Of a stretch of 64,000 nucleotides of DNA, positions 1-64,000 are shown one piece after another. The DNA comes from Gemmatimonadota bacterium. Lineage in GTDB: Bacteria; Gemmatimonadota; Gemmatimonadetes; Longimicrobiales; Gaopeijiaceae. How positions within the stretch are numbered: the stretch's first letter is position 1; every line of letters starts with the position of its first letter. The stretch spans positions 1 to 64,000 of the forward strand of contig VXMI01000047.1 in the NCBI GenBank assembly GCA_009841165.1, given 5' to 3'. Under the pieces are notes generated by a model. It was not told the origin of the DNA, searched no databases, and was given only the letters and a program-made list of their open reading frames with translations. The translations under genes and the position numbers were made by a program.

Positions 1-2
1 AC

Positions 3-611
3 TCCGTCACCCGGGAGATCCAGCACCGTCCGGGGCGGGCGGGCGCCGTGGGCCTCGCGGGTGGCTTTCTCCTGCTGCCGGTCTTCGTCATCGGGGCCGT
101 GGTACTGACCGTTTCGCTGATCGGGATACCGCTGCTCCTTGTATGGCTGCCCCTCTTCCCGCTGGCGGTCGCCGTGGCGGCGTTCGCGGGATACGTCGGT
201 GTGAGCCATCATGTCGGCCGCTGGGTTCTGGACCAGAACTGGTCCTGGCTGGATCGAGTGGATCGCAACCGCGATGCACACGTCCTTCTCACCGGGCTGG
301 GGGCGCTCATGCTGCCCTTCGCAGCCGGAAGCGCACTGGGCGCGCTGCCCCTGATCGGCTGGGCCGGCGGGTTGATCGAGGTGCTGGGAACCATTGCCGG
401 TGTGGCGGCGCTGTTCGTCGGATTCGGCGCGGTTGTCATCACGCGCGGCGGCAGGTATGCGACGAGCTGGCCCGGAAGCCTGGACGACGAACTGGAGACC
501 GCCGCCGAGTGGTCAACAGTGGACGATCTGGACGACTCGCACGGTGTCCATGATGTGGACGACCCGCCGAGCGCAGACGACACCGATGACACGCCGGGAG
601 AGGAACAATGA
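3..611 (+). CDS. Membrane protein, 5' end cut by window edge
   Basis: The frame is open to the left edge (first full codon at 3), so the start is probably outside the window; GTG at 48 is only an internal candidate. The visible part has two or three hydrophobic stretches near its start, a soluble piece (HVGRWVLDQNW), a second hydrophobic pair around positions 290-450, and an acidic Asp-rich tail. A soluble or beta-helical N-terminal half followed by such a membrane half occurs in some bactofilin-like membrane proteins, but that half is not visible here, so this is only a suggestion. The stop overlaps the next start by 4 bp (ATGA at 608-611), which implies translational coupling with the toast-rack-like gene and a shared envelope role. 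Confidence 0.6.
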   Translation, partial: SVTREIQHRPGRAGAVGLAGGFLLLPVFVIGAVVLTVSLIGIPLLLVWLPLFPLAVAVAAFAGYVGVSHHVGRWVLDQNWSWLDRVDRNRDAHVLLTGLGALMLPFAAGSALGALPLIGWAGGLIEVLGTIAGVAALFVGFGAVVITRGGRYATSWPGSLDDELETAAEWSTVDDLDDSHGVHDVDDPPSADDTDDTPGEEQ

Positions 612-1438
612 TCCGCCTGCTCGCAGCGATGCTGCTGCTTTCGGGGACCGCCCAACTCAATGCAGTTCAGCAGAAGACCACGACCTGGTCACGACAGGTG
701 ACCGACGAGGAGCGCCTGGAGGTCGACGTGGGTTACGGAGCCGGCGAACTGATGATCGAACGCGGCGAATCCGATCTTCTCTACCGGGCCGTCTTCAACC
801 ACGATGAAGCCGTCGCCACCCCCAGACACAGCTATCGGAACGGCCGTCTGGACATCGGCATCAGGGTGGCAGACCGCGGCCGCTTCGGTTCGCGCCGGTC
901 GGTCGATTCCTCGCTCGACCTGTGGCTGCCCGGCGGCGTTCCCGTGGACCTCCATCTCGACGTCGGCGCGGCCGAGGCCGACGTGGACCTCTCTGGGATA
1001 CCCCTGCGCGGTTTCGACTACAACACGGGTGCGTCGAAATCCGAAGTCCGGATCCGCGAGCCCAATCCCGAGCGAATGGAATCGGCCTCGATAAACGCCG
1101 GGGCCGCGGACCTCGCCATCCGGGGGATGGGGAACCTGAGAGCGGACCGTGTCACCATCAAGGCGGGGGTGGGTTCCGTCACGCTGGGGCTTGAAGGCGA
1201 CTGGCCCGAGGACGCCCGGGTCTCCGTCGAGATGGGCGTGGGCGGGCTCGAAGTGCGGATTCCCGCCGATCTGGGAGTACGCATCCATCGGGAGAGTTTT
1301 CTCGCTTCCATCGACGCCGACGGATTCGAGCGGAGCGGGAGGACCTACCTTTCGCGGAACTGGGAAGACGCCGGGCGCAGGATCGACCTGGAGATCACCG
1401 CGGCGCTGGGCGACATCGATGTAGTCTGGGTCCCCTGA
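608..1438 (+). CDS. Exported toast-rack / LiaF-like beta protein
   Basis: 276 residues with a cleavable-looking signal peptide (MIRLLAAMLLLSGTAQLNA). The rest is a repetitive beta-rich protein with alternating short strands (DVGYGAGELMIERG, VDLHLDVGAAEADVDLSG, INAGAADLAIRG). It closes with IDADGFERSGRTYLS and an ALGDIDVVW end, typical of the toast_rack N-domain / LiaF-like (DUF2154 or DUF4097-type) proteins. These are envelope-stress-linked beta proteins in Gram-positives; their function in Gram-negative phyla is not settled. It starts inside the stop of the upstream membrane protein gene, so the two are probably co-translated. Export is supported by the signal peptide. No enzymatic motif is visible. 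Confidence 0.65.
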   Translation: MIRLLAAMLLLSGTAQLNAVQQKTTTWSRQVTDEERLEVDVGYGAGELMIERGESDLLYRAVFNHDEAVATPRHSYRNGRLDIGIRVADRGRFGSRRSVDSSLDLWLPGGVPVDLHLDVGAAEADVDLSGIPLRGFDYNTGASKSEVRIREPNPERMESASINAGAADLAIRGMGNLRADRVTIKAGVGSVTLGLEGDWPEDARVSVEMGVGGLEVRIPADLGVRIHRESFLASIDADGFERSGRTYLSRNWEDAGRRIDLEITAALGDIDVVWVP

Positions 1439-1560
1439 CAATGCATCGGGCGTTTCTCGAGGGTGTTATACTTGAAATCCGGCAGGGAGCGGTAGGGGCC
1501 CTGCGAGCCGGGGCGGGCGGTCCGCTTCCGGATGATGAGGCCGGCTTCTCTGGAGGACGC

Positions 1561-1797
1561 ATGATCGGGACCCTGTTGACATTCCTGGCGATGGGAATCG
1601 TCAGCATCGTCGTGGTGTGGATCGTGCTGTCCGTCGTCGGGGCGCTGCTGGGTCTCACGCTCGGAATCGCCGGCTTCCTGCTCTTCAAGGTCGCGCCGGT
1701 CATGCTGGTCGGCTGGGTCGTGCTCAAGCTGCTGGCGAGGGTGCGCGGCCGCGGCGCTCTGTCGGCTGCCGACCGAAAGTGGCTCGAGGAGGGTTGA
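1561..1797 (+). CDS. Small two-TM membrane protein
   Basis: 78 residues. I place the start at the ATG at 1561 because a good Shine-Dalgarno (GGAGG at about 1552-1556) sits just upstream; a longer frame from 1441 adds charged residues with no ribosome site. The protein is almost entirely two long hydrophobic helices (residues about 3-30 and 33-58), then a basic, then acidic tail ending KWLEEG. I do not recognise a family. It follows the toast-rack-like gene by about 120 bp on the same strand and may belong to the same envelope group. Confidence 0.55.
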   Translation: MIGTLLTFLAMGIVSIVVVWIVLSVVGALLGLTLGIAGFLLFKVAPVMLVGWVVLKLLARVRGRGALSAADRKWLEEG

Positions 1798-1830
1798 TCG
1801 AGGGACGGCGCCACGCCTTGCGTTGACGCC

Positions 1831-1844
1831 AGCGTGCCCACGCT
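1831..1844. terminator. Short inverted repeat in convergent gap
   Basis: AGCGTG-CC-CACGCT forms a 6-bp perfect stem in the 53-bp gap between the stops of the + strand small membrane protein and the - strand Mrp gene. There is no T-tract on either side, so termination activity is only a guess from position and symmetry. Confidence 0.25.
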
Positions 1845-1850
1845 CCCGAT

Positions 1851-3062
1851 CTAGACGCGGGCCGGCAGTTTCTTCAGGTCGGCCAGGAAGCGTCCGCCGA
1901 TTTCGGCCAGGGAAATGCCCGCCGGGGAGCCAGGCGCAGCCAGGACCGTGGGCTGCCCCGCGTCGCCCGCCCTGCGCACTTCGATGTCGAGAGGGATCCG
2001 GCCCAGGAACGGGACAGACAGTTCGCGGGCGAGGTCTTCCCCGCCGCCCCGTCCGAAGAGGTCGATGATTTCGCTGGATCCCGGCACCTGGAAGCCGCAC
2101 ATGTTCTCGACGATGCCGAGGATCCGGGTGTTGACCCGCTCGAACATCTTGACGCCGCGGCGGACGTCGCCGGTGGCCACCTTCTGGGGAGTGGTGACCA
2201 TCAGCGCCCCGTCCAGATCCACGGTCTGCACGAGCGACAACTGTGCGTCACCCGTACCCGGGGGCATGTCGACGACCATGAGGTCCAGGCGTCCCCACGA
2301 CACCTGCTCCATGAACTGCTTGAGGATGCCTGCGATCAGCGGACCCCGCATGATCGCGGGCTGTTCGCGCTCCAGAAGGAACCCGAGGCTCATCAGGCGA
2401 ACGCCGTGAGCCTCCAGGGGGACGATCATCTCCGAGCCCTTGGCTCCGGTCACCGAGGGACGGCGCCCCTCTCCGAACATGGTGGGGATGTTGGGACCGT
2501 AGATGTCCGCGTCCAGCAGACCGGTGGCCAGGCCCTGCGACGCGGCGTACGCGGCGAGGTTGGTCGCGACCATCGACTTGCCGACGCCGCCCTTGCCCGA
2601 GCTCACCGCGACCACCCGTCTGACGCCCGCGAGTATGCCGGGGCGGGGCGTGGGCGCGGGTACGGAACCGGGCTGGAGCCCGCGTGACGGCGCAGGGGTC
2701 GCAGCGGGCCCGCGTCCTGGCCTGGGCGAGGGACGCGCACCGGCGGGGGGTGCGGGCCCGGCAGTGCCCGCCGATGACCCGGCCGAAGGAGCACTCTGTG
2801 GGAGCTGTACGTTCACCTTCACCGTGCTGACGCCCTCGACGGCCCGGGCCGCCGCGCGCGCCTGGCGGACGAGGGTGCCCGGATCGCCCCTCTGCAGCGC
2901 GAACACGAAGGTCGCGTTGCCGAAGCTGTCCACTGCCACGTCGCTCACCTGACCTCCGGCGACCACATCCTTGCCCGTGACGGGATTCACTACCGCGGCC
3001 AGCGCGCGCGTCAGGGTCTGGACGGTTCCGTCCCGGGATGCCTGCGGTTCAGCTTGCGTCAA
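1851..3062 (-). CDS. apbC: Mrp/NBP35-family P-loop ATPase, Fe-S carrier type
   Basis: 403 residues. Residues about 12-87 form a DUF59/MIP18-like domain (LAAVVNPVTGKDVV). A Pro/Ala-rich linker (about 88-145) follows, then the ATPase with the deviant Walker A SGKGGVGKS (155-163), the MRGPLIAG region and VVDMPPGTGDAQL. This is the family of ApbC/Mrp scaffolds thought to carry and deliver 4Fe-4S clusters. The usual C-terminal CxxC after GIVENM is missing: the sequence reads GIVENMCGFQVPGSSEI with one Cys, so cluster binding by the standard dimer-bridging site is doubtful. The start is a TTG at 3060-3062 preceded by an AGGTGG-like site. Transcribed away from the P5C dehydrogenase gene; no partner gene is adjacent. 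Confidence 0.88.
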   Translation of the reverse strand: MTQAEPQASRDGTVQTLTRALAAVVNPVTGKDVVAGGQVSDVAVDSFGNATFVFALQRGDPGTLVRQARAAARAVEGVSTVKVNVQLPQSAPSAGSSAGTAGPAPPAGARPSPRPGRGPAATPAPSRGLQPGSVPAPTPRPGILAGVRRVVAVSSGKGGVGKSMVATNLAAYAASQGLATGLLDADIYGPNIPTMFGEGRRPSVTGAKGSEMIVPLEAHGVRLMSLGFLLEREQPAIMRGPLIAGILKQFMEQVSWGRLDLMVVDMPPGTGDAQLSLVQTVDLDGALMVTTPQKVATGDVRRGVKMFERVNTRILGIVENMCGFQVPGSSEIIDLFGRGGGEDLARELSVPFLGRIPLDIEVRRAGDAGQPTVLAAPGSPAGISLAEIGGRFLADLKKLPARV

Positions 3063-3372
3063 CGGTCACCACCTGGGGGAGGGCGGCCCGCAGCCGCCTT
3101 CGATCCCTTTTCAACGTGAACATGGAGATGGGACAGCTTCGCGTGTCCCCATCAACCGCACCTCGACCCTTCCCTGCTCCCTCGTCCGGCAGGCAGCGTC
3201 CTGTCGACCAGCCCCGGAAGGGGCCGTGATGCGCCCGGAAGCTACCGCGAGGATTTCCGGAACGTCAACGGGTTGCGAACGCCGCTCCGGCTGGTGAGAT
3301 TGCCTTCGAATCCGGGTCCGAAACCCCCAGGGCTTCGAGTGCTCCCGCCAACCACAACCCGGGATAGAAGAC
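3063..3372. other. 310-bp divergent intergenic region
   Basis: Separates the Mrp ATPase (-) from the P5C dehydrogenase (+), so it should hold both promoters. No convincing -35/-10 pair could be picked by eye. It contains a small GC hairpin, GCCCC-GGAA-GGGGC (3211-3224), with a GNRA-type loop. No ORF with plausible codon use was found. Confidence 0.5.
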
Positions 3373-5001
3373 ATGTCCGGAACGATTCGTGTTCCCCCGC
3401 CCGTCAACGAACCCATCTTCCCGTACACGCCGTGCTCGCCGGAGCGTGCCGAACTGAAGGCCGCCCTGAACGAGATGAGCAGCCAGGAGGTGGATATCCC
3501 CGTCATCATCGGAGGCCGGGAAATCCGCACCGGGAAGACCCACGAGATTCACGCCCCCCACGACCACGGACTCCGACTGGGCCTCTGGCACGAGGGAGGC
3601 GCTGCCGAGGCGCGACAGGCGATCGCCGATACGCTCGAGGCGCAGAGGGAGTGGGCATCATGGCCCTGGGAGGACCGCGCGGCCGTGTTTCTGCGCGCGG
3701 CCGAGTTGCTCTCCACGACGTGGCGGGCACGGCTGAACGCAGCCACCATGCTCGGGCAGAGCAAGAATGCATTCCAGTCCGAGATCGACGCCGCTTGCGA
3801 GATCATCGACTTCTTCCGCTTCGGCGCACACTTCGCCGAGCGCGTCTTCAGCCAGCAGCCCCATTCGGAGAAGGGAGTCTGGAACCGCACCGACTACCGG
3901 CCGCTCGAGGGGTTCGTCTATGCGGTGAGCCCCTTCAACTTCACCGCCATCGGAGCCAACCTCGCCGGAATCCCGGCCATGGTCGGGTGCGCAGTGCTGT
4001 GGAAGCCTTCCAAGCACGCCGTCCTCTCGGGCTATCACACCTACAGGCTCCTGGAAGAAGCGGGCCTGCCCCCGGGGGTCATCAACTTCGTGCCGGGCAA
4101 TCCGGTGGAGATCACGGCCGCCGCGCTGGAGCACCGGGATTTCGCGGGGTTGCACTTCACCGGATCCACCGAGGTTTTCCAGTCGCTCTGGACCACGGTC
4201 GGGCGCAACATCGCATCGTACCGCACCTATCCCCGCCTTGTGGGCGAGACGGGGGGCAAGGACTTCATCCTCGCGCATCCGTCCGGGGATGCGGACGCCG
4301 TGCGCACGGCCATCGTGCGTGGTGCCTTCGAATACCAGGGGCAAAAGTGCTCGGCGGCTTCCCGGGCCTACGTCCCCGCGTCGATGTGGAAGGGGATGAA
4401 GGACCAGCTCGTCGCCGAGACGGACGGCCTCTCGATGGGCGATCCCGCGGACTTTCGCAACTTCGTCAACGCCGTGATCGACCGCGGGGCGTTCGATTCG
4501 ATCACCGGGTACATCCGGCGTGCGAAAGCCGGCGCCGACGCCGAGGTGATCGCGGGGGGGCGGTATTCGGACGCGGACGGGTTCTTCATCCGTCCGACGA
4601 TCGTCCACGCGAAGCGGCCGGATCACGAGACGATGTGCGACGAGATCTTCGGGCCGGTCATGTCGATCCACGTGTACCCGGACAGTGCCTGGTCGGAGAC
4701 GCTGGACATCGTGGACTCGACATCGCCGTATGCACTGACCGGGGCGGTGTTCGCGCGGGACCGCGCGGCCGTGCGCGAGGCGATGGGCCGGCTGCGCCAT
4801 GCCGCGGGCAACTTCTACATCAACGACAAGCCGACCGGCGCGGTGGTGGGCCAGCAGCCCTTCGGAGGCGGCAGGGCATCCGGAACCAACGACAAGGCCG
4901 GGTCCGCGGCCAACATCGCCAGGTGGCTGTCGCCGCGGAGCATCAAGGAGAACCTGGTGCCTCCGACGAGCTACGAATACCCGTTCATGGCAGAGGAGTA
5001 G
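3373..5001 (+). CDS. pruA: L-glutamate gamma-semialdehyde (P5C) dehydrogenase
   Basis: 542 residues, the length of the monofunctional ALDH4A1/RocA-like enzymes. It oxidises glutamate-5-semialdehyde to glutamate with NAD+, the last step of proline (and arginine) breakdown. Key motifs: SPFNFTAIG (185-193), WKPSKHAVLSG (210-220), the HFTGST Rossmann turn (261-266), catalytic GETGGKD (Glu292) and YQGQKCSAASR (Cys326), then EIFGPV. The N-terminal segment (NEPIFPYTPCSPER) matches the family's extended N-terminus, supporting the ATG at 3373. No proline dehydrogenase gene is next to it. Its stop overlaps the convergent PLP-enzyme gene by 17 bp. Confidence 0.93.
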   Translation: MSGTIRVPPPVNEPIFPYTPCSPERAELKAALNEMSSQEVDIPVIIGGREIRTGKTHEIHAPHDHGLRLGLWHEGGAAEARQAIADTLEAQREWASWPWEDRAAVFLRAAELLSTTWRARLNAATMLGQSKNAFQSEIDAACEIIDFFRFGAHFAERVFSQQPHSEKGVWNRTDYRPLEGFVYAVSPFNFTAIGANLAGIPAMVGCAVLWKPSKHAVLSGYHTYRLLEEAGLPPGVINFVPGNPVEITAAALEHRDFAGLHFTGSTEVFQSLWTTVGRNIASYRTYPRLVGETGGKDFILAHPSGDADAVRTAIVRGAFEYQGQKCSAASRAYVPASMWKGMKDQLVAETDGLSMGDPADFRNFVNAVIDRGAFDSITGYIRRAKAGADAEVIAGGRYSDADGFFIRPTIVHAKRPDHETMCDEIFGPVMSIHVYPDSAWSETLDIVDSTSPYALTGAVFARDRAAVREAMGRLRHAAGNFYINDKPTGAVVGQQPFGGGRASGTNDKAGSAANIARWLSPRSIKENLVPPTSYEYPFMAEE

Positions 5002-6184
5002 CCAACGGCAAGGCGGCGGCGACCGCCGCGCTGAAGTCGGCCTTGAGATCCTCCAGGTCCTCGAGTCCGACCGAGATGCGCACGAATCCGTCGGGGATTC
5101 CGAGCGCGTGCCGCTCGGCGCTGCTCAGGTCCACGTGCGAGGTGTGACGCGGCTGTGAAACCAGCGTCTCCACGCCGCCCAGCGACGGCGCCGGCGCGGC
5201 GAGCCGCAGATGCGAGCAGAAGCGGTCGGCGGCCTCGCCCCCTCCCTCCAGCACGATCGACACCATGCCGCCGTACCCGTTCAGCAGACGCGCTGCGCAC
5301 TCGTGGTCCGGGTGGGCGGGGAGGCCCGGGTGGATGACCTGGCGAACGCCTTCGATCCCTGAGAACCAGCGGGCGAGGGCCAGGGCGGTGCGGTTGTGGC
5401 GCTCCATGCGGACCGGCAGCGTGCGGATGCCGCGCTCCAGCAGCCAGGCGGCCTGCGGATCGATGGACCCGCCGTAGAGTTTCATCATCTTGGCGACACG
5501 GGCGATGAGGGCGGCGCTGCCCGCGACGACCCCCGCGATCAGGTCGGAATGGCCGCCCAGGTACTTGGTGGCCGAGTGGATCACCGCGTCGACGCCGTGT
5601 TCGGCCGCGCGGATGTTGATCGGCGTGGCGAAGGTCATGTCGGCGGCCAGGAGCGCGCCGCCCGAGCGCGCCGCCCTGCGGGCCGGGCCGACGGGAAAGA
5701 CACGCAGGGTCGGGTTGGTGGGCAGTTCGATGAGCACCACCCGGGTTCGCGGCGTGAGAGCCGCCTGCCATGCCGAGGCGTCGTGGGGGTCTACGAAGGT
5801 GGTGGTGATGTCGCGGCGGGGCAGTTCATCGGTGAGAAGCGCGTGGGTGGCGCCGTAGAGGTGCCTGCTGGCCACGATGTGGTCACCGGACCCCGCGCCG
5901 GCCAGCAGCGTCATCGAGATCGCGGCCATGCCGCTCGCCAGGGCCAGGGCGTCCTCGGTGCCTTCGAGCGCGGCGATCTTGCCTGCCACGGCCCGCTGGT
6001 TGGGGTTGTTGCCGTAGCGGCTGTAGAGCAGGTCGATGCCGTCACCCGGCCCCGACCAATGGAATGTCGAGCTCCGTACGATGGGGTTGACCACGGGCTC
6101 GCCGGGCCGGGGGGCGGGTTGTCCCGCGTGGACCGCGTCGGTGGCGGTGCCCGGGCGCTCGTGCTTTGGTCCGTCGAAGGTCAT
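4985..6184 (-). CDS. Cys/Met metabolism PLP enzyme (cystathionine synthase/lyase family)
   Basis: 399 residues. The start is the ATG at 6182-6184, with GGAG nine bases upstream; a longer frame exists but adds an Arg/Pro-rich non-protein-like stretch. Family marks: YSRYGNNPNQ (tetramer/phosphate loop), LASGMAAI, the Asp of ADMTFATP (182) that holds the pyridine nitrogen, and the Schiff-base Lys in HSATKYLGGHSD (207). SQPRHTSH near the end is typical too. Members are cystathionine gamma-synthase, gamma- or beta-lyase, O-acetylhomoserine sulfhydrylase and methionine gamma-lyase; motifs alone do not decide which. Last gene of the lepA run, 20 bp after the STAS-like gene. Confidence 0.88.
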   Translation of the reverse strand: MTFDGPKHERPGTATDAVHAGQPAPRPGEPVVNPIVRSSTFHWSGPGDGIDLLYSRYGNNPNQRAVAGKIAALEGTEDALALASGMAAISMTLLAGAGSGDHIVASRHLYGATHALLTDELPRRDITTTFVDPHDASAWQAALTPRTRVVLIELPTNPTLRVFPVGPARRAARSGGALLAADMTFATPINIRAAEHGVDAVIHSATKYLGGHSDLIAGVVAGSAALIARVAKMMKLYGGSIDPQAAWLLERGIRTLPVRMERHNRTALALARWFSGIEGVRQVIHPGLPAHPDHECAARLLNGYGGMVSIVLEGGGEAADRFCSHLRLAAPAPSLGGVETLVSQPRHTSHVDLSSAERHALGIPDGFVRISVGLEDLEDLKADFSAAVAAALPLATPLP

Positions 6185-6204
6185 GTGCGTTTCTCCGTGG
6201 TGCT

Positions 6205-6792
6205 TCAGGTGTGTGCGCGGTGCGACGCCACCGCACTCAGAGCCAGGCTGGTGCCGTTCAGGCCGCGGAAGACGAGGCGCCGCTCGGCGAGCCTGGCGAG
6301 CACCGCATCGCCTCGGTCTCCCAGCACCGGGGCGAGGCCGCCGGGTGCGATCCGGCGCCGTCGCTCCAGGGTGCGCCACGCAACGCCCTCGTCTTCGGAT
6401 GCCGTGCCGAGAAGGTGGCAGCATCCGTCGCCAAGGTCGCAGACGGCTGCCAGGTCGTGCCTTCCCAGGACGGCGTCGACCGTGTGACGATGAGCGTCTC
6501 CGGCGGCGCGAAAGAGAAAGAAGGCGTCGAGCGGTCGATCGGGCGTCTGGTATTTGACGAGAAGTCGAGCGACGACTTCATCGGCGCAACTGAAGTCGAG
6601 CACGGGCACCCGTGTAAGGTCTATCAGCGAGACGAAGGGCGCCCCCCCCGCTCCCTTCAGGCACCTCTCGATGGCGTCGCGAACCGCACGGCCCGTAGGA
6701 CGCGTGACGAGGTTGGGCCGCAGGGGCGCGAGGGTATCTCGCAGGAGCCTGCGCACGTCGATCCTGACGGCCTGGGGCCCAGGGGTGTTCAC
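6205..6792 (-). CDS. STAS-like (DUF4325-type) protein
   Basis: 195 residues from a GTG whose first bases overlap the stop of the upstream HATPase gene (GTGA, 6789-6792), a clear coupling signal. The centre reads FVSLIDLTRVPVLDFSCADE, the strand-loop-helix of an anti-sigma-antagonist (STAS) fold, and resembles the DUF4325 proteins that lie beside histidine-kinase-like ATPases. The segment after residue about 90 (LFRAAGDAHRH, RRIAPGGLAPVLGDRGDAVL) is not recognised. Inference: it is the binding partner or substrate of the neighbouring ATPase in a partner-switching pair. There is no DNA-binding domain or sigma factor in the run, so the output is unknown. Confidence 0.7.
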   Translation of the reverse strand: MNTPGPQAVRIDVRRLLRDTLAPLRPNLVTRPTGRAVRDAIERCLKGAGGAPFVSLIDLTRVPVLDFSCADEVVARLLVKYQTPDRPLDAFFLFRAAGDAHRHTVDAVLGRHDLAAVCDLGDGCCHLLGTASEDEGVAWRTLERRRRIAPGGLAPVLGDRGDAVLARLAERRLVFRGLNGTSLALSAVASHRAHT

Positions 6793-7673
6793 CCGATCCT
6801 CTCGGGCAGAATGATGTTGATCTGGGCGCCGGGGAAGACGCGCAAGCCCTCTTCGATCGGTGGCTTGCTGCTCCATCCGGGCGTATCTGCAATGCGCGCC
6901 GTTCCGCTGCGGATCGACATGAGTCCGTCCCAGCGGGCCACCTGCTTGCGGATCTGCTGAATGCCCTGTCCCCTGCCGGTGTCGGGAAAGCGGGTGAGAC
7001 CCAGGAGAAACGCGGCCTCCAGCGCAGCGACGTCCCCCCAGCGCTCGCCGAACCGGGCCGCATGTTCGTCTTCGAGCGACGCACAGAAACCGCGGCCGAT
7101 GTCGGCGACGGCGATCACGGCCACCTGGCGGCCCAGACGCCGCTTCCAGTTGTAGGCCTGGGCCGCGACCCACCCCGGCCCTTCGGCGTGCTCGATGATG
7201 TTCTGGCAAACCTCCGAGAGGATAACCGAAAACTGGACGACAGCCGACGCAGGATACTTGAGCGTGTTCGAGAGGATGGCGCCCGCGCGTGCCTGGACCC
7301 GCTCCACCACCTCGTGCACATCGGAGTTTCTCGTGACCGGGGTGACTTCGAGCAGCACGTCGGAAGGCCCCGGACGACGACGCCACCTGGAGCCCGTGCC
7401 GAACTCGAATACCCGCCGAGCGGCCTCGGAGAAACCCATGCGGTCCAGGTAGCCGGTGACTTCCGGCTGGTCGGGGAGCGAAATGCGGGGCGCCGATCCG
7501 GCTTTCGCGGCAACCTGTCCCGCAGCCAGCAGGCAGAGCATGCCATTGGGGTCGATCCACCGGAGTCTGCGAGCATCGAAGAGCACTGGCCCGGCAGTGG
7601 CCGGATCCAGCTGGTCGTAGAGCGACTCGATGTTGCGATAGTCGAGCGAGCGTGGGATCTCGATGACCCGCAT
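6789..7673 (-). CDS. STAS + HATPase_c protein (anti-sigma-factor-kinase-like)
   Basis: 294 residues from the ATG at 7671-7673; a longer frame upstream is Pro/Arg-rich and overlaps the kinase gene, so is rejected. Residues about 1-85 look like a STAS domain (VLFDARRLRWIDPNG). Residues about 115-290 are a GHKL ATPase: N box EVCQNIIEHA (154-163), G1 box VADIGRGF (from about 189), G2 box GRGQGIQQI, and a final strand INIILPERIG. There is no phospho-acceptor His and no sensor or membrane segment, so it resembles SpoIIAB/RsbW serine kinases more than sensor kinases. It starts one base after the stop of the PfkB kinase gene and overlaps the STAS-like gene by 4 bp. Confidence 0.8.
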   Translation of the reverse strand: MRVIEIPRSLDYRNIESLYDQLDPATAGPVLFDARRLRWIDPNGMLCLLAAGQVAAKAGSAPRISLPDQPEVTGYLDRMGFSEAARRVFEFGTGSRWRRRPGPSDVLLEVTPVTRNSDVHEVVERVQARAGAILSNTLKYPASAVVQFSVILSEVCQNIIEHAEGPGWVAAQAYNWKRRLGRQVAVIAVADIGRGFCASLEDEHAARFGERWGDVAALEAAFLLGLTRFPDTGRGQGIQQIRKQVARWDGLMSIRSGTARIADTPGWSSKPPIEEGLRVFPGAQINIILPERIG

Positions 7674-7674
7674 C

Positions 7675-8652
7675 TCACTGGCCCCCGGGAGTGGCGTCGC
7701 CGGAGGCGGCTGTACGGAGGGCGGCATCGCGGAAGGCCTCGGAGCCGGTGTACCCCACCTTGTCGCATGCCACTCGGTTGGCGCGGCGCGCGGCGGATCC
7801 CGGTGCCGAGTCCCCGAGGACCGAGGCGAAAAAGGTCGCGCCCCAGACGTCCCCACAACCGGTGGGGTCACCCGCAGCCGGCCCTGTCGCGGGGGGCACG
7901 GACTCTCGCGCGGGCGGAGCGCCGTCCTGCCCGATTGTCATGATCTCCGCGCCATCGGCTCCCCGGGTGACGACGATCCTGCCGAGCCGGCCCGCCATCG
8001 CTCTCTCCGCCACCGGCCACGGATCGGGCGCTCCCCTGACAAAGAGTTCGAATTCGTTCTCGTTCATCTGAACCGTGTCGAAGCAGCCCGCCCACCTTCC
8101 GCTCGAAGGAAGATAGCGAGGACTCCGCCGCCCGTCGCTTCCGGTGTCGAGGAAGAGGGAATGCAGATCGGCGTAACTGGGCCCATGCAGCTTGTCACGC
8201 ACCGTCAGGGCCCCGGCGAGATCGAGTTCGACGCCCGAGATGAAGTTGACGTACAGCGCGTCGAGGACGGGAAGCACTTCGGCGATCTCCCGAGGCGACC
8301 ACTCCGGCACCCCTCCGTCAAGCACCTCGACCCGGTCGGTCTGCGTCGTGTAAGTGAGTTCGACCCGGTTGTTCGGTTCCGGGACCACCCGTACCCACCG
8401 CGTGTCGCCAACGGTCGTGAATGAGCGGAGGAACGGCAGCGCGCGGTCGGCCATGTCGTTACCGACCTTGATCACCGGGACCACCGCCCAGCCGGGCGGA
8501 AGCACATGATCGAAGGCGGCCAGAGCGTACGCGATCCCGCCCCACGCCTTCGCGGAGCGGCCCGCTCCCGGAAGATGGATGGTGTCCCGCACCAGCGTGC
8601 CAATAACGCCCAACCGTTTCGGAGGGTTGGGAGTCGATTCAGACGTTCCCAT
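7675..8652 (-). CDS. PfkB-family carbohydrate kinase
   Basis: 325 residues from the ATG at 8650-8652, 14 bp inside the 3' end of the ROK kinase gene. The N-terminal RLGVIGTLVRDTIH and GGIAYALAAF are the PfkB substrate-binding start. QMNENEFELF is the family's NxxE metal region, and DPTGCGDVWGATFF is the second signature with the catalytic Asp in GCGD. The second signature is usually DTTGAGD; GCGD is a known variant. The family phosphorylates sugars or nucleosides; the substrate cannot be read from the sequence. Pairing with a ROK kinase suggests sugar activation. Tightly packed with both neighbours, so operonic. Confidence 0.85.
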   Translation of the reverse strand: MGTSESTPNPPKRLGVIGTLVRDTIHLPGAGRSAKAWGGIAYALAAFDHVLPPGWAVVPVIKVGNDMADRALPFLRSFTTVGDTRWVRVVPEPNNRVELTYTTQTDRVEVLDGGVPEWSPREIAEVLPVLDALYVNFISGVELDLAGALTVRDKLHGPSYADLHSLFLDTGSDGRRSPRYLPSSGRWAGCFDTVQMNENEFELFVRGAPDPWPVAERAMAGRLGRIVVTRGADGAEIMTIGQDGAPPARESVPPATGPAAGDPTGCGDVWGATFFASVLGDSAPGSAARRANRVACDKVGYTGSEAFRDAALRTAASGDATPGGQ

Positions 8653-9622
8653 GGACGGTGTGCCTGAAGACCCCGGCGGCGCCGACCAGTCCCGCAGTGG
8701 CGGGGAGCTCGGACGGGACGATTCGACACGCGCGGGCCGCTGAACGAAAGGCCCGTTGTTCCACCTCGTCACGCAGAGGAGCGAAGAGAAGTTCGCCAGC
8801 CCCGGCAACTCCACCCCCGATCACGATTACATCGGGATTAAGAAGATGGATTAGATCGGAGACTGCAACTCCAATCACACGTGCAGTTTCATCGACTATG
8901 AGCATTGCATATCGATCGCCAGCCGCGGCGGCTCTGCACACCGCTTCAGCGGTGATTCCCGCGGGGTCGCCAGCTGCCGCCGCGAGTGTCGAGTTTGCAC
9001 CGCGGGCGATGCCTTCGGCAGCCCGCGCCGCGATCGCGGACCCCGAGGCGTAGGCTTCTACGCAGCCGCGCGATCCGCAGGCGCAACGCCGGCCGGAGTA
9101 GTCGACGGACATGTGGCCCACCTCGCCGGCCGCGTCCGATGCCCCGCGATAGGGCGCGCCGCCGAGAATGATGCCGCCGCCGATCCCGGTGCCCAGCGTC
9201 ATGCCGATCAGCCGTTCAGCGCCGCGTCCTGCGCCCAGCCACCATTCCCCGAAGGCGAAGCAGTTGGCGTCGTTGTCCAGGACGATCGGCAGCCCGATCC
9301 GACCGGCGATCATGTCAACCAGGGGGACGTCGCGCCATCCCAGGTTGGGCGTCTCGAGCACCACTCCCCTGCTGCGGTCGAGGGGTCCCGGCGCCCCTAT
9401 CCCGACCCCGGCCACATTTGTTCTGCCGACTTCGGCGATCGCCGCCCGCAGCATGGACGCCACTTCCTCCACCACGGCGGAGGGCCCCCGCGCGGGGCGC
9501 GTGGGAGCGCTCGACACCGCGACGGGCGGTCCGCCCGCGAAGGGGACCAGCCCGACCCTCAGATTGGTGCCGCCGATGTCGACTCCGGCGATCCATCGGG
9601 TCCGGGCCCGCCGCTCAGCCAT
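8639..9622 (-). CDS. ROK-family sugar kinase (glucokinase-like)
   Basis: About 327 residues from the ATG at 9620-9622; a GTG at 9676, directly after the lepA stop, is an alternative adding 18 basic residues, and neither has a strong ribosome site. Motifs: ATP-binding AGVDIGGTNLRVG, GIGAPGPLD, VLDNDANCFAFGEW with the catalytic Asp, GTGIGGGII, and the ROK zinc motif: GHMSVDYSGRRCACGSRGC, the CxCGxxGC form. The absence of a helix-turn-helix makes it a kinase, not an NagC-type repressor. Glucose is the commonest substrate; N-acetyl-sugars are possible. Second gene after lepA in the - strand operon. Confidence 0.88.
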   Translation of the reverse strand: MAERRARTRWIAGVDIGGTNLRVGLVPFAGGPPVAVSSAPTRPARGPSAVVEEVASMLRAAIAEVGRTNVAGVGIGAPGPLDRSRGVVLETPNLGWRDVPLVDMIAGRIGLPIVLDNDANCFAFGEWWLGAGRGAERLIGMTLGTGIGGGIILGGAPYRGASDAAGEVGHMSVDYSGRRCACGSRGCVEAYASGSAIAARAAEGIARGANSTLAAAAGDPAGITAEAVCRAAAAGDRYAMLIVDETARVIGVAVSDLIHLLNPDVIVIGGGVAGAGELLFAPLRDEVEQRAFRSAARACRIVPSELPATAGLVGAAGVFRHTVHGNV

Positions 9623-9676
9623 CAGCGGGGCTGCCGTGCCCTGGCGGGCTACCAGGCGCGGCCGTCGGCACCGCAC

Positions 9677-11485
9677 TCACGACTCGGTGCTATCCAGTTC
9701 CAGCACGGCCATGAACGCCTCTTGCGGGATCTCCACCGAACCCACCTGCTTCATCCTCCTCTTCCCCTCCTTCTGGCGTTCGAGAAGCTTGCGCTTGCGC
9801 GTGATGTCGCCGCCGTAGCACTTGGCGGTCACGTTCTTGCGCAGCGCCTTGACGGTCTCGCGGGCGATGACCTGACCGCCGATCGCGGCCTGCAGCGCCA
9901 CCTCGAACTGCTGTCGGGGTATCAGCCTTCGCAGCTTGCGGATCAGGGCGCGGCCGTGATGGTAGGCATTCTCGCGGTGGAGGATGACGGAGAAGGCGTC
10001 GACCGGGTCCCTGTTGACCATGACGTCGAGCTTGACGAGGTCGTTTATCCGATACTCCTGGAACTCGTAGTCCAGGGACGCGTAGCCGCGGGTTCCGCCC
10101 TTCAGGCGCCCGTAGAAGTCGAGGACGATTTCGGCAAGCGGCAACTCGAAGTCCAGCTCGACCCGGTGCGGATCCAGGTAGTGCATACCCTTGAAGACGC
10201 CGCGGCGCTCGTGGCACAGCTTCTGCACATTGCCGATGTAGGTCGATGGCACCACGATCCGCGCACGCACCACGGGCTCCGCGACCGCGTCGACCAGAGC
10301 CCGGTCCGGGAGCTCGGAGGGGTTCTCGACCCAGACCTCGCCGCCACCCTGCATGTCCACCCGGTACTTGACGTTGGGGACGGTGGTGATGAGCCTGACG
10401 CCGAATTCGCGATCCAGCCGCTCCTGCACGATCTCGAGGTGCAGAAGGCCGAGAAAACCGCAGCGGAACCCGAATCCCAGCGCCCGCGAGGTCTCTGGTT
10501 CGAACCTCAGCGACGCGTCGTTGAGGTGGAGCCGGTGCAGCGCGTCGCGCAATTCCTCGTAGCCATCGGAATCGGTGGGATAGAGGCCGGCGAACACCAT
10601 CGGCTTGACCTCCTGGTATCCCGGGAGCAATTCGCCGGCGGGACGCGCTGTGTCGAGGATCGTGTCGCCGACACGCGTATCCGACACCGCCTTGATGGCC
10701 GCCACCAGGTATCCCACCTCGCCGGGGCCGAGGGAGTGGGATGGGAAGCGACCGAGCCGCATGTGTCCCACTTCGGTGACTTCGTAGCGGGCGTCGACGG
10801 TCCCGAAGGCGATCTTCGTGCCCGCACGGACCGTGCCGTCGACCACGCGGATCGAGGGGACGGCGCCGAGGTACTGGTCGTAGTACGAGTCGAAAATCAG
10901 CGCCCGCAACGGGGCTTCAGGGTCGCCCGACGGCGGCGGAATCCTGTCCACGAGCGCTTCCAGGATGGCGCCGATGCCCGTCCCTTCCTTGGCGCTCGCC
11001 TCGAGGATCGACTCCGGCTCGATCCCCATGAGATCCGCGACCTCGTCACGGCGGCGCTCCGGCTCGGCGCCGGGCAGGTCGATCTTGTTGAGCACGGGCA
11101 CGATCTCGAGGTCCGCGTCGAGGGCCAGGAAGAGGTTGGAGAGGGTCTGGGCCTGGATGCCCTGGGTCGCGTCGACGACCAGGATCGCCCCTTCGCACGC
11201 CGCCAGCGAGCGCGATACCTCGTAGGTGAAGTCGACGTGGCCGGGTGTGTCGATCAGGTTGAAGCGGTATTCCCGGCCATCGCGAGCCGTGTAGTCCATG
11301 CGGATGGCGTGGAGCTTGATCGTGATCCCGCGCTCCCTTTCGAGCTCGTTGGAGTCCAGGATCTGATCCCGCATGCGCCGGCGCTCCACGGTGGCCGTGG
11401 CCTCCAGCAGGCGGTCGGCCAGCGTCGATTTGCCATGATCGATGTGCGCGATGATGCAGAAGTTGCGAATCAGGTCGGTTCGCAC
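9677..11485 (-). CDS. lepA: Elongation factor 4 (LepA GTPase)
   Basis: 602 residues, the normal length. G1 AHIDHGKST, switch RGITIK, G3 DTPGHVDF, G4 NKIDLPGA, then EF-G-like domains and the LepA-specific C-terminal domain ending [17 protein letters not shown] and [10 protein letters not shown]. It acts on the ribosome, back-translocating or remodelling stalled elongation complexes and helping initiation. The start is GTG at 11483-11485. It leads a - strand run with two sugar kinases, a STAS/HATPase pair and a PLP enzyme, and is divergent from the TonB receptor gene (220-bp gap). Confidence 0.96.
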
Positions 11486-11705
11486 GTGTCAGCAAGGCCG
11501 GGAACAGGGGAAACGCCCGCTTCGCACATCCGTGCCCCCGGAAATCGCGTTCCCGCGCTCCCGGCCAGCGGGGGTGCCGGAAGCTAACCGAGGCGGTTTT
11601 GGCGGGTCAATCGTGCTCATCGCCTTGACCTTGGGACGGGTCCGGGTCAGCGTGTTAGTGAGCGGAGTTGGCCTTGAAAACCCGAGAGACTGCCCGGAGG
11701 GTCCC

Positions 11706-14700
11706 ATGTCGTTGCGTACAAAGGCAATAGTGGTTGTGATGGCCGCGTGCATCCCGGGGTTTGTGCCCCTGGCGACGGCCACGGCACAATCGACCGGTAC
11801 GATCACCGGGACCGTCGTCGACGGAGAGACGGGTGAGCCGCTTGAGGGGGCCCAGGTCAGCATACCGGCGTTGGAGATCGGTGTGTTGTCACGCGCGGCG
11901 GGGCGGTTCGTGCTTCCGGGAGTGCCGGTCGGTACGCACGAGATACAGGCGCAGATGGTCGGTCGCGCGACCACCACCCGGAGCGTCACGGTCACGGAAG
12001 GGGCGACCGTGTCCGTGGAGCTGCTGCTGGAACGCACGGTTCTCCTTCTCGAGGAGATCGTCGTGACCGGCACCGCTTTTCCCGAGTCGCCCGTCGAGCT
12101 GCCCTACTCAGTGACGGTCGCGGGCCGCCGGACGCTGGCCGAGCAGGGATCCCCGCAGGCGTTCGACTTCTTTCGGAACGTCACCGCCAGCCACGGCATT
12201 CTGGGAGCCCGCCAGGGCTGGTACAACACGAGACCCCCGGGCCTCGTGTCGGAGACGGTAGCAACCGTGAACCTTCGCGGCATCGGTGCTTCGCGCACCC
12301 TCGTTCTCCTCAACGGACGCCGCCAGGTGTACCTGCCGATCCGCCTGAGGGGGGGCCGTTTCGTCGATGTCAACGCGTTTCCATCGATCGCCCTGGACAG
12401 GGTCGAGGTCGTCAAGGAGGGCGCGTCGGCGGTGTACGGTTCGGACGCCGTGGCGGGAGTTGTGAACTTCCTGACCCGCGGCGACTTCGAGGGCTTCGAG
12501 GTCTCCGGCTCCCACGAGTATTTCGCCAATGCGGGAGAAACGAATGCCGGAGCCATCTGGGGTTCACGGGTGGGCGAAAGCGCGCACGCCGTCGTCTCGG
12601 CAGAGGTGTTCGTCACGCAGGAGCTTACGCCCGAAGAGGTGGGCTGGGCCCTGAGCGACTTCACCCCGGGGGGCGGCGGCTGGTCGTACACGGGCAACCC
12701 GGGCGCCTTTCTCTTCCCAAGGTTGACCGGCAACGAAACGAAGGACGAATTCGTCTCGGCACTCACCGACGCGCACTACGGCGGCTGGGGAGGCGTCTTC
12801 GTCGATCCCAACTGCCGCGACTTCGGGGGCTTCCTGGAAGAGGCGGAGACCTGTCGTTTTCGATACGACCCCTACGACAACGTCTCCGACGCCTCCCGGC
12901 AGATCCGCGCCTTCGCCGAGCTCAACGGCAGCTTCGGTCGCGGCAACAACTACCACCTGGAAGCCCTGTGGGCCGAAGCCACCACGCCCAACTGGGTGAC
13001 CACGCCCTCCTACCCCCCCATCTCCGCCTACAACGGAGCCCAGCTGATCGCGCCCGAGCATCCGGGCAGGCAGGCGTTCTGCCGCCAGCACGGACCGAGC
13101 GCCGGGTTCTCGACCACCGAAGGCTGCCTTGAGAACGACTGGTACTTTTTCGGCCGCATGGTCGGGAATGCCGGCCCGCCCCGGACGTTGCGGCGCGACT
13201 CCCGGACGCAACGGATCGCCGGCTCCGTCGAGCGGGGTTTCGAAGGCCTCGGCGGCAGAGAAATGGCTTTCGAATTCGCCGGCAGCTTTTCGAGGTCGGC
13301 GGGCAACTCCAATCTCCCCGGCGAGTATCTCTATCGCAAATTCCTGGCGTACAGGGGCTTCGGTGGGCCTGACTGTGGCGTTGGAGTGGTCGTTGATCCG
13401 TCGAGCCCCTCGGGCATGGCGCTTGGACCCACGGGCGGCAAGACGGCCGGCCAGGGCGACTGCTGATACTACAATCCCTTCAGCAACGCGCACGCAAACG
13501 CAACCCAGCCCGGCGCCCGTTTTCGTGACCAGCCCAACCCGGACTACGTTGCCGGCCTGGAGAACCGCCCGGAGCTGATCGACTGGATCAACGACGAAGT
13601 CGATCTGGACAACGACGCCAGCCTCTTCGCCTTCGACGCGATGTTGAAGGGCGCCCTGACGGATGAGACGGAGTTTGCGACCGGCTACCAGTTCCGCAGG
13701 CTTGGCGTGGGCGCGGTTCCCAATCGCCCCGGCGATCTCGCGTTGACGCCGTGCCCCGTCCCGGACGACCGCAGCTGCCCGGACCAGTTCGGGCCCTTCC
13801 ACTTCACGGGCGGTTTCTTCCACTACGACGACAGCCAGACCGTACACCGCTTCTTCGCTGAATCGCAACTTCGACTCGGCCCCCGGATTCGCGGCCAGGT
13901 CGCCGCCAACTACGAGTTTCACGGTTCGGTCAGGAGCTTCGACCCGAAGGTCGCGCTGCGCATCGAACTCGCGGAGCCCCTGGCGCTGCGCACTTCGGTT
14001 CAGACCACCTTCCGGACCCCGTCGGTTGACGATCTCAACGAGGATCTGAACACGGGACTGCAATACGTGAGCGCGGCCGGCATCTACAAGGCCATCGACA
14101 CCTACGGAGACAAGGACCTGGTGCCGGAACGGGCGTTCACCTACAACGTCGGACTCATCCTCCAGCTCGCTCGCCTCCGCGCATCGCTCGACTACTGGGA
14201 CTACGACTTCAAGGACGTGATCGACGTATTCCCCTATGAGGGCATCGCGAGTCTGTACGCGGCGGGTGGAAGCCAGCGGGCAGCGGTGCAGCAGTTCGTC
14301 ACCTGTCCGGACGGACAGGGCACCGGCACCTGCGACGTTCAGTCCGTGGAACGCATAGAAGCGGGCTTCGTCAATTGGCCGGGGATCCGCATGTCGGGGA
14401 TCGACCTGCACATGGCCAGCCGCATTCCGGTGGGTGAGGCGATCGTGTCGTTCGGGGTGGACGGCACCTACACGAGGGAGTTCTTCGTCCGGGCCCTGGA
14501 CCTGAACGGGACAGAGGTGTTCCCGGCGCACGAAGCGGCCGGCAAGCTCAACTGGGGCAATCCCATCGCACCTCCGCTGCCGCAATGGAAGACGAGCTTT
14601 TCTGCCGGGTATCACGTGGGCGACTACAGCGCGGTGAGCTACCTCAACACCGTTTCGGGGTACACCAACGGGGCTTTCGCGGGAACCGAGTTCGAGGACA

Positions 14701-14894
14701 TCGACCGGTTCGCGACCCTGGACTTCAGCGTGTTGCAGCGCACGTCGGAACAACTGGATTGGGGCCTTTCGGTCATGAACGTGCTGGGCAGCGCCCCACC
14801 GCTCGTCCGGTGGGAGCAGTCCTACGACGGCTTTACGCACAGCCCGAAGGGCCGGAGGATCAAGCTGCAGGTGACGTATCGTCCCGGAAGCTAG
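11706..14894 (+). pseudogene. TonB-dependent receptor with one in-frame TGA
   Basis: Starts at ATG 11706 with GGAGG upstream. Signal peptide (AIVVVMAACIPGFVPLATATA), a carboxypeptidase-regulatory-like domain (about 30-110; GTITGTVVDGETGEPLEGA), plug domain (EEIVVTG; NLRGIGASRTLVLLNGRR; VEVVKEGASAVYGSDAVAGV), then the beta-barrel. The frame is cut by TGA at 13464-13466 (codon 587) in GDC-stop-YYNPFSNA. After it the same frame stays open and protein-like to 14894 (FHGSVRSFDPKVALR; LRTSVQTTFRTPSVDDLNED; LQVTYRPGS). Full length would be 1,062 residues. No frameshift is present, so it is one nonsense codon, a sequencing error, or read-through. Without read-through the barrel would be unfinished and the receptor dead. 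The substrate is unknown. Confidence 0.85.
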
Positions 14895-14991
14895 CGATCC
14901 CGGTTGACGCCCCGCTGTTGCGCCGGGAACGGCGGCGCCCCGGGGCGGGACTCTTCCGTGCGCGGGGGCGTGCACGCAGATTGTATGGGCC

Positions 14992-15921
14992 ATGGCTACC
15001 AACGAAACGGTCACGCCCCACCGGGACCGCCGGGCCGATCTGATTGATCCCGCGACGCTCGCACAGCTCAGCGGCATCGACATCATCGCCAGACAGGTCG
15101 TTCACGGTTTCCTCCTCGGCCTGCACCGCTCGCCAAACCGCGGTTTCTCGGCGGAATTCGCGGAAAACCGGGCCTACCAGCCCGGCGACGACCTGCGTAC
15201 GCTGGACTGGCGGATGTATGCGCGCTCCGATCGCTTCTACGTCAAGCAGTACGAGGAGGAGACCAATCTGCGCGCCTACATGCTCATCGACATCAGCGAG
15301 TCGATGGACTGGTCCTCCCGGCCGAACCTTCCCACCAAGCTCTGGTACGCCAAACACCTCGCGGCGGCGATTTCACTGATCCTGACCCGCCAGGGCGACA
15401 TCGTGGGTCTCATGGCCTTCCATGAGAGGATTGTGCGGCAGGTTCGTGCCCGGGGCGGCAAGGTACACTGGCGGCTCCTCCTTCAGCACCTGCACGCGCT
15501 GAAGGGTGGAGGCAGGACCGACGCGGAGTCGGCGATCACCAAGGTGGCGATGCAGCTGAAGCGCAAGGGGCTGGTGATCCTGATCTCGGATCTGCTGGTC
15601 GATCCCGCGGAGACGGCCAAGGCGCTCATCTACCTGCAGCACACCGGACACGAGGTCCTCGTCTTCCATCTCATCGATCCCGGCGAGCGCGATCTGCCGA
15701 CCACGGGTGAAACGCGTTTCGTCGATCCGGAAACCGGTGATTCGCTGCGCGTTTCGGTGGCTGATGTGCGGCGCCAGTACCGCGACGCGGTGGAAAACGC
15801 CGTGACGGACTGGACGACCAGCCTCACGAGCCGAGGAATCGCCTACTCGACCATCGGGACCGACGAACCCCTCTCGCGCGCGCTCCGCTTCTACCTGTGG
15901 AAGCGCCAGCGCCTCCCCTGA
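14992..15921 (+). CDS. DUF58 protein (vWA-like)
   Basis: 309 residues. The DUF58 signature is clear: SAEFAENRAYQPGDDLRTLDW, then SDRFYVKQYEEETN and LIDISESMDW, the DxSxS MIDAS-like core of a von Willebrand A fold. DUF58 proteins normally sit beside MoxR ATPases and BatA/BatB proteins in cofactor or metallo-enzyme maturation or stress modules; here the BatA-like gene follows immediately (stop at 15921, next start at 15922), but no MoxR gene is in the window. No signal or membrane segment, so probably cytoplasmic. Confidence 0.88.
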   Translation: MATNETVTPHRDRRADLIDPATLAQLSGIDIIARQVVHGFLLGLHRSPNRGFSAEFAENRAYQPGDDLRTLDWRMYARSDRFYVKQYEEETNLRAYMLIDISESMDWSSRPNLPTKLWYAKHLAAAISLILTRQGDIVGLMAFHERIVRQVRARGGKVHWRLLLQHLHALKGGGRTDAESAITKVAMQLKRKGLVILISDLLVDPAETAKALIYLQHTGHEVLVFHLIDPGERDLPTTGETRFVDPETGDSLRVSVADVRRQYRDAVENAVTDWTTSLTSRGIAYSTIGTDEPLSRALRFYLWKRQRLP

Positions 15922-17964
15922 ATGGGCTTCCTCAACCCCCTGTTCCTCTTGGCGGGAGCGGCCGTTCTGGTCCCGATCATCCTGCATCTGTTCTATCGGC
16001 AGGAGAGCAAGACCTTCACCTTCCCCGCAATTCGGTATCTGCTGAGGACGGAGCGCGACCATGCGCGGCAGATCCGCACCCAGCAGCTGCTGTTGCTGCT
16101 TCTGCGCACGGCGATCGTGGTCATCGCCGTCGTGCTGGGAGCCCGCATGCACTTCCCGGGTGCGGGGGGAAGCCACGATCCCACCGCGCTGGCTCTGGTC
16201 ATCGACAATTCGATGAGCACCACGATCATCGAAGACGGTCGGCGGCGGCTCGACACGCTGAAGGCGGTGGCACGGCAAAGCGTCGCGGGCGCGAGTCACG
16301 ACGATGTGATCTGGGTGGTCCGGGCGGGTACGCCCTGGGATCCCGCCGTGCCCGGAGGTACGGCCCAGGCGCTCGAAGCCATCGAGGGGACGCGCCCCGC
16401 GCACACCCGGGGGGACCTTACCCGGGCCGTCGAACGCGCCAGAGCGCTGGTCGGGCAGAGCGAGTTGCCGAATCGCGAGGTCCACGTCTTTACCGACCTC
16501 CAGGCCACCGCGTTTTCGGAAGCGGCTCCGCCCGCAGAAAACATCCCCGTCGTCCTGTTCGGGGCGTCCGCGCGCAATTCCGGGAACAGAGGCATCGCGA
16601 GCATCTCGTTCGGAGGAGGGCTCCCGCCGCTCGCGGGCCGGCGCACGGAGGCGGCGATCGCGGTCATCGGAAGCGGCACGGCGGACACGGCAGGAGTGCG
16701 GCTCTACATCGACGGACAGGTTCGGGCGGCGGCCACGGTTCCCGTGGGCGCCACGGTCCGACTGCCGGCTGGCCCGTTCCCCGCGGGCCGTGTGGACGGA
16801 TACGCCGAGATCGACCCGGATCCGCTTACCGCGGACGACCGCCGCTATTTCTCCTTCACCGTGCGCGAACCCACCCCGGTGGCGGTGCTGGGTCAGGCTT
16901 CGTTCTTTCTCGAGGAAGCGTTGGCGGTGCTGGAGGAGAACGACCGTATCGTGCTGGGAGGACCGGGTCGCGCCGCCACCCTCGTGAGCATCGGTGGCGA
17001 GGGCCTGGAGCGCCGGGGTCTCACTCAGACCGCGTTCGTGGCACCTCACCCGGACCCCGCACAGTTGCCCGCGCTCAACCGGCGTCTGGCCGAAGCCGGA
17101 ATCCCCTTCCGGTACGAACCCGGGAGGGTCGGAGGAGCGCGCGTCGCGGCCAGTGATCTCCCGATCGATGTGGGCGATCTCGAAATCCGGCGGTTCTTTC
17201 CGTTAGTCTCGACCGAGGCGCCGCCGCGCGCGGGTGGCGGCGGCGACGGGATTCCGGCGGGCGGGGCGGATGCGCCGGTTCCTTCGGCAGGAGCGGTGAT
17301 CACCCTGTCCAACGGAGAACCGTGGCTCCTGGCGGGGAGTTCCGCGGCGGGTCCCTACGTGCTCCTGGCGTCGCCCTTCGACAGGGAGTCCACGAGCCTC
17401 CCCGTTTCGGCGGCAATGATACCGCTGCTGGAATGGGCGATCGACCGCTGGTCGGAAGGAGGCGACGGAAGCGCTTCGGTAACGGCCGGATCGAACTTTC
17501 GTCCCCCCCCGGTGACCACGGCGGTACAGGGTCCGGAGGGAACCGAACACGCGGTCGACGGAGACCAGCCCTTCCTCGCGACCACGTTGGTCGGATTGTA
17601 CCAGCCCGTGGCCGGAGACAGTGTTCTGGATGCCGTTCCGGTCAACGCCCCACCCGCCGAAACCGACCTGACCCCGGCATCGGCTGCTGAAGTGCGGCAA
17701 GCAATCCCGGGCACCCTCGACATCGTGGACGACGCGGCCTCCTGGTCGAGCCACATCTTCCGGTCCGGGAGAGGACCGGAGCCATGGCGCCCGCTCGCCG
17801 CGCTACTGCTCGCGCTTCTGATCCTCGAGACCGTCGTGGCCGCCGCGCGCGGATTGCGCTCCCGGGCCAGTGGCGGCGAGGACCGTCTCGTGCGCGACCG
17901 TCCCGGACCGAGGGACGGGACGAGGCCCAGGCGAGTTGGGAGCAATCCGGCCGCAAGTGTCTAG
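15922..17964 (+). CDS. BatA-domain / vWA membrane protein
   Basis: 680 residues. The N-terminal membrane segment (NPLFLLAGAAVLVPIILHL) with HLFYRQESKTFTFPAIRYL is the BatA (aerotolerance) N-terminal region. A second helix lies at about 54-74 (LLLLLLRTAIVVIAVVL). A vWA-like domain begins LALVIDNSMSTTI, a DxSxS MIDAS. A long beta-rich periplasmic part follows, then a C-terminal helix (PLAALLLALLILETVVAAA) and a basic tail. Gene order DUF58-BatA supports a joint function, often with MoxR in other genomes. Its end overlaps the GTG start of mfd by 8 bp. Confidence 0.82.
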   Translation: MGFLNPLFLLAGAAVLVPIILHLFYRQESKTFTFPAIRYLLRTERDHARQIRTQQLLLLLLRTAIVVIAVVLGARMHFPGAGGSHDPTALALVIDNSMSTTIIEDGRRRLDTLKAVARQSVAGASHDDVIWVVRAGTPWDPAVPGGTAQALEAIEGTRPAHTRGDLTRAVERARALVGQSELPNREVHVFTDLQATAFSEAAPPAENIPVVLFGASARNSGNRGIASISFGGGLPPLAGRRTEAAIAVIGSGTADTAGVRLYIDGQVRAAATVPVGATVRLPAGPFPAGRVDGYAEIDPDPLTADDRRYFSFTVREPTPVAVLGQASFFLEEALAVLEENDRIVLGGPGRAATLVSIGGEGLERRGLTQTAFVAPHPDPAQLPALNRRLAEAGIPFRYEPGRVGGARVAASDLPIDVGDLEIRRFFPLVSTEAPPRAGGGGDGIPAGGADAPVPSAGAVITLSNGEPWLLAGSSAAGPYVLLASPFDRESTSLPVSAAMIPLLEWAIDRWSEGGDGSASVTAGSNFRPPPVTTAVQGPEGTEHAVDGDQPFLATTLVGLYQPVAGDSVLDAVPVNAPPAETDLTPASAAEVRQAIPGTLDIVDDAASWSSHIFRSGRGPEPWRPLAALLLALLILETVVAAARGLRSRASGGEDRLVRDRPGPRDGTRPRRVGSNPAASV

Positions 17965-20900
17965 GACCGGCTCACATCCCGCCACCGGCGCGGTCACGTC
18001 CACTCCCGCGTTTGAGACGCTGTTGCACGGCATGCCCGCGCCCGGAGTCACACGGACAGTTGGCGGTGCCGTTGGCTCTCTTCCATTGGCTGTAGTCGCC
18101 GCACTCGCGGAGCGGCTCCCCAACCGGCTGTGGGTTGTCGCAGCTTCCTCACCCGGCGAGGCCGGCGAGCATCTGGGCGACCTGGAAACACTGCTGGGTG
18201 GGAGCGCGGTCGCCCACTATCCTCAGCGCGAGGGGGTATCCGCCGATGACACCGGCGACGATCCCCAGCTCACGCTGGCCGGCCGGCGGGTAGAAGCCTT
18301 CGAGGCCCTTCTCACGGGGCGCGCAAGGGTCATGATCACGACGCGGCGGGCACTCCAGGAAGTCGCCCGGATCCCGGACGATCTGGCTGCTCTCCGGCTC
18401 ACCGTGAAGACCGGCCAGCGGCTGCGCCGCGACTCCCTCATCGAGACCCTGGATGCGCGCGGCTTCGAGCGGGTGCCGATCGTCGAGAGTCCCGGATGCT
18501 ACGCCGTCCGCGGTGGCCTCATCGACCTCTTCTCTTTCGGCGCCGCCGCTCCGGCGCGGGTCGAGTTCTGGGGCGACGACGTCGAGTCCATCCGATCCTT
18601 CGACATCCTGGATCAGCGTTCCACCAACACGACGGATCGCGCCGACATCCTGCCGGTTCGTTTCGGAGGACACACGGCGGCAGACCCGTCAATGTGCTCC
18701 ATCCTGGAGAGGTTGCCCCGTGACACCGTGCTGGTACGCAACTCCGACCGGCCATGGGCCGACAGCGCCGCACGACCCTGGCGACAGGTCGAGAAACAGT
18801 ACTCCGAAGCCGTCCGCTACGGAAACCCCGCCACGCCACCCGCTGCACTCTTCCTGGCCCCCGAGACGCTGGCCAGTCGCGCACGCCGGCATCCGCAGCT
18901 GGTATTCGTGGAGGAGCATGTCGGCGACCCCGTCTTTCAGGTTCGCCGTCCGCCCCCGATCGAGCGCAACACCCGCAGACTTGCGTCTTTTCTGGCCGGA
19001 GCAGAGGCTCGAGGCGCCACGACGCACCTCCTGTGCGACAACGAAGGACAGGCGGCGCGACTCGAGGAGCTCATCACCGATCGCAAAGGCATACCCCCCC
19101 GGGGGTGTCATGTGGTCGTGGGGTCCCTTTCGGGCGGGTTCATGGTCTCGGACGCACATCCTCCAGCGAACTTCCTCACAGACCACGAGATCTTTCGCCG
19201 AAGCCGCAAGTTGCGACGCAGCAAGCGGTTCCGAGGAGCGGCCGCGCTGGAGAGCCTGGCCCAGCTGACGCCAGGCGACTACGTCGTCCACATGGAGCAC
19301 GGCATCGGGCGCTTCCGCGGGCTTGAACGGGTCGTGATCGGAGACGCATCGATCGAATCGCTGGTCGTCGTCTACGACCAGGACGAAGTGCTGCGCGTCC
19401 CGGTATACCTCCTGGACCAGGTCGAGCGCTGGGTGGGGGCGCACCCCGAAGACCGACCTCCGAGTCTCCATCGCATCGGAGGCAGGCGCTGGAAGAGCCT
19501 CAAGCGGAAGACCCAGGCGGCGATCAACCGGATGACCGCCGAGCTGCTCGATCTCTACGCCGCACGACGCGCCCGCCCCGGGAACGCGTTTTCTGCCGAC
19601 ACCCGGTGGCAACGCGAGATGGAGTCGTCCTTCCTTTACGAGGACACTCCGGATCAGCGCCGGGCGGTCGAGGACGTAAAGCGCGACATGCAGTCGTCCG
19701 GCATCATGGATCGACTGGTCTGCGGCGACGCCGGATACGGCAAGACCGAGGTCGCCGTGCGCGCCGCCTTCAAGGCGGTCCAGGACGGAAAGCAGGTCGC
19801 GGTCCTGGCTCCGACGACGGTGCTCGTCGCGCAGCACGCCAAGACGTTCGGCGACCGGCTCGCCGACTACCCCGTGCGCGTCGTGTCGCTGTCGCGACTG
19901 GATTCGCCGGCCCGCCAGCGGGAAGTGATCGCCGAACTCGCCGCGGGCACCGCGGACATCGTGATCGGCACGCACCGTCTTCTGTCCCCGGACGTGGCCT
20001 TCCGCGATCTGGGCCTGGTCGTGATCGACGAGGAACAGCGCATGGGCGTACGCCAGAAGGAGCGCCTGAAGCGCCTTCGCACGACCGTGGACGTGCTGAC
20101 GCTGACCGCCACCCCGATACCGAGGACGCTCTATCTGTCGCTGACGGGCGTCCGGGATCTGTCGCTCATACGGACCCCACCCCGTGACAGGATGCCGATC
20201 GTCACCCATGTGATTGGCTGGAGCGACCACCTGATCGCCGAGGCGTGCCAACAGGAGCTGGACCGCGGCGGACAGGTCTTCTTCCTCCACAACCGTGTGG
20301 AGACCATCGATACCGCCGCCGAGCGGGTGCGAAGGCTGGTGCCGCGCGCCGCCGTCGGTGTCGCCCATGGTCAGATGGCGGCGCGGCAGCTGGACCGCGC
20401 CATGACGGATTTCGTACAGGGCGGCACGGACATCCTCGTCTGCTCATCGATAATCGAGAACGGGCTCGATGTCCCCAACGCCAACACGCTCATCGTGACG
20501 GGCGCGGACCGGTTCGGGCTCTCCCAGCTCTACCAGATTCGCGGCCGTGTCGGCCGCTGGGACCGCCGTGCCTACTGCTACCTGATCGTGCCGGAGAAGA
20601 TCACGCCGGAAGCCGAGAAGCGGCTCCGTGTCCTCGAGCACTACACGGAGCTGGGAAGCGGCTACCACATCGCGCTGCGGGACCTGGAAGTCAGGGGTGC
20701 GGGCAACCTGCTGGGTGAGGACCAGAGCGGTTTCGCTCACGCCGTCGGGATCGATACCTACATGCGGCTCATCGAAGACGCGGTCCGCCGGATCCGTGAA
20801 GGACCGGACCGCCGCGACCATCCCCGCCCCGAAGTGACGATGGACGGCGACGCCTATCTGCCGGACGAGTACGTGCCGGATCAGCATCAGAAGCTGCATC

Positions 20901-21394
20901 TCTACCGGCGCCTCTCGAAGATGTCGGGCCATGCCGAGGTCACAGCGCTGGCCGAAGAGCTCCGCGACCGCTTCGGCAGGCTTCCCGCTCAGGCCAGACG
21001 GCTGCTCGAAAAATCCCTGCTCGCGAGCGCGGGCCGGCGGGCTGGCGTGAACAGGATCCTGGTGCGGCGGAACAGCGCCCGCATCAACTTCATTTCAGGC
21101 GTGGTGCCCCGCATGTCGGCGCTGGAGAAGGCACTCGCGGGCGAACCGGTAGGTATCGAGGTGCGCCGGATCTCCCCACTGTCGGTGATCCTGGAGTGTT
21201 CGGATCGACAGCGTCTGGCTAATCTGGTAGTGCGGGCGATCGATGCCCTTGGCGGTAGCGACTCGTCTTTCGGAGTCGACGATGTCCCGCATAGTGAGCC
21301 AAACACCCGCGACGCGACCGGGAGGGTTTTGGAATCCCCGATGGGAACAGGGACAGGTCCTTTGGCAGAATCCACCCACGATGCCCGATACTGA
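17957..21394 (+). CDS. mfd: Transcription-repair coupling factor Mfd
   Basis: 1,145 residues from the GTG at 17957, overlapping the BatA-like stop by 8 bp; a longer frame from 17870 would overlap much more and is unlikely. Domains: UvrB-like N-terminal half (GGLIDLFSFGAAAPARVEFW), RNA-polymerase-interacting CarD-like domain (TPGDYVVHMEHGIGRFRG), then RecG-like translocase with Walker A GDAGYGKTEVA, APTTVLVAQ, DEEQ box (VIDEEQRMGV), TLTATPIPRTLY and the TRG motif region, and a TRCF C-terminal domain. It removes stalled RNA polymerase and recruits UvrA. Leads into two periplasmic chaperone genes. Confidence 0.96.
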   Translation: MSRTGSHPATGAVTSTPAFETLLHGMPAPGVTRTVGGAVGSLPLAVVAALAERLPNRLWVVAASSPGEAGEHLGDLETLLGGSAVAHYPQREGVSADDTGDDPQLTLAGRRVEAFEALLTGRARVMITTRRALQEVARIPDDLAALRLTVKTGQRLRRDSLIETLDARGFERVPIVESPGCYAVRGGLIDLFSFGAAAPARVEFWGDDVESIRSFDILDQRSTNTTDRADILPVRFGGHTAADPSMCSILERLPRDTVLVRNSDRPWADSAARPWRQVEKQYSEAVRYGNPATPPAALFLAPETLASRARRHPQLVFVEEHVGDPVFQVRRPPPIERNTRRLASFLAGAEARGATTHLLCDNEGQAARLEELITDRKGIPPRGCHVVVGSLSGGFMVSDAHPPANFLTDHEIFRRSRKLRRSKRFRGAAALESLAQLTPGDYVVHMEHGIGRFRGLERVVIGDASIESLVVVYDQDEVLRVPVYLLDQVERWVGAHPEDRPPSLHRIGGRRWKSLKRKTQAAINRMTAELLDLYAARRARPGNAFSADTRWQREMESSFLYEDTPDQRRAVEDVKRDMQSSGIMDRLVCGDAGYGKTEVAVRAAFKAVQDGKQVAVLAPTTVLVAQHAKTFGDRLADYPVRVVSLSRLDSPARQREVIAELAAGTADIVIGTHRLLSPDVAFRDLGLVVIDEEQRMGVRQKERLKRLRTTVDVLTLTATPIPRTLYLSLTGVRDLSLIRTPPRDRMPIVTHVIGWSDHLIAEACQQELDRGGQVFFLHNRVETIDTAAERVRRLVPRAAVGVAHGQMAARQLDRAMTDFVQGGTDILVCSSIIENGLDVPNANTLIVTGADRFGLSQLYQIRGRVGRWDRRAYCYLIVPEKITPEAEKRLRVLEHYTELGSGYHIALRDLEVRGAGNLLGEDQSGFAHAVGIDTYMRLIEDAVRRIREGPDRRDHPRPEVTMDGDAYLPDEYVPDQHQKLHLYRRLSKMSGHAEVTALAEELRDRFGRLPAQARRLLEKSLLASAGRRAGVNRILVRRNSARINFISGVVPRMSALEKALAGEPVGIEVRRISPLSVILECSDRQRLANLVVRAIDALGGSDSSFGVDDVPHSEPNTRDATGRVLESPMGTGTGPLAESTHDARY

Positions 21395-22766
21395 TTGCGT
21401 GCGCACCGCCGACACCCGGCCCCTGCGGCACGCTGGCGTCCTTGGAGCCCTGTTGCTGTCGGCGTGCGGTTCCGGGAACCTGGCGGAGGCCGCGCACCAC
21501 CGGCTCACCGTCGAGGACGCGGCCGGGTTGGTCGCCGAGCACAGCACGGTGCCCGCCGACACCCAGGTGGTGCGGGTCCTGGCCGAACTGTGGGTGGACT
21601 ATTCCCTGCTCGCCACGCACCTGGGCGCGGATACCACCCTCGGGTCGCTCGACGTGGGGCTGATTGTCGAACAGCCCCTGCAGGAGATCATGCTGGACCG
21701 CCTGAGGGACGCGGTGATCGATGTCGACACGGTCGTCAGCAACGAGGAACTCGCCGAGCGCTTCGCCGCCGACCTTCCCGGCGCACGCGCGACCGCTTCC
21801 CAGATTCTGCTGATCCTTCCGCCGAGCGCGACGATCCGGCAGCGGGACAGCGTCCTGACCGTGGCGCGCTCGCTGCGCGATCAATTGGCCGAGGGTGCCG
21901 ACTTCGCCGAAATGGCGGTGCGGTACAGCGGAGACCCCGGCAGCGGCAGCCGCGGCGGCAGCATGGGTACCTTCGGACGTGGAGAAATGCTGGCGCCGAT
22001 CGACTCGGCCGTCTTCGGTCTGCAGCCCGGCGAGCTCAGCGACCCCGTCGAGACTCAACTCGGCTACCATCTGCTGCGGCTCGACGCGCTCGCCGTACCG
22101 GAGCTTTCCGAGGTAGGAGCCGAGTTCCGCGCCCGGATCCAGCAGGAGCGGCTGACCCGGGCGGAGGGGGCGTACATCGCTCAACTGGATTCGGCGGCCG
22201 GCCTGCAATTCGCGCCGGACGCCCTGCAACTCGCCCGGGCGCTTATCGAGACCGCGCCGTCGCGGCTGTCGCGCGGTGCGTCGGAACGCCCGCTCATGAC
22301 CTGGTCTGACGGCGGCGTCTACACGACCGGTGAGTTCCTGGAGCTGGCCCGCATCTCGCCGGACGGGTTCGCCCAGGGCATTCTTGCCGCCTCGGACACC
22401 GAGTTGCGGGCCCTGGTGCGCCGGCTCGCGCAACAGGAACTGCTGCTTGCGGAAGCGCGGGAGGGCGGCTTCGACGCGACGGCCGTTCAGGTGGATTCGG
22501 TGTCGGCGGAGGCGCGGACCGCAATCAGGGAGCGGGCCGAGGTCATCGGACTCATCCCTCGCCCGGGGACGGATGGAGCCGAGTCAGCGACGCCGACGGT
22601 TCAGGAACTCGTACGCGGGGCCCTGATCCGGATCATCTCGGGGCAGCAGGAAATACTCCCCCTGGGCGGCGTTACATTCCTGTTGAGGGAAACGGACGCG
22701 TGGCGCATCCACGAATCGCGGATCGGTACAACCCTGGACCGCGTCGAAGAAATCGAACTCCGTTAG
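21381..22766 (+). CDS. PrsA-like parvulin peptidyl-prolyl isomerase lipoprotein
   Basis: 461 residues from the ATG at 21381, 14 bp inside the end of mfd; the longer frame upstream lies in mfd and breaks the signal peptide. The signal ends in a lipobox, [10 protein letters not shown], so it should be lipid-anchored. A parvulin (rotamase) domain spans about residues 130-250: [52 protein letters not shown]. The C-terminal half is helical and not recognised. Likely a periplasmic folding factor for exported proteins. Followed 13 bp later by a second, SurA-type parvulin. Confidence 0.83.
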
Positions 22767-22800
22767 CCCGGCTCACAAGATGCAGCAAGGCAGGCTCGCC

Positions 22801-24141
22801 ATGAGATCATCTCGGCCTTTCCCCACACCCGATGTGCTGCTCGCCCGGGCGCTGCTCGTTTGCACCGCTGCGGGAACCGTTGCCGCCCCCGCAAGGGCGC
22901 AGGAAGAAGCGGTGGACCGTGTCGTGGCGATCGTCGGCGATTCGGTCGTGCTGCAGTCCCAGCTGGTCCAGGTCGAAAGCCAGCAGCGCGCCCGGGGACA
23001 GCCCGTGCCCGAAGAAGGCACGCCTGAATCGGAGGAGTACCGGCGGACCCTGCTGGACGCACTGATCGCCAACCAGATCGTGCTGCAGGCGGCGGCGCAG
23101 GACACGCTGCTCGAGGTGGACAGCGACCGCCTGGAGAGCCAGCTGCAACAGCGCATGGACACTGTCGAGGCCTCCTTCGGCGGCCGGGCGGCGATGGAGA
23201 GCCAGCTGGAGACCGAAGGACTCTCCCTGCAGGCCTATCGCGAGTTGCTAAGAGACGAAATCAGCCAGGGCATGCTCATCCAGCTGTACGTCGCAAGGTA
23301 CAGTGGCGAGAGCGCGGTCGAGGTTACCGAGGCGGAGATACGCGAGTTCTTCGAAGCGCAGCGCGCCGCACTGCAGCAGCGCCCCGCCACCGTGACCTTC
23401 AAGCAGATCCTCCTGACCGTGCAACCGTCCGATTCCACCCTGGACGCGGCCCGATCCAGGGCCGAGGACCTCCTCGAGCGTGTCCGCGCGGGCGAGGACT
23501 TCGCTGCGCTGGCCACCGAGTACTCGCAGGATCCCGGTTCGGCCGAGGCCGGAGGCGACCTGGGGTGGTTCCGCCGGGGTCTGATGGTCGACGAATTCGA
23601 CGATGCGGCGTTCAGTCTGCTCGAGGGCGGCATCAGCGACGTTGTCGAGACCGACTTCGGGTATCACATCATACTCGTGGAGCGGGTGCGATACGCGGAG
23701 CGGCGGGCCCGCCACATCCTCATTCGGCCCGATATCGGGCTGGGCGACATAGGGGCGACCCGTTCATTCGCCGCGGATATAGCCGAGAGGGCCAGGGCCG
23801 AGGACTTCGAGTCGCTGATCGACGAGTATCACGAGTCCAGCCTGCCCGATTCCGCGACGGTACCGCAGCGCCAGATCGCGCAGTATCTCGCCCCCGCATA
23901 CGTGGCGGCGCTCACCGGGCGCGAAATCGGCGAGATCGTCGGCCCCATACAGTTCACATTCCAGGGCGAGGAGCTCTTCGCGATCATCAGGATCGAGCAG
24001 TTGCGCGATGCCGGAGAGTTCAGCTACGAGGATCTGGAGCCGCAGATTCGCGCCACCCTGATGGCGCAAAAGAGGGAGGAAGCGCTCCTGGACGGGCTGC
24101 GGGCCAGGACCTACGTCGAGGTCAAGGAACCGGGGCGATAG
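22801..24141 (+). CDS. surA: SurA-like peptidyl-prolyl isomerase
   Basis: About 446 residues. I prefer the ATG at 22801 because AAGG/CAGG lies 6-10 bases upstream; an ATG at 22780 has no ribosome site. After a signal peptide (ending AAPARA), a SurA N-terminal chaperone region begins [18 protein letters not shown]. Two parvulin domains follow: [15 protein letters not shown]...[12 protein letters not shown]...[13 protein letters not shown], and a weaker one from [13 protein letters not shown]. Such proteins escort outer-membrane beta-barrels through the periplasm; the window's TonB receptor and barrel protein would be clients. The pairing surA-pdxA is also seen in Escherichia coli. Confidence 0.85.
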
Positions 24142-24146
24142 AGGAC

Positions 24147-25142
24147 GTGCCGCGCGGCCCACGCGAGGTGCAGCTCGCCGTCACGCTGGGGGATCCCGGC
24201 GGGATCGGCCCGGAGGTGGCCGCAAAGGCCCTGGCCGCGACGGCGCGGTTCGATCCGCCGCTCTGTGCCGACAGCGTGTGGGTGATCGGACCGGTGGAAT
24301 GCGCCGGCGACTTCTCGGGATCGTGGCGGTTCGAGGCGGTGGGCGGAGGCGCTGCGGGACTTCACCCCGGCAGGGCGGCCGGGATGGCCATCGAGCGTGC
24401 GATCGAGCTGGCGCTGGCGGGCGAGGTCGACGCCATCGTGACCGCGCCGGTGCACAAGCCCGGGCTGGCCGCGGCCGGATATCACCCGGGCCACACCGAG
24501 ATGCTCATTGCGCTGTCGGGCGCGGCCGAGGCAGGCATGTTGATGTGTGACGAGGGCGATGGCATCGGCACTGCTCCCAAGCGGGTCATGCTCGCCACGA
24601 TCCATATTCCGCTCGCGGAGGTGGCCGCGTCGATCGACAAGGCGCTGCTCGTGTCGCAGACGCGCCTGCTTGGCGCGGCTCTGCGCTCCGACTGGGGGCT
24701 CGCGGCGCCCCGGATCGCGCTATGCGCACTCAATCCCCATGCCTCCGACAACGGCATGTTCGGCACCGAGGAGCGCGATGTCTATGAGCCCGCGATCGCG
24801 GCCCTGGAAGGTGACCCATGGCATGTCACCGGGCCCGTTCCCGCCGACACCGTCTTTGTCCGCGCCTTCTCCGGCGAGTTCGACGCCGTGGTGGCGCCCT
24901 ACCACGACGTGGGAATGGCCGCCTTCAAGACCGCTGCGTTCGGCAGGGGCGTCAACGTGACCCTGGGCCTGCCATTCATCCGCACGTCGCCCGATCACGG
25001 GACCGCGTTCGACATTGCGGGCCGGGGAGTTGCCGACCCCTCCTCGATGGTTGAGGCCGTCCGTCTGGCGATGCGCCTGGCCGAAGCGCGTCGGGCCGCC
25101 TGCACCAGCGCTGCCCGGGCACCGGCCGCGCCGATCAGGTGA
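24147..25142 (+). CDS. pdxA: 4-hydroxythreonine-4-phosphate dehydrogenase
   Basis: About 331 residues. The start is a GTG at 24147, five bases after the surA stop; a GTG at 24168 is an alternative, since the first conserved residues are VQLAVTLGDPGGIGPEV. Other marks: VTAPVHKPG, the metal-binding His of GYHPGHTEM, ALNPHASDNGMFGTEE, and APYHDVGMAAFKTAAFG with the second metal His, then TSPDHGTAFDIAG. It oxidises 4-phosphohydroxy-threonine in the DXP-independent arm of vitamin B6 synthesis. Ends in a 4-bp overlap (GTGA) with holB. Confidence 0.92.
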   Translation: MPRGPREVQLAVTLGDPGGIGPEVAAKALAATARFDPPLCADSVWVIGPVECAGDFSGSWRFEAVGGGAAGLHPGRAAGMAIERAIELALAGEVDAIVTAPVHKPGLAAAGYHPGHTEMLIALSGAAEAGMLMCDEGDGIGTAPKRVMLATIHIPLAEVAASIDKALLVSQTRLLGAALRSDWGLAAPRIALCALNPHASDNGMFGTEERDVYEPAIAALEGDPWHVTGPVPADTVFVRAFSGEFDAVVAPYHDVGMAAFKTAAFGRGVNVTLGLPFIRTSPDHGTAFDIAGRGVADPSSMVEAVRLAMRLAEARRAACTSAARAPAAPIR

Positions 25143-26290
25143 CTCCCGCAGCCGGGCGGGCGGAGCCACCCCGGTTCCGGGGACACGAAGCGCTCCGCGC
25201 GTCGCTGCGCCGGTCCCTGGCGCGCCGCACGCTGCCCGCCACCGTGCTGATACACGGGATGCCCGGATGCGGCAAGCAGTCGCTGGCCCTGTGGCTGGCG
25301 CGCACGCGGCTCTGCAGCGGGGAGGACAAGCCCTGCGGCCACTGCGACAGTTGCCGGCGCGCGCTCCGCCTGGAACACCCCGATATCCACTGGCACTTCC
25401 CGCTGCCGCGCCCGAAGCGCACTTCGGGACCGGCGAAACTGGCGGCGGCGCTGCAGGATGCCCGCTTCGAGAGACTTGGTGAATTCCGCAACAGCCCTCT
25501 CCGTGCGGAGAGCGACACCGAGGTCAAGGGCATCTATCTGGCTGCCGTTCTGACGATCCGAGACCACGCCCACCGCCGGCCGGCCGTGGGCGAAGAGCAG
25601 GTATTCATCATCGGGGACGCAGAATACCTCGTCCCCCAGGAGGCCAGTCCGGAAGCCGCCAACGCACTGCTGAAGCTCCTGGAGGAGCCCCCGGACGGCA
25701 GCCGCTTCATTCTCACTTCGGGCCAGCCGGGGAGCCTGCTCGATACCATACGATCACGGGCCCTGCCGATCCACCTCCCCCCTCTGCCCGTCACGGAGGT
25801 GGCCGCCTTCCTCCGCGAGGAGTGCAGCGCAGACCCCGAGTCGGCGATGCGCGCCGCCAAACTGTCCCAGGGCTCGATCGGTACCGCCCTCGGATACCTG
25901 GAACCGGACGGCGATCAAAGCCGCCAGCGCGCCCGCGCTCTCGCCCTGTTGCGCGCGGCCACCGCGGGCCGGCGCGCCGACGCGTACACGGCCGCGGCGG
26001 GATTCCCCCCCGGAGGGGCGCGCGGCCTCCTCGACCTCATGGGGGCGCTGCAGCTCTGGATCCGCGACCTCGGCGCGGCCGGTCTCGGCCGTGAGGACCA
26101 GGTCGTCAACGTGGACGAGCTGCCGTTCCTGCGGGACACGGCCCGGCGGCTGGCACTCACACCCGACCGGGTCGCGCGCGCCGTCGGACAGGTCGAGGAA
26201 GCCAGGATGCTGGCGCGGGGCAATGTGAACCCCCAACTCTTCATGGGTACCCTGCTCCTGGATCTGGAGGAGATCCTCGAGCCCGCCTGA
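25139..26290 (+). CDS. holB: DNA polymerase III delta' subunit (clamp loader)
   Basis: 383 residues from GTG at 25139, overlapping the pdxA stop by 4 bp. It is an AAA+ clamp-loader protein: Walker A-like GMPGCGKQS, a zinc-binding Cys cluster (RLCSGEDKPCGHCDSC), the sensor segment VFIIGDAEYL, EAANALLKLLEEPP, and ILTSGQPGSLLDTIRSR with the SRC-like SRAL motif. The C-terminal helical part (about 250-380) is less conserved and matches the collar region of delta'. With gamma/tau and delta it loads the beta clamp. Sits between pdxA and moaC in a close-packed run. Confidence 0.87.
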   Translation: MTPAAGRAEPPRFRGHEALRASLRRSLARRTLPATVLIHGMPGCGKQSLALWLARTRLCSGEDKPCGHCDSCRRALRLEHPDIHWHFPLPRPKRTSGPAKLAAALQDARFERLGEFRNSPLRAESDTEVKGIYLAAVLTIRDHAHRRPAVGEEQVFIIGDAEYLVPQEASPEAANALLKLLEEPPDGSRFILTSGQPGSLLDTIRSRALPIHLPPLPVTEVAAFLREECSADPESAMRAAKLSQGSIGTALGYLEPDGDQSRQRARALALLRAATAGRRADAYTAAAGFPPGGARGLLDLMGALQLWIRDLGAAGLGREDQVVNVDELPFLRDTARRLALTPDRVARAVGQVEEARMLARGNVNPQLFMGTLLLDLEEILEPA

Positions 26291-26295
26291 CCGCC

Positions 26296-26835
26296 GTGAC
26301 ACCCGAAAGCCCTGACACGAGAATGAAGGATCCCGATCCGCGAACAGCCCCCGCGCTGACCCATCTCGACAGCGACGGAGAGGCGAAGATGGTGGAGGTG
26401 GGCGACAAGGACGTCACCTCCCGCCGGGCCGTGGCCCAGGGGGTGCTGAGGTGCTCCCCGCGCGCCTACGAACTGCTGGCCGGCGGGGCGAACCCCAAGG
26501 GAGACGTGGAGCAGGTGGCGCGCGTCGCGGGGATCATGGCGGGCAAGCGCACGGGCGAACTGATCCCGCTCTGCCACGTGCTGCCCGCCGCGAGCATCGG
26601 TGTCGAGTTGGCGGCGGACCCCGCGCTACCCGGGATCAGGGTGACCGCCACCGCGCGGATCGCGGGCCGGACCGGCGTGGAAATGGAGGCGTTGACCGCG
26701 GTGTCGGTGGCGCTCCTCACGGCCTACGACATGCTCAAGGCCGTCGACCGCGACATGACCATCGAGTCGATCCGGCTGGTGGAGAAGTCGGGGGGGCGCT
26801 CGGGAAGCTGGCGCGCCGGGCGCGGGTCAGTCTGA
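26296..26835 (+). CDS. moaC: Cyclic pyranopterin monophosphate synthase
   Basis: 179 residues from GTG at 26296; ATG at 26323 is equally possible and gives 170. MoaC hallmarks: [21 protein letters not shown] at the start, [19 protein letters not shown], and [29 protein letters not shown] with the catalytic Lys. It converts the MoaA product to cPMP in molybdopterin synthesis. moaA, moaD and moaE are not here; moeA lies 9 kb away. Its stop overlaps the convergent transglycosylase gene by 9 bp inside a small palindrome. Confidence 0.94.
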
Positions 26836-28095
26836 CGGCGGCAGGGCGCGGCTGGGCACCGGGATGACCAGCCTGGCGCCGATCTGAAGGCGCCGGGGCT
26901 CCACGTCGGGGTTGGCCGCCCGCAGATTGTCGACCGAGATCCTGTAGTAGCGGGCGATATGGGTCAGGGTCTCGCCCGCGGAGACGATGTGCCACGCGAC
27001 GCGCTCATGAGGCGGGATCGTAGCGAAACGCGTGCCGAAGCCGCTGGCCCGACCCTCCGGCAGGCGCACCGTGGTCGATCCCCTGGCGGACGTAATGCCG
27101 GCGTGAAGGTGCGGATTCAGCCGCTCCACCTCCTCCTCCCCGACACCTGCTGCCCGCGCGATGACGTCGAGCGTCGCGGCGCCTTCGACCGCGGTGGTGT
27201 CGAAGCGGACGGGGGGCGACTTGACGGGATTCGGCAGACCGTAGTACGCGGGCGTGCTGGCGATCTGGACGGCCGCGAGGTACTTCGGGATGAAGTCGCG
27301 GGTTTCGGCGGGAAGCCGCTCGCGGATTCGGGTGAACAGTTCGTCCTCGCGGGGATGGTCGCCACCGTGGCGCCGTATCACCGACTCCACCCGGCTGGGA
27401 CCGGCGTTGTAGGCAGCAAGGGTGAGGAACCACGACCCGAACCGCCGGTTGAGGTGGACGATGTAGTCGAGGGCGGCGGGGGTCGCGGCGAACGGATCGA
27501 AGCGCTCGTCCACGATGCCGTCGACGCGCAGGCCGAGCCCACGCGCCGTGTGAGGCATGAACTGCCAGAGTCCCGCGGCCCCGGCGGGCGATACGGCCGT
27601 GGTGTAGTAATTGGCTTCGATGAGCGGCAGGTAGACGAGCGATTCGGGCAGACCCCGCTTCGCCAGTTCGGCGTTCACGAAGTCCTGGTACTGGCCCATG
27701 CGTGCCAGACCCCGCTGGAAAGGCGCAGTCGACCGCCCGCGCCAGTATTCCAGCCACCAGTCGATCCGCCTCTGGATCTGTTCCTCCCGGACCGTCGGCG
27801 ACGTCATGATCGGATCGAAAGCGGCCAGTTCCAGGGGGTCCAGAGGCTCGACCGCCTCCGGCAGCGCGCGGCGCCCCTCCACGAGCGACGGGACTACCGG
27901 CGCCCGCTCGCCCGGCTCACGGCGCACGGGGGCGTCGCCGGCCGGAGCGGCCGGAGCAGGGGGCAGAGGCGGCGGTTGCCTCGCACAACCCGCCAGCAAC
28001 AGCGAGACCGCAGCCAGACCGTACCAGCCGGCCGCAGAGCGAAGCGGTCCGGCCCGGAAGCATCGCCGCTCGAATGCCGGGGGGATCTTGTCCAC
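26827..28095 (-). CDS. mltD: MltD-like lytic transglycosylase lipoprotein with LysM
   Basis: 422 residues from GTG, six bases after the guaB stop. A signal with lipobox (SLLLAGC) and a Pro-rich spacer come first. A soluble lytic transglycosylase domain (about 150-290) follows: YLPLIEANYYTTAVSPAGAAG, where the family's catalytic Glu is in the IEANY motif, WQFMPHTARGLGL, LTLAAYNAGPSRV. One clear LysM repeat ends the protein (WHIVSAGETLTHIARYY, with VEPRRLQIGARLVIP). It cuts peptidoglycan glycan strands to 1,6-anhydro-muropeptides at the outer membrane. LysM should anchor it to the wall. A weaker LysM-like segment around AARAAGVGEEEVERLNP may be a second, degenerate copy. Confidence 0.9.
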   Translation of the reverse strand: MDKIPPAFERRCFRAGPLRSAAGWYGLAAVSLLLAGCARQPPPLPPAPAAPAGDAPVRREPGERAPVVPSLVEGRRALPEAVEPLDPLELAAFDPIMTSPTVREEQIQRRIDWWLEYWRGRSTAPFQRGLARMGQYQDFVNAELAKRGLPESLVYLPLIEANYYTTAVSPAGAAGLWQFMPHTARGLGLRVDGIVDERFDPFAATPAALDYIVHLNRRFGSWFLTLAAYNAGPSRVESVIRRHGGDHPREDELFTRIRERLPAETRDFIPKYLAAVQIASTPAYYGLPNPVKSPPVRFDTTAVEGAATLDVIARAAGVGEEEVERLNPHLHAGITSARGSTTVRLPEGRASGFGTRFATIPPHERVAWHIVSAGETLTHIARYYRISVDNLRAANPDVEPRRLQIGARLVIPVPSRALPPSD

Positions 28096-28101
28096 GGGCT
28101 T

Positions 28102-29589
28102 CTAATGGCTGTAGTTGGGAGCTTCGCGCGTGATCGTCACGTCGTGGGGGTGCGACTCCCGCAGTCCCCCCGGCGTCACGCGCACGAAACGGGCCGATGT
28201 GCGCAGGGCCTCCAGCGAACCGGCGCCACAGTAGCCCATCCCGCTTCTGAGTCCGCCGGCCAGCTGGAAGACCGTGTCGGACACGGGACCCTTGTAGGCC
28301 ACGCGACCTTCGATCCCCTCCGGCACCAGCTTCCGCAGCTCGCGTCCCTCCTGGAAATAGCGGTCGGCGGAACCCTCCTCCATGGCCGACAGCGAGCCCA
28401 TTCCGCGAACGGTCTTGAAGCGCCGTCCCTCGAGAAGGAACGATTCCCCGGGGGATTCCTCGGTGCCGGCCAGCACCGAACCCATCATCACGCTCTGGGC
28501 GCCGGCGGCAAGCGCCTTGACCACATCGCCCGAGTAGCGGATGCCGCCGTCCGCGATCACGGGAACCCGGCCGGCGGCGCCGTCGACGGCGTCCATGACC
28601 GCGGTCAGCTGCGGCAGCCCGACGCCGGTCACGACGCGCGTGGTGCAGATCGAGCCCGGACCGACCCCGACCTTGACCGCGTCCGCCCCGCGTTCGATCA
28701 GCGCGTCGGCGCCCTCGGCCGTCCCCACGTTCCCCGCGACGAGATCCTGGTCGGGAAACGCCTCGCGCACCCTCGCCACCGCCCTCAGAACGCCCTCGGC
28801 GTGTCCGTGTGCGGTGTCGATCACCAGGAAGTCCACACCCGACTCGACCAGCGCCCGTGCGCGGGCCAGATCGGACCTGGCTGCCCCGATGGCCGCGCCC
28901 ACGCGCAGCCGGCCGTGCTCGTCCTTGCAGGCGTTGGGGAACTGGCGGCGCTTGAAGATGTCCTTGACCGTGATCAGCCCCCTCAGCTTCCCCGCCTCGT
29001 CCACGACGGGCAGCTTCTCGATCCGGTGGCGGTGCAGGATTCGCTCCGCCTCGGTCAGGGTGGTGCCGACCGGGGCGGTGACCAGCCCCCGCGAGGTCAT
29101 GAGCGACGCGACGGGACGGTCGAGATCGGACTCGAACTGCAGGTCGCGATTGGTGATGATCCCGACCAGGGTGCCGTCCGGCTCCACGATCGGCACGCCG
29201 CTGATCGAGAAGCGCGCCATCAGCTGGTGGGCGTCACGGAGCGAAGCGGCGGGCTCCAGCGTGATCGGCTTGAGAATCATGCCGCTCTCCGACCGCTTCA
29301 CCCGGTCGACCTCCTGGGCCTGCAGGTCGATCGTCATGTTCTTGTGGATAACGCCGACCCCGCCCTCGCGCGCAACCGCGATCGCCATGCGCGCCTCGGT
29401 CACCGTGTCCATCGCGGCCGAGATCAGGGGAACCTGAAGGGCTATGCGGTTCGTCAGCCGCGTGGAGATGTCGGCGTCGCCCGGATGAACCCTGGAATGG
29501 CCCGGCACGAGCAGCACGTCGTCGAAGGTCAGGGCCTCCTTGACGACCCTGCCGCGCAACGGTGACCGGGGCTCCTTGCCGCTTTCCAT
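28102..29589 (-). CDS. guaB: IMP dehydrogenase
   Basis: 495 residues from the ATG at 29587-29589; a TTG two codons upstream is less likely. TIM barrel with [16 protein letters not shown], two CBS domains (about 95-210; [25 protein letters not shown]), the nucleotide-binding loop [17 protein letters not shown] with catalytic Cys, [11 protein letters not shown], and the flap region [11 protein letters not shown]. It makes XMP from IMP, the first committed step to GMP. Transcribed with the transglycosylase gene downstream. The C-terminal tail (THDV-like: [15 protein letters not shown]) is normal. Confidence 0.96.
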
Positions 29590-29649
29590 GGACAAATGTA
29601 CCGGGGCCGCGGAATTCGGGTCAACCGGGCCGGCAACCGCGCCGGGCGC

Positions 29650-30099
29650 CTATCGTTCCCGCGACTCCGGAGGGTCCCGGCGGGCCGCTTCGGAGGAGTC
29701 GGGGCGCTCGGAGCGGTCGGACAGGTCCGAGAAATCCGCGTCGGCCTCGACCCCTGTTTCCGCGTCCCGGCGGCGCTCCGCTCCGGCATCGCCGGCCTCC
29801 GATCCCCCCGCGAGCTCGTCGAAGAGCTGCCGGCCCGCCCTGGCGACTCCGCTCAATGCCCGGTCGGCGGCCGCGATCACCTGAAAGGCCTCGCGCAGGT
29901 TGGATGGCTTGAACGACCGCTTGCGCATGCGGTCCTCCAGCCCCTCGCCCATCCGCTGAAAGCCGCTGGCCGGCTGCTCGTCTTCCGGCGCTCCGTACCG
30001 CGACTCCAGGAACTCGATGTAGTCGAGCACCTGGTAGATCTGCTCCTCCGGCAGGCTCTCTATCTTCCGCATCACGCGGGCGCGCAGGACATCGTGCAT
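29650..30099 (-). CDS. DUF2281-like small protein, charged tail
   Basis: 149 residues if the ATG at 30097-30099 is used; ATG at 30156 would add 19 residues and collide with the opposite gene. The N-terminal third (RKIESLPEEQIYQVLDYIEFLESRYG) resembles the short helical DUF2281/DUF4351-type start found in many small proteins of unknown function. A middle helix (LREAFQVIAAADRALSGVARAGRQLFDEL) and a low-complexity Arg/Asp/Ser-rich tail follow. No catalytic motif. Divergent from the acyltransferase gene, upstream of guaB by 60 bp. Confidence 0.55.
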   Translation of the reverse strand: MHDVLRARVMRKIESLPEEQIYQVLDYIEFLESRYGAPEDEQPASGFQRMGEGLEDRMRKRSFKPSNLREAFQVIAAADRALSGVARAGRQLFDELAGGSEAGDAGAERRRDAETGVEADADFSDLSDRSERPDSSEAARRDPPESRER

Positions 30100-30154
30100 G
30101 CCATCTAAGAAGCCGCTGATGGATCCCCGGCGCAAGGACGGGTTATTCTTGGGC

Positions 30155-30976
30155 ATGGAGTCCGGACAGGAGTACCGTTTTCTGCCGCTGCGGGGCGTGC
30201 CGATCCGCGAGGACGCCGAGCGGCGCTGCGACCGCTGGCTCGCTCGCCTCGACGAGGAGCTCTCGGATCCCGGAACCGACCGCAACGAACTCTGCCGCAG
30301 GGTGCTCGAGGAGATCTACTTCCCCGGCGGAATGAGTGCCCCTTCCCTCGCCGGTCGCGTCCTCCGTGACCAGCTCGACCCCCGCAACGTCACCCTGGAG
30401 CCGGAATACTATCGGGAAATCGACGAGGAACGGTACCAACGCGTGAAGCCGCTGATCTGGCTCTGGGAGATGTTCGACAAGAGCCTGCTCGGCCAGAACG
30501 TGCACCTCGGTGTCAGGTTCCGGCGCATGCTCGCCAGGCGCATCTTCGCCCGCTGCGGCAGGAACTTCAAGGCGTTCCACTTCGTGAAGCTCAGCTTCGG
30601 CTACGGGCTGGAGGTGGGCGACGACGTCGTGGTGCACCGCCATGTCCTCCTCGACGACCGCGGCGGGATCAGGATCGGGGATCGCGCGTCGATCTCGGAC
30701 TTCGTCAACATCTATTCGCACAGCCACCACATCGGCGACGGCCGGGATGTGCGCACTCCCCGGACCGTCATCGGCGAGGGCGTACGGGTCGCCTACCACG
30801 CAACGGTGCTGGCGGGCGTCACCCTGGCGCCCGACTCGATGATCGGCGCCGGAGCCGTCGTCACCCGCGACACGGAGGCGTCCACCGTCGTCGCCGGAAT
30901 GCCCGCCAGGCCGGTTCGGCGGAAGCCCGCCGGCCAGCGCCGCCCGCCGACAAGCGATCCGCTCGCCGACAGCTGA
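30155..30976 (+). CDS. Hexapeptide-repeat acyltransferase
   Basis: About 273 residues from ATG 30155; ATG at 30098 or 30119 would extend it, and 30098 has an AGGA at a proper distance, so the start is unsettled. The C-terminal half has left-handed beta-helix hexads (VGDDVVVHRHVLLDDRGGIRIGDRASISDFVNIYS), the active-site-like His pair YSHSHHIGDG, VLAGVTLAPDSMIGAGAVVT and the end VVAGMPARPVR, as in maltose/galactoside and colanic-acid O-acetyltransferases. The N-terminal half (WLARLDEELSDPGTDRNEL) is helical and unusual. Substrate unknown. Confidence 0.75.
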   Translation: MESGQEYRFLPLRGVPIREDAERRCDRWLARLDEELSDPGTDRNELCRRVLEEIYFPGGMSAPSLAGRVLRDQLDPRNVTLEPEYYREIDEERYQRVKPLIWLWEMFDKSLLGQNVHLGVRFRRMLARRIFARCGRNFKAFHFVKLSFGYGLEVGDDVVVHRHVLLDDRGGIRIGDRASISDFVNIYSHSHHIGDGRDVRTPRTVIGEGVRVAYHATVLAGVTLAPDSMIGAGAVVTRDTEASTVVAGMPARPVRRKPAGQRRPPTSDPLADS

Positions 30977-31039
30977 ACCGGACGCGGGCGCGCGGGCGTG
31001 CGCCGGCGACCCACGGGCCACCCGCGCACCGACGTAGCT

Positions 31040-32989
<1,950 letters not shown>

Positions 32990-33185
32990 TCGGGGTTCTC
33001 CGGGGGTGAAGAGGTTGCGTTGTGGCCGTTTCGGGGAGCAAAGGCGCGCCCCGGCGGCCCGTGCATGTCCGGTGCGCCTGCGCGTGAGCGATCGGCTGAT
33101 CGAGTATGGCCCGAAGTCCGCGCCCGGGGCAACATCGCCCGGTGGAGATCCGTGCGGCCCCCGGTTGCCGTTGGTATCATTCTGC

Positions 33186-33198
33186 TATCATTATGATA
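33186..33198. promoter_or_regulatory. PerR/Fur-box-like palindrome
   Basis: TATCAT-T-ATGATA is a perfect 6-1-6 inverted repeat in an otherwise GC-rich region. Read as a 15-mer it matches the PerR box consensus (TTATAATNATTATAA) at 10 of 14 fixed places. A partial direct copy (TATCATT) starts at 33175. It lies 16 bp upstream of a TTGACA and about 86 bp before the perR-like start, and 190 bp from the divergent acs start. Autoregulation of the regulator is the simplest reading; control of acs is possible. Confidence 0.55.
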
Positions 33199-33213
33199 TC
33201 CACGATCCAGCGG

Positions 33214-33219
33214 TTGACA
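33214..33219 (+). promoter_or_regulatory. Candidate -35 box of perR-like gene
   Basis: TTGACA is a perfect -35 hexamer about 65 bp before the regulator's start codon, directly downstream of the palindrome. No good -10 hexamer stands 16-18 bp away (nearest AT-rich stretch is TCGTAACTCC around 33239-33248), so the promoter assignment is tentative. Confidence 0.35.
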
Positions 33220-33283
33220 CGCGCGCGCCCTGCGTGCATCGTAACTCCATGTGAGCAACGGGCTTCGCCGAAGGAGGACCTGC

Positions 33284-33718
33284 TTGTCCCCGTCCACTCA
33301 ATCCGTCGAGGTCGACCGGCTGCGAGAAGCGCTGGAAGCGCATGGGCATCGCTTCACCGAGCAGAGGGGCGCGGTGCACCGCTTCCTTGCGGGAACTGAC
33401 ACGCACCCGACCGCCGAGGATGTCTTTCACGGCGTCCGTGAGGAGTTGCCCGCGATCTCGCTTGCCACGGTCTACAAGAACCTCGAGACGCTGGTCGGCT
33501 GCGGCATGGCGCTCAAGCTCACCTGGTCCGATGGCTCCTCCAGATACGACGGGCGCACCGACCCGCACCATCACGCACGCTGCGACCGCTGCGGCGTCGT
33601 GATGGACATCCCCGGCAACCCGCCGCCGGAGATCGTCGCCGATCCCGGCGTGTGCCCCGGCTTTCATGTCACCGGGTACCGGCTGGAGCTGACCGGGCTC
33701 TGCGCGGCCTGCGCCTGA
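33284..33718 (+). CDS. perR: PerR-type Fur-family repressor
   Basis: 144 residues. The start is TTG 33284 because AAGGAGGA (33271-33278) stands six bases upstream; GTG at 33251 is in frame but has no ribosome site. Winged-helix N-terminal domain (HRFTEQRGAVHRFL; HPTAEDVF; AISLATVYKNLETL). The metal sites match Bacillus PerR more than Fur: SSRYDGRTDPHHHARC aligns with SSRFDFVTSDHYH, and CGVVMDI has Asp where Fur has Glu. Two CxxC pairs (CDRC, CAAC) form the structural zinc site. Such proteins sense peroxide by Fe-catalysed His oxidation. No catalase or peroxidase gene is adjacent. Confidence 0.85.
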   Translation: MSPSTQSVEVDRLREALEAHGHRFTEQRGAVHRFLAGTDTHPTAEDVFHGVREELPAISLATVYKNLETLVGCGMALKLTWSDGSSRYDGRTDPHHHARCDRCGVVMDIPGNPPPEIVADPGVCPGFHVTGYRLELTGLCAACA

Positions 33719-33744
33719 AGCGGCTCCCGCCCCGGTTTCAGGCG
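33712..33744. terminator. Bidirectional hairpin over two stop codons
   Basis: CGCCTGAA (33712-33719) pairs perfectly with TTCAGGCG (33737-33744), 17-base loop. Each arm contains the TGA stop of one of the two convergent genes (perR-like on +, small protein on -). No U-tract follows, so it is a candidate terminator or 3'-end stabiliser, not a standard intrinsic terminator. Confidence 0.45.
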
Positions 33745-34037
33745 ATCGCGCCGGCCCGTGCGCGCCCCCGTGCCGAACGCAGGCGGCGGCGCAGTTCCAG
33801 GCTCGACATCGTGTTCATGGTGCGCTCGGCGGTCTTCGGCGAATTCCAGCGAACGTCGGTAAGAGCAACCGGCTCTTCGTCTTCCGCCTCCGGCCGGTGC
33901 AGGACCAGGTAGTACCGTCCCTTGTAGTCCCCACCCTGCTCGGCGGCGACCGAAGCCACCCATTCGACACCCCGTTCATCGCTGAATCGTCGCACTTGGC
34001 CGTCCCCGTTTGTGATGGTCTCCGCGACTGGGAACAT
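33738..34037 (-). CDS. Small uncharacterised protein
   Basis: 99 residues from the ATG at 34035-34037. I choose this frame because its end reads like protein: VRRFSDERGVEWVASVAAEQ, KGRYYLVLHRP, PVALTDVRWNSPKTAERTMNT, while other frames are Arg/Ser/Pro-rich. It looks like a small beta domain with a basic helical tail. No family recognised. It lies 56 bp after the zinc-ribbon membrane protein gene on the same strand and ends in the shared hairpin with the perR-like gene. Confidence 0.55.
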   Translation of the reverse strand: MFPVAETITNGDGQVRRFSDERGVEWVASVAAEQGGDYKGRYYLVLHRPEAEDEEPVALTDVRWNSPKTAERTMNTMSSLELRRRLRSARGRARAGAIA

Positions 34038-34093
34038 AATAGCCACGACGCACCGGCAACAACGAGCCCCTCCCTGCGGATCTGCCGGTGCAA

Positions 34094-34909
34094 TCAGGCG
34101 GGCTTCCCGCTGCGCAGCTTCTTCTGGTGCACGACTTCCGGGAATTCGTAGTAGATGACGCCCTCGTCGCTGATGTCCGATCTCACCCGGAAGCCGTCGT
34201 CCATGCCGATCATCACTTTTTCGGCGGCTTCCAGGCTCAGATCCAGCTCGGCCGCGACCTCGGTTACCGTCAGCACGCCTCCGCGCTGCGTGGCCAGCTG
34301 CAGCACCTTCCGGTTGAGGATCTGAAGGACCGCTTGCCGCCGCTCCTGCAGCGCCCTCCACCCCCACAGGAACATCCCCGATCCACCCATCCCCAGGAAC
34401 GCTCCGACGACGATGGGGGGACCGTCCATTCCACCTGCGATCCCGGCGGTGATGATGAGGGTGGCCATCACGCCCAGCCCCGCCCCGAACACCCGCCTGC
34501 CTATGCCGCTCGGGGGAAGGGGCTTGTCCCGCGACGGAGGCGATGCGGGCGTCATCGACGTTACCGGGGCCGGCACGCCGGAGCCGGCGTCCCAGCCCTC
34601 CGGGTCCCCGGGGACACGGGAGTGTTCCCATGCGAGGCCGCAGTTGGGACAGACCTGGCGCTTGCGGCACCTGGCGTAGTACACCAGGCCGCCGACCCCG
34701 TAGGTGAACACGCTGAGGCCGACCAGCAGGGCCAGGTGACCGGTCTTGCGGAAATAGGGGACGCCTTCGCTGTGGTGCCCGCAGCGCGCGCACTGCCGGA
34801 AGTTGCGCTTCATGACGGGGGCGCGGCGCCGCCGCTCCACGACGGCGCCGCAGGTGGGACACCGATCCTCACCCGCCAGGATACTCTCGCCGCAAGTCGA
34901 ACACCGCAT
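34094..34909 (-). CDS. Zinc-ribbon membrane protein with winged-helix tail
   Basis: 271 residues. It begins with a zinc ribbon (CSTCGESILAGEDRCPTC), followed by CARCGHH and a TM helix (LALLVGLSVFTYGVGGLVYY), then CRKRQVCPNCG. A second membrane pair lies at about 140-190 (GAGLGVMATLIITAGIAGG; VVGAFLGMGGSGMFLWGW). The C-terminal 65 residues (LTVTEVAAELDLSLEAAEKV; GVIYYEFPEV) look like a winged helix. The fold order, zinc ribbons plus TM plus DNA-binding-like tail, suggests a membrane-tethered regulator or a redox sensor, but nothing in the neighbours fixes that. Confidence 0.6.
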   Translation of the reverse strand: MRCSTCGESILAGEDRCPTCGAVVERRRRAPVMKRNFRQCARCGHHSEGVPYFRKTGHLALLVGLSVFTYGVGGLVYYARCRKRQVCPNCGLAWEHSRVPGDPEGWDAGSGVPAPVTSMTPASPPSRDKPLPPSGIGRRVFGAGLGVMATLIITAGIAGGMDGPPIVVGAFLGMGGSGMFLWGWRALQERRQAVLQILNRKVLQLATQRGGVLTVTEVAAELDLSLEAAEKVMIGMDDGFRVRSDISDEGVIYYEFPEVVHQKKLRSGKPA

Positions 34910-34950
34910 CTATTCCCCGATCCCTCCGCCGGCCTCGGCGCCGGCAACGC

Positions 34951-34956
34951 TTGACA
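34951..34956 (+). promoter_or_regulatory. Candidate -35 box before beta-barrel gene
   Basis: A perfect TTGACA in the 179-bp gap between divergent genes, with TACTAC 15 bp downstream as a poor -10. It would give a leader of about 110 bases for the barrel gene at 35089. Spacing is short, so confidence is low. Confidence 0.25.
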
Positions 34957-35088
34957 CTCCGAACACCCTCCTACTACGGAATCCCGCCCGTCAGGAGTCA
35001 CGCCCCGAGCCGGAACGGGAACCATCGAGCAGAATCAGATTACATTCACTGGAGTCGAGCGCAAACCAGGCCACGCTTTCCCGAATAG

Positions 35089-35805
35089 ATGATCCTCTCC
35101 CGAACCGCCCGCGCCTCCGCACTTCTTCTGTTGCTTGTCCCCTCCCTCGAGGATGCCCGGGCCCAGACCATTCCGTCTGCGTACCGCTTCATCGAGCACC
35201 GCCAGGAGACTTCGATCTTCTGGGGAACGATGTTCCTCAGCCAGGGTTCGCTGGACCTGGGACCCAAGTCCGGCTCCTTCACCGGAGCGCGCTACTCGAT
35301 CGAGGCCAGCGGGCCGCTCTTCCTCGAGGGGCTGGTGATGTACCTGCCGACCACCAGAGACGTGGTAGACCCCCGGCGCGCCATCGGGGACCGTACGATC
35401 GGCGAAACCGACGTGCAGCTGCTGATGGCCGACGCGCGCCTCGACTTCAGCCTGACCGGTCGCCGCACGTGGCACGGGCTCAGCCCCCATCTCTTTCTCG
35501 GCGGAGGGTTGGCCCTGGACATCGCCGGCCAGAGCGAGTTCGCGGACTTCCTGCTTCCGGAGGACGTCTACGACTTCGGGACCGCCTTTACCGCGACCTC
35601 CGGGACGGGATTCCGGTTCGCCGTCTCGTCCAGGCTCATGCTGCACGCCGAAGCGGGCCTGACCCTCTGGAAGCTGAACACTCCGAGCGGCTTCGACGAC
35701 CCGGCGAAGCGGCCGCAGAACGACGACATGGAGCTGGAACCGGTGGTCCAGAGCGAGTGGGTCAGGGGATACGGCATTACTCTGAGCGCCGGTTGGCGGT
35801 TCTGA
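35089..35805 (+). CDS. Outer-membrane beta-barrel protein
   Basis: 238 residues. Signal peptide (ARASALLLLLVPSLEDARA), then repeated amphipathic strands (FTGARYSIEASGPLFLEGLVMYL; LSPHLFLGGGLALDIAG; GTGFRFAVSSRLMLHAEAGL). It ends GITLSAGWRF, with the C-terminal Phe typical of BAM-assembled barrels. Looks like an OmpW/OmpA-like small barrel; no ligand can be assigned. moeA follows 13 bp later on the same strand, though no functional link is obvious. Confidence 0.75.
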   Translation: MILSRTARASALLLLLVPSLEDARAQTIPSAYRFIEHRQETSIFWGTMFLSQGSLDLGPKSGSFTGARYSIEASGPLFLEGLVMYLPTTRDVVDPRRAIGDRTIGETDVQLLMADARLDFSLTGRRTWHGLSPHLFLGGGLALDIAGQSEFADFLLPEDVYDFGTAFTATSGTGFRFAVSSRLMLHAEAGLTLWKLNTPSGFDDPAKRPQNDDMELEPVVQSEWVRGYGITLSAGWRF

Positions 35806-35818
35806 CCGACTGAGCGGA

Positions 35819-37096
35819 ATGGCGGGCTTCGAGCGCCTCCAGGCGGATTGGCTTTCGTACGGAGACGCACTTGCGCGTGTGCTGGCCGACGCCCGTCCGA
35901 CGCCGGCCACGCCCCTGGCACCCGCCCGCGCACTGGGGCGGTCCCTCGCCGCCCCGGTCGTGGCCCGCGCCACCCTGCCCTCGTGGCCGAACAGCGCGAT
36001 GGACGGCTTCGCGGTGAGAAGCGGGGACCTGCGGGACACCTCTTCCGGGAGCATCCGCCTCCCCGTTGCAGGTCATTCCTACCCCGGCTCGGTGCCGATC
36101 GATGACGTGCCCCCCGGTGCGGCGATCCGCATCATGACGGGCGGACCCGTCCCCGTCGGCTTCGATTCGGTGATACGGGTCGAGCACACCGACGGCGAGG
36201 CTTCGGCCGGGTTCGTCGAGGTCCACCGGACCGAGGACGTGGGCAGGCACATCCGGTCGCCGGGCAAGGACATGCGGCGCGGAGACGAGACCGTGCCGGC
36301 GGGCGCGGTCGTGCACTCGGGAACGTTGCCCGTGATCATGGCCAGCGGGGCCGAGAGTCTCGCGGTCTTCCGCCGCCCCCGCGTGGGCGTGCTGTCGAGC
36401 GGCGACGAGCTGGTGGGGCAGGATCGCTTCGATCTCGTGGTCGAGGGAAGGGGCATCCCGGACACCAACAGGGACATGATCGCCGCCGCAGTCGCCGAGG
36501 CCGGGGGCGTCCCGGTCGACCTGGGAGTGGCGCCGGACGATCCGGACGCTCTCAAGGCCGCACTCGAGTCCGTGGAGGGCGTCGATGTCCTGGTCTCGAC
36601 CGGCGGGGCTTCGATGGGCGAAAAGGACCTGCTCAAGCGCATCCTCCTCGGCCTCGCCTTCCGGCTCGACTTCTGGCGCGCCCGCGTCCGTCCCGGAAGC
36701 CCACTCTCGTTCGGCCACCTGCGGCGAGGCGCGGGCGACCTCCCGGTCTTCGGACTCCCCGGCAATCCTGCGTCTGCGTTCGTGACCTTCCACGTGTTCG
36801 TCGCCCCGTATCTGCGCGCCATGCTCGGATCACGGCGTCCCGCCGGCACTACGGTTACCGCCGTGACCGAGACCCCGCTCGGCTCACCGCCGCGCCTCAC
36901 CCAGTTCTACCGGGTCCGGTTCCTGCCCCCCCATGCGCCGGGCGAGGCTGAGCGGTGCACCCTCACCGGCCCGCAGGGAAGCGGGCTCGTGCGGTCGCTG
37001 CGCGACGCGGAGGGGCTGGCGGTCGTGCCGGAAGGGACCTCACGCATCGAGGCGGGTGACCGTGTGTCCGTACTTCTCCTGCCGGGACGGCAATGA
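35819..37096 (+). CDS. moeA: Molybdopterin molybdotransferase
   Basis: 425 residues. MoeA marks: LPSWPNSAMDGFAVR, IRIMTGGPVPVGFDSVIRVEHT, VGVLSSGDELV, VLVSTGGASMGEKDLLK, VFGLPGNPASAFVTFHVFV, and a C-terminal beta-barrel. It inserts molybdate into adenylated molybdopterin. Co-localised with an M23 lipoprotein that starts in its stop (ATGA, 37093-37096), while moaC sits about 9 kb upstream. No molybdate transporter is present in this window. Confidence 0.94.
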   Translation: MAGFERLQADWLSYGDALARVLADARPTPATPLAPARALGRSLAAPVVARATLPSWPNSAMDGFAVRSGDLRDTSSGSIRLPVAGHSYPGSVPIDDVPPGAAIRIMTGGPVPVGFDSVIRVEHTDGEASAGFVEVHRTEDVGRHIRSPGKDMRRGDETVPAGAVVHSGTLPVIMASGAESLAVFRRPRVGVLSSGDELVGQDRFDLVVEGRGIPDTNRDMIAAAVAEAGGVPVDLGVAPDDPDALKAALESVEGVDVLVSTGGASMGEKDLLKRILLGLAFRLDFWRARVRPGSPLSFGHLRRGAGDLPVFGLPGNPASAFVTFHVFVAPYLRAMLGSRRPAGTTVTAVTETPLGSPPRLTQFYRVRFLPPHAPGEAERCTLTGPQGSGLVRSLRDAEGLAVVPEGTSRIEAGDRVSVLLLPGRQ

Positions 37097-37554
37097 GATA
37101 CACTGTCGCGCGCGGGCTGCTGCCCCCGGCTCTCCTGTCCCTGGCCCTGGCCCTGCAGGGGTGCCAGACCCCCCAATGGCCGGTCGAGGGAGCCATGGCG
37201 TCGCCGTTCGGGATCCGCTCGCAGGGCGGCGCCGATCTGCACCGCGGCGTGGATCTCGAAGCCGCCGTGGGGACGCCGGTGCGGCCGGTGCTCCCGGGAC
37301 GGGTGCGTTTCGCCGGAACCATGAGCGGATACGGCAGCGTGATCTGGATCGACCACGGCGAAAACCTGATCACCGTGTACGGGCACCTCTCCCAGATCAG
37401 GGTCGAGGTTCTGCAAGAGGTATCGAAGGAGACGGTCATCGCTCTGAGCGGCCAGTCCGGCAACGTCACGGGTCCGCACCTCCACCTGGAGGTGTGGCGC
37501 TGGGGCCGCGAGGTCGACCCGGTCAACTTCCTGGGGCGGCCCCCGGGGGACTAG
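37093..37554 (+). CDS. M23 (LytM-type) peptidase lipoprotein
   Basis: 153 residues from ATG 37093, overlapping the moeA stop by 4 bp. A signal peptide with lipobox (LALALQGC) makes it lipid-anchored. The zinc metallo-endopeptidase signature is complete: the first His and Asp in LHRGVDLEAA and the HLHLEV motif near the end, plus TVYGHLSQIRV. The core is short and has no coiled-coil, so it is a compact M23 domain. It may cut peptidoglycan cross-bridges or regulate amidases, as NlpD/EnvC do. Its start overlaps moeA, but no functional link is clear. Confidence 0.88.
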   Translation: MRYTVARGLLPPALLSLALALQGCQTPQWPVEGAMASPFGIRSQGGADLHRGVDLEAAVGTPVRPVLPGRVRFAGTMSGYGSVIWIDHGENLITVYGHLSQIRVEVLQEVSKETVIALSGQSGNVTGPHLHLEVWRWGREVDPVNFLGRPPGD

Positions 37555-37611
37555 CGGGCAGTTCTCGGACCAATCCCGCGTCGTACCGGGGGCGGCGAGG
37601 CGCCGGGGCGG

Positions 37612-38592
37612 CTACCCCTGCTGTTCGCGCAGCTTGCGAACGGCGGTCGCCAGTTCCGGAACGATTTCGAAGGCGTCGCCGACGATCCCGTAGTCGGCCA
37701 CACCGAAGATGGGCGCTTCGGCGTCGCGGTTGACCGCGACAATGACCCCGGAGGTGCGCATCCCGGCGAGGTGCTGGATCGCGCCGGAGATCGCCACGGC
37801 AAAGTAGAGCTTCGGCGTCACGGTCTTGCCCGTCTGGCCGACCTGTTCGGCGTGAGGGCGCCACCCCGCGTCGACGACGGCCCGGGAGGCCCCCAGCGCG
37901 GCCGTCTCACCCAGCGCGTCACGCAGGTCGGCGAGAAGGTGCCAGTTCTCGGGCCCCTTCAGGCCACGGCCACCGGAGACGATGATCGCCGCTTCCGAGA
38001 CGTCGAGGGCCGCGCCGGCCGACTCCTCGAAGCCGACGACGCGGTAGCCCCCCGCAGACGCCTCCCCCGACAGTGCCACGTGCTCGACCTGAGCCGCGCG
38101 GGGAGCATCGGACACCGGGAAGACATTGGGCCGGATGGAGAGCAGCGCCGGCGCGCCGAGGGCCCGCACCCGGGCCAGGGCCTTGCCCGCGAAGACGGGA
38201 CGGGTGACCACGACCCGGCCACCGTCGATCTCCACCGCGACGACATCCGTGAGGAGGGCGACTCCCAGCCTTGCCGCGACCCTGGGGGCAAGATCCCTGC
38301 CCGGCCCGGTCGCGGCGAACACGACCGCGCCGTAGTCGCCCCCGCGGACGACCTCCGCCACGGCCACCGCGCGCACGTCCACCTGCTCGGCGCCATCGAT
38401 CGCCAGCACCCGGTCCGCGCCCTGCTCACCCAGCGCCGCGGCCGCTTCCCCCGCGCCCCGGCCACCCGCCACGGCCGCGTCGACGCGTCCCCCGAGAGCG
38501 TCCGCGAGACCGCGCGCCACCGTGACCACCTCCCTGGAGACGCCCTGAACGACGCCGTCCCGGGCCTCCGCTACCGCAAGTACGTCAGCCAT
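37612..38592 (-). CDS. etfA: Electron transfer flavoprotein alpha subunit
   Basis: 326 residues from the ATG at 38590-38592, which overlaps the etfB stop by one base (TGATG); the longer frame upstream is antisense-like. The FAD domain has [13 protein letters not shown], the Arg/Ser loop [27 protein letters not shown], and [20 protein letters not shown]. It takes electrons from acyl-CoA dehydrogenases and passes them to ETF:quinone oxidoreductase. Next to etfB, and downstream of an acyl-CoA ligase in the same run, consistent with fatty-acid or branched-chain oxidation. Confidence 0.94.
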
Positions 38593-39341
38593 CAGAGTAC
38601 CTTGGCCTCCTCCCTGAGCAGGCGCACGAGTTCGGGCACCGCATCGGTCCCCTCCCCCACGATCCGCCCCTCGGGGCGTTCCGGAGGATACGACAGGCTC
38701 TCCACCGCGATCCCCGGGGCCACCTCGGGCGCCGGCTTGACCACAAGCGGCTTCCGCTTGGCCATCATGATGCCCCGCAGCGATGCATACCGTGGCTCGT
38801 ACCGCCCCTTCGTGATCGTGGCGACCGCCGGCAGATCCATCTCGACCACCTCCTGGCCGCCCTCCACCGCACGCCGACAGGTCACCACGTCCCCCGCGAC
38901 ATCCATCGCGACGACCGATGTCGCGCACGGCCGGTCCAGCAGTTCAGCCACCATCGGACCCACTTGCTGCTGGTCGTCGTCGACCGCCTTGACGCCGAAG
39001 AGCACCAGTCCGGCATCGCCCTCCGCCAGCTCCGAAGCCAGGACCCGGGCGGTAGCCCATCCGTCCATGTCGGGGGTGCCGGTCAGCAGCACGGCCTTGT
39101 GCGCCCCCAGCGCCAGCCCGGAGCGCAGAGACTCCTGGGTGGATTCGGGGCCGTAACTCAGCAGCGTCACCTCTCCCTGCCCCGCCGCCTCCACCAGCTG
39201 CAGCGCGGCCTCGACGGCGAATTCGTCGTAGGGGCTGAGTACGTACTTCACCCCGTCCCTCTCGATGTCGCGTCCGTCCGGCGCGATCCGGATCCGGGTC
39301 GCGGTATCGGGCACGCGCTTCACGCACACGGTGATGTTCAC
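38592..39341 (-). CDS. etfB: Electron transfer flavoprotein beta subunit
   Basis: 249 residues from GTG. N-terminal ITVCVKRVPDTATRIRI, then the ETF-beta pattern VKYVLSPYDEFAVEAALQLVE, the AMP-binding segment (GVKAVDDDQQQVGPMVAELL) and PAVATITKGRYEPRYASLRGIM, which is the ETF-beta recognition loop region. Forms a heterodimer with EtfA, holding AMP and contacting dehydrogenases. Starts 42 bp after the NhaC antiporter gene and overlaps etfA. Confidence 0.94.
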   Translation of the reverse strand: MNITVCVKRVPDTATRIRIAPDGRDIERDGVKYVLSPYDEFAVEAALQLVEAAGQGEVTLLSYGPESTQESLRSGLALGAHKAVLLTGTPDMDGWATARVLASELAEGDAGLVLFGVKAVDDDQQQVGPMVAELLDRPCATSVVAMDVAGDVVTCRRAVEGGQEVVEMDLPAVATITKGRYEPRYASLRGIMMAKRKPLVVKPAPEVAPGIAVESLSYPPERPEGRIVGEGTDAVPELVRLLREEAKVL

Positions 39342-39383
39342 GGCGCTCCTCGGCGGGCCGGCAGGGCTCCTGCCGCGACCCCG

Positions 39384-40796
39384 TTACAGAAATGCACCCG
39401 CCACCGCAAAGCAGACCGTCGCGACCGCGCCTCCCGCCAATGCGTAGGGCAGCTGGGTGCGCACGTGGTCCACATGGTCGGTGGCCGACGCCATGGAAGA
39501 TATCACCGTGGTGTCGCTGATGGGGGAGCAGTGGTCGCCGAAGATTCCGCCCGACAGCGCGGCGGCCAGGAAGGGCGCCAGGTCGAGCTGCAGCGCCGCG
39601 GCCGCGGGCACCATGATCGGGATCATGATCGCGAAGGTGCCCCAGCTGGAGCCGATCGAGAACGCAATAGCGGCGGACACCACGAACGCGAGCGGCAGCA
39701 GGACGACCGGAGCCAGCACACCCTCGGTAAGCCCGGCCACGTATTCGCCGGTCCCCAGTTCGCCGGTCACGTCGCCCAGCGCCAGGGCCAGCAGCAGGAT
39801 GAGTGCCAGGGGCACGAGTCCGCCCGCCCCACGCAGCGCGATCTTCACCAGCTCGTTCACCGAATACGCGCGTTGCGCCAGCAGGAGGATCCACGCGGCC
39901 GCCAGACCACCGAGCGATCCCCATAGCACCGCGATCGAACCGTCCCCGGCCCTCAGGTCGCCTTCACCCGTGGCCCACAGCCCCAGGGGCATGAGCCCTA
40001 CCAGCACCAGCACCGGAACGACCATGTTGATTGCCCGGGGCGGAATCGGCGCATCGTCGCCCGAACCGAGGATCGCCTCGTCCATGATGGGTGTCGCCCC
40101 GGGCGACAGGACCTCGCCCTTCGCGGCCCGGGCTTCTGCACGTTTCATCGGACCCCAGTCCATCTTGGCGAGCACTACCGCCAGTGCCAGGATCACCGCC
40201 GCGAAGGAATAGAAATTGAAGAGGATCGAGCGCAGAAACACCCCGAGCGAATCCTCCACGCCCAGCCGATTAAGGATGCCCAGGTTGTAGGCGCCCCAGG
40301 CGTTCAGCGGGATCAGGATGCAGATCGGGGCGCTGGTGGAGTCGATCAGGTAGGCGAGCTTTTCGCGCGAGATCCGGTAGCGGTCGAAGAGCGGACGCGA
40401 CACCGAACCGGCGACCAGCACGGTGATGTTGGATTCGATGAAGATCAGCACGCCGATCAGCCAGGCCATAAGCTGCGCGCGCCGCCCGTTGTTGACCCAT
40501 CGATTCCGCTCCAGCCAGGCCACGAACCCGGCCACCCCACCCGACGACGATAGCGTAGCGATCAGCGCCCCGATCACCAGGGTGAACATGATGACCCCGG
40601 CATCGTAGGGATCGTTCAGAACCCTGACGGCCGACTCGATCGACTCCGCCACCCCCGCGGCGGGGTTCCAGTTCAGCAGAATCGTCCAGCCGAGCCAGAT
40701 GCCGCCGGCGAGCGACAGGTAGACCTGCCGCGTGGCGATGGCGAGGACGATCGCGAGGAGTGGCGGAAGGACTGAAATCCAGGTCGGGTCGCTCAT
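39384..40796 (-). CDS. nhaC: NhaC-family Na+/H+ antiporter
   Basis: 470 residues with about 11-12 hydrophobic helices. The NhaC signature in the C-terminal half reads GGIFGDHCSPISDTTVISSM. Other marks are GVLIFIESNITVLVAGSVSRP and FSIGSSWGTFAIMIPI. The family exchanges Na+ for H+; the substrate could also be malate/lactate-type as in MleN. It lies between the alkyladenine glycosylase (10 bp) and etfB (42 bp) in the - strand run. Confidence 0.88.
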   Translation of the reverse strand: MSDPTWISVLPPLLAIVLAIATRQVYLSLAGGIWLGWTILLNWNPAAGVAESIESAVRVLNDPYDAGVIMFTLVIGALIATLSSSGGVAGFVAWLERNRWVNNGRRAQLMAWLIGVLIFIESNITVLVAGSVSRPLFDRYRISREKLAYLIDSTSAPICILIPLNAWGAYNLGILNRLGVEDSLGVFLRSILFNFYSFAAVILALAVVLAKMDWGPMKRAEARAAKGEVLSPGATPIMDEAILGSGDDAPIPPRAINMVVPVLVLVGLMPLGLWATGEGDLRAGDGSIAVLWGSLGGLAAAWILLLAQRAYSVNELVKIALRGAGGLVPLALILLLALALGDVTGELGTGEYVAGLTEGVLAPVVLLPLAFVVSAAIAFSIGSSWGTFAIMIPIMVPAAAALQLDLAPFLAAALSGGIFGDHCSPISDTTVISSMASATDHVDHVRTQLPYALAGGAVATVCFAVAGAFL

Positions 40797-40806
40797 GGCA
40801 TCAAAC

Positions 40807-41421
40807 CTACCACCTCGGGGACTTGACCGCCGAATGTCCCCTCACGAAGAACCTGAGCGGCCAGTCGGCCGCGCGGGAAACACCGATGCGGCCCGAGGTG
40901 CCCACGTCCCGGTCGGTGACCGCGTTCCCGGGAAGCAGCTGAACCGGAGGGACGGCGAGGTCGTGGTAGTTGTGGCGCATCGTGATCCCCAGCGCCTGGG
41001 AGAGGCGGCCGGGACCGCTGCAGAGGTCGGTGGAACGGCCCCTTCGCCCGGCCATCACCTCGATGCCTCCGGCCGGTTCCAGGGCACGGATCAGTACCGC
41101 CGCCGGGTCGCCCTCGGCCCCCGTCACCACGTTGATGCAGTGGTGGATGCCGTAGGAGATGTAGACGTAGAGGGTGCCCCTGGCCGAGAACATCGCGTCG
41201 TTGCGCGGAGTGCGCCCTTTCGAGGCGTGCGCGTGGCTGGCGGGGTCGTCGAGCCCCAGGTAGGCTTCCGTCTCGACGATGACGCCCCTGGTCTCCAGCC
41301 CGTCCACCCGGGAGACGAGGGTGGATCCGAGGAGCCGGCGGGCCACGCGCGCGGCGTCACCCGAGAGGAGATCGGAGAGGTGGGAGGCCGTCCCGGTCGC
41401 CGGGAGATCAGTCCTCCGCAT
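40807..41421 (-). CDS. Alkyladenine (3-methyladenine) DNA glycosylase
   Basis: 204 residues of the AAG/MPG family, not AlkA. LLGSTLVSR, then VETEAYLGLDDPASHA with the catalytic Glu, MFSARGTLYVYISYGIHHCINVV (with the intercalating Tyr) and RALEP, then LCSGPGRLSQALGI. It excises 3-methyladenine and related bases from alkylated DNA to start base excision repair. Its first 14 bp overlap the end of the NYN/OST-HTH gene, so the two are probably co-translated. Confidence 0.93.
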   Translation of the reverse strand: MRRTDLPATGTASHLSDLLSGDAARVARRLLGSTLVSRVDGLETRGVIVETEAYLGLDDPASHAHASKGRTPRNDAMFSARGTLYVYISYGIHHCINVVTGAEGDPAAVLIRALEPAGGIEVMAGRRGRSTDLCSGPGRLSQALGITMRHNYHDLAVPPVQLLPGNAVTDRDVGTSGRIGVSRAADWPLRFFVRGHSAVKSPRW

Positions 41422-43198
41422 CGGGCCGGCGCCTGGAGCGGCGACCCCAGGGGAACAGGCCCAGGATGCCCTGTCTGGCCGGAGGGTCCGCGTTGGCCGC
41501 CACCCTCACCGCCGCGGCCCGTTCCTCCGAGGGCTCGCCGGTTCCGGGAGACCGGCGCTGCTCCGCGGCAGCGGCCTTCTCCTCCCGCCTTCCACTGCGG
41601 CCGTGCCGACCTCGTGGACGGGTTTCGGAGGGTACCGCCCGGGCCTTCTTCGCAACACGCCGTTCGGTCGCGGCCTGCCTGGCCAACGCCTCACTCCGGC
41701 GCTTGAAATCGCTGGCCCACGCCGTCAGCACGCTCTCGGCCCGGGCTCGCAGCAGTACCTTCTTCACGCGCCCGGGGTCCTTCTGCAGGACCCTGAAGAC
41801 GTCCGCGCCGAAGTGATCCACAAGGCGCGCCGCGGTCTTGACGCCGACGCCCTTGTAACGATGGGCGAGGTAGCTCTTGATCGAGCTGTCGGTTGTGGGC
41901 AGCCCGAGCGCCTTTGCGTCGAAGGCGGGCGCCGCCGGGCCGGATTCGCCGGCCACGAGCCGGACTCCGAAGCTCCCGCTCTTGCCCCGCTCGAGGGAAA
42001 CGGCTCCCTCCTCTTCGGCGTAGAGCAGGAACTTGCTGAACTTCCCGAAGCCCAGCGCACCTTCCTTGAATCTCCGGTCGATGGCGAGCATCTTGCGCTT
42101 CACATCGGAGTCCCGGGCCGGTTCCGAGTCGCTGCCCCCCAGTTCCCGGACCGCCTTGGCGAGCAGTTCGAGCGCCGGGGCCCGGTCGGGTTGCCGGGGG
42201 CGCTCCCGAACCGCCGTCGCCGGGGCGCTCGCCGTGGGCTGCGCATTCCCGGCCGGTTGCGCGCTTCCGGCCGCTGGGGCCTTGCGCCGCGCTTCCTTCG
42301 CCCCCCTGTCTGCCGGTGTTCGCCGCGCTGGCGGGCCGCGTCTGGTCCTGCCGCGCTGGTCGTCCCCATTCGCGGCCGACGCACCGGGCCGGGGTTCCGA
42401 CCCTTTCGCACGCGCCGCCGCGCGACCACCGACCGGTCCCACCTGGTACTGCCCGTTTTCGCCACGCTCAATCTCCACCAACCCCTTCTTCGCCGCCTCG
42501 AGCAGAAACTTCGAGAAGTTCTTGAACCCGAGGCTGCGCTCGTCGAAGCCGGGGGCCAGCTCCATCATGACCTGCTTGAGCCTGTCGGAGCGCATCACGT
42601 CGCCGCGCGAGACCATGCGGCTCACGGCCTCCTCGACGCACTCCCAGGCGTCGGGTGTGGAGGTGCCGTCTTCGCTGGCTCTGCTGAGGCCGGTGAGCGC
42701 GGTGTACGAGTAGTACTCGTCGCAGTTCTGGACCAGGATGTCCGAGCTGGACTCCTGAATGCCGATCCCGATCACGTACTTTCCGTACTCCTTGAGCTTC
42801 AGGACGAGGCTGGAGAAGTCGGAGTCTCCGGTGAGCAGGATGTAGGTCCCGATCTCGGGACGGATGAAGACGAGTTCGATTCCATCGATGGCCATCCGGA
42901 TGTCGGTGGCGTTCTTCTTCGAGCTCCCGTAGGCGGGCGCGAAGATGAGGTCGATCGAGGCCTCGGAGAGGGGAACGATGTACTGGGGATAGCGGCGCCA
43001 GTCCGCGTAGGCCCTCTGGACGGTCACCTTCCCCTTGATGATGTCCGAGTCGAGGAGGTTCTTGAGTTCCTTCGCCAGGTCGCTTCGCATACCCATCGTG
43101 ACGTTGTCGAAGTCGATGAGCAGCGCCGCGTTGGGTGCATCGGGAGAGATCGGCCGCCCCGGTTCAGTGTGGGGGGCCTTCATATAGGGATTGACCAT
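41408..43198 (-). CDS. NYN-domain nuclease with two OST-HTH (LOTUS) domains
   Basis: 596 residues. NYN (LabA/DUF88) domain at about 20-165: ALLIDFDNVTMG (Asp29, Asp31), NATDIRMAIDGI and ILLTGDSDFSSLV, the acidic cluster of PIN-like nucleases. OST-HTH (LOTUS) domain at about 180-250 (SLGFKNFSKFLLEAAKKGLVEI). A long basic, Ala/Pro-rich linker follows. Then a second OST-HTH at about 335-405 (ALGFGKFSKFLLYAEEEGAV), a helix-hairpin-helix-like region (KGVGVKTAARLVDHFGADVF), and a basic C-terminal tail. NYN acts on RNA in known cases; OST-HTH binds RNA or G-quadruplexes. The genes on both sides do not define a target. It overlaps the glycosylase gene by 14 bp. Confidence 0.85.
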   Translation of the reverse strand: MVNPYMKAPHTEPGRPISPDAPNAALLIDFDNVTMGMRSDLAKELKNLLDSDIIKGKVTVQRAYADWRRYPQYIVPLSEASIDLIFAPAYGSSKKNATDIRMAIDGIELVFIRPEIGTYILLTGDSDFSSLVLKLKEYGKYVIGIGIQESSSDILVQNCDEYYSYTALTGLSRASEDGTSTPDAWECVEEAVSRMVSRGDVMRSDRLKQVMMELAPGFDERSLGFKNFSKFLLEAAKKGLVEIERGENGQYQVGPVGGRAAARAKGSEPRPGASAANGDDQRGRTRRGPPARRTPADRGAKEARRKAPAAGSAQPAGNAQPTASAPATAVRERPRQPDRAPALELLAKAVRELGGSDSEPARDSDVKRKMLAIDRRFKEGALGFGKFSKFLLYAEEEGAVSLERGKSGSFGVRLVAGESGPAAPAFDAKALGLPTTDSSIKSYLAHRYKGVGVKTAARLVDHFGADVFRVLQKDPGRVKKVLLRARAESVLTAWASDFKRRSEALARQAATERRVAKKARAVPSETRPRGRHGRSGRREEKAAAAEQRRSPGTGEPSEERAAAVRVAANADPPARQGILGLFPWGRRSRRRPDAED

Positions 43199-43227
43199 TC
43201 TGTCTTCTGTCCAGCGGTGTTTCCGAG

Positions 43228-44829
43228 CTACCCCTCGACCCGGCCTGGAGGCTCCGCCGACAAGCGGCGGGCCAGCTCAGTGCGCCACACCTTGCCGGTG
43301 CCAGTCAGGGGAAGGTCCTCCATGAAGGTAACAAGATCGGGAACCTTGTATTCGGCCAGGGTGACCGAACACCACTCGCGGACTTCCCCGGCGGTCACGA
43401 CGCCGCCCTCAACCCGCACGACACATGCGCAGATCGCCTCGCCCAGCGTTTCGTCGGGCACACCGACTGCCGCTGCCCGTGCCACGGCTGGATGCGCCAC
43501 GAGCCGGTCCTCGATTTCGCGGGGGTAGACGTTGAATCCGTCGCGCATCACCACATCCTCCCGGCGCCCCAGGAGATGGAGGTACCCGTCCTCGTCCAGC
43601 ATTCCCAGGTCGCCGGTGCGCAGATAGCCCTGCGCGTCCATGGCGGCGGATGTTTCCCCCGGTTGTCGGTGGTATCCCCGCATCACGCCAGGGCCTCGCA
43701 CCCGGATTTCGCCCACACTCTCCGGCGGAAGGTCGGCACCGTCGGGCTCGGTCACCCGCACGGACGTGTCGGTTATGGGTCGGCCGAGGGTGAAGATCCG
43801 CTTGTCCGGCGGGTCGTCCAGGCGGCCGACCGCCAGCGTGGAGGCACCCTCGGTCAGGGAGTAGGCGGCTACAACCGGGGCGCCGAACGACGCCTCGATG
43901 CGCCGGGCCAGTTCGTCCCTCATGGGGGCGCCCGACACCAGACAGGCGCGAATCGACTCGGGGCGTCTGCCGCGCCGCTCGATTTCCCGCAGTTCCCGCG
44001 CGAACATGCTGGGAATGCCGTAGTGGACGGTAGCCCCGTGCCGTTCGGCCAGATCGAGCGTTTCGGTCGCGTCCGCGCCATCGGCAAGAACCAGACCCGC
44101 GCCCCCGAGAAGGGTACCCAGGAGCCCCGGCCCCAGTCCGAAGACGTGGAAGAGCGCACGGACTCCCACGACGACGTCGCCGGGGCCCAGGTCGATGGCC
44201 CCGGCGGTGGCGGCCGCCGCCTGCAGCAGATTGCGGTGAGTGAGTTCCACCCCCTTGGGCTTGCCGGTGGTCCCCGCCGTGTACACGATGGCGAAGGTGT
44301 CCTCCGGGTCGGTGGGGCCGGCTGCAAAATCGCGGCCCGCTCCCGCCGACAGCAGATCCTCCCATTGGAATATCTGGTCGTCGTACCAGAGGTCCTCCTC
44401 GCCGACCGTCACCACGTAGCCGAGTTCGGGCAACTCCTCCAGCAGATCCTCGAAGAGCTGAAGGTAGTCGGTCCCGAAGGCATCCTCGGCCGTGACCGCG
44501 CACGCCGCGCCCGAGTGCCGGAGCATGTAGCGGAGTTCGATCCGCGGAAGCCTCGGATCAAGGGGCACGACCACGGCGCCGAGCTTGGCCGCGGCAAAGA
44601 CGGTAACCGCGAATTCAGGCCACGAGGGCAGAACCGTGGCGATCCGCTCGCCGGCCTCGATGCCCAGATGCGCCAGCGACGCGGCCAGCGCCTCGGCCTG
44701 GTCCTCCACCTGCGCGTACGTCAGGCTGGCATCGTCCCCAACCAGGAACGGAGCCCCCGGGTCTCGTGTGGCCCGGTGGGTGAGAACGGACGCGATCGTG
44801 GGGTTCCGGAAGCGCTCGGGTGGCGCCAT
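43228..44829 (-). CDS. AMP-forming acyl-CoA ligase
   Basis: 533 residues from ATG with GGAGG five bases upstream. ANL-family motifs: [21 protein letters not shown] (P-loop), AAYSLTEGASTL (A5), GYLRTGDLGMLDEDGYLHLLGR (A7-A8), and near the C-terminus TGTGKVWRTELARRL with the catalytic Lys. Medium/long-chain fatty acid or aromatic acid activation is likely; substrate choice cannot be read. Placed before the NYN gene and in one run with etfBA, so beta-oxidation is plausible. Confidence 0.88.
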   Translation of the reverse strand: MAPPERFRNPTIASVLTHRATRDPGAPFLVGDDASLTYAQVEDQAEALAASLAHLGIEAGERIATVLPSWPEFAVTVFAAAKLGAVVVPLDPRLPRIELRYMLRHSGAACAVTAEDAFGTDYLQLFEDLLEELPELGYVVTVGEEDLWYDDQIFQWEDLLSAGAGRDFAAGPTDPEDTFAIVYTAGTTGKPKGVELTHRNLLQAAAATAGAIDLGPGDVVVGVRALFHVFGLGPGLLGTLLGGAGLVLADGADATETLDLAERHGATVHYGIPSMFARELREIERRGRRPESIRACLVSGAPMRDELARRIEASFGAPVVAAYSLTEGASTLAVGRLDDPPDKRIFTLGRPITDTSVRVTEPDGADLPPESVGEIRVRGPGVMRGYHRQPGETSAAMDAQGYLRTGDLGMLDEDGYLHLLGRREDVVMRDGFNVYPREIEDRLVAHPAVARAAAVGVPDETLGEAICACVVRVEGGVVTAGEVREWCSVTLAEYKVPDLVTFMEDLPLTGTGKVWRTELARRLSAEPPGRVEG

Positions 44830-44905
44830 TCATCCTCCAGCCAGCTTCAGAAGGGCGAGGCGGACGGTCGACAGCCGCCTATCATCGCCGATCTTCGATG
44901 ACCAG

Positions 44906-46048
44906 TCAAACGAAAGTGGACGATATGTGTTTCAGGACACTCAACAACTCGTCCCCGGGAATCGGCACACTTGAGCCGAGCCGATCGGCGGTCCGCCCGA
45001 CCTCCCGCAACGGAACCATGTGGACGATGCCCCGGCGAGTCTTCTTGTCCGTGATCATCATGCCGGCCAGGCGGTGGACCCGGCCCATGAGCGGGTGACT
45101 GTCGGGAAGATCGAACGCACGCACGACGCCGCGAATCGCCTCGGCGGTTCCCGCCGCGGTCCATCCGAGCGCCTCGCCGATGCGGGCCTCGGCCACCATG
45201 CCCACCGCCACCGCATGGCCGTGCGGCAACAAATACCCCGATCCCAGTTCGAGTGCATGGGCAACGGTGTGACCGAAGTTGAGGACTTTGCGCCGGCCAG
45301 CCTCGAACTCGTCGCCGGCGACCACCTCCGCCTTGTGCCGCACCGAGCGCACCACCGCGTGCTCGACCGCAGCCGCATCACCGTCCAGCAAATCACTCGC
45401 GTTCGCACCCAGCCACTCGGCGTATGCGGCGTCGAGGATCACCCCGTGTTTCACCGCCTCGGCGTAGCCCTCGGCCCGCCTGCCGATGTCCAGCGTGTCG
45501 AGGAAGTCGGGGTCGGCCAGGACCTCGGCCGGCGCGTGGAAGGCCCCCACCAGGTTCTTGCCGGCCGGATGGTCGACCCCCGTCTTGCCACCGACCGAGG
45601 CGTCGATCATGGCCAGCGTGGTGGTCGGCACCTGGACCAGCGGCACCCCCCGCAGGAACGTCGCGGCGACGAATCCCGCCAGATCCCCCACGACCCCGCC
45701 GCCGAGCGAAACGACGCAGCAGTCGCGCCCGAGTTCCGCATTCAGGAGCACGTCCGTCAGGCGGGTCCACGTCTCCCTTGTCTTGCTGGCCTCCCCTGCC
45801 GGAAAGAGGGCCTCCACCACGTCCAGGGCATTCCGGTCGAGGATCGCGGCGATTTCCTCGTACCAGAGCCGCGCCACGGTACGATCCGAGATCAGCGCAC
45901 ACCGACCCGCGGGGGCGGCCGCCTCGATCGCTGCCGGCAGCAGGCCACGCACTCCAGCGCCCACCCGAACCGCGTATTGCCCCAGAGAGGACCGCACGGG
46001 GACTTCGGTGCAACGGATCAGGACCCTCGCCTCGTCGGAAGGGGACAT
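44906..46048 (-). CDS. aroB: 3-dehydroquinate synthase
   Basis: About 380 residues from the ATG at 46046-46048; a GTG at 46129 would add 27 residues with no clear homology. Marks: VVSLGGGVVGDLAGFVAATFLRGV (NAD loop), PTTTLAMIDASVGGKTGVDHP, GKNLVGAF, AEAVKHGVILD, LNFGHTVAHALE with zinc ligands, HGHAVAVGM. Second step of the shikimate route, making 3-dehydroquinate from DAHP. First gene of the - strand run that ends with etfA; divergent from the PBP1A gene. Confidence 0.94.
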   Translation of the reverse strand: MSPSDEARVLIRCTEVPVRSSLGQYAVRVGAGVRGLLPAAIEAAAPAGRCALISDRTVARLWYEEIAAILDRNALDVVEALFPAGEASKTRETWTRLTDVLLNAELGRDCCVVSLGGGVVGDLAGFVAATFLRGVPLVQVPTTTLAMIDASVGGKTGVDHPAGKNLVGAFHAPAEVLADPDFLDTLDIGRRAEGYAEAVKHGVILDAAYAEWLGANASDLLDGDAAAVEHAVVRSVRHKAEVVAGDEFEAGRRKVLNFGHTVAHALELGSGYLLPHGHAVAVGMVAEARIGEALGWTAAGTAEAIRGVVRAFDLPDSHPLMGRVHRLAGMMITDKKTRRGIVHMVPLREVGRTADRLGSSVPIPGDELLSVLKHISSTFV

Positions 46049-46159
46049 GGGAACGCTCGGCACACGGGACCCACCGGGCAGCCGCAACCCCCGAACGCGA
46101 TCCGGTGCCGCGGCTAAAGCTTGATCCACTCACCGGGGGGGTCAAGGTGCTAGATTGCG

Positions 46160-48388
46160 ATGGGCGAAAGAGCGGCGGAACTCGAACGGGAAGATGATGG
46201 ATCGGTGACCCCACGAGGCTTGTTTGCGAACGTGCGAAAGAGGGCGCGGCGCGTGCGGGTGCCGCACCAGCTCTGGCTGGCCTGCCTCTTCCTGTGCGCG
46301 GCCGGCATCGGGGTCGCGGTGGGTAGCTGGCGGAACCTCTGCGCCAACTGCCCTTCCGTCGCGCAGATCTACACCTTCGAGGCCCGCCAGACCAGCAAGC
46401 TCTACGCCAGGGATTCGACGCTCGTGTACGAGTTCGGCGAACAGCGGCGCACGGTCGTCCCGCTCGCGAGCCTGCCCGCCCACGTGCCGCAGGCCTTCAT
46501 CGCGATGGAGGACCGGCGCTTCTATGAGCACAACGGCCTCGATTGGCGGGGGATCGGCCGGGCTGCGATCGGCGTTCTCCGCACGCAGTCGCTTTCGGGC
46601 GCGGGTGGGAGCACGATCACTCAGCAGCTGGCGCGCCACATGTGGACCGAGCGTATCGGCTTCGAGAAGCGGCTGGTCCGCAAGCTCAAGGAGTGGCAGG
46701 TCGCCATGGCCCTGGAGCGCGCCTACAGCAAGGACCAGATCCTCGAAGCCTACGTGAACCAGATCGGGTACGCGCACGGCTGGTACGGGATCCAGAAGGC
46801 GTCCCGCAGCTACTTCGGCAAGGACGCCGTCGACATGAATCCCGCCGAGGGCGCGCTGTTGGCGGCGATCGCCAACCGGCCGGAGCGCTATAGCCCGCTC
46901 AACAACCCCGACGCCGGGCTGAGCCGCCGCAACCTGGTGCTCGACGTGATGGCGCGCGAGGGTTTCCTCTCCGCGGACGAGGCCGCGTTCTGGAAGGAGG
47001 AGCCGGTGCCGCTCGAGGCTGCAAGCCTCCCGAGGGCGCAGGCGCCTTATTTCGTGGAGTGGGTCAGGGGCATTCTCGATGACCGATTCGGCGCAAAGCT
47101 GTACACCGACGGCCTCGAAATCCATACGACGCTGGATCTGGACATGCAGGCCGCGGCCCAGGCGGCCATGGAGCGAGGCTGGGCGCGGATAGAGGAGCGG
47201 ACCGGGTACGACCACCCCACCTACGATGAGTTCGCGGCCGCCAACGAGGGTGCCAACTTCACGAATCTCCCCTACGTGCAGGGGATGTTCATCGCCACCG
47301 ACCCGGAAACGGGCCATGTGCGCGCCATGATCGGCGGCCGGGACTACGTGCACTCGAAGTTCAACCGGGCGACCGACATGCGCCGCCAGTCGGGGTCTTC
47401 CTTCAAGCCCATCGTGTACGCGGCGGCGCTCGAAAGCGGGATCCCCGCCTCCGAGGTGGTCGTCGACGCGCCGGTAGTGCAGGATCAGGTCGACGGCACC
47501 ATCTGGCGGCCGAGCAACTACGATCCGGAGTTCCTGGGCCCCATAACCATGCGCGAGGCGCTGGCGCGGTCGATCAACATGGTCGCGATCAAGGTCGGAA
47601 TGCGGGTCGGGCTCGAAGCGGTCGGCCAGATGGCGAGCCGCCTGGGCATCCGCACCGAGGTCGAGCGCTTCCCTTCCACGGCCATCGGCGCGGCCGAGGT
47701 CATTCCCATCCAGATGCTCGAGGCGTACTCCACGTTCGCGAATCTCGGAACGAGGGTGCGCCCGTTCCCGATCGTGAGGGTGGAAAGCGCGGACGGCGAG
47801 GTCCTGTGGGCGCCCCAGCCCGAACGGACCCGCGTACTGGATCCGCTGGTGGCACGCCTGATGGTATCCATGCTGGAGTCCGTGGTTTCTTCGGGCACGG
47901 GCAACGGCGGTGTGCGCCTGGTCGCCGGCCTGCCCTACGACGTCCCCGCTGCAGGGAAGACCGGGACCACCAACGAGGGCAGCAACGTGTGGTTCATGGG
48001 CTTCACTCCGAACCTTACGGCGGGGGTCTGGTTCGGCATGGACCTTCCCATATCGATCGTGGACAGGGCCACGGGCGGTGGATTCGCGGCACCGGTCTGG
48101 GGAGAGTTCATGCGGGAGGTGTACTTCGGCAACTCCCAGTACGGGACCGAAGAGGATGGCGTGGTGGCCATGGGTCCCCTGCTCTCGATCCCCGAACCCT
48201 GGCCAAATCCGCGGGGTCTGGTGACGCGCCGCGTCGACAGCAAGACGGGAACGCTGGCATCGAGGTGGTGTCCGGCCGAAGACGCCTACGAGGAGGTCTA
48301 CCTTCCAGGTACCGAACCGGGCACCGTCTGCGACCGCCAGGCGCAACCCGTCAACCGTGAGCTTCACCCTCGGGGGCCCACGCCATGA
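46160..48388 (+). CDS. Class A penicillin-binding protein (PBP1A family)
   Basis: 742 residues. Cytoplasmic basic N-terminus, one TM helix (LWLACLFLCAAGIGVAVG), GT51 transglycosylase with catalytic Glu117 in FIAMEDRRFYEHNG and GAGGSTITQQLARHMW. Transpeptidase with Ser413 in SGSSFKPIV (SxxK), SIN (SINMVAIKVGM) and GKTGTTNEG (KTG, Lys600). It polymerises and cross-links peptidoglycan. No OB-like insertion is obvious. It overlaps the DUF3343 gene by 4 bp (ATGA, 48385-48388). The C-terminal tail is short, with a Cys pair (WCPAEDAY; GTVCDRQ) that could form a disulfide. Confidence 0.93.
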   Translation: MGERAAELEREDDGSVTPRGLFANVRKRARRVRVPHQLWLACLFLCAAGIGVAVGSWRNLCANCPSVAQIYTFEARQTSKLYARDSTLVYEFGEQRRTVVPLASLPAHVPQAFIAMEDRRFYEHNGLDWRGIGRAAIGVLRTQSLSGAGGSTITQQLARHMWTERIGFEKRLVRKLKEWQVAMALERAYSKDQILEAYVNQIGYAHGWYGIQKASRSYFGKDAVDMNPAEGALLAAIANRPERYSPLNNPDAGLSRRNLVLDVMAREGFLSADEAAFWKEEPVPLEAASLPRAQAPYFVEWVRGILDDRFGAKLYTDGLEIHTTLDLDMQAAAQAAMERGWARIEERTGYDHPTYDEFAAANEGANFTNLPYVQGMFIATDPETGHVRAMIGGRDYVHSKFNRATDMRRQSGSSFKPIVYAAALESGIPASEVVVDAPVVQDQVDGTIWRPSNYDPEFLGPITMREALARSINMVAIKVGMRVGLEAVGQMASRLGIRTEVERFPSTAIGAAEVIPIQMLEAYSTFANLGTRVRPFPIVRVESADGEVLWAPQPERTRVLDPLVARLMVSMLESVVSSGTGNGGVRLVAGLPYDVPAAGKTGTTNEGSNVWFMGFTPNLTAGVWFGMDLPISIVDRATGGGFAAPVWGEFMREVYFGNSQYGTEEDGVVAMGPLLSIPEPWPNPRGLVTRRVDSKTGTLASRWCPAEDAYEEVYLPGTEPGTVCDRQAQPVNRELHPRGPTP

Positions 48389-48612
48389 GCACCGAACCGG
48401 GATCCAGCGTTTTCACCTTCGACACGACCCACCACGCCATGTGGGCCGAGGATGTCGCGCGCGAGCAGGCGATCGCCGCCGAGGTGGTACCGGCGCCTCC
48501 CGAGGGAGGGGCCAGGTGCGGCGCCGCTCTCCGCGTGTCGACACGGCAGAAGGACGAACTGGCCGCTGCGCTCGGCAGCGAAGGAATCCCCTACCGGGTG
48601 CTGGATTCGTAG
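48385..48612 (+). CDS. DUF3343 (putative Se/S carrier-like) protein
   Basis: 75 residues. FTFDTTHHAMWAEDVAREQ, the cysteine in GGARCGAALRV and GIPYRVLDS match the DUF3343 family, small proteins proposed as selenium/sulfur carriers because some fuse to or neighbour SelD and NifS-like enzymes. The Cys after GGAR is the conserved carrier-type residue. The ATG lies in the PBP1A stop (ATGA), so it is co-translated with a wall synthase, an unexpected partner. No selA, selB or selD gene is in the window. Confidence 0.75.
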   Translation: MSTEPGSSVFTFDTTHHAMWAEDVAREQAIAAEVVPAPPEGGARCGAALRVSTRQKDELAAALGSEGIPYRVLDS

Positions 48613-48631
48613 GATTCCCCGAGTTCCCAGC

Positions 48632-50803
48632 CTACCGCCTTACGCGCACCACATCGCGGATCCGGTCGCGCACCTCTCCGGCCCGGCCGGCCTCCTCGAG
48701 CAGTCTCCATAGGCGATCGATGGTGCGCGCGTCCACGTATCCGGGTACGGTCGTCTGCCACGCCTGATCCGCACGGAAGCGGTCCACGGCGTTCACCGTT
48801 TCCTGGTCATAGACGAGCACCCCGGGCGAATCGCCGGTCGGGGCGGGAGACTCGGCCCGGTAGTAGCCGAGGGCGTGAAGCATCACCTTGAGCTGGAACA
48901 CATCGCGCCCCACGAACTGTTCCAGCCTGCGGAATCCGAGCGTCTCGGATGCGACGTCATGGATGCGCCGCAGTTCCCGGACCGGCTCGGGGTGTTCGCA
49001 CACGTTGATGTCGGTCGTGACTCCGTCCGGACGTCTCGAAACGCCCGGCCGCGGATCCGCCACCAGCACCGCCGCGGACTGCGTCTCTCCGTGGCGGCTG
49101 TCGCCGCCCAGCAGCTGGCCCGCGTACAGCGACTCGATCAGTCTGTCCGCAAGGTGACGGCCGGACCCTTCGCTTCGCTCGAAGACCACCGCCACCGAGT
49201 CCACCACCGCCGTGCCCACCAGTGAGTTTCCCTGCACGGCGTAGTACGGGCCCGCGCGCTCGGCGACCCAGTCGCCCCGCTCCTCGGCCCCGTACTGCGC
49301 CGATCCGGTCCACTGTGCCGATCGCCCGTCCGCGCCGATCACACCCACCTGCCGGCGCTCGCGCCCTTCGTCGGCGGCCACCACCCGGTCCATCGCCTCG
49401 TGGGGCGGGACGCCCTGTTCCAGAAGGTCGAGCAGGTCGGTGCCATACTCCACCCGCGTTCCCCCCTGGGTCGCCACCGCACCCACCCCAGCGCGAACCC
49501 AGGGAACCGCGTTGCCAACGCACGGGTTGCGCGTCGTGACCGCCACGCCGGACTCACCCGTCGCGGGGTCGATCGCCACGATGGAGAAGGTGTTGAACAG
49601 CGGCTCGATGTCGTTGGGGACCGGCTCCAGCCGTACGACCGCGGTCGGTTCCTCGGCGTGCTCCAGCGCCAGGTAGATGAGTCCGTCCGGCCCCTCGCGC
49701 ACGTCCCGCACCCGGCCCAGTTCCCCTTCCAGAAGCGTCTCGAGGCTGACCGCGTCGGTGTCCGTCAGCGTTACCCGCGCCAACTGCTCGCCGACCAGTC
49801 CGCCGACGAACGCGCTGCCCCGCCACCAGGGGAACCGGTCGCCCCGGTAGATCATCATCCCGGAGATGCCGATCGAAGGGGTCCAGACAAAACGGGGCGG
49901 CTCTACGCCGGCGCGCCGCGTCGCGGTCGTGAAGACGGTGCCGTCGTAGTTGATGCCGTGCGACACCACCGGCCACCCGTAGTTGGCGCCGGCCACGATT
50001 AGGTTGAGTTCATCTCCGCCCCGGGGTCCGTGCTCGTTCGCCCACACGTTCCCCGTGAGCGGATCGACCGCGAGTCCCTGGATGTTGCGGTGGCCGTAGC
50101 TCCATATCTCCGGAAGGGCGTCGTCGCGCCCGACAAACGGGTTGTCGGCGGGCACGCTCCCGTCATCGTGCAGCCGTGCGATCGTCCCCATGTGGTTGGT
50201 AACGTCCAGCGCCGGATGATCGTCCAACATGTCCGGCGGCAGCATCCGATCGCCCACGGCGATGTACAGAAACCCGCTCGGATCGAAGGCCATGCGGCCG
50301 GCGAAGTGGTTGTTGTTGCCGTGCCACGCCACCGCCTCGAAGATCTCCTCCACATCCGTGACCCGCCCTCCGTCCCAGCGGCCCCGAACCACCGTCGTGG
50401 CGCCCTCCGACCCGTCGGCGCTCGGCTTCCCGTAGCTTAGATAGAGCCAGCGGTTCTGCGCGAAGCCCGGGTGCGGCAGGACGTCCATGAAGCCGCCCTG
50501 TCCCCGGTCACGGTAGACGGCCGGGAAGCCCTCCACGGGGTCGGGCAGCAGCGAGCCGTCGCGGACCACCCGGATCCGTCCGGGACGCTCCACGATCAGC
50601 ATCTCGCCTCCGGGCAGCCACGCCATCGACCACGGATGGTCGAGCCCGGCCGCGACCGTCACCACCCGGAAGTCGTGACGGGCCGACGAATACACGCGGC
50701 CGGTGGCGTCGTCGCCAGTTCCCTCCTCCGACGCCGGCGGCGCGGTACACGCGCAGGCCAACGCCGCGATCCCCAGGCAGGTTCGAACCCTGGTCAGTTT
50801 CAC
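48632..50803 (-). CDS. PQQ-type sugar dehydrogenase fused to DUF1028 and PG-binding domain
   Basis: 723 residues from GTG with GGAGG six bases upstream. A lipobox-like start (IAALACACTAP) suggests a lipoprotein. Residues about 40-395 are a soluble glucose/sorbosone dehydrogenase propeller (AAGLDHPWSMAWLPGG; HGNNNHFAGRMAFDP; EIWSYGHRNIQGLAVDP; HGPRGGDELNLI). About 403-635 is DUF1028 (FNTFSIVAIDPATGESGVAV; VPWVRAGVGAVATQGG; RQVGVIGADGR; YAVQGNSLV), an Ntn-hydrolase-like family of unknown role. About 636-715 is a peptidoglycan-binding-like helical domain. The three are in one open frame with no stop. Function of the fusion is unknown. Confidence 0.82.
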   Translation of the reverse strand: MKLTRVRTCLGIAALACACTAPPASEEGTGDDATGRVYSSARHDFRVVTVAAGLDHPWSMAWLPGGEMLIVERPGRIRVVRDGSLLPDPVEGFPAVYRDRGQGGFMDVLPHPGFAQNRWLYLSYGKPSADGSEGATTVVRGRWDGGRVTDVEEIFEAVAWHGNNNHFAGRMAFDPSGFLYIAVGDRMLPPDMLDDHPALDVTNHMGTIARLHDDGSVPADNPFVGRDDALPEIWSYGHRNIQGLAVDPLTGNVWANEHGPRGGDELNLIVAGANYGWPVVSHGINYDGTVFTTATRRAGVEPPRFVWTPSIGISGMMIYRGDRFPWWRGSAFVGGLVGEQLARVTLTDTDAVSLETLLEGELGRVRDVREGPDGLIYLALEHAEEPTAVVRLEPVPNDIEPLFNTFSIVAIDPATGESGVAVTTRNPCVGNAVPWVRAGVGAVATQGGTRVEYGTDLLDLLEQGVPPHEAMDRVVAADEGRERRQVGVIGADGRSAQWTGSAQYGAEERGDWVAERAGPYYAVQGNSLVGTAVVDSVAVVFERSEGSGRHLADRLIESLYAGQLLGGDSRHGETQSAAVLVADPRPGVSRRPDGVTTDINVCEHPEPVRELRRIHDVASETLGFRRLEQFVGRDVFQLKVMLHALGYYRAESPAPTGDSPGVLVYDQETVNAVDRFRADQAWQTTVPGYVDARTIDRLWRLLEEAGRAGEVRDRIRDVVRVRR

Positions 50804-50816
50804 TGCAACCTCCAGT

Positions 50817-52145
50817 CTATGCTTTTCCGGGCCTCACCCGGATCCTGTCGATCAAGAGAGGCAGAGGCCTGGGCGCCGCGTCCGCCTCCAGACCAATCGC
50901 TTCCCTGACGGCATGCGCCCCGGCAGCCAGTCCGTCGGCCGTCGCGGCGTGTATCACGGCGAGCGGAGCACCCCGCGCGACCCGATGGCCGACACCGACC
51001 TCAAGTTCGAATCCGACAGCGGGGTCGATGGTCTGGTCCTGGCGCGTCCTGCCTCCGCCAAGCGCGATGACACCGTAGCCGAGCCTCAGCGGATCGATCG
51101 CGGCCACAACCCCCTCACGCTCGGCCCTCAGCACCTCCCTCAACGGCGCCGCAGGCAGTCCGAAGTCGCTCCTGGACGGATCCAGGCGTCCTCCTTGCGC
51201 CGAGGCGAGGCGCAGGAACCGCTCCATGGGCCCACCTCCGGCAAGCGCACTCGCGGCCGCGCTCAGCCCTTCCTCAACGCTGTCCACCAGTCCCCCCGCC
51301 AGGGCCATCTCGGCGGCCAGCTCGATACACAGCTCCCGAAACCCGGCAGGGCCGCCGCCCGCGAGGCAGGCGATCGCCTCGCGTACCTCCAGGGCGTTTC
51401 CGGCCGCCCTGCCGAGAGGCCGGTCCATCGCCGACAGCAGCGCGGTCACCGCCAATCCCCGCGCGGCGCCCACGTCGACCATCGCGCGCGCCAGCGCCCT
51501 TGCATCCTCAATCCGCGACATGAACGCGCCCCGCCCCACCTTCACGTCGAGCACCAGGGCGTCGAGCCCTTCGGCAAGCTTCTTGGACATGATCGACGCG
51601 GTGATCAGCGGAAGCGACGGGACGGTCGCGGTGACGTCCCTGAGCGCGTAGAGCCTGCGGTCGAGCGGGGCGATCTCGTCGGTCTGGCCGATCATGGCGC
51701 ACCCGACCTCGCTCAGGACCCGGTCGAATTCGTCGAGTGCCAGCCGTGTCCGGAATCCCGGAATCGACTCGAGCTTGTCAAGCGTGCCCCCTGTGTGCCC
51801 CAACCCGCGCCCGGACATCATCGGCACCACCATGCCCATCTCAGCCGCGAGAGGCGCGAGGACGAGCGAGACCTTGTCCCCCACCCCGCCGGTCGAGTGC
51901 TTGTCCACGCGTGGTCGCGCCGAGCCATCGCCGCGCCCGATCACCTCGCCCGAGTGGATCATGGCCTCGACCATGGCGTTGAGCTCTTCGCCCTCGAGAC
52001 CGTTGAAGTAGACCGCCATCAGGAAGGCGGCCATCTGGTCGTCCCCGACGGCACCAGCCAGGTAGCCCGTCAGGAACGCTTCCAGCTCCTCGGGGGCCAG
52101 GGCCTCTCCGTCACGCTTTCGGGCAATGATCTGCTGCGGAATCAC
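50817..52145 (-). CDS. deoA: Thymidine/pyrimidine-nucleoside phosphorylase
   Basis: 442 residues from GTG with GGAG upstream. Family motif RVDKHSTGGVGDKVSLVLAP (phosphate/substrate loop), MMSGRGLGHTGGTLDKLESI, LYALRDVTATVPSLPLITASI, and the SIMSKKLAEG Lys region. The C-terminal domain has the usual ALGGGRTRQDQ ending. It splits thymidine or uridine with phosphate to base and deoxyribose/ribose-1-phosphate. Whether DeoA (thymidine) or Pdp (broader) cannot be fixed. 13 bp before the sugar dehydrogenase fusion, 64 bp after the S9 peptidase. Confidence 0.92.
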   Translation of the reverse strand: MIPQQIIARKRDGEALAPEELEAFLTGYLAGAVGDDQMAAFLMAVYFNGLEGEELNAMVEAMIHSGEVIGRGDGSARPRVDKHSTGGVGDKVSLVLAPLAAEMGMVVPMMSGRGLGHTGGTLDKLESIPGFRTRLALDEFDRVLSEVGCAMIGQTDEIAPLDRRLYALRDVTATVPSLPLITASIMSKKLAEGLDALVLDVKVGRGAFMSRIEDARALARAMVDVGAARGLAVTALLSAMDRPLGRAAGNALEVREAIACLAGGGPAGFRELCIELAAEMALAGGLVDSVEEGLSAAASALAGGGPMERFLRLASAQGGRLDPSRSDFGLPAAPLREVLRAEREGVVAAIDPLRLGYGVIALGGGRTRQDQTIDPAVGFELEVGVGHRVARGAPLAVIHAATADGLAAGAHAVREAIGLEADAAPRPLPLLIDRIRVRPGKA

Positions 52146-52209
52146 CGGAGCGGCTCCGCTGCGGCCACACGGGCCACCGAGGGCAGACTCGGCTGCCGTA
52201 CCCGGCGCT

Positions 52210-54282
52210 TCACGAGATCGGCGCCACCACCTCCTCGGCGGGATCAGGGCGCTCCGGCGCCTCCCAGTCCGTCATGCCCTTCACGTACTGGTGCAGCCAG
52301 CGAAGCTCCTCGATCATCAGCGTCCGCCTGTGCCGCGGCTCGGCGATCCCGTGGCCCTCCCGAGGGAACAGGATGAACCGGGCCTCCACCCCGAGATGAC
52401 GGAGCCCCGCGAAGAAGTTCATCGTCTGTTCCATGGTGTCGGTCCGGTCGTTGGCCCCGTGGAAGAGGATGGTCGGTGTGGTGACCCGGTCCAGGTGCGT
52501 ATAGGCCGAGCGCTCCCTCCAGTAGTCCCCGTTGGACCAGGGGTCCCCGCCCAGGTACCAGCGCACCACGTCGTGGTTGAAACCCGCGCCGAACTCGCTC
52601 GGCCAGTCGGCTACCATGGCACCCAGACTGGCCGCCTTGAACCTCTCCGTGCGCGTGATGGTCCACCCCCCGAGGATGCCGCCGTAGCTCCATCCCTTGA
52701 CGGCCAGCGAGTCCGGGTGGGCCACACCACGCTCGATGATGGCGTCCACTCCCGTCATGAGATCCTGGTAGTCCCCGCCGCCGATATCGTTCATGTTGCC
52801 GCGCAGGAGCGCGTCGCCGTACCCCGAAGAACCCCTGACATTCGGCTGCAACAGGGCGTATCCCTGGGCGAGAAGCAGCTGGGCGTCCGAGTCGAAGCCC
52901 CGGGTGAAGACGCCCGCCGGCCCGCCGTGAATCTCCAGAACGGTGGCCCCGGGCGCCGACCGGTTCGCCGGCACATACAGCACACCCTCGATCTCGAGAC
53001 CGTCGTGGCTGTTCCAGCGGATAACCTCGGGTTCCACGAGGGTCTTGTCCGAGATCCACGGGTTGGCCTCGGTCAGCCGCGTCCGTGTCCCGTCCCGAAG
53101 GTCGGCCAGCCAGATATCACCGGGCTCGTTGGGAGACGCGAACTGGAACGCGGCCACGGCATGCTGCGCGTCGTAGGACGCGGAAGAGGCCACTCCGGTG
53201 AGATCGGTGATCCGTTCCAGTTCGTCCGACCGGACGTCGAGGCGGTACAGGTTGGCGTCCGTGCGGTCGAGCGCGACCAGGTCTATGGACCGCCCGCCCG
53301 GGTTCCAGCGATAGCCGCGCATGTCGACATCGGTGTCGGCCATCAGCTGGCGGGTCTCGCCTCTCGGGATGTCATGGAGGTAGAGATTGCCCTGGTCGAG
53401 CTCCCACGTCTCCAGGTCGGGGGCCACGAAGGTCAGCGACCTTCCGTCGGGCGACCAGGCCAGGTTCGACTCGGGCGCGTCGTTCTCGGTGATGCGCTCT
53501 TCTTCTCCCGTGGTGATCGCGAGGAGCCAGATCTCGGAGAGGTGGCTTGCGTTGCGCCGATTCTCGGTGCGGTACGTGTAGGCCAGGAAGTTCCCGTTTG
53601 GAGAGGGTGCGAAGTTCCCGACCCGGCGCGGTTGGGGAGTGAGGCGGGTGGCGTCGTGGGGCGCCTCGGCGGTCTCGACCGTGACCATCCACACGCCGTT
53701 CCACGAACCCTGGGTCTGCCCGCTCGGCCCCTCGTCGATGAACACCGCGTCGTCGCCGTTCTTGCGCTCCTTTTCCTCGTCATCGGGCAGCGAGTCGTTC
53801 GCCACGAAGAAGATCGAGCGGCTGTCCTCCGCCCAGCGGTAGTTGCCGACGGCGGTCACGTGCTTCGTCAGCTGCACCGCTTCCCCACCGTCGACGGGAA
53901 GGACGAAGAGCTGGCGTGCCCGGCGGTCCCCTTCTCCCGCCGGACGCGTAAACGACACCCAGCGTCCGTCCGGCGACCACTCCGCGGAGCGATCGTCGGT
54001 CGACCCCGTGAACGGCCTGGCTCCCTGGCCATCCGCGCCGACCACCCAGATGCGGCTGTTGCGCTCGTTCTCGCCCCAGTCGAGTTCGTTTCTCGTGAAC
54101 AGCACCCGGGATCCGTCGGGAGAGATCTGCGGCGAGGATACGCGCACCATGTCGATGACCTCGTCGATGGTGAGCGTGGGTCCGGCCGCCTGCTGCGCGG
54201 GCGCACGGGGGGCGCCGAGGGCGGTCAGCGTGGCGGCGGCGATAAGAACGGCGAAGACTCTGGCGGCGTTGCTCTTGCGCAT
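52210..54282 (-). CDS. S9-family serine peptidase
   Basis: 690 residues from ATG 54280-54282 with GGAG nine bases upstream; a longer frame runs into the lipoprotein region and is rejected. Signal peptide (VLIAAATLTALGAPRAPA), a WD40-like propeller with SPDG repeats (ISPDGSRVLF; SPDGRWVSFTR), then the alpha/beta hydrolase: VKGWSYGGILGGW (Ser nucleophile), GANDRTDTMEQ (Asp) and REGHGIAE (His). Prolyl-oligopeptidase-type enzyme, exported, cleaving peptides or acting on N-acyl peptides. One of three S9 genes in this window. Confidence 0.9.
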   Translation of the reverse strand: MRKSNAARVFAVLIAAATLTALGAPRAPAQQAAGPTLTIDEVIDMVRVSSPQISPDGSRVLFTRNELDWGENERNSRIWVVGADGQGARPFTGSTDDRSAEWSPDGRWVSFTRPAGEGDRRARQLFVLPVDGGEAVQLTKHVTAVGNYRWAEDSRSIFFVANDSLPDDEEKERKNGDDAVFIDEGPSGQTQGSWNGVWMVTVETAEAPHDATRLTPQPRRVGNFAPSPNGNFLAYTYRTENRRNASHLSEIWLLAITTGEEERITENDAPESNLAWSPDGRSLTFVAPDLETWELDQGNLYLHDIPRGETRQLMADTDVDMRGYRWNPGGRSIDLVALDRTDANLYRLDVRSDELERITDLTGVASSASYDAQHAVAAFQFASPNEPGDIWLADLRDGTRTRLTEANPWISDKTLVEPEVIRWNSHDGLEIEGVLYVPANRSAPGATVLEIHGGPAGVFTRGFDSDAQLLLAQGYALLQPNVRGSSGYGDALLRGNMNDIGGGDYQDLMTGVDAIIERGVAHPDSLAVKGWSYGGILGGWTITRTERFKAASLGAMVADWPSEFGAGFNHDVVRWYLGGDPWSNGDYWRERSAYTHLDRVTTPTILFHGANDRTDTMEQTMNFFAGLRHLGVEARFILFPREGHGIAEPRHRRTLMIEELRWLHQYVKGMTDWEAPERPDPAEEVVAPIS

Positions 54283-54461
54283 TTCGGCTGCTCCGGGCGG
54301 CGTTCCGACGGTGGGTGCGGCGCGCCACGGGCGAACATCCACCGAGGCGCGGACGCGGTCAGATAAGATACTGTGGCCGCGCGCTCGGAGCCGCCAGAGA
54401 GCCGGCACGGTGCGGGCGTGTGCGACGCGGACGCGACGCCCGCGAAATCGTCGGAGCGTCG

Positions 54462-54848
54462 CTACCGGATGGGAAGGATGAGTTCCAGGAAGTCTCCGGG
54501 ACTGACCGGAAGGGTCTCGGTGAGGTAGTCGTCGCCCGCGAGCTCCTTGACCCTCAGCTGAATGTCCGGCAGGTGCCAGTTCATGCGGAAGGTGGCCTCG
54601 CCCTTGCCCGGTACGATGCCCAGACGGCGCACCGAGGCGCCCCGTGCGGTGTACACGGTGACCTGGTTGAAGTTCAGGTTGCGAACCAGCAGCTGGATCT
54701 CGTCCCCTTCCATCGTGGCCGGATCCATGGGATTGTCGTCCGCGCGCCCCGTATCCGCGGTCGCACAACCGATCAGGACGGGGAGCACAGGCAATAGCAG
54801 GAGTGTAAGGAAGCGGCTGCGTCCGAATGCGTTTCCGGTGCCCGACAT
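54462..54848 (-). CDS. Small putative lipoprotein
   Basis: 128 residues from the ATG at 54846-54848 with GGAGGG upstream. Lipobox VLIGCATADTG. The mature part is a beta-sandwich-like sequence (IQLLVRNLNFNQVTVYTARG; RRLGIVPGKGEATFRM; LPDIQLRVKELAGDDYL; VSPGDFLELILPI). No known enzyme motif. Divergent from the S9 peptidase at 54935, with an inverted repeat between them. Confidence 0.65.
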   Translation of the reverse strand: MSGTGNAFGRSRFLTLLLLPVLPVLIGCATADTGRADDNPMDPATMEGDEIQLLVRNLNFNQVTVYTARGASVRRLGIVPGKGEATFRMNWHLPDIQLRVKELAGDDYLTETLPVSPGDFLELILPIR

Positions 54849-54867
54849 GATCCCTCCCTGTTCCAGA

Positions 54868-54879
54868 GTACTCCAGTAC
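54868..54879. promoter_or_regulatory. GTACT-CC-AGTAC inverted repeat
   Basis: A 5-2-5 perfect inverted repeat in the 86-bp gap between the small lipoprotein (-) and the S9 peptidase (+). It overlaps a TACAAT at 54877-54882 that could act as a -10 element for the peptidase; no matching -35 is seen. A possible operator; no DNA-binding protein is known for it here. Confidence 0.3.
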
Positions 54880-54934
54880 AATAATGGTTATACGCCGATT
54901 GCGCCCGACCGTTCCCACTTCGATGGAGGTTCCC

Positions 54935-57001
54935 GTGAGGCTCCGCGCTCTCCCCTGCCTGCTCCTTGTTCTGTCCGCCACGCCGCTGGCCGCCCAGACC
55001 GACCGCCTGACCGAGATGAACGTCTTCGATCTGGAGTACGCCGGGGATCCCCGCATATCGCCCGACGGGGAGTGGGTGGTCTACGTGCGACAGTTCGCCG
55101 ACGTCATGACCGACATGAACTACTCGAACCTGTGGCTGGTGCGGAGCGACGGCAGCGAACACCGGCCGCTCACCACGGGGAAGTTCACGGATAACAGTCC
55201 GCGCTGGTCGCCCGACGGCACCCGGATCGCCTACATGTCGAACCGCGACGGCGTCCCGCAGATCTACATGCACTGGCTCGCGTCCGGGCAGACCGCCGCG
55301 ATCACGAACCTGACCGACCCTTCGGCCGGCCTGTCCTGGTCGCCCGACGGCTCCCACCTGGCCTTCAGCAAGCTGGTTCCCGAGGCGCCCCTTGTGATCG
55401 GGGAGATGCCCGCTCCGCCGCCGGGCGCCGAGTGGGCGGAACCGGCCAAGTACACCGACGAAATCGTCTTCCGCTTCGACGGCATCGGAGACGTCCCCTC
55501 CGGCGCCTGGCACGTCTTCGTGATCCCGGCCGAGGGCGGCACGCCGCGCCAGCTGACGACCGGCGAGATCAGCTACACGGCCGGGTTCGCGCCCATCCCC
55601 GGTGGCGGTCCGAAGTGGGCTCCGTCCTCGGACGCGATCGTCCTGGACGCCAACCTCAGGGAGGACCGCGACCAGGAGTGGCTGGACTCCGAGATCTATG
55701 AGATTGCTCTTGCGGACGGCGCGGTGACCAGACTCACCGACCGGCGCGGTCCCGACACTTCGCCTGCCGTCTCGCCCGACGGCGAGCAGATCGCCTACCT
55801 CGGGTATGACGACCGGTATCAGGGCTACCAGGTGACGCGCCTGCACGTCATGAATCGCGACGGGTCCGACACGCGCGTGGTCAGCGGCTCGCTGGACCGT
55901 TCCGTCTACCAGGTTGAATGGGCCCCCGACGGAAGCGGCATCCTCGGGCTTTTCGACGACGAGGGGAACACGAAGCTCGCGTTCTTCCAACTGGACGGCA
56001 GTCACGAGGTCCTCGCCGGGAACGGCGGGAGCGGTTCGATGGCCTACGGTGGCTTCGGCACGTCCTACACGCTCGCCGAAGACGGCACCTTCGCCTACAC
56101 CACCAGCCTTCCCGACCGTCCGGGTGACATCGTTGTCGGCCGTCGGGGAAGCTCCCCGCGCTACGTGACGTCGGTGAACGCCGACCTCTTCGCCGGCAAG
56201 ACCCTGGCGTCCGTCGAGGAGATCTGGTGGGATTCGTCGAAGGACGGGCTGCCCGTCCAGGGGTGGATCATGAAGCCCCCCGGGTTCGATCCCGACCAGC
56301 AGTATCCGCTGATCCTCGAGATCCACGGAGGACCGTTCGCGAACTACGGCGACCGCTTCGATGTCGAGAAGCAGCTCTGGGCCTCGGCCGGCTTCGTGGT
56401 CTTCTACGCCAACCCGCGCGGCAGCACCAGCTACGGCGAGGAGTTCGGCAACCTCATCCACCACGCCTACCCCGGAGACGACTTCCATGACCTCGACTCG
56501 GGCGTGGACGCGGTCATCGCGCAGGGATACATCGACGAGGACAACCTCTTCGTGACGGGTGGCAGCGGCGGCGGCGTCCTCACCGCGTGGATGATCGGCA
56601 ACTCCGACCGCTTCAAGGCGGCGGTGTCCTTCTACCCGGTGATCAACTGGTACAGCTTCGCGCTCACCGCCGACATGGCCCCGGTGGCCGTCAAGTACTG
56701 GTTCCCCGGGCTGCCCTGGGACAACGTCGAGCACTACGAGAGCCGCTCGCTGCTCTCCGTCGTCGAGAACGTGAAGACGCCGACGCTGATCATGACCGGC
56801 GAAGAGGACTGGCGCACGCCCATGTCCGAGTCCGAGCAGTACTACAAGGCGCTCAAGATGGTCGGGGTCGAGGCGGTGCTGGTGAGAGTGCCCGGCGAGG
56901 CCCACGGCATCTGGGGTCGACCCTCGCACGGGATCTCCAAGATCACGACCGTCAAGGGTTGGTTCGACAAGTATGCCACGCAGAGGCGCCCGGTGTCATA
57001 G
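54935..57001 (+). CDS. S9-family serine peptidase
   Basis: 688 residues. I place the start at GTG 54935 because GGAGG lies 5 bases upstream and the product then begins with a signal peptide (RLRALPCLLLVLSATPLAAQ); earlier starts give a poorer N-terminus. The WD40-like propeller has DPRISPDGEWVVYVRQF and SPRWSPDGTRIAYMS. The hydrolase has LEIHGGPFANYG, VTGGSGGGVLTAWM (Ser, GGSGGG type), TGEEDWRTPMSE (Asp) and EAHGIWGRPSH (His). Likely an exported aminopeptidase or dipeptidyl-peptidase-like enzyme. Confidence 0.9.
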   Translation: MRLRALPCLLLVLSATPLAAQTDRLTEMNVFDLEYAGDPRISPDGEWVVYVRQFADVMTDMNYSNLWLVRSDGSEHRPLTTGKFTDNSPRWSPDGTRIAYMSNRDGVPQIYMHWLASGQTAAITNLTDPSAGLSWSPDGSHLAFSKLVPEAPLVIGEMPAPPPGAEWAEPAKYTDEIVFRFDGIGDVPSGAWHVFVIPAEGGTPRQLTTGEISYTAGFAPIPGGGPKWAPSSDAIVLDANLREDRDQEWLDSEIYEIALADGAVTRLTDRRGPDTSPAVSPDGEQIAYLGYDDRYQGYQVTRLHVMNRDGSDTRVVSGSLDRSVYQVEWAPDGSGILGLFDDEGNTKLAFFQLDGSHEVLAGNGGSGSMAYGGFGTSYTLAEDGTFAYTTSLPDRPGDIVVGRRGSSPRYVTSVNADLFAGKTLASVEEIWWDSSKDGLPVQGWIMKPPGFDPDQQYPLILEIHGGPFANYGDRFDVEKQLWASAGFVVFYANPRGSTSYGEEFGNLIHHAYPGDDFHDLDSGVDAVIAQGYIDEDNLFVTGGSGGGVLTAWMIGNSDRFKAAVSFYPVINWYSFALTADMAPVAVKYWFPGLPWDNVEHYESRSLLSVVENVKTPTLIMTGEEDWRTPMSESEQYYKALKMVGVEAVLVRVPGEAHGIWGRPSHGISKITTVKGWFDKYATQRRPVS

Positions 57002-57007
57002 CGGCCG

Positions 57008-57028
57008 GTCATGTAAGCTTAACATGAC
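57008..57028. terminator. Inverted repeat, 7-bp stem
   Basis: GTCATGT and ACATGAC flank a 7-base loop (AAGCTTA), just 6 bp after the S9 peptidase stop. First of two tandem hairpins in a 73-bp convergent gap. No T-run follows. Confidence 0.4.
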
Positions 57029-57030
57029 AT

Positions 57031-57052
57031 GATGTAGTGTCGACATTACATC
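57031..57052. terminator. Second hairpin in convergent gap
   Basis: Nine-base arms (GATGTAGTG and CATTACATC, one G-U pair in RNA) close on a TCGA loop. Placed between the S9 peptidase (+) and citrate synthase (-) stops and symmetric, so it could end transcription from either side. No U-tract, so not a standard intrinsic terminator. Confidence 0.45.
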
Positions 57053-57074
57053 ACGTGGCCGAGCGGAGGCGCGT

Positions 57075-58376
57075 TCAGCGCGCGTCCATCGGAACGTAAT
57101 CGCGGCGCGCCTGCCCTTTGAAGACCTGCCGCGGCCGCGCGATCTTCTGCTCGCGGTCGACGACCATCTCTTCCCACTGCGCGAGCCACCCCACTGTGCG
57201 CGGAATGGCGAAGAGGACCGGGAAGAGCTCGACCGGGAAGCCCATTGCCTGGTAGATCAGCCCCGAGTAGAAGTCCACATTGGGGTAGAGGTTGCGCTTC
57301 ACGAAATACTCTTCCTGCAGCGCGATTCCCTCCAACTCCAATGCGATGTCCAGCAACGGGTTGCGACCCGTGACCTCAAATACCTCTTCAGCCGTGCGCT
57401 TGATGATCGACGCCCTGGGGTCATAGGCCTTGTACACGCGGTGGCCGAAACCCATCAGGCGACGCTCACCCCGGCGCACGCTTTCCATGAAGGCGGGAAT
57501 GTTGTCGCTGGTCCCGATCTCGGTGAGCATCCTCAGGACCGCTTCGTTCGCACCGCCGTGCAGCGGCCCGTAGAGCGCCGCCATCGCTCCGGCCATCGCC
57601 GAGAAGGGATCGACGCGCGAACTCCCGATCACGCGCATGGCGGTCGTGGAGCAGTTCTGCTCGTGGTCCGCATGCAGGATGAAAAGAACGTCCAGGGCGC
57701 GCTCGAGGACGGGGTTCGGCTTGTACTCCCGGCCGCCGATACGGAAGAGCATGTTGAGGAAGTTGGCCGTGTAGGAGAGCCCGTTTTCGGGATAGACGTA
57801 GGGCAGCCCCTTGTGGTGGCGGTACGCGAAGGCGGCCAGAGTGGGCATCTTCGCGATCAGGCGGATCATCTGGATCCGCCGGTTCACCGGGTCATCGACC
57901 TCCTTGGCCTCGGGGTAGAAGGTGGAAAGCGCGGCAACGGTCGAGATCATCATTCCCATGGCGTGGGCGTCGTAGCGGAAGCCCTGCAGGATGGTCGTGA
58001 CGTTCTCGTGCACGTAGGTGTGGAAGGTGACGTCGTGCACGAACTGGTCCAGCTCTTCGCGGCTCGGCAGTTCCCCGTTCATGATCAGGCTGGCCACTTC
58101 CAGGAAGCTCGCCTGTTCGGCCAGCTGCTCGATCGGGTATCCACGGTACTCCAGGATGCCCTTGCCGCCCTTGACGTCGGTGATGCGGCTTGTGGTGAAG
58201 GCGGTGTTCGTGAATCCGGGATCGTAGGCCATCATCCCGAAGTCGCCGTCGTTCACCCTGATCTGGCGAAGGTCCATGGCGCGGATCACGTCGCCGTCGT
58301 GGATCTCCACCTCGTATTCTCGCCGTGTGCGGTTGTCGGTTATCGAAAGGGTGTTTCGCTGGACGTTGTCAGACAT
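57075..58376 (-). CDS. gltA: Citrate synthase
   Basis: 433 residues, type II length. KGILEYRGYPIEQLAEQ, HADHEQNCSTTAMRVIGSS with catalytic His, PLHGGANEAVLRML with second His, GFGHRVYKAYDPRA with catalytic Asp, and NVDFYSGLIYQAMGFP. Condenses oxaloacetate and acetyl-CoA. The N-terminal domain (ITDNRTRREYEVEI) is the usual GltA beta-sheet. Transcribed away from the DUF411 gene from a likely promoter at 58439-58466. Confidence 0.96.
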   Translation of the reverse strand: MSDNVQRNTLSITDNRTRREYEVEIHDGDVIRAMDLRQIRVNDGDFGMMAYDPGFTNTAFTTSRITDVKGGKGILEYRGYPIEQLAEQASFLEVASLIMNGELPSREELDQFVHDVTFHTYVHENVTTILQGFRYDAHAMGMMISTVAALSTFYPEAKEVDDPVNRRIQMIRLIAKMPTLAAFAYRHHKGLPYVYPENGLSYTANFLNMLFRIGGREYKPNPVLERALDVLFILHADHEQNCSTTAMRVIGSSRVDPFSAMAGAMAALYGPLHGGANEAVLRMLTEIGTSDNIPAFMESVRRGERRLMGFGHRVYKAYDPRASIIKRTAEEVFEVTGRNPLLDIALELEGIALQEEYFVKRNLYPNVDFYSGLIYQAMGFPVELFPVLFAIPRTVGWLAQWEEMVVDREQKIARPRQVFKGQARRDYVPMDAR

Positions 58377-58438
58377 CTCGTCTCCGGTGCCGGTCGGTGC
58401 CGGGCTGGGGCGGGCGCGTGCCGTGCTGCACAGCCCTT

Positions 58439-58466
58439 ATTTTATCACCGGGAGCCCATTGGACAA
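58439..58466 (-). promoter_or_regulatory. Candidate gltA promoter
   Basis: On the - strand, TTGTCC (58461-58466) and TAAAAT (58439-58444) are separated by 16 bp, about 60 bases before the gltA start. The -35 box directly follows the DUF411 hairpin. Confidence 0.45.
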
Positions 58467-58467
58467 A

Positions 58468-58499
58468 GGGATTTCGTCGTCGGCGCCCGCCGAAATCCC
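58468..58499 (-). terminator. Candidate terminator of DUF411 gene
   Basis: GGGATTTCG and CGAAATCCC form a 9-bp perfect stem with a 14-base loop, 12 bp past the DUF411 stop. On the - strand the stem is followed by TTTG only, so termination is plausible but weak. Confidence 0.4.
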
Positions 58500-58511
58500 C
58501 GTGCCTGCTCC

Positions 58512-58973
58512 CTATGGCTCGATGCGCTCGAAGACGCCCCTGTTGCCGTCCCTGTCGAAGGCGATCACGTCGTACGCGGTCGGGTTCGGGCCTTCCATTC
58601 CGGGCGATCCGATCGGCATGCCGGGCACCGCGAGGCCCGCCAGATCGGGGGCTTCGTCGAGGAAATCCCGGATGACCCCGGCCGGGATGTGCCCCTCGAA
58701 GACGTAGTCGCCGATAATCGCCGTGTGGCAGGACGAAAGGTCCATGGGCACGCCCTCGCGATACTTCACGGCGGCCATGTCCATCACGTTTTCCGCCCGC
58801 ACGGTGAACCCGGCTTCCTCCAGGTGGTCGACCCAGAGCGAGCAGCAACCGCAGGTGGGCGACTTGTAGACCACCACATCGGCGCCGGGATCCGAGGGGG
58901 CGGGGCGGAAGGACAGGACCAGGGCAACGCCGCCCAGCAACAGGGCCGCGGCGGCCAGTTTCCTGAGATTCAT
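58512..58973 (-). CDS. DUF411 metal-binding protein
   Basis: 153 residues from ATG with a full GGAGG site. N-terminal signal or membrane anchor (LAAAALLLGGVALVLSF). Then VVYKSPTCGCCSLWVDHLEEAGF with a Cys-x-Cys-Cys thioredoxin-like metal site, PMDLSSCHTAIIGDYVFEGHIPA with a third conserved Cys/His, and PGMPIGSPGMEG. DUF411 proteins (CopG-type) are periplasmic copper-linked proteins. No copper ATPase or oxidase is adjacent, so the copper role is only inferred from the family. Confidence 0.88.
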   Translation of the reverse strand: MNLRKLAAAALLLGGVALVLSFRPAPSDPGADVVVYKSPTCGCCSLWVDHLEEAGFTVRAENVMDMAAVKYREGVPMDLSSCHTAIIGDYVFEGHIPAGVIRDFLDEAPDLAGLAVPGMPIGSPGMEGPNPTAYDVIAFDRDGNRGVFERIEP

Positions 58974-58996
58974 TGGCTTCCTCCTGATGGGTGGAA

Positions 58997-59080
58997 TGCC
59001 GAGGGAGGGACTCGAACCCTCACGCCCGCAAGGGCAAAGGTTTTTGAGACCTTCGCGTCTACCGGTTCCGCCACCTCGGC
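58997..59080 (-). tRNA. tRNA-Leu(CAA)
   Basis: 84 bases on the - strand. GCCGAGG pairs with CCTCGGC (acceptor). Anticodon stem AAGGT/ACCTT holds loop CTCAAAA, so the anticodon is CAA and it reads UUG. A long variable arm GCCC-TTGC-GGGC is typical of leucine. T arm GAGGG-TTCGAGT-CCCTC. Discriminator A; CCA is not encoded (sequence continues TTCC). It lies 23 bp upstream of the DUF411 start. Confidence 0.93.
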
Positions 59081-59270
59081 CGAAGGTGTTGGAGCGACCA
59101 TCAAGCTAACGCAGTTGCCGTGGCCGGGGTGAACGCCAGACAGATGCCCCCCGGGGGGATAGGGGTCCGCCGCGCCCCGCCGTCTTCTGCCGGATCGGTC
59201 GGCTCGCTATGCTAAATGGGACGGGCCGCTCGGCGGACCAGACCCTCCCCTCTTCCGGAGCATACACAGC

Positions 59271-62030
59271 GTGCCGCACCTTACCGACCCCTTCGGCGCA
59301 CTCGCCACCGTCGACCTCCCGGAGGGACCCACCTCCTTCTACCGGCTCGGACGTCTGGACGAGATGGGCGTCGCATCGCTGGACCGGTTGCCGTTCTCGA
59401 TCAGGGTCCTGCTCGAAAACGTGCTTCGCAATGCGGGCGACGGCTACGTTTCGGCGGATCACGTCGAGGCCGTGGCGGGGTGGAGCCCGACGAACGCGGG
59501 TGCCGACTTCCCCTTCATGCCCACTCGCGTGGTGCTGCAGGACTTTACCGGCGTGCCCGCGATCGTGGATCTGGCGTCGATGCGCGACGGGATCCGGGCG
59601 ATGGGCGGCGATCCGGCGAGGATCAATCCGCTGGTGCCGGCCGACCTGGTGATCGACCATTCCGTCCAGGTCGACTTCTTCGGCACGGGGTACGCCTTCG
59701 AGAAGAACGTGGCGCGGGAGTACGAGCGCAACCGCGAACGCTACGCCCTGCTCCGCTGGGCCCAGGAAGCCTTCGAGAACTACAGCGTGGTGCCGCCGGG
59801 GACGGGGATCGTGCACCAGGTGAACCTGGAATACCTGGCTTCGGTGATCCACCGGCGGGCGGCCGACGGTGTCCACCTCGCGTACCCCGACACGGTGGTG
59901 GGAACCGATTCCCATACCACTATGATCAACGGCCTGGGCGTGGTGGGCTGGGGCGTCGGCGGGATCGAGGCCGAGGCGGTCCTGCTGGGACAGCCCTACT
60001 ACATGCTCCTGCCGGAGGTGGTGGGTGTGAAGCTGACCGGCGCGCTGCCGGAAGGCGCGACGGCCACCGACCTGGTGCTGCGGGTCACCGAGCTGCTGCG
60101 CGGCCACGGGGTGGTGGGCCGGTTCGTCGAGTACTACGGCGCCGGGCTCTCCGGTCTGAGCCTGCCCGACAAGGCCACCCTGGCCAACATGTCGCCCGAA
60201 TACGGCGCCACGGTGGGATTCTTCCCCGTCGATGACGAGACGCTGCGCTACCTGGCCGGGACCGGGAGGAGTCCGGAGCTGGTCGCGCGGGTCGAGAGGA
60301 TCGCCCGCGAGCAGGGACTCTTCCGAACCGACGACACCCCCGACCCCGAGTACACGTCCACCCTCGAGCTGGACCTTTCGAGCATCGAGCCCTGCGTTGC
60401 GGGACCGAAGCGCCCGCAGGACCGGATCGCGCTGACCGACGTGCGTCCCGCCTTCGGAAGGGATCTGCCGACGCTGGTCCCGGCGGGATTCGGCCTGGGT
60501 GGCGCGGGCGGTGCGGGCGGTGCCAGCGGCGGGGGCACGGGGACCGCAGTCGCGGCCGGCCGACGCAGGACGGTCGAGATCGAGATGGACGGCGAGCGGA
60601 TGGAGATCGGCGACGGCACAATCGTCGTCGCCGCGATCACCAGCTGCACCAATACCTCCAACCCGTCGGTGATGGTGGGCGCCGGCCTGATGGCGAAGAA
60701 GGCACGCGAGCTCGGGATGGATGTGAGGCCCTGGGTGAAGACGAGCATGGCCCCCGGGTCCCAGGTCGTCACCGACTACCTCGAGGCGGCGGGGCTCATG
60801 CGGTACCTGGAGGAATTGCGCTTCAACCTGGTGGGGTACGGCTGCACGACCTGCATCGGCAACAGCGGCCCCCTGCCCGAGCCCGTTGCCGGCGCGGTCT
60901 CGGAGCACGGGCTGGTGGTCGCATCGATCCTGTCCGGCAACCGCAACTACGAGGCCCGCATCCACACGCTCGTCCGGGCCAACTATCTCGCCTCGCCGAT
61001 GCTGGTGGTGGCGTTTGCATTGGCCGGCCGTATCGACATCGACCTGTACAACGAGCCGCTGGGTCAGGGCGCCGACGGCCGCTCCGTCTTCCTCGCCGAC
61101 ATCTGGCCCTCTCCCGAAGAGGTGCGGAACACGGTCACCGCGTCGCTCCGGCCCGAGATGTACCATCAGCGATACGCGCGCGTATTCGACGGAGACGAGC
61201 ACTGGAAAGCTCTTCCGCTGCCCGAGGATGGGAACCTTTACGAGTGGGACCCGGACTCGACGTACATCCGCAATCCTCCCTTCTTCGAGGGGATGACCGC
61301 CGAACCCGCCCCTCTGGCGGACATCGAGGGGGCGCGTGTCCTGGCGCTGCTGGGCCAGACCGTCACCACCGATCACATCTCGCCCGCCGGCGCGATCCCC
61401 CGCGATGAGCCGGCCGGCCGCTACCTGCAGGACCACGGTGTCCCGCCGATCCGCTTCAACACCTTCGGTGCGCGGCGCGGCAACCACGAGGTGATGATGC
61501 GCGGGACCTTCGGCAACGTGCGGCTGCGCAACCTGCTCCTCAAGGACAAGGAGGGCGGCTACACCGTGCACATGCCGAGCGGCGAGATGACGACGATCTT
61601 CGAGGCGTCGGAACGGTACCGCGCCGCCGGGACGCCGCTGGTGGTGATCTCCGGGCGCGAGTACGGTACGGGAAGTTCCCGCGACTGGGCGGCCAAGGGG
61701 ACGATGCTGCTCGGGGTCAAGGCCGTGATCGCGGAGAGCTACGAGCGCATCCACCGCTCCAACCTGGTGGGGATGGGCGTGCTTCCGCTCCAGTTCCGGG
61801 ACGGCGAGGGGGCCGAGGCGCTGGGGCTCGACGGGACCGAAGTCTATGACATCACCGGGATCGCCGACGGGCTGGAGCCCGGAGGAGAGGTTGCGGTGTC
61901 GGCAGCCCGCGGCGACGGCTCGAAGGTGGATTTCCGCGCCACGGTGCGGCTGGACTCGGATGTGGAGATCGACTACTACCGCAACGGGGGCATCCTGCAC
62001 ACCGTGCTGAGGAGGCTGGCGGAGGAGTAG
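59271..62030 (+). CDS. acnA: Aconitate hydratase
   Basis: 919 residues from GTG with CCGGAG upstream. AcnA/IRP type: LPFSIRVLLENVLRN, VLQDFTGVPAIVDLA, GTDSHTTMINGLGVVGWGVGG, AITSCTNTSNPSVM (first cluster Cys), GYGCTTCIGNSGPLPEP (second and third Cys), and SGREYGTGSSRDWAAKG. It holds a 4Fe-4S cluster and isomerises citrate to isocitrate. A Gly-rich insert (GLGGAGGAGGASGGG, around 60495-60540) sits before the SCTN segment. Close to gltA, 0.9 kb upstream, on the other strand. Confidence 0.95.
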   Translation: MPHLTDPFGALATVDLPEGPTSFYRLGRLDEMGVASLDRLPFSIRVLLENVLRNAGDGYVSADHVEAVAGWSPTNAGADFPFMPTRVVLQDFTGVPAIVDLASMRDGIRAMGGDPARINPLVPADLVIDHSVQVDFFGTGYAFEKNVAREYERNRERYALLRWAQEAFENYSVVPPGTGIVHQVNLEYLASVIHRRAADGVHLAYPDTVVGTDSHTTMINGLGVVGWGVGGIEAEAVLLGQPYYMLLPEVVGVKLTGALPEGATATDLVLRVTELLRGHGVVGRFVEYYGAGLSGLSLPDKATLANMSPEYGATVGFFPVDDETLRYLAGTGRSPELVARVERIAREQGLFRTDDTPDPEYTSTLELDLSSIEPCVAGPKRPQDRIALTDVRPAFGRDLPTLVPAGFGLGGAGGAGGASGGGTGTAVAAGRRRTVEIEMDGERMEIGDGTIVVAAITSCTNTSNPSVMVGAGLMAKKARELGMDVRPWVKTSMAPGSQVVTDYLEAAGLMRYLEELRFNLVGYGCTTCIGNSGPLPEPVAGAVSEHGLVVASILSGNRNYEARIHTLVRANYLASPMLVVAFALAGRIDIDLYNEPLGQGADGRSVFLADIWPSPEEVRNTVTASLRPEMYHQRYARVFDGDEHWKALPLPEDGNLYEWDPDSTYIRNPPFFEGMTAEPAPLADIEGARVLALLGQTVTTDHISPAGAIPRDEPAGRYLQDHGVPPIRFNTFGARRGNHEVMMRGTFGNVRLRNLLLKDKEGGYTVHMPSGEMTTIFEASERYRAAGTPLVVISGREYGTGSSRDWAAKGTMLLGVKAVIAESYERIHRSNLVGMGVLPLQFRDGEGAEALGLDGTEVYDITGIADGLEPGGEVAVSAARGDGSKVDFRATVRLDSDVEIDYYRNGGILHTVLRRLAEE

Positions 62031-62136
62031 CGGAGGGGGCTTTTCCCGGGTCGCGCCGCGGACTATCCTGCCGCCGGCGGAATCCGTTGTTCGTCCGCCG
62101 CACAACCGCAATCCCGGCTGCTCCCTGGAGGTCCCG

Positions 62137-64000
62137 ATGCCGTACCCCGCCCAGGCGCCCCGCGCCGATGTCGTCCGCATCCGCGCCATCGTCGCGGCTG
62201 CGCTTTTCGCGGCGCTGACCGCCGCCTCCCCGGCGGTCGCCCAGACCGTCGACTACTCCCGCGCCGAGCGCTTCCTGACCTGGAACACCGAGCGCCTCGT
62301 CGCGGGCGCGCGCGTGTCTCCCAACTGGCTGGAGACCGGCGACACCGACCGCTTCTGGTACCGGAACAACACGGGCTCGGGTTACGAGTTCGTGCTCGTG
62401 AACCCGGCCGCCGGAAGCCGTGAACGGCTCTTCGACCACTACCGGCTGGCCGGTGCGATGTCGCTCGCCAACGACACCAGCTACGTCCCCGGGAAGCTGC
62501 CCTTCAGCACCTTCGACTTCGGCGACACGGAGAGCGAGATCGAGTTCGCGGCCAGCGGCAGGCGGTTCGTCTGCGACATCGTGCAGTACGCCTGTATCGT
62601 CGCCGACACGCTCCCGTCCCGGGTGCCCTACGTGGAGTCTCCGGACGGGCGCTGGGAGGCGTTCGCGCACGAGTACAACCTGTATGTGCGCCCCGCCGAG
62701 GGCGGTGATTCGGTCCAGCTCACCACCGACGGCGAGAAGTACTACGCGTACGGCTACAACGAGCCCGGCCCCAACCAGCTGCGACAGGGGGTACGGCCGC
62801 GCGCTCCGACCCTCGCGTGGTCACCCGACTCGCGCTACATCGCGGTCGCCAGGGAAGACGAGCGCAACGTCGAGCACATGCACTACATCTCGTACACGCC
62901 GCAGCGCCCCCGCCACTTCTCCCAGCCGTACGCGCTTCCCGGCGACTCGGTGATCCCCCTGCCGACCGTTCACATCCTCATCCTCGAGGAGACCGGAGCG
63001 GCCTCCGGCGACGGGCCGGCCCTCCGCGCGACCGCCAACCACCGCGTCGAGGTGGCCCCGACCCCGCATCAGCTCTCCTTCGCGGGCTCCGCTCCGGATT
63101 CGGCGTGGAGCGCGGACGGCACGAGGCTGCACGTCAACTACTTCACCCGTGGCTCCCAGCGGGTTTTCCTGGCCGAGATCGACGCGGCGACGGGCACGTC
63201 GCGGGTCATTCTGGGCGACTCCACCCGGACCTTCGTCTCCCTGGGGCACCGGGGCGGCGGGTCAAGCGGCGGCACGCCGTCGTGGTACGTCTCCGAGAGC
63301 GGCGACGACGTGATCTGGTGGTCGGAGCGCGATGGCTGGGGACACCTCTATCGCTTCGACGGCGCGGGCAACCTGAAGAACCGGATCACCTCGGGGCCGT
63401 GGGTGGTGGGCGAGGTCGTCCATGTGGACGAGGCCCGCCAGCGCGTCCACTTCGTCGCGCGCGGCCGCGAACCGGGACGCAACCCGTACTACGCCCACGT
63501 CTACAGGGTCGGCTTCGACGGTTCCGGCCTGACGCTGCTCACGCCCGAGGACGCGCACCACGAGATCGTGTTCTCGCCAGGCGGCAGCCATTTCGTCGAC
63601 ACGTACTCGCGCATCGAGGCGCCGCCCGTCACGGTCCTGCGCAGCGCCGACGACGGAAGCATCGTGCGGGAGCTGGAGCGTGCGGATATCTCCCGGCTCG
63701 AGGAGATCGGGTTCACCCCGGCCGAGGTGTTCTCGGCGAAGGCGCGCGACGGCATCACGGACCTCCATGGCGTGCTCTATCTGCCACCCGACCTCGATGA
63801 GAACGCGAAGTACCCGATCATCTCGCACATCTACCCGGGACCTCAGGTGGGCAGCGTCGGCGCCTGGGAGTTCAAGGGGGGCGGGGAGGACTTCGCCCTG
63901 GCGCAGATGGGGTTCGTGGTGGTGCAGATCGACCACATGGGGACGCCGCACCGCTCCAAGGCGTTCCACGACAACTACTACGGCAACTTCATCGACAACG
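62137..64000 (+). CDS. S9B (DPP IV-type) peptidase, 3' end outside window
   Basis: At least 621 codons; the frame is open to the right edge. Starts at ATG 62137 with GGAGG upstream, then a signal peptide (ending AASPAVA). The propeller contains GKLPFSTFDF, SPDGRWEAFAHEYNLYV and TLAWSPDSRYIAVAREDER, typical of dipeptidyl-peptidase IV N-terminal domains. The alpha/beta hydrolase core begins near VLYLPPDLDENAKYPIISHIYPGPQ; its Ser, Asp and His lie beyond the edge and cannot be checked. Third S9 gene of the window; likely exported and peptide-degrading. Confidence 0.88.
   Translation, partial: MPYPAQAPRADVVRIRAIVAAALFAALTAASPAVAQTVDYSRAERFLTWNTERLVAGARVSPNWLETGDTDRFWYRNNTGSGYEFVLVNPAAGSRERLFDHYRLAGAMSLANDTSYVPGKLPFSTFDFGDTESEIEFAASGRRFVCDIVQYACIVADTLPSRVPYVESPDGRWEAFAHEYNLYVRPAEGGDSVQLTTDGEKYYAYGYNEPGPNQLRQGVRPRAPTLAWSPDSRYIAVAREDERNVEHMHYISYTPQRPRHFSQPYALPGDSVIPLPTVHILILEETGAASGDGPALRATANHRVEVAPTPHQLSFAGSAPDSAWSADGTRLHVNYFTRGSQRVFLAEIDAATGTSRVILGDSTRTFVSLGHRGGGSSGGTPSWYVSESGDDVIWWSERDGWGHLYRFDGAGNLKNRITSGPWVVGEVVHVDEARQRVHFVARGREPGRNPYYAHVYRVGFDGSGLTLLTPEDAHHEIVFSPGGSHFVDTYSRIEAPPVTVLRSADDGSIVRELERADISRLEEIGFTPAEVFSAKARDGITDLHGVLYLPPDLDENAKYPIISHIYPGPQVGSVGAWEFKGGGEDFALAQMGFVVVQIDHMGTPHRSKAFHDNYYGNFIDN

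Follow-up and report, generated by a model that had tools for sequence, protein, structure and literature searches.

A CapK/CapS-like pair of a putative kinase and a STAS-winged-helix protein in the lepA operon of Gemmatimonadetes

The closest described relatives of the gene pair reported here are the CapK/CapS and VapK/VapS systems (Chambers et al., EMBO J 2026, PMC13373217). CapK is a GHKL kinase, and CapS is a STAS-winged helix-turn-helix (wHTH) repressor of immune (anti-phage) operons, with structures available as PDB 9z71, 9z72 and 9z73; together they were described as a switch that places such operons under the control of DNA damage. CapK activated by single-stranded DNA phosphorylates CapS at S54, after which the CapS dimer splits and is released from DNA; CapS S54 and CapK N218 are both required for phosphorylation and switching, and the N-terminal HTH of CapK is dispensable (PMC13373217). 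In the related system, VapS holds VapC. The main text of that paper makes no mention of Gemmatimonadota, DUF4325 or lepA. A literature search found no paper combining Gemmatimonadetes with partner switching, and the literature on DUF4325 yielded unrelated papers only.

The gene pair, its operon and its domains

The window, the whole stretch of DNA analysed here, comprises 64,000 nucleotides from a Gemmatimonadota MAG and contains a minus-strand operon with the order lepA-ROK-PfkB-P0001-P0002-PLP. The features of the operon and of the two proteins are as follows.

11581..11610, minus strand: element TTGACC-17-TTAGCT with a conserved spacer, candidate promoter and possible operator
9677..11485, minus strand: lepA (elongation factor 4)
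8639..9676, minus strand: ROK glucokinase-like kinase, start likely inside the ORF
7675..8652, minus strand: PfkB-like carbohydrate kinase, inferred start at ATG 8652
7673-6789, minus strand: P0001, putative CapK-like STAS+GHKL kinase (ATG start, 294 aa)
6792-6205, minus strand: P0002, CapS-like STAS(DUF4325-like)-winged-helix protein (GTG start, 195 aa)
6589..6591, minus strand: Ser68 codon (AGT) of P0002, motif DFSCADE, aligned with the phosphorylated CapS Ser54
6220..6396, minus strand: C-terminal winged helix of P0002, residues 133-191, degenerate in the window's order
4985..6184, minus strand: Cys/Met-metabolism PLP enzyme, cystathionine gamma-synthase (CGS) family
P0001 residues 1-90: STAS domain
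P0001 residues about 105-290: GHKL domain
P0001 E154/N158: N-box
P0001 residues 191-195: DxGxG
P0001 residues 233-237: GxGxG

P0001 and P0002 overlap by exactly 4 bp (GTGA), a single base lies between the PfkB stop and the P0001 ATG, and a gap of 20 bp separates P0002 from the start of the PLP gene. The plus strand was rejected as coding at the pair locus. A preliminary description of this DNA had given the two ORFs and their 4-bp overlap correctly, but not their strand (minus). The two sugar kinases and the sulfur-amino-acid PLP enzyme that it named as neighbours are identified here as ROK, PfkB and a CGS-family enzyme, together with lepA; it had also reported no sigma factor or phosphatase beside the pair, and the identified genes of the window's operon include none. 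Its statement that no DNA-binding gene adjoins the pair does not hold, however, since P0002 itself has a predicted C-terminal winged helix, which had been missed. With this domain, the output of the pair may reside within the pair itself.

P0001 matches the Pfam families STAS_2 (4.6e-5) and HATPase_c_2 (0.0027), both under the Pfam gathering cut-offs, in keeping with the STAS half and GHKL ATPase half first described. HATPase_c_2 is matched by all 64 aligned P0001 homologues and STAS_2 by 46 of the 64. The predicted structure (pLDDT 88) matches CheA-P4, and the N-terminus of the model matches STAS domains, SpoIIAA included. The STAS domain of P0001 has a DPNG motif, with Pro42 invariant, at the place where SpoIIAA carries DSSG; given this replacement and the invariant proline, it is probably not itself a phosphorylation substrate.

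P0002 alone has no Pfam match. Its relatives match DUF4325 (PF14213) at 0.0012 to 0.099, the best at 19 bits against a gathering cut-off of 23 bits, and its N-terminal domain aligns with DUF4325 over R..G..VR..IE ... SFADE/SCADE. The AlphaFold model of P0002 (pLDDT 90.5) comprises a STAS-like domain followed by a winged helix, and its best PDB match is RsbS (E 0.05, probability 0.93). Ser68 is invariant in 76/76 aligned rows, and D66 (CapS D52) and E72 (CapS E58) are also invariant. Two same-genus loci (L096 and L102) have an in-frame TAG within the matched P0002 stretch, which may reflect a sequencing error or the natural stop codon close to the gene end.

Relationship to CapK/CapS and VapK/VapS

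The CapK profile matches 64/64 Gemmatimonadota P0001 rows, the window's P0001 at E 3e-14, and no shuffled sequence is matched at E<=0.01. Of the 89 P0002 homologues, 54 are matched by the CapS profile at E<=0.01, the best at 5e-12; of 445 shuffles none is. For P0002 of the window the value is E 0.72, which is not significant; this protein is placed with CapS because it is clearly aligned to its family and because the family and CapS profiles align with each other (hhalign, 90.5%, E 1.4e-6, 148 columns, C-terminus included). A profile of the smaller protein gives full-length matches to PDB 9z71 and 9z72/9z73, and one of the loci compared (L208) contains WP_001567865.1, the CapS studied in PMC13373217. 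A PDB sequence search with P0001 and P0002 singly returned nothing relevant. Taken at the level of sequence families, these comparisons argue strongly that the pair is homologous to CapK/CapS.

The pair resembles CapK/CapS in arrangement as well, with a STAS-GHKL kinase directly followed by a STAS-wHTH protein and neither a phosphatase nor a sigma factor adjoining. Conservation extends to the catalytic residues of the kinase and, in the STAS protein, to the phospho-acceptor serine: N158 and E154 of the N-box are invariant (64/64) and align with CapK N218 and E214, and Ser68 corresponds to S54.

The differences begin with the sensor. P0001 starts at its STAS domain and thus lacks the N-terminal HTH of CapK; the position of W68, with which CapK senses single-stranded DNA, is a gap in 64/64 rows, and K237/K239 are not conserved. 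The loop that corresponds to the K237/K239 region instead contains W176 (63/64 rows) and invariant R179 and R182. This exchange of one residue set for another indicates that the sensor of P0001 has changed relative to CapK, and, as the tryptophan that senses single-stranded DNA is absent, the residues give no support to a DNA-damage signal.

The second difference concerns the winged helix. The CapS DNA-contact residues N145, K151 and G169-G170 are not conserved in the P0002 rows, the helix-turn-helix is shortened in 68/76 of them, and the mean wHTH charge is -0.6 versus +1.9 in CapS. Mean identity is 34% in the winged helix versus 55% in the STAS part, making the former the faster evolving of the two, and close P0002 pairs show purifying selection on it (dN/dS mostly 0.05-0.3). 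In families f4, f6, f7 and f9 of the class the winged helix is full-length and canonical, and some P0002 homologues in other families of the class match MarR_2, TrmB or HTH_IclR in Pfam. In two genera of family f4 (L239 and L250) it is almost gone, with the LVTRPTGRAVR and SCADE motifs intact. The lost contact residues, the shortened helix, the charge and the near-deletion in two genera make DNA binding by P0002 doubtful in the window's lineage.

The third difference is genomic. The Gemmatimonadota pair is chromosomal, class-wide and single-copy, and it lies in a lepA housekeeping operon, whereas CapK/CapS lies upstream of an immune operon; no immune operon adjoins the pair in the loci compared, where the neighbours are lepA, ROK, PfkB and CGS. 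The operator positions of CapS are likewise absent at P0001/P0002, where the overlap of the genes leaves no room for them. VapK/VapS/VapC (PMC13373217) is similar in having a kinase without an N-terminal HTH and a STAS protein with a conserved Ser/Thr, but the C-terminus of P0002 is of wHTH size rather than a short tail, and the flanking genes are PfkB and CGS, with no VapC PIN nuclease gene beside the pair. As a chromosomal, class-wide pair with altered sensor and output, P0001/P0002 is a new variant within the CapK/CapS kind.

Distribution and gene order

P0002 is present in 280 of 298 genomes sampled across the phylum. It is absent from all six sister-class (f11) genomes, both f8 genomes and the sole f10 genome sampled; nine further genomes without it are scattered, and assembly gaps may explain some of these. 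From same-genus to same-order genomes, P0002 occurs in 59/59 and P0001 in 58/59, almost always as a single clear copy. In a scan of public genome contigs, mostly from records titled Gemmatimonadetes, both proteins are encoded side by side in 80/80 loci found, and the two genes can overlap in 60 of these. A near-universal, single-copy CapK/CapS relative in a whole class represents a phospho-module that has been frozen while its sensor and output were altered.

The conservation of gene order in relatives, which the preliminary description had proposed as a check, is extensive. Among the 53 loci with enough flanking DNA, lepA lies upstream of the pair in 52, and ROK and PfkB in 47 each; the PLP gene follows the pair in 59 of 67 loci. 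In loci from more distant families lepA is upstream in 12/13. Because this order recurs throughout the class, the pair is confirmed as real and not a product of chance. The same description had considered that the pair might mostly adjoin sigma-factor or PP2C genes in other genomes, and this is not what was found. The most constant neighbour of the pair is lepA, which is why a link of the pair to translation may be considered.

Four records titled Gammaproteobacteria (L033, L034, L035 and L036) contain the pair, with identities of about 48-62%; two of them (L034 and L035) have the whole lepA-ROK-PfkB-pair-PLP order. These are probably misnamed or mis-binned Gemmatimonadota MAGs.

Proposed switch, rival readings and further relatives

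The pair is most likely a serine-phosphorylation switch that has been domesticated class-wide, with a diverged signal and target. More specifically, we give a probability of about 0.5 to the reading that P0001/P0002 is a CapK/CapS-type switch turned housekeeping part of the class, with lepA-operon transcription as its likely output. To what is computed (the domains, the CapK/CapS homology, the invariant kinase residues and Ser68, a single copy per genome, the coupling of the two genes, synteny across the class and a predicted wHTH fold), this model adds phosphorylation, a dimer switch and a target, which we infer. The GHKL domain of P0001 would bind ATP, and a ligand in the groove between STAS and GHKL would lead P0001 to phosphorylate Ser68 of P0002. 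Unphosphorylated P0002 would be a dimer and would use its C-terminal winged helix, most likely to regulate transcription locally at the promoter of the lepA operon, with 11581-11610 as candidate site. Phosphorylation of Ser68 would split the dimer and end this action, releasing a cargo that may be lepA promoter DNA (slightly favoured) or a protein. The partner-switch type of module originally suggested for the pair is supported. Ser68 is also a concrete serine to work with in a phylum about whose signalling very little is known.

The candidate site belongs to a block, TTGACC-N17-TTAcCT, whose spacer is conserved and that is found in most alignable same-genus lepA upstream regions, where the flanks are unalignable; L005, L038 and others have no clear match to it. 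The element at 11581-11610 is the only such site in the genome and forms an imperfect inverted repeat (TGACC..GGTTA). Since the repeat overlaps promoter elements, the site is a candidate operator of P0002 and not more, and the footprint may be solely that of a promoter. A sigma-70 consensus scan of the operon region gave no promoter, so it is conservation that marks the element.

It is possible, though distinctly less probable than control of the lepA operon promoter, that the same kinase and Ser68 switch has a protein-protein output, with P0002 not binding DNA but holding a protein partner, be it LepA, a further product of the operon or a protein encoded elsewhere. The shortened helix, lost contact residues and neutral to negative charge of the winged helix all point in this direction, as do its near-loss in L239 and L250, where the phospho-module is still invariant, and the VapS-VapC precedent (PMC13373217). 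The constancy of lepA is also consistent with it, above all in L038, where the pair follows lepA at 26 bp, none of the enzymes is present and lepA is the sole operon partner left. Against this, the winged helix is under purifying selection in close pairs and canonical in four families. A narrower version, in which domestication took place at the base of Gemmatimonadetes and the switch was kept for core physiology, with a protein target (perhaps LepA) and a new groove ligand in the window's lineage, appears rather unlikely. If domestication and a protein target were both true, the pair would be a housekeeping phospho-switch linked to translation.

A classical sigma-factor partner switch acting in trans, with P0001 as anti-sigma kinase, P0002 as antagonist and the sigma and PP2C genes elsewhere, is very improbable. 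The pair does share with SpoIIAB/SpoIIAA and RsbW/RsbV a GHKL serine kinase and a STAS substrate with serine at the equivalent position, the folds match CheA-P4 and SpoIIAA/RsbS, and the genome encodes two SpoIIE-type phosphatases. However, both SpoIIE genes are on other contigs, each tied to its own HATPase; the identified operon genes include no sigma factor, and the pair has no linked PP2C; P0002 adds its own wHTH and P0001 its own serine-less STAS (DPNG); and no sigma factor takes part in the action of the characterised relatives CapK/CapS (PMC13373217). The evidence thus does not support an ordinary sigma-factor partner switch. The two phosphatase loci have the form of conventional SpoIIE modules, one a response regulator-SpoIIE gene opposite an RsbW-like gene (contig C29, L191) and the other a HATPase-SpoIIE fusion (contig C183, L192).

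Control over the activity of the adjacent sugar kinases and PLP enzyme, which the preliminary description had suggested and which the long-range conservation of co-operonic order would fit, is equally improbable, since the two f8 genomes keep the enzymes without the pair (lepA-ROK-PfkB-CGS in G139, ROK-PfkB-CGS in G212, with no pair copy found elsewhere in either genome at the threshold used), L038 keeps the pair without any of them, and other loci lack ROK, PfkB or CGS (the last in 8/67 loci and in families f7 and f9, where no such PLP gene follows the pair). Pair and enzymes are separable, which makes obligate targeting of the enzymes unlikely.

Further relatives combine the same domains differently. 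The window's genome encodes, on contig C167 (L189, 511-1746), a 411-aa single-chain STAS-HATPase-DUF4325 protein; the gene immediately downstream reads as an asparaginyl-tRNA synthetase. The same single chain also occurs on a Nostoc plasmid (L193). The fusion joins the three domains of the pair, in which P0002 is by contrast a separate chain with a wHTH, and it suggests that a linked GHKL kinase may have DUF4325 as its CapS-type substrate domain. A phage search found no relative of the pair. PADLOC returned weak matches only, including DrmA for the GHKL part, which were set aside as reflecting a shared ATPase fold.

The pair raises the question of whether housekeeping signalling gave rise to immune switches or immune switches to housekeeping signalling. 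Two-gene relatives turned up on plasmids of Nostoc, Vibrio, Enterobacterales, Acinetobacter and others; several of them adjoin genes for type I restriction, CBASS-like genes or ubiquitin-like ones (multiubiquitin, ThiF, E2). The nearest relative of the Gemmatimonadota kinase found outside the class, at 30% identity, belongs to a CapK/CapS-like pair without the N-terminal HTH on Nostoc linckia NIES-25 plasmid2 (L195, 3998-8582). This pair has a CapS-like recognition helix, and downstream of it, after one intervening gene, comes an E2-ThiF fusion gene.
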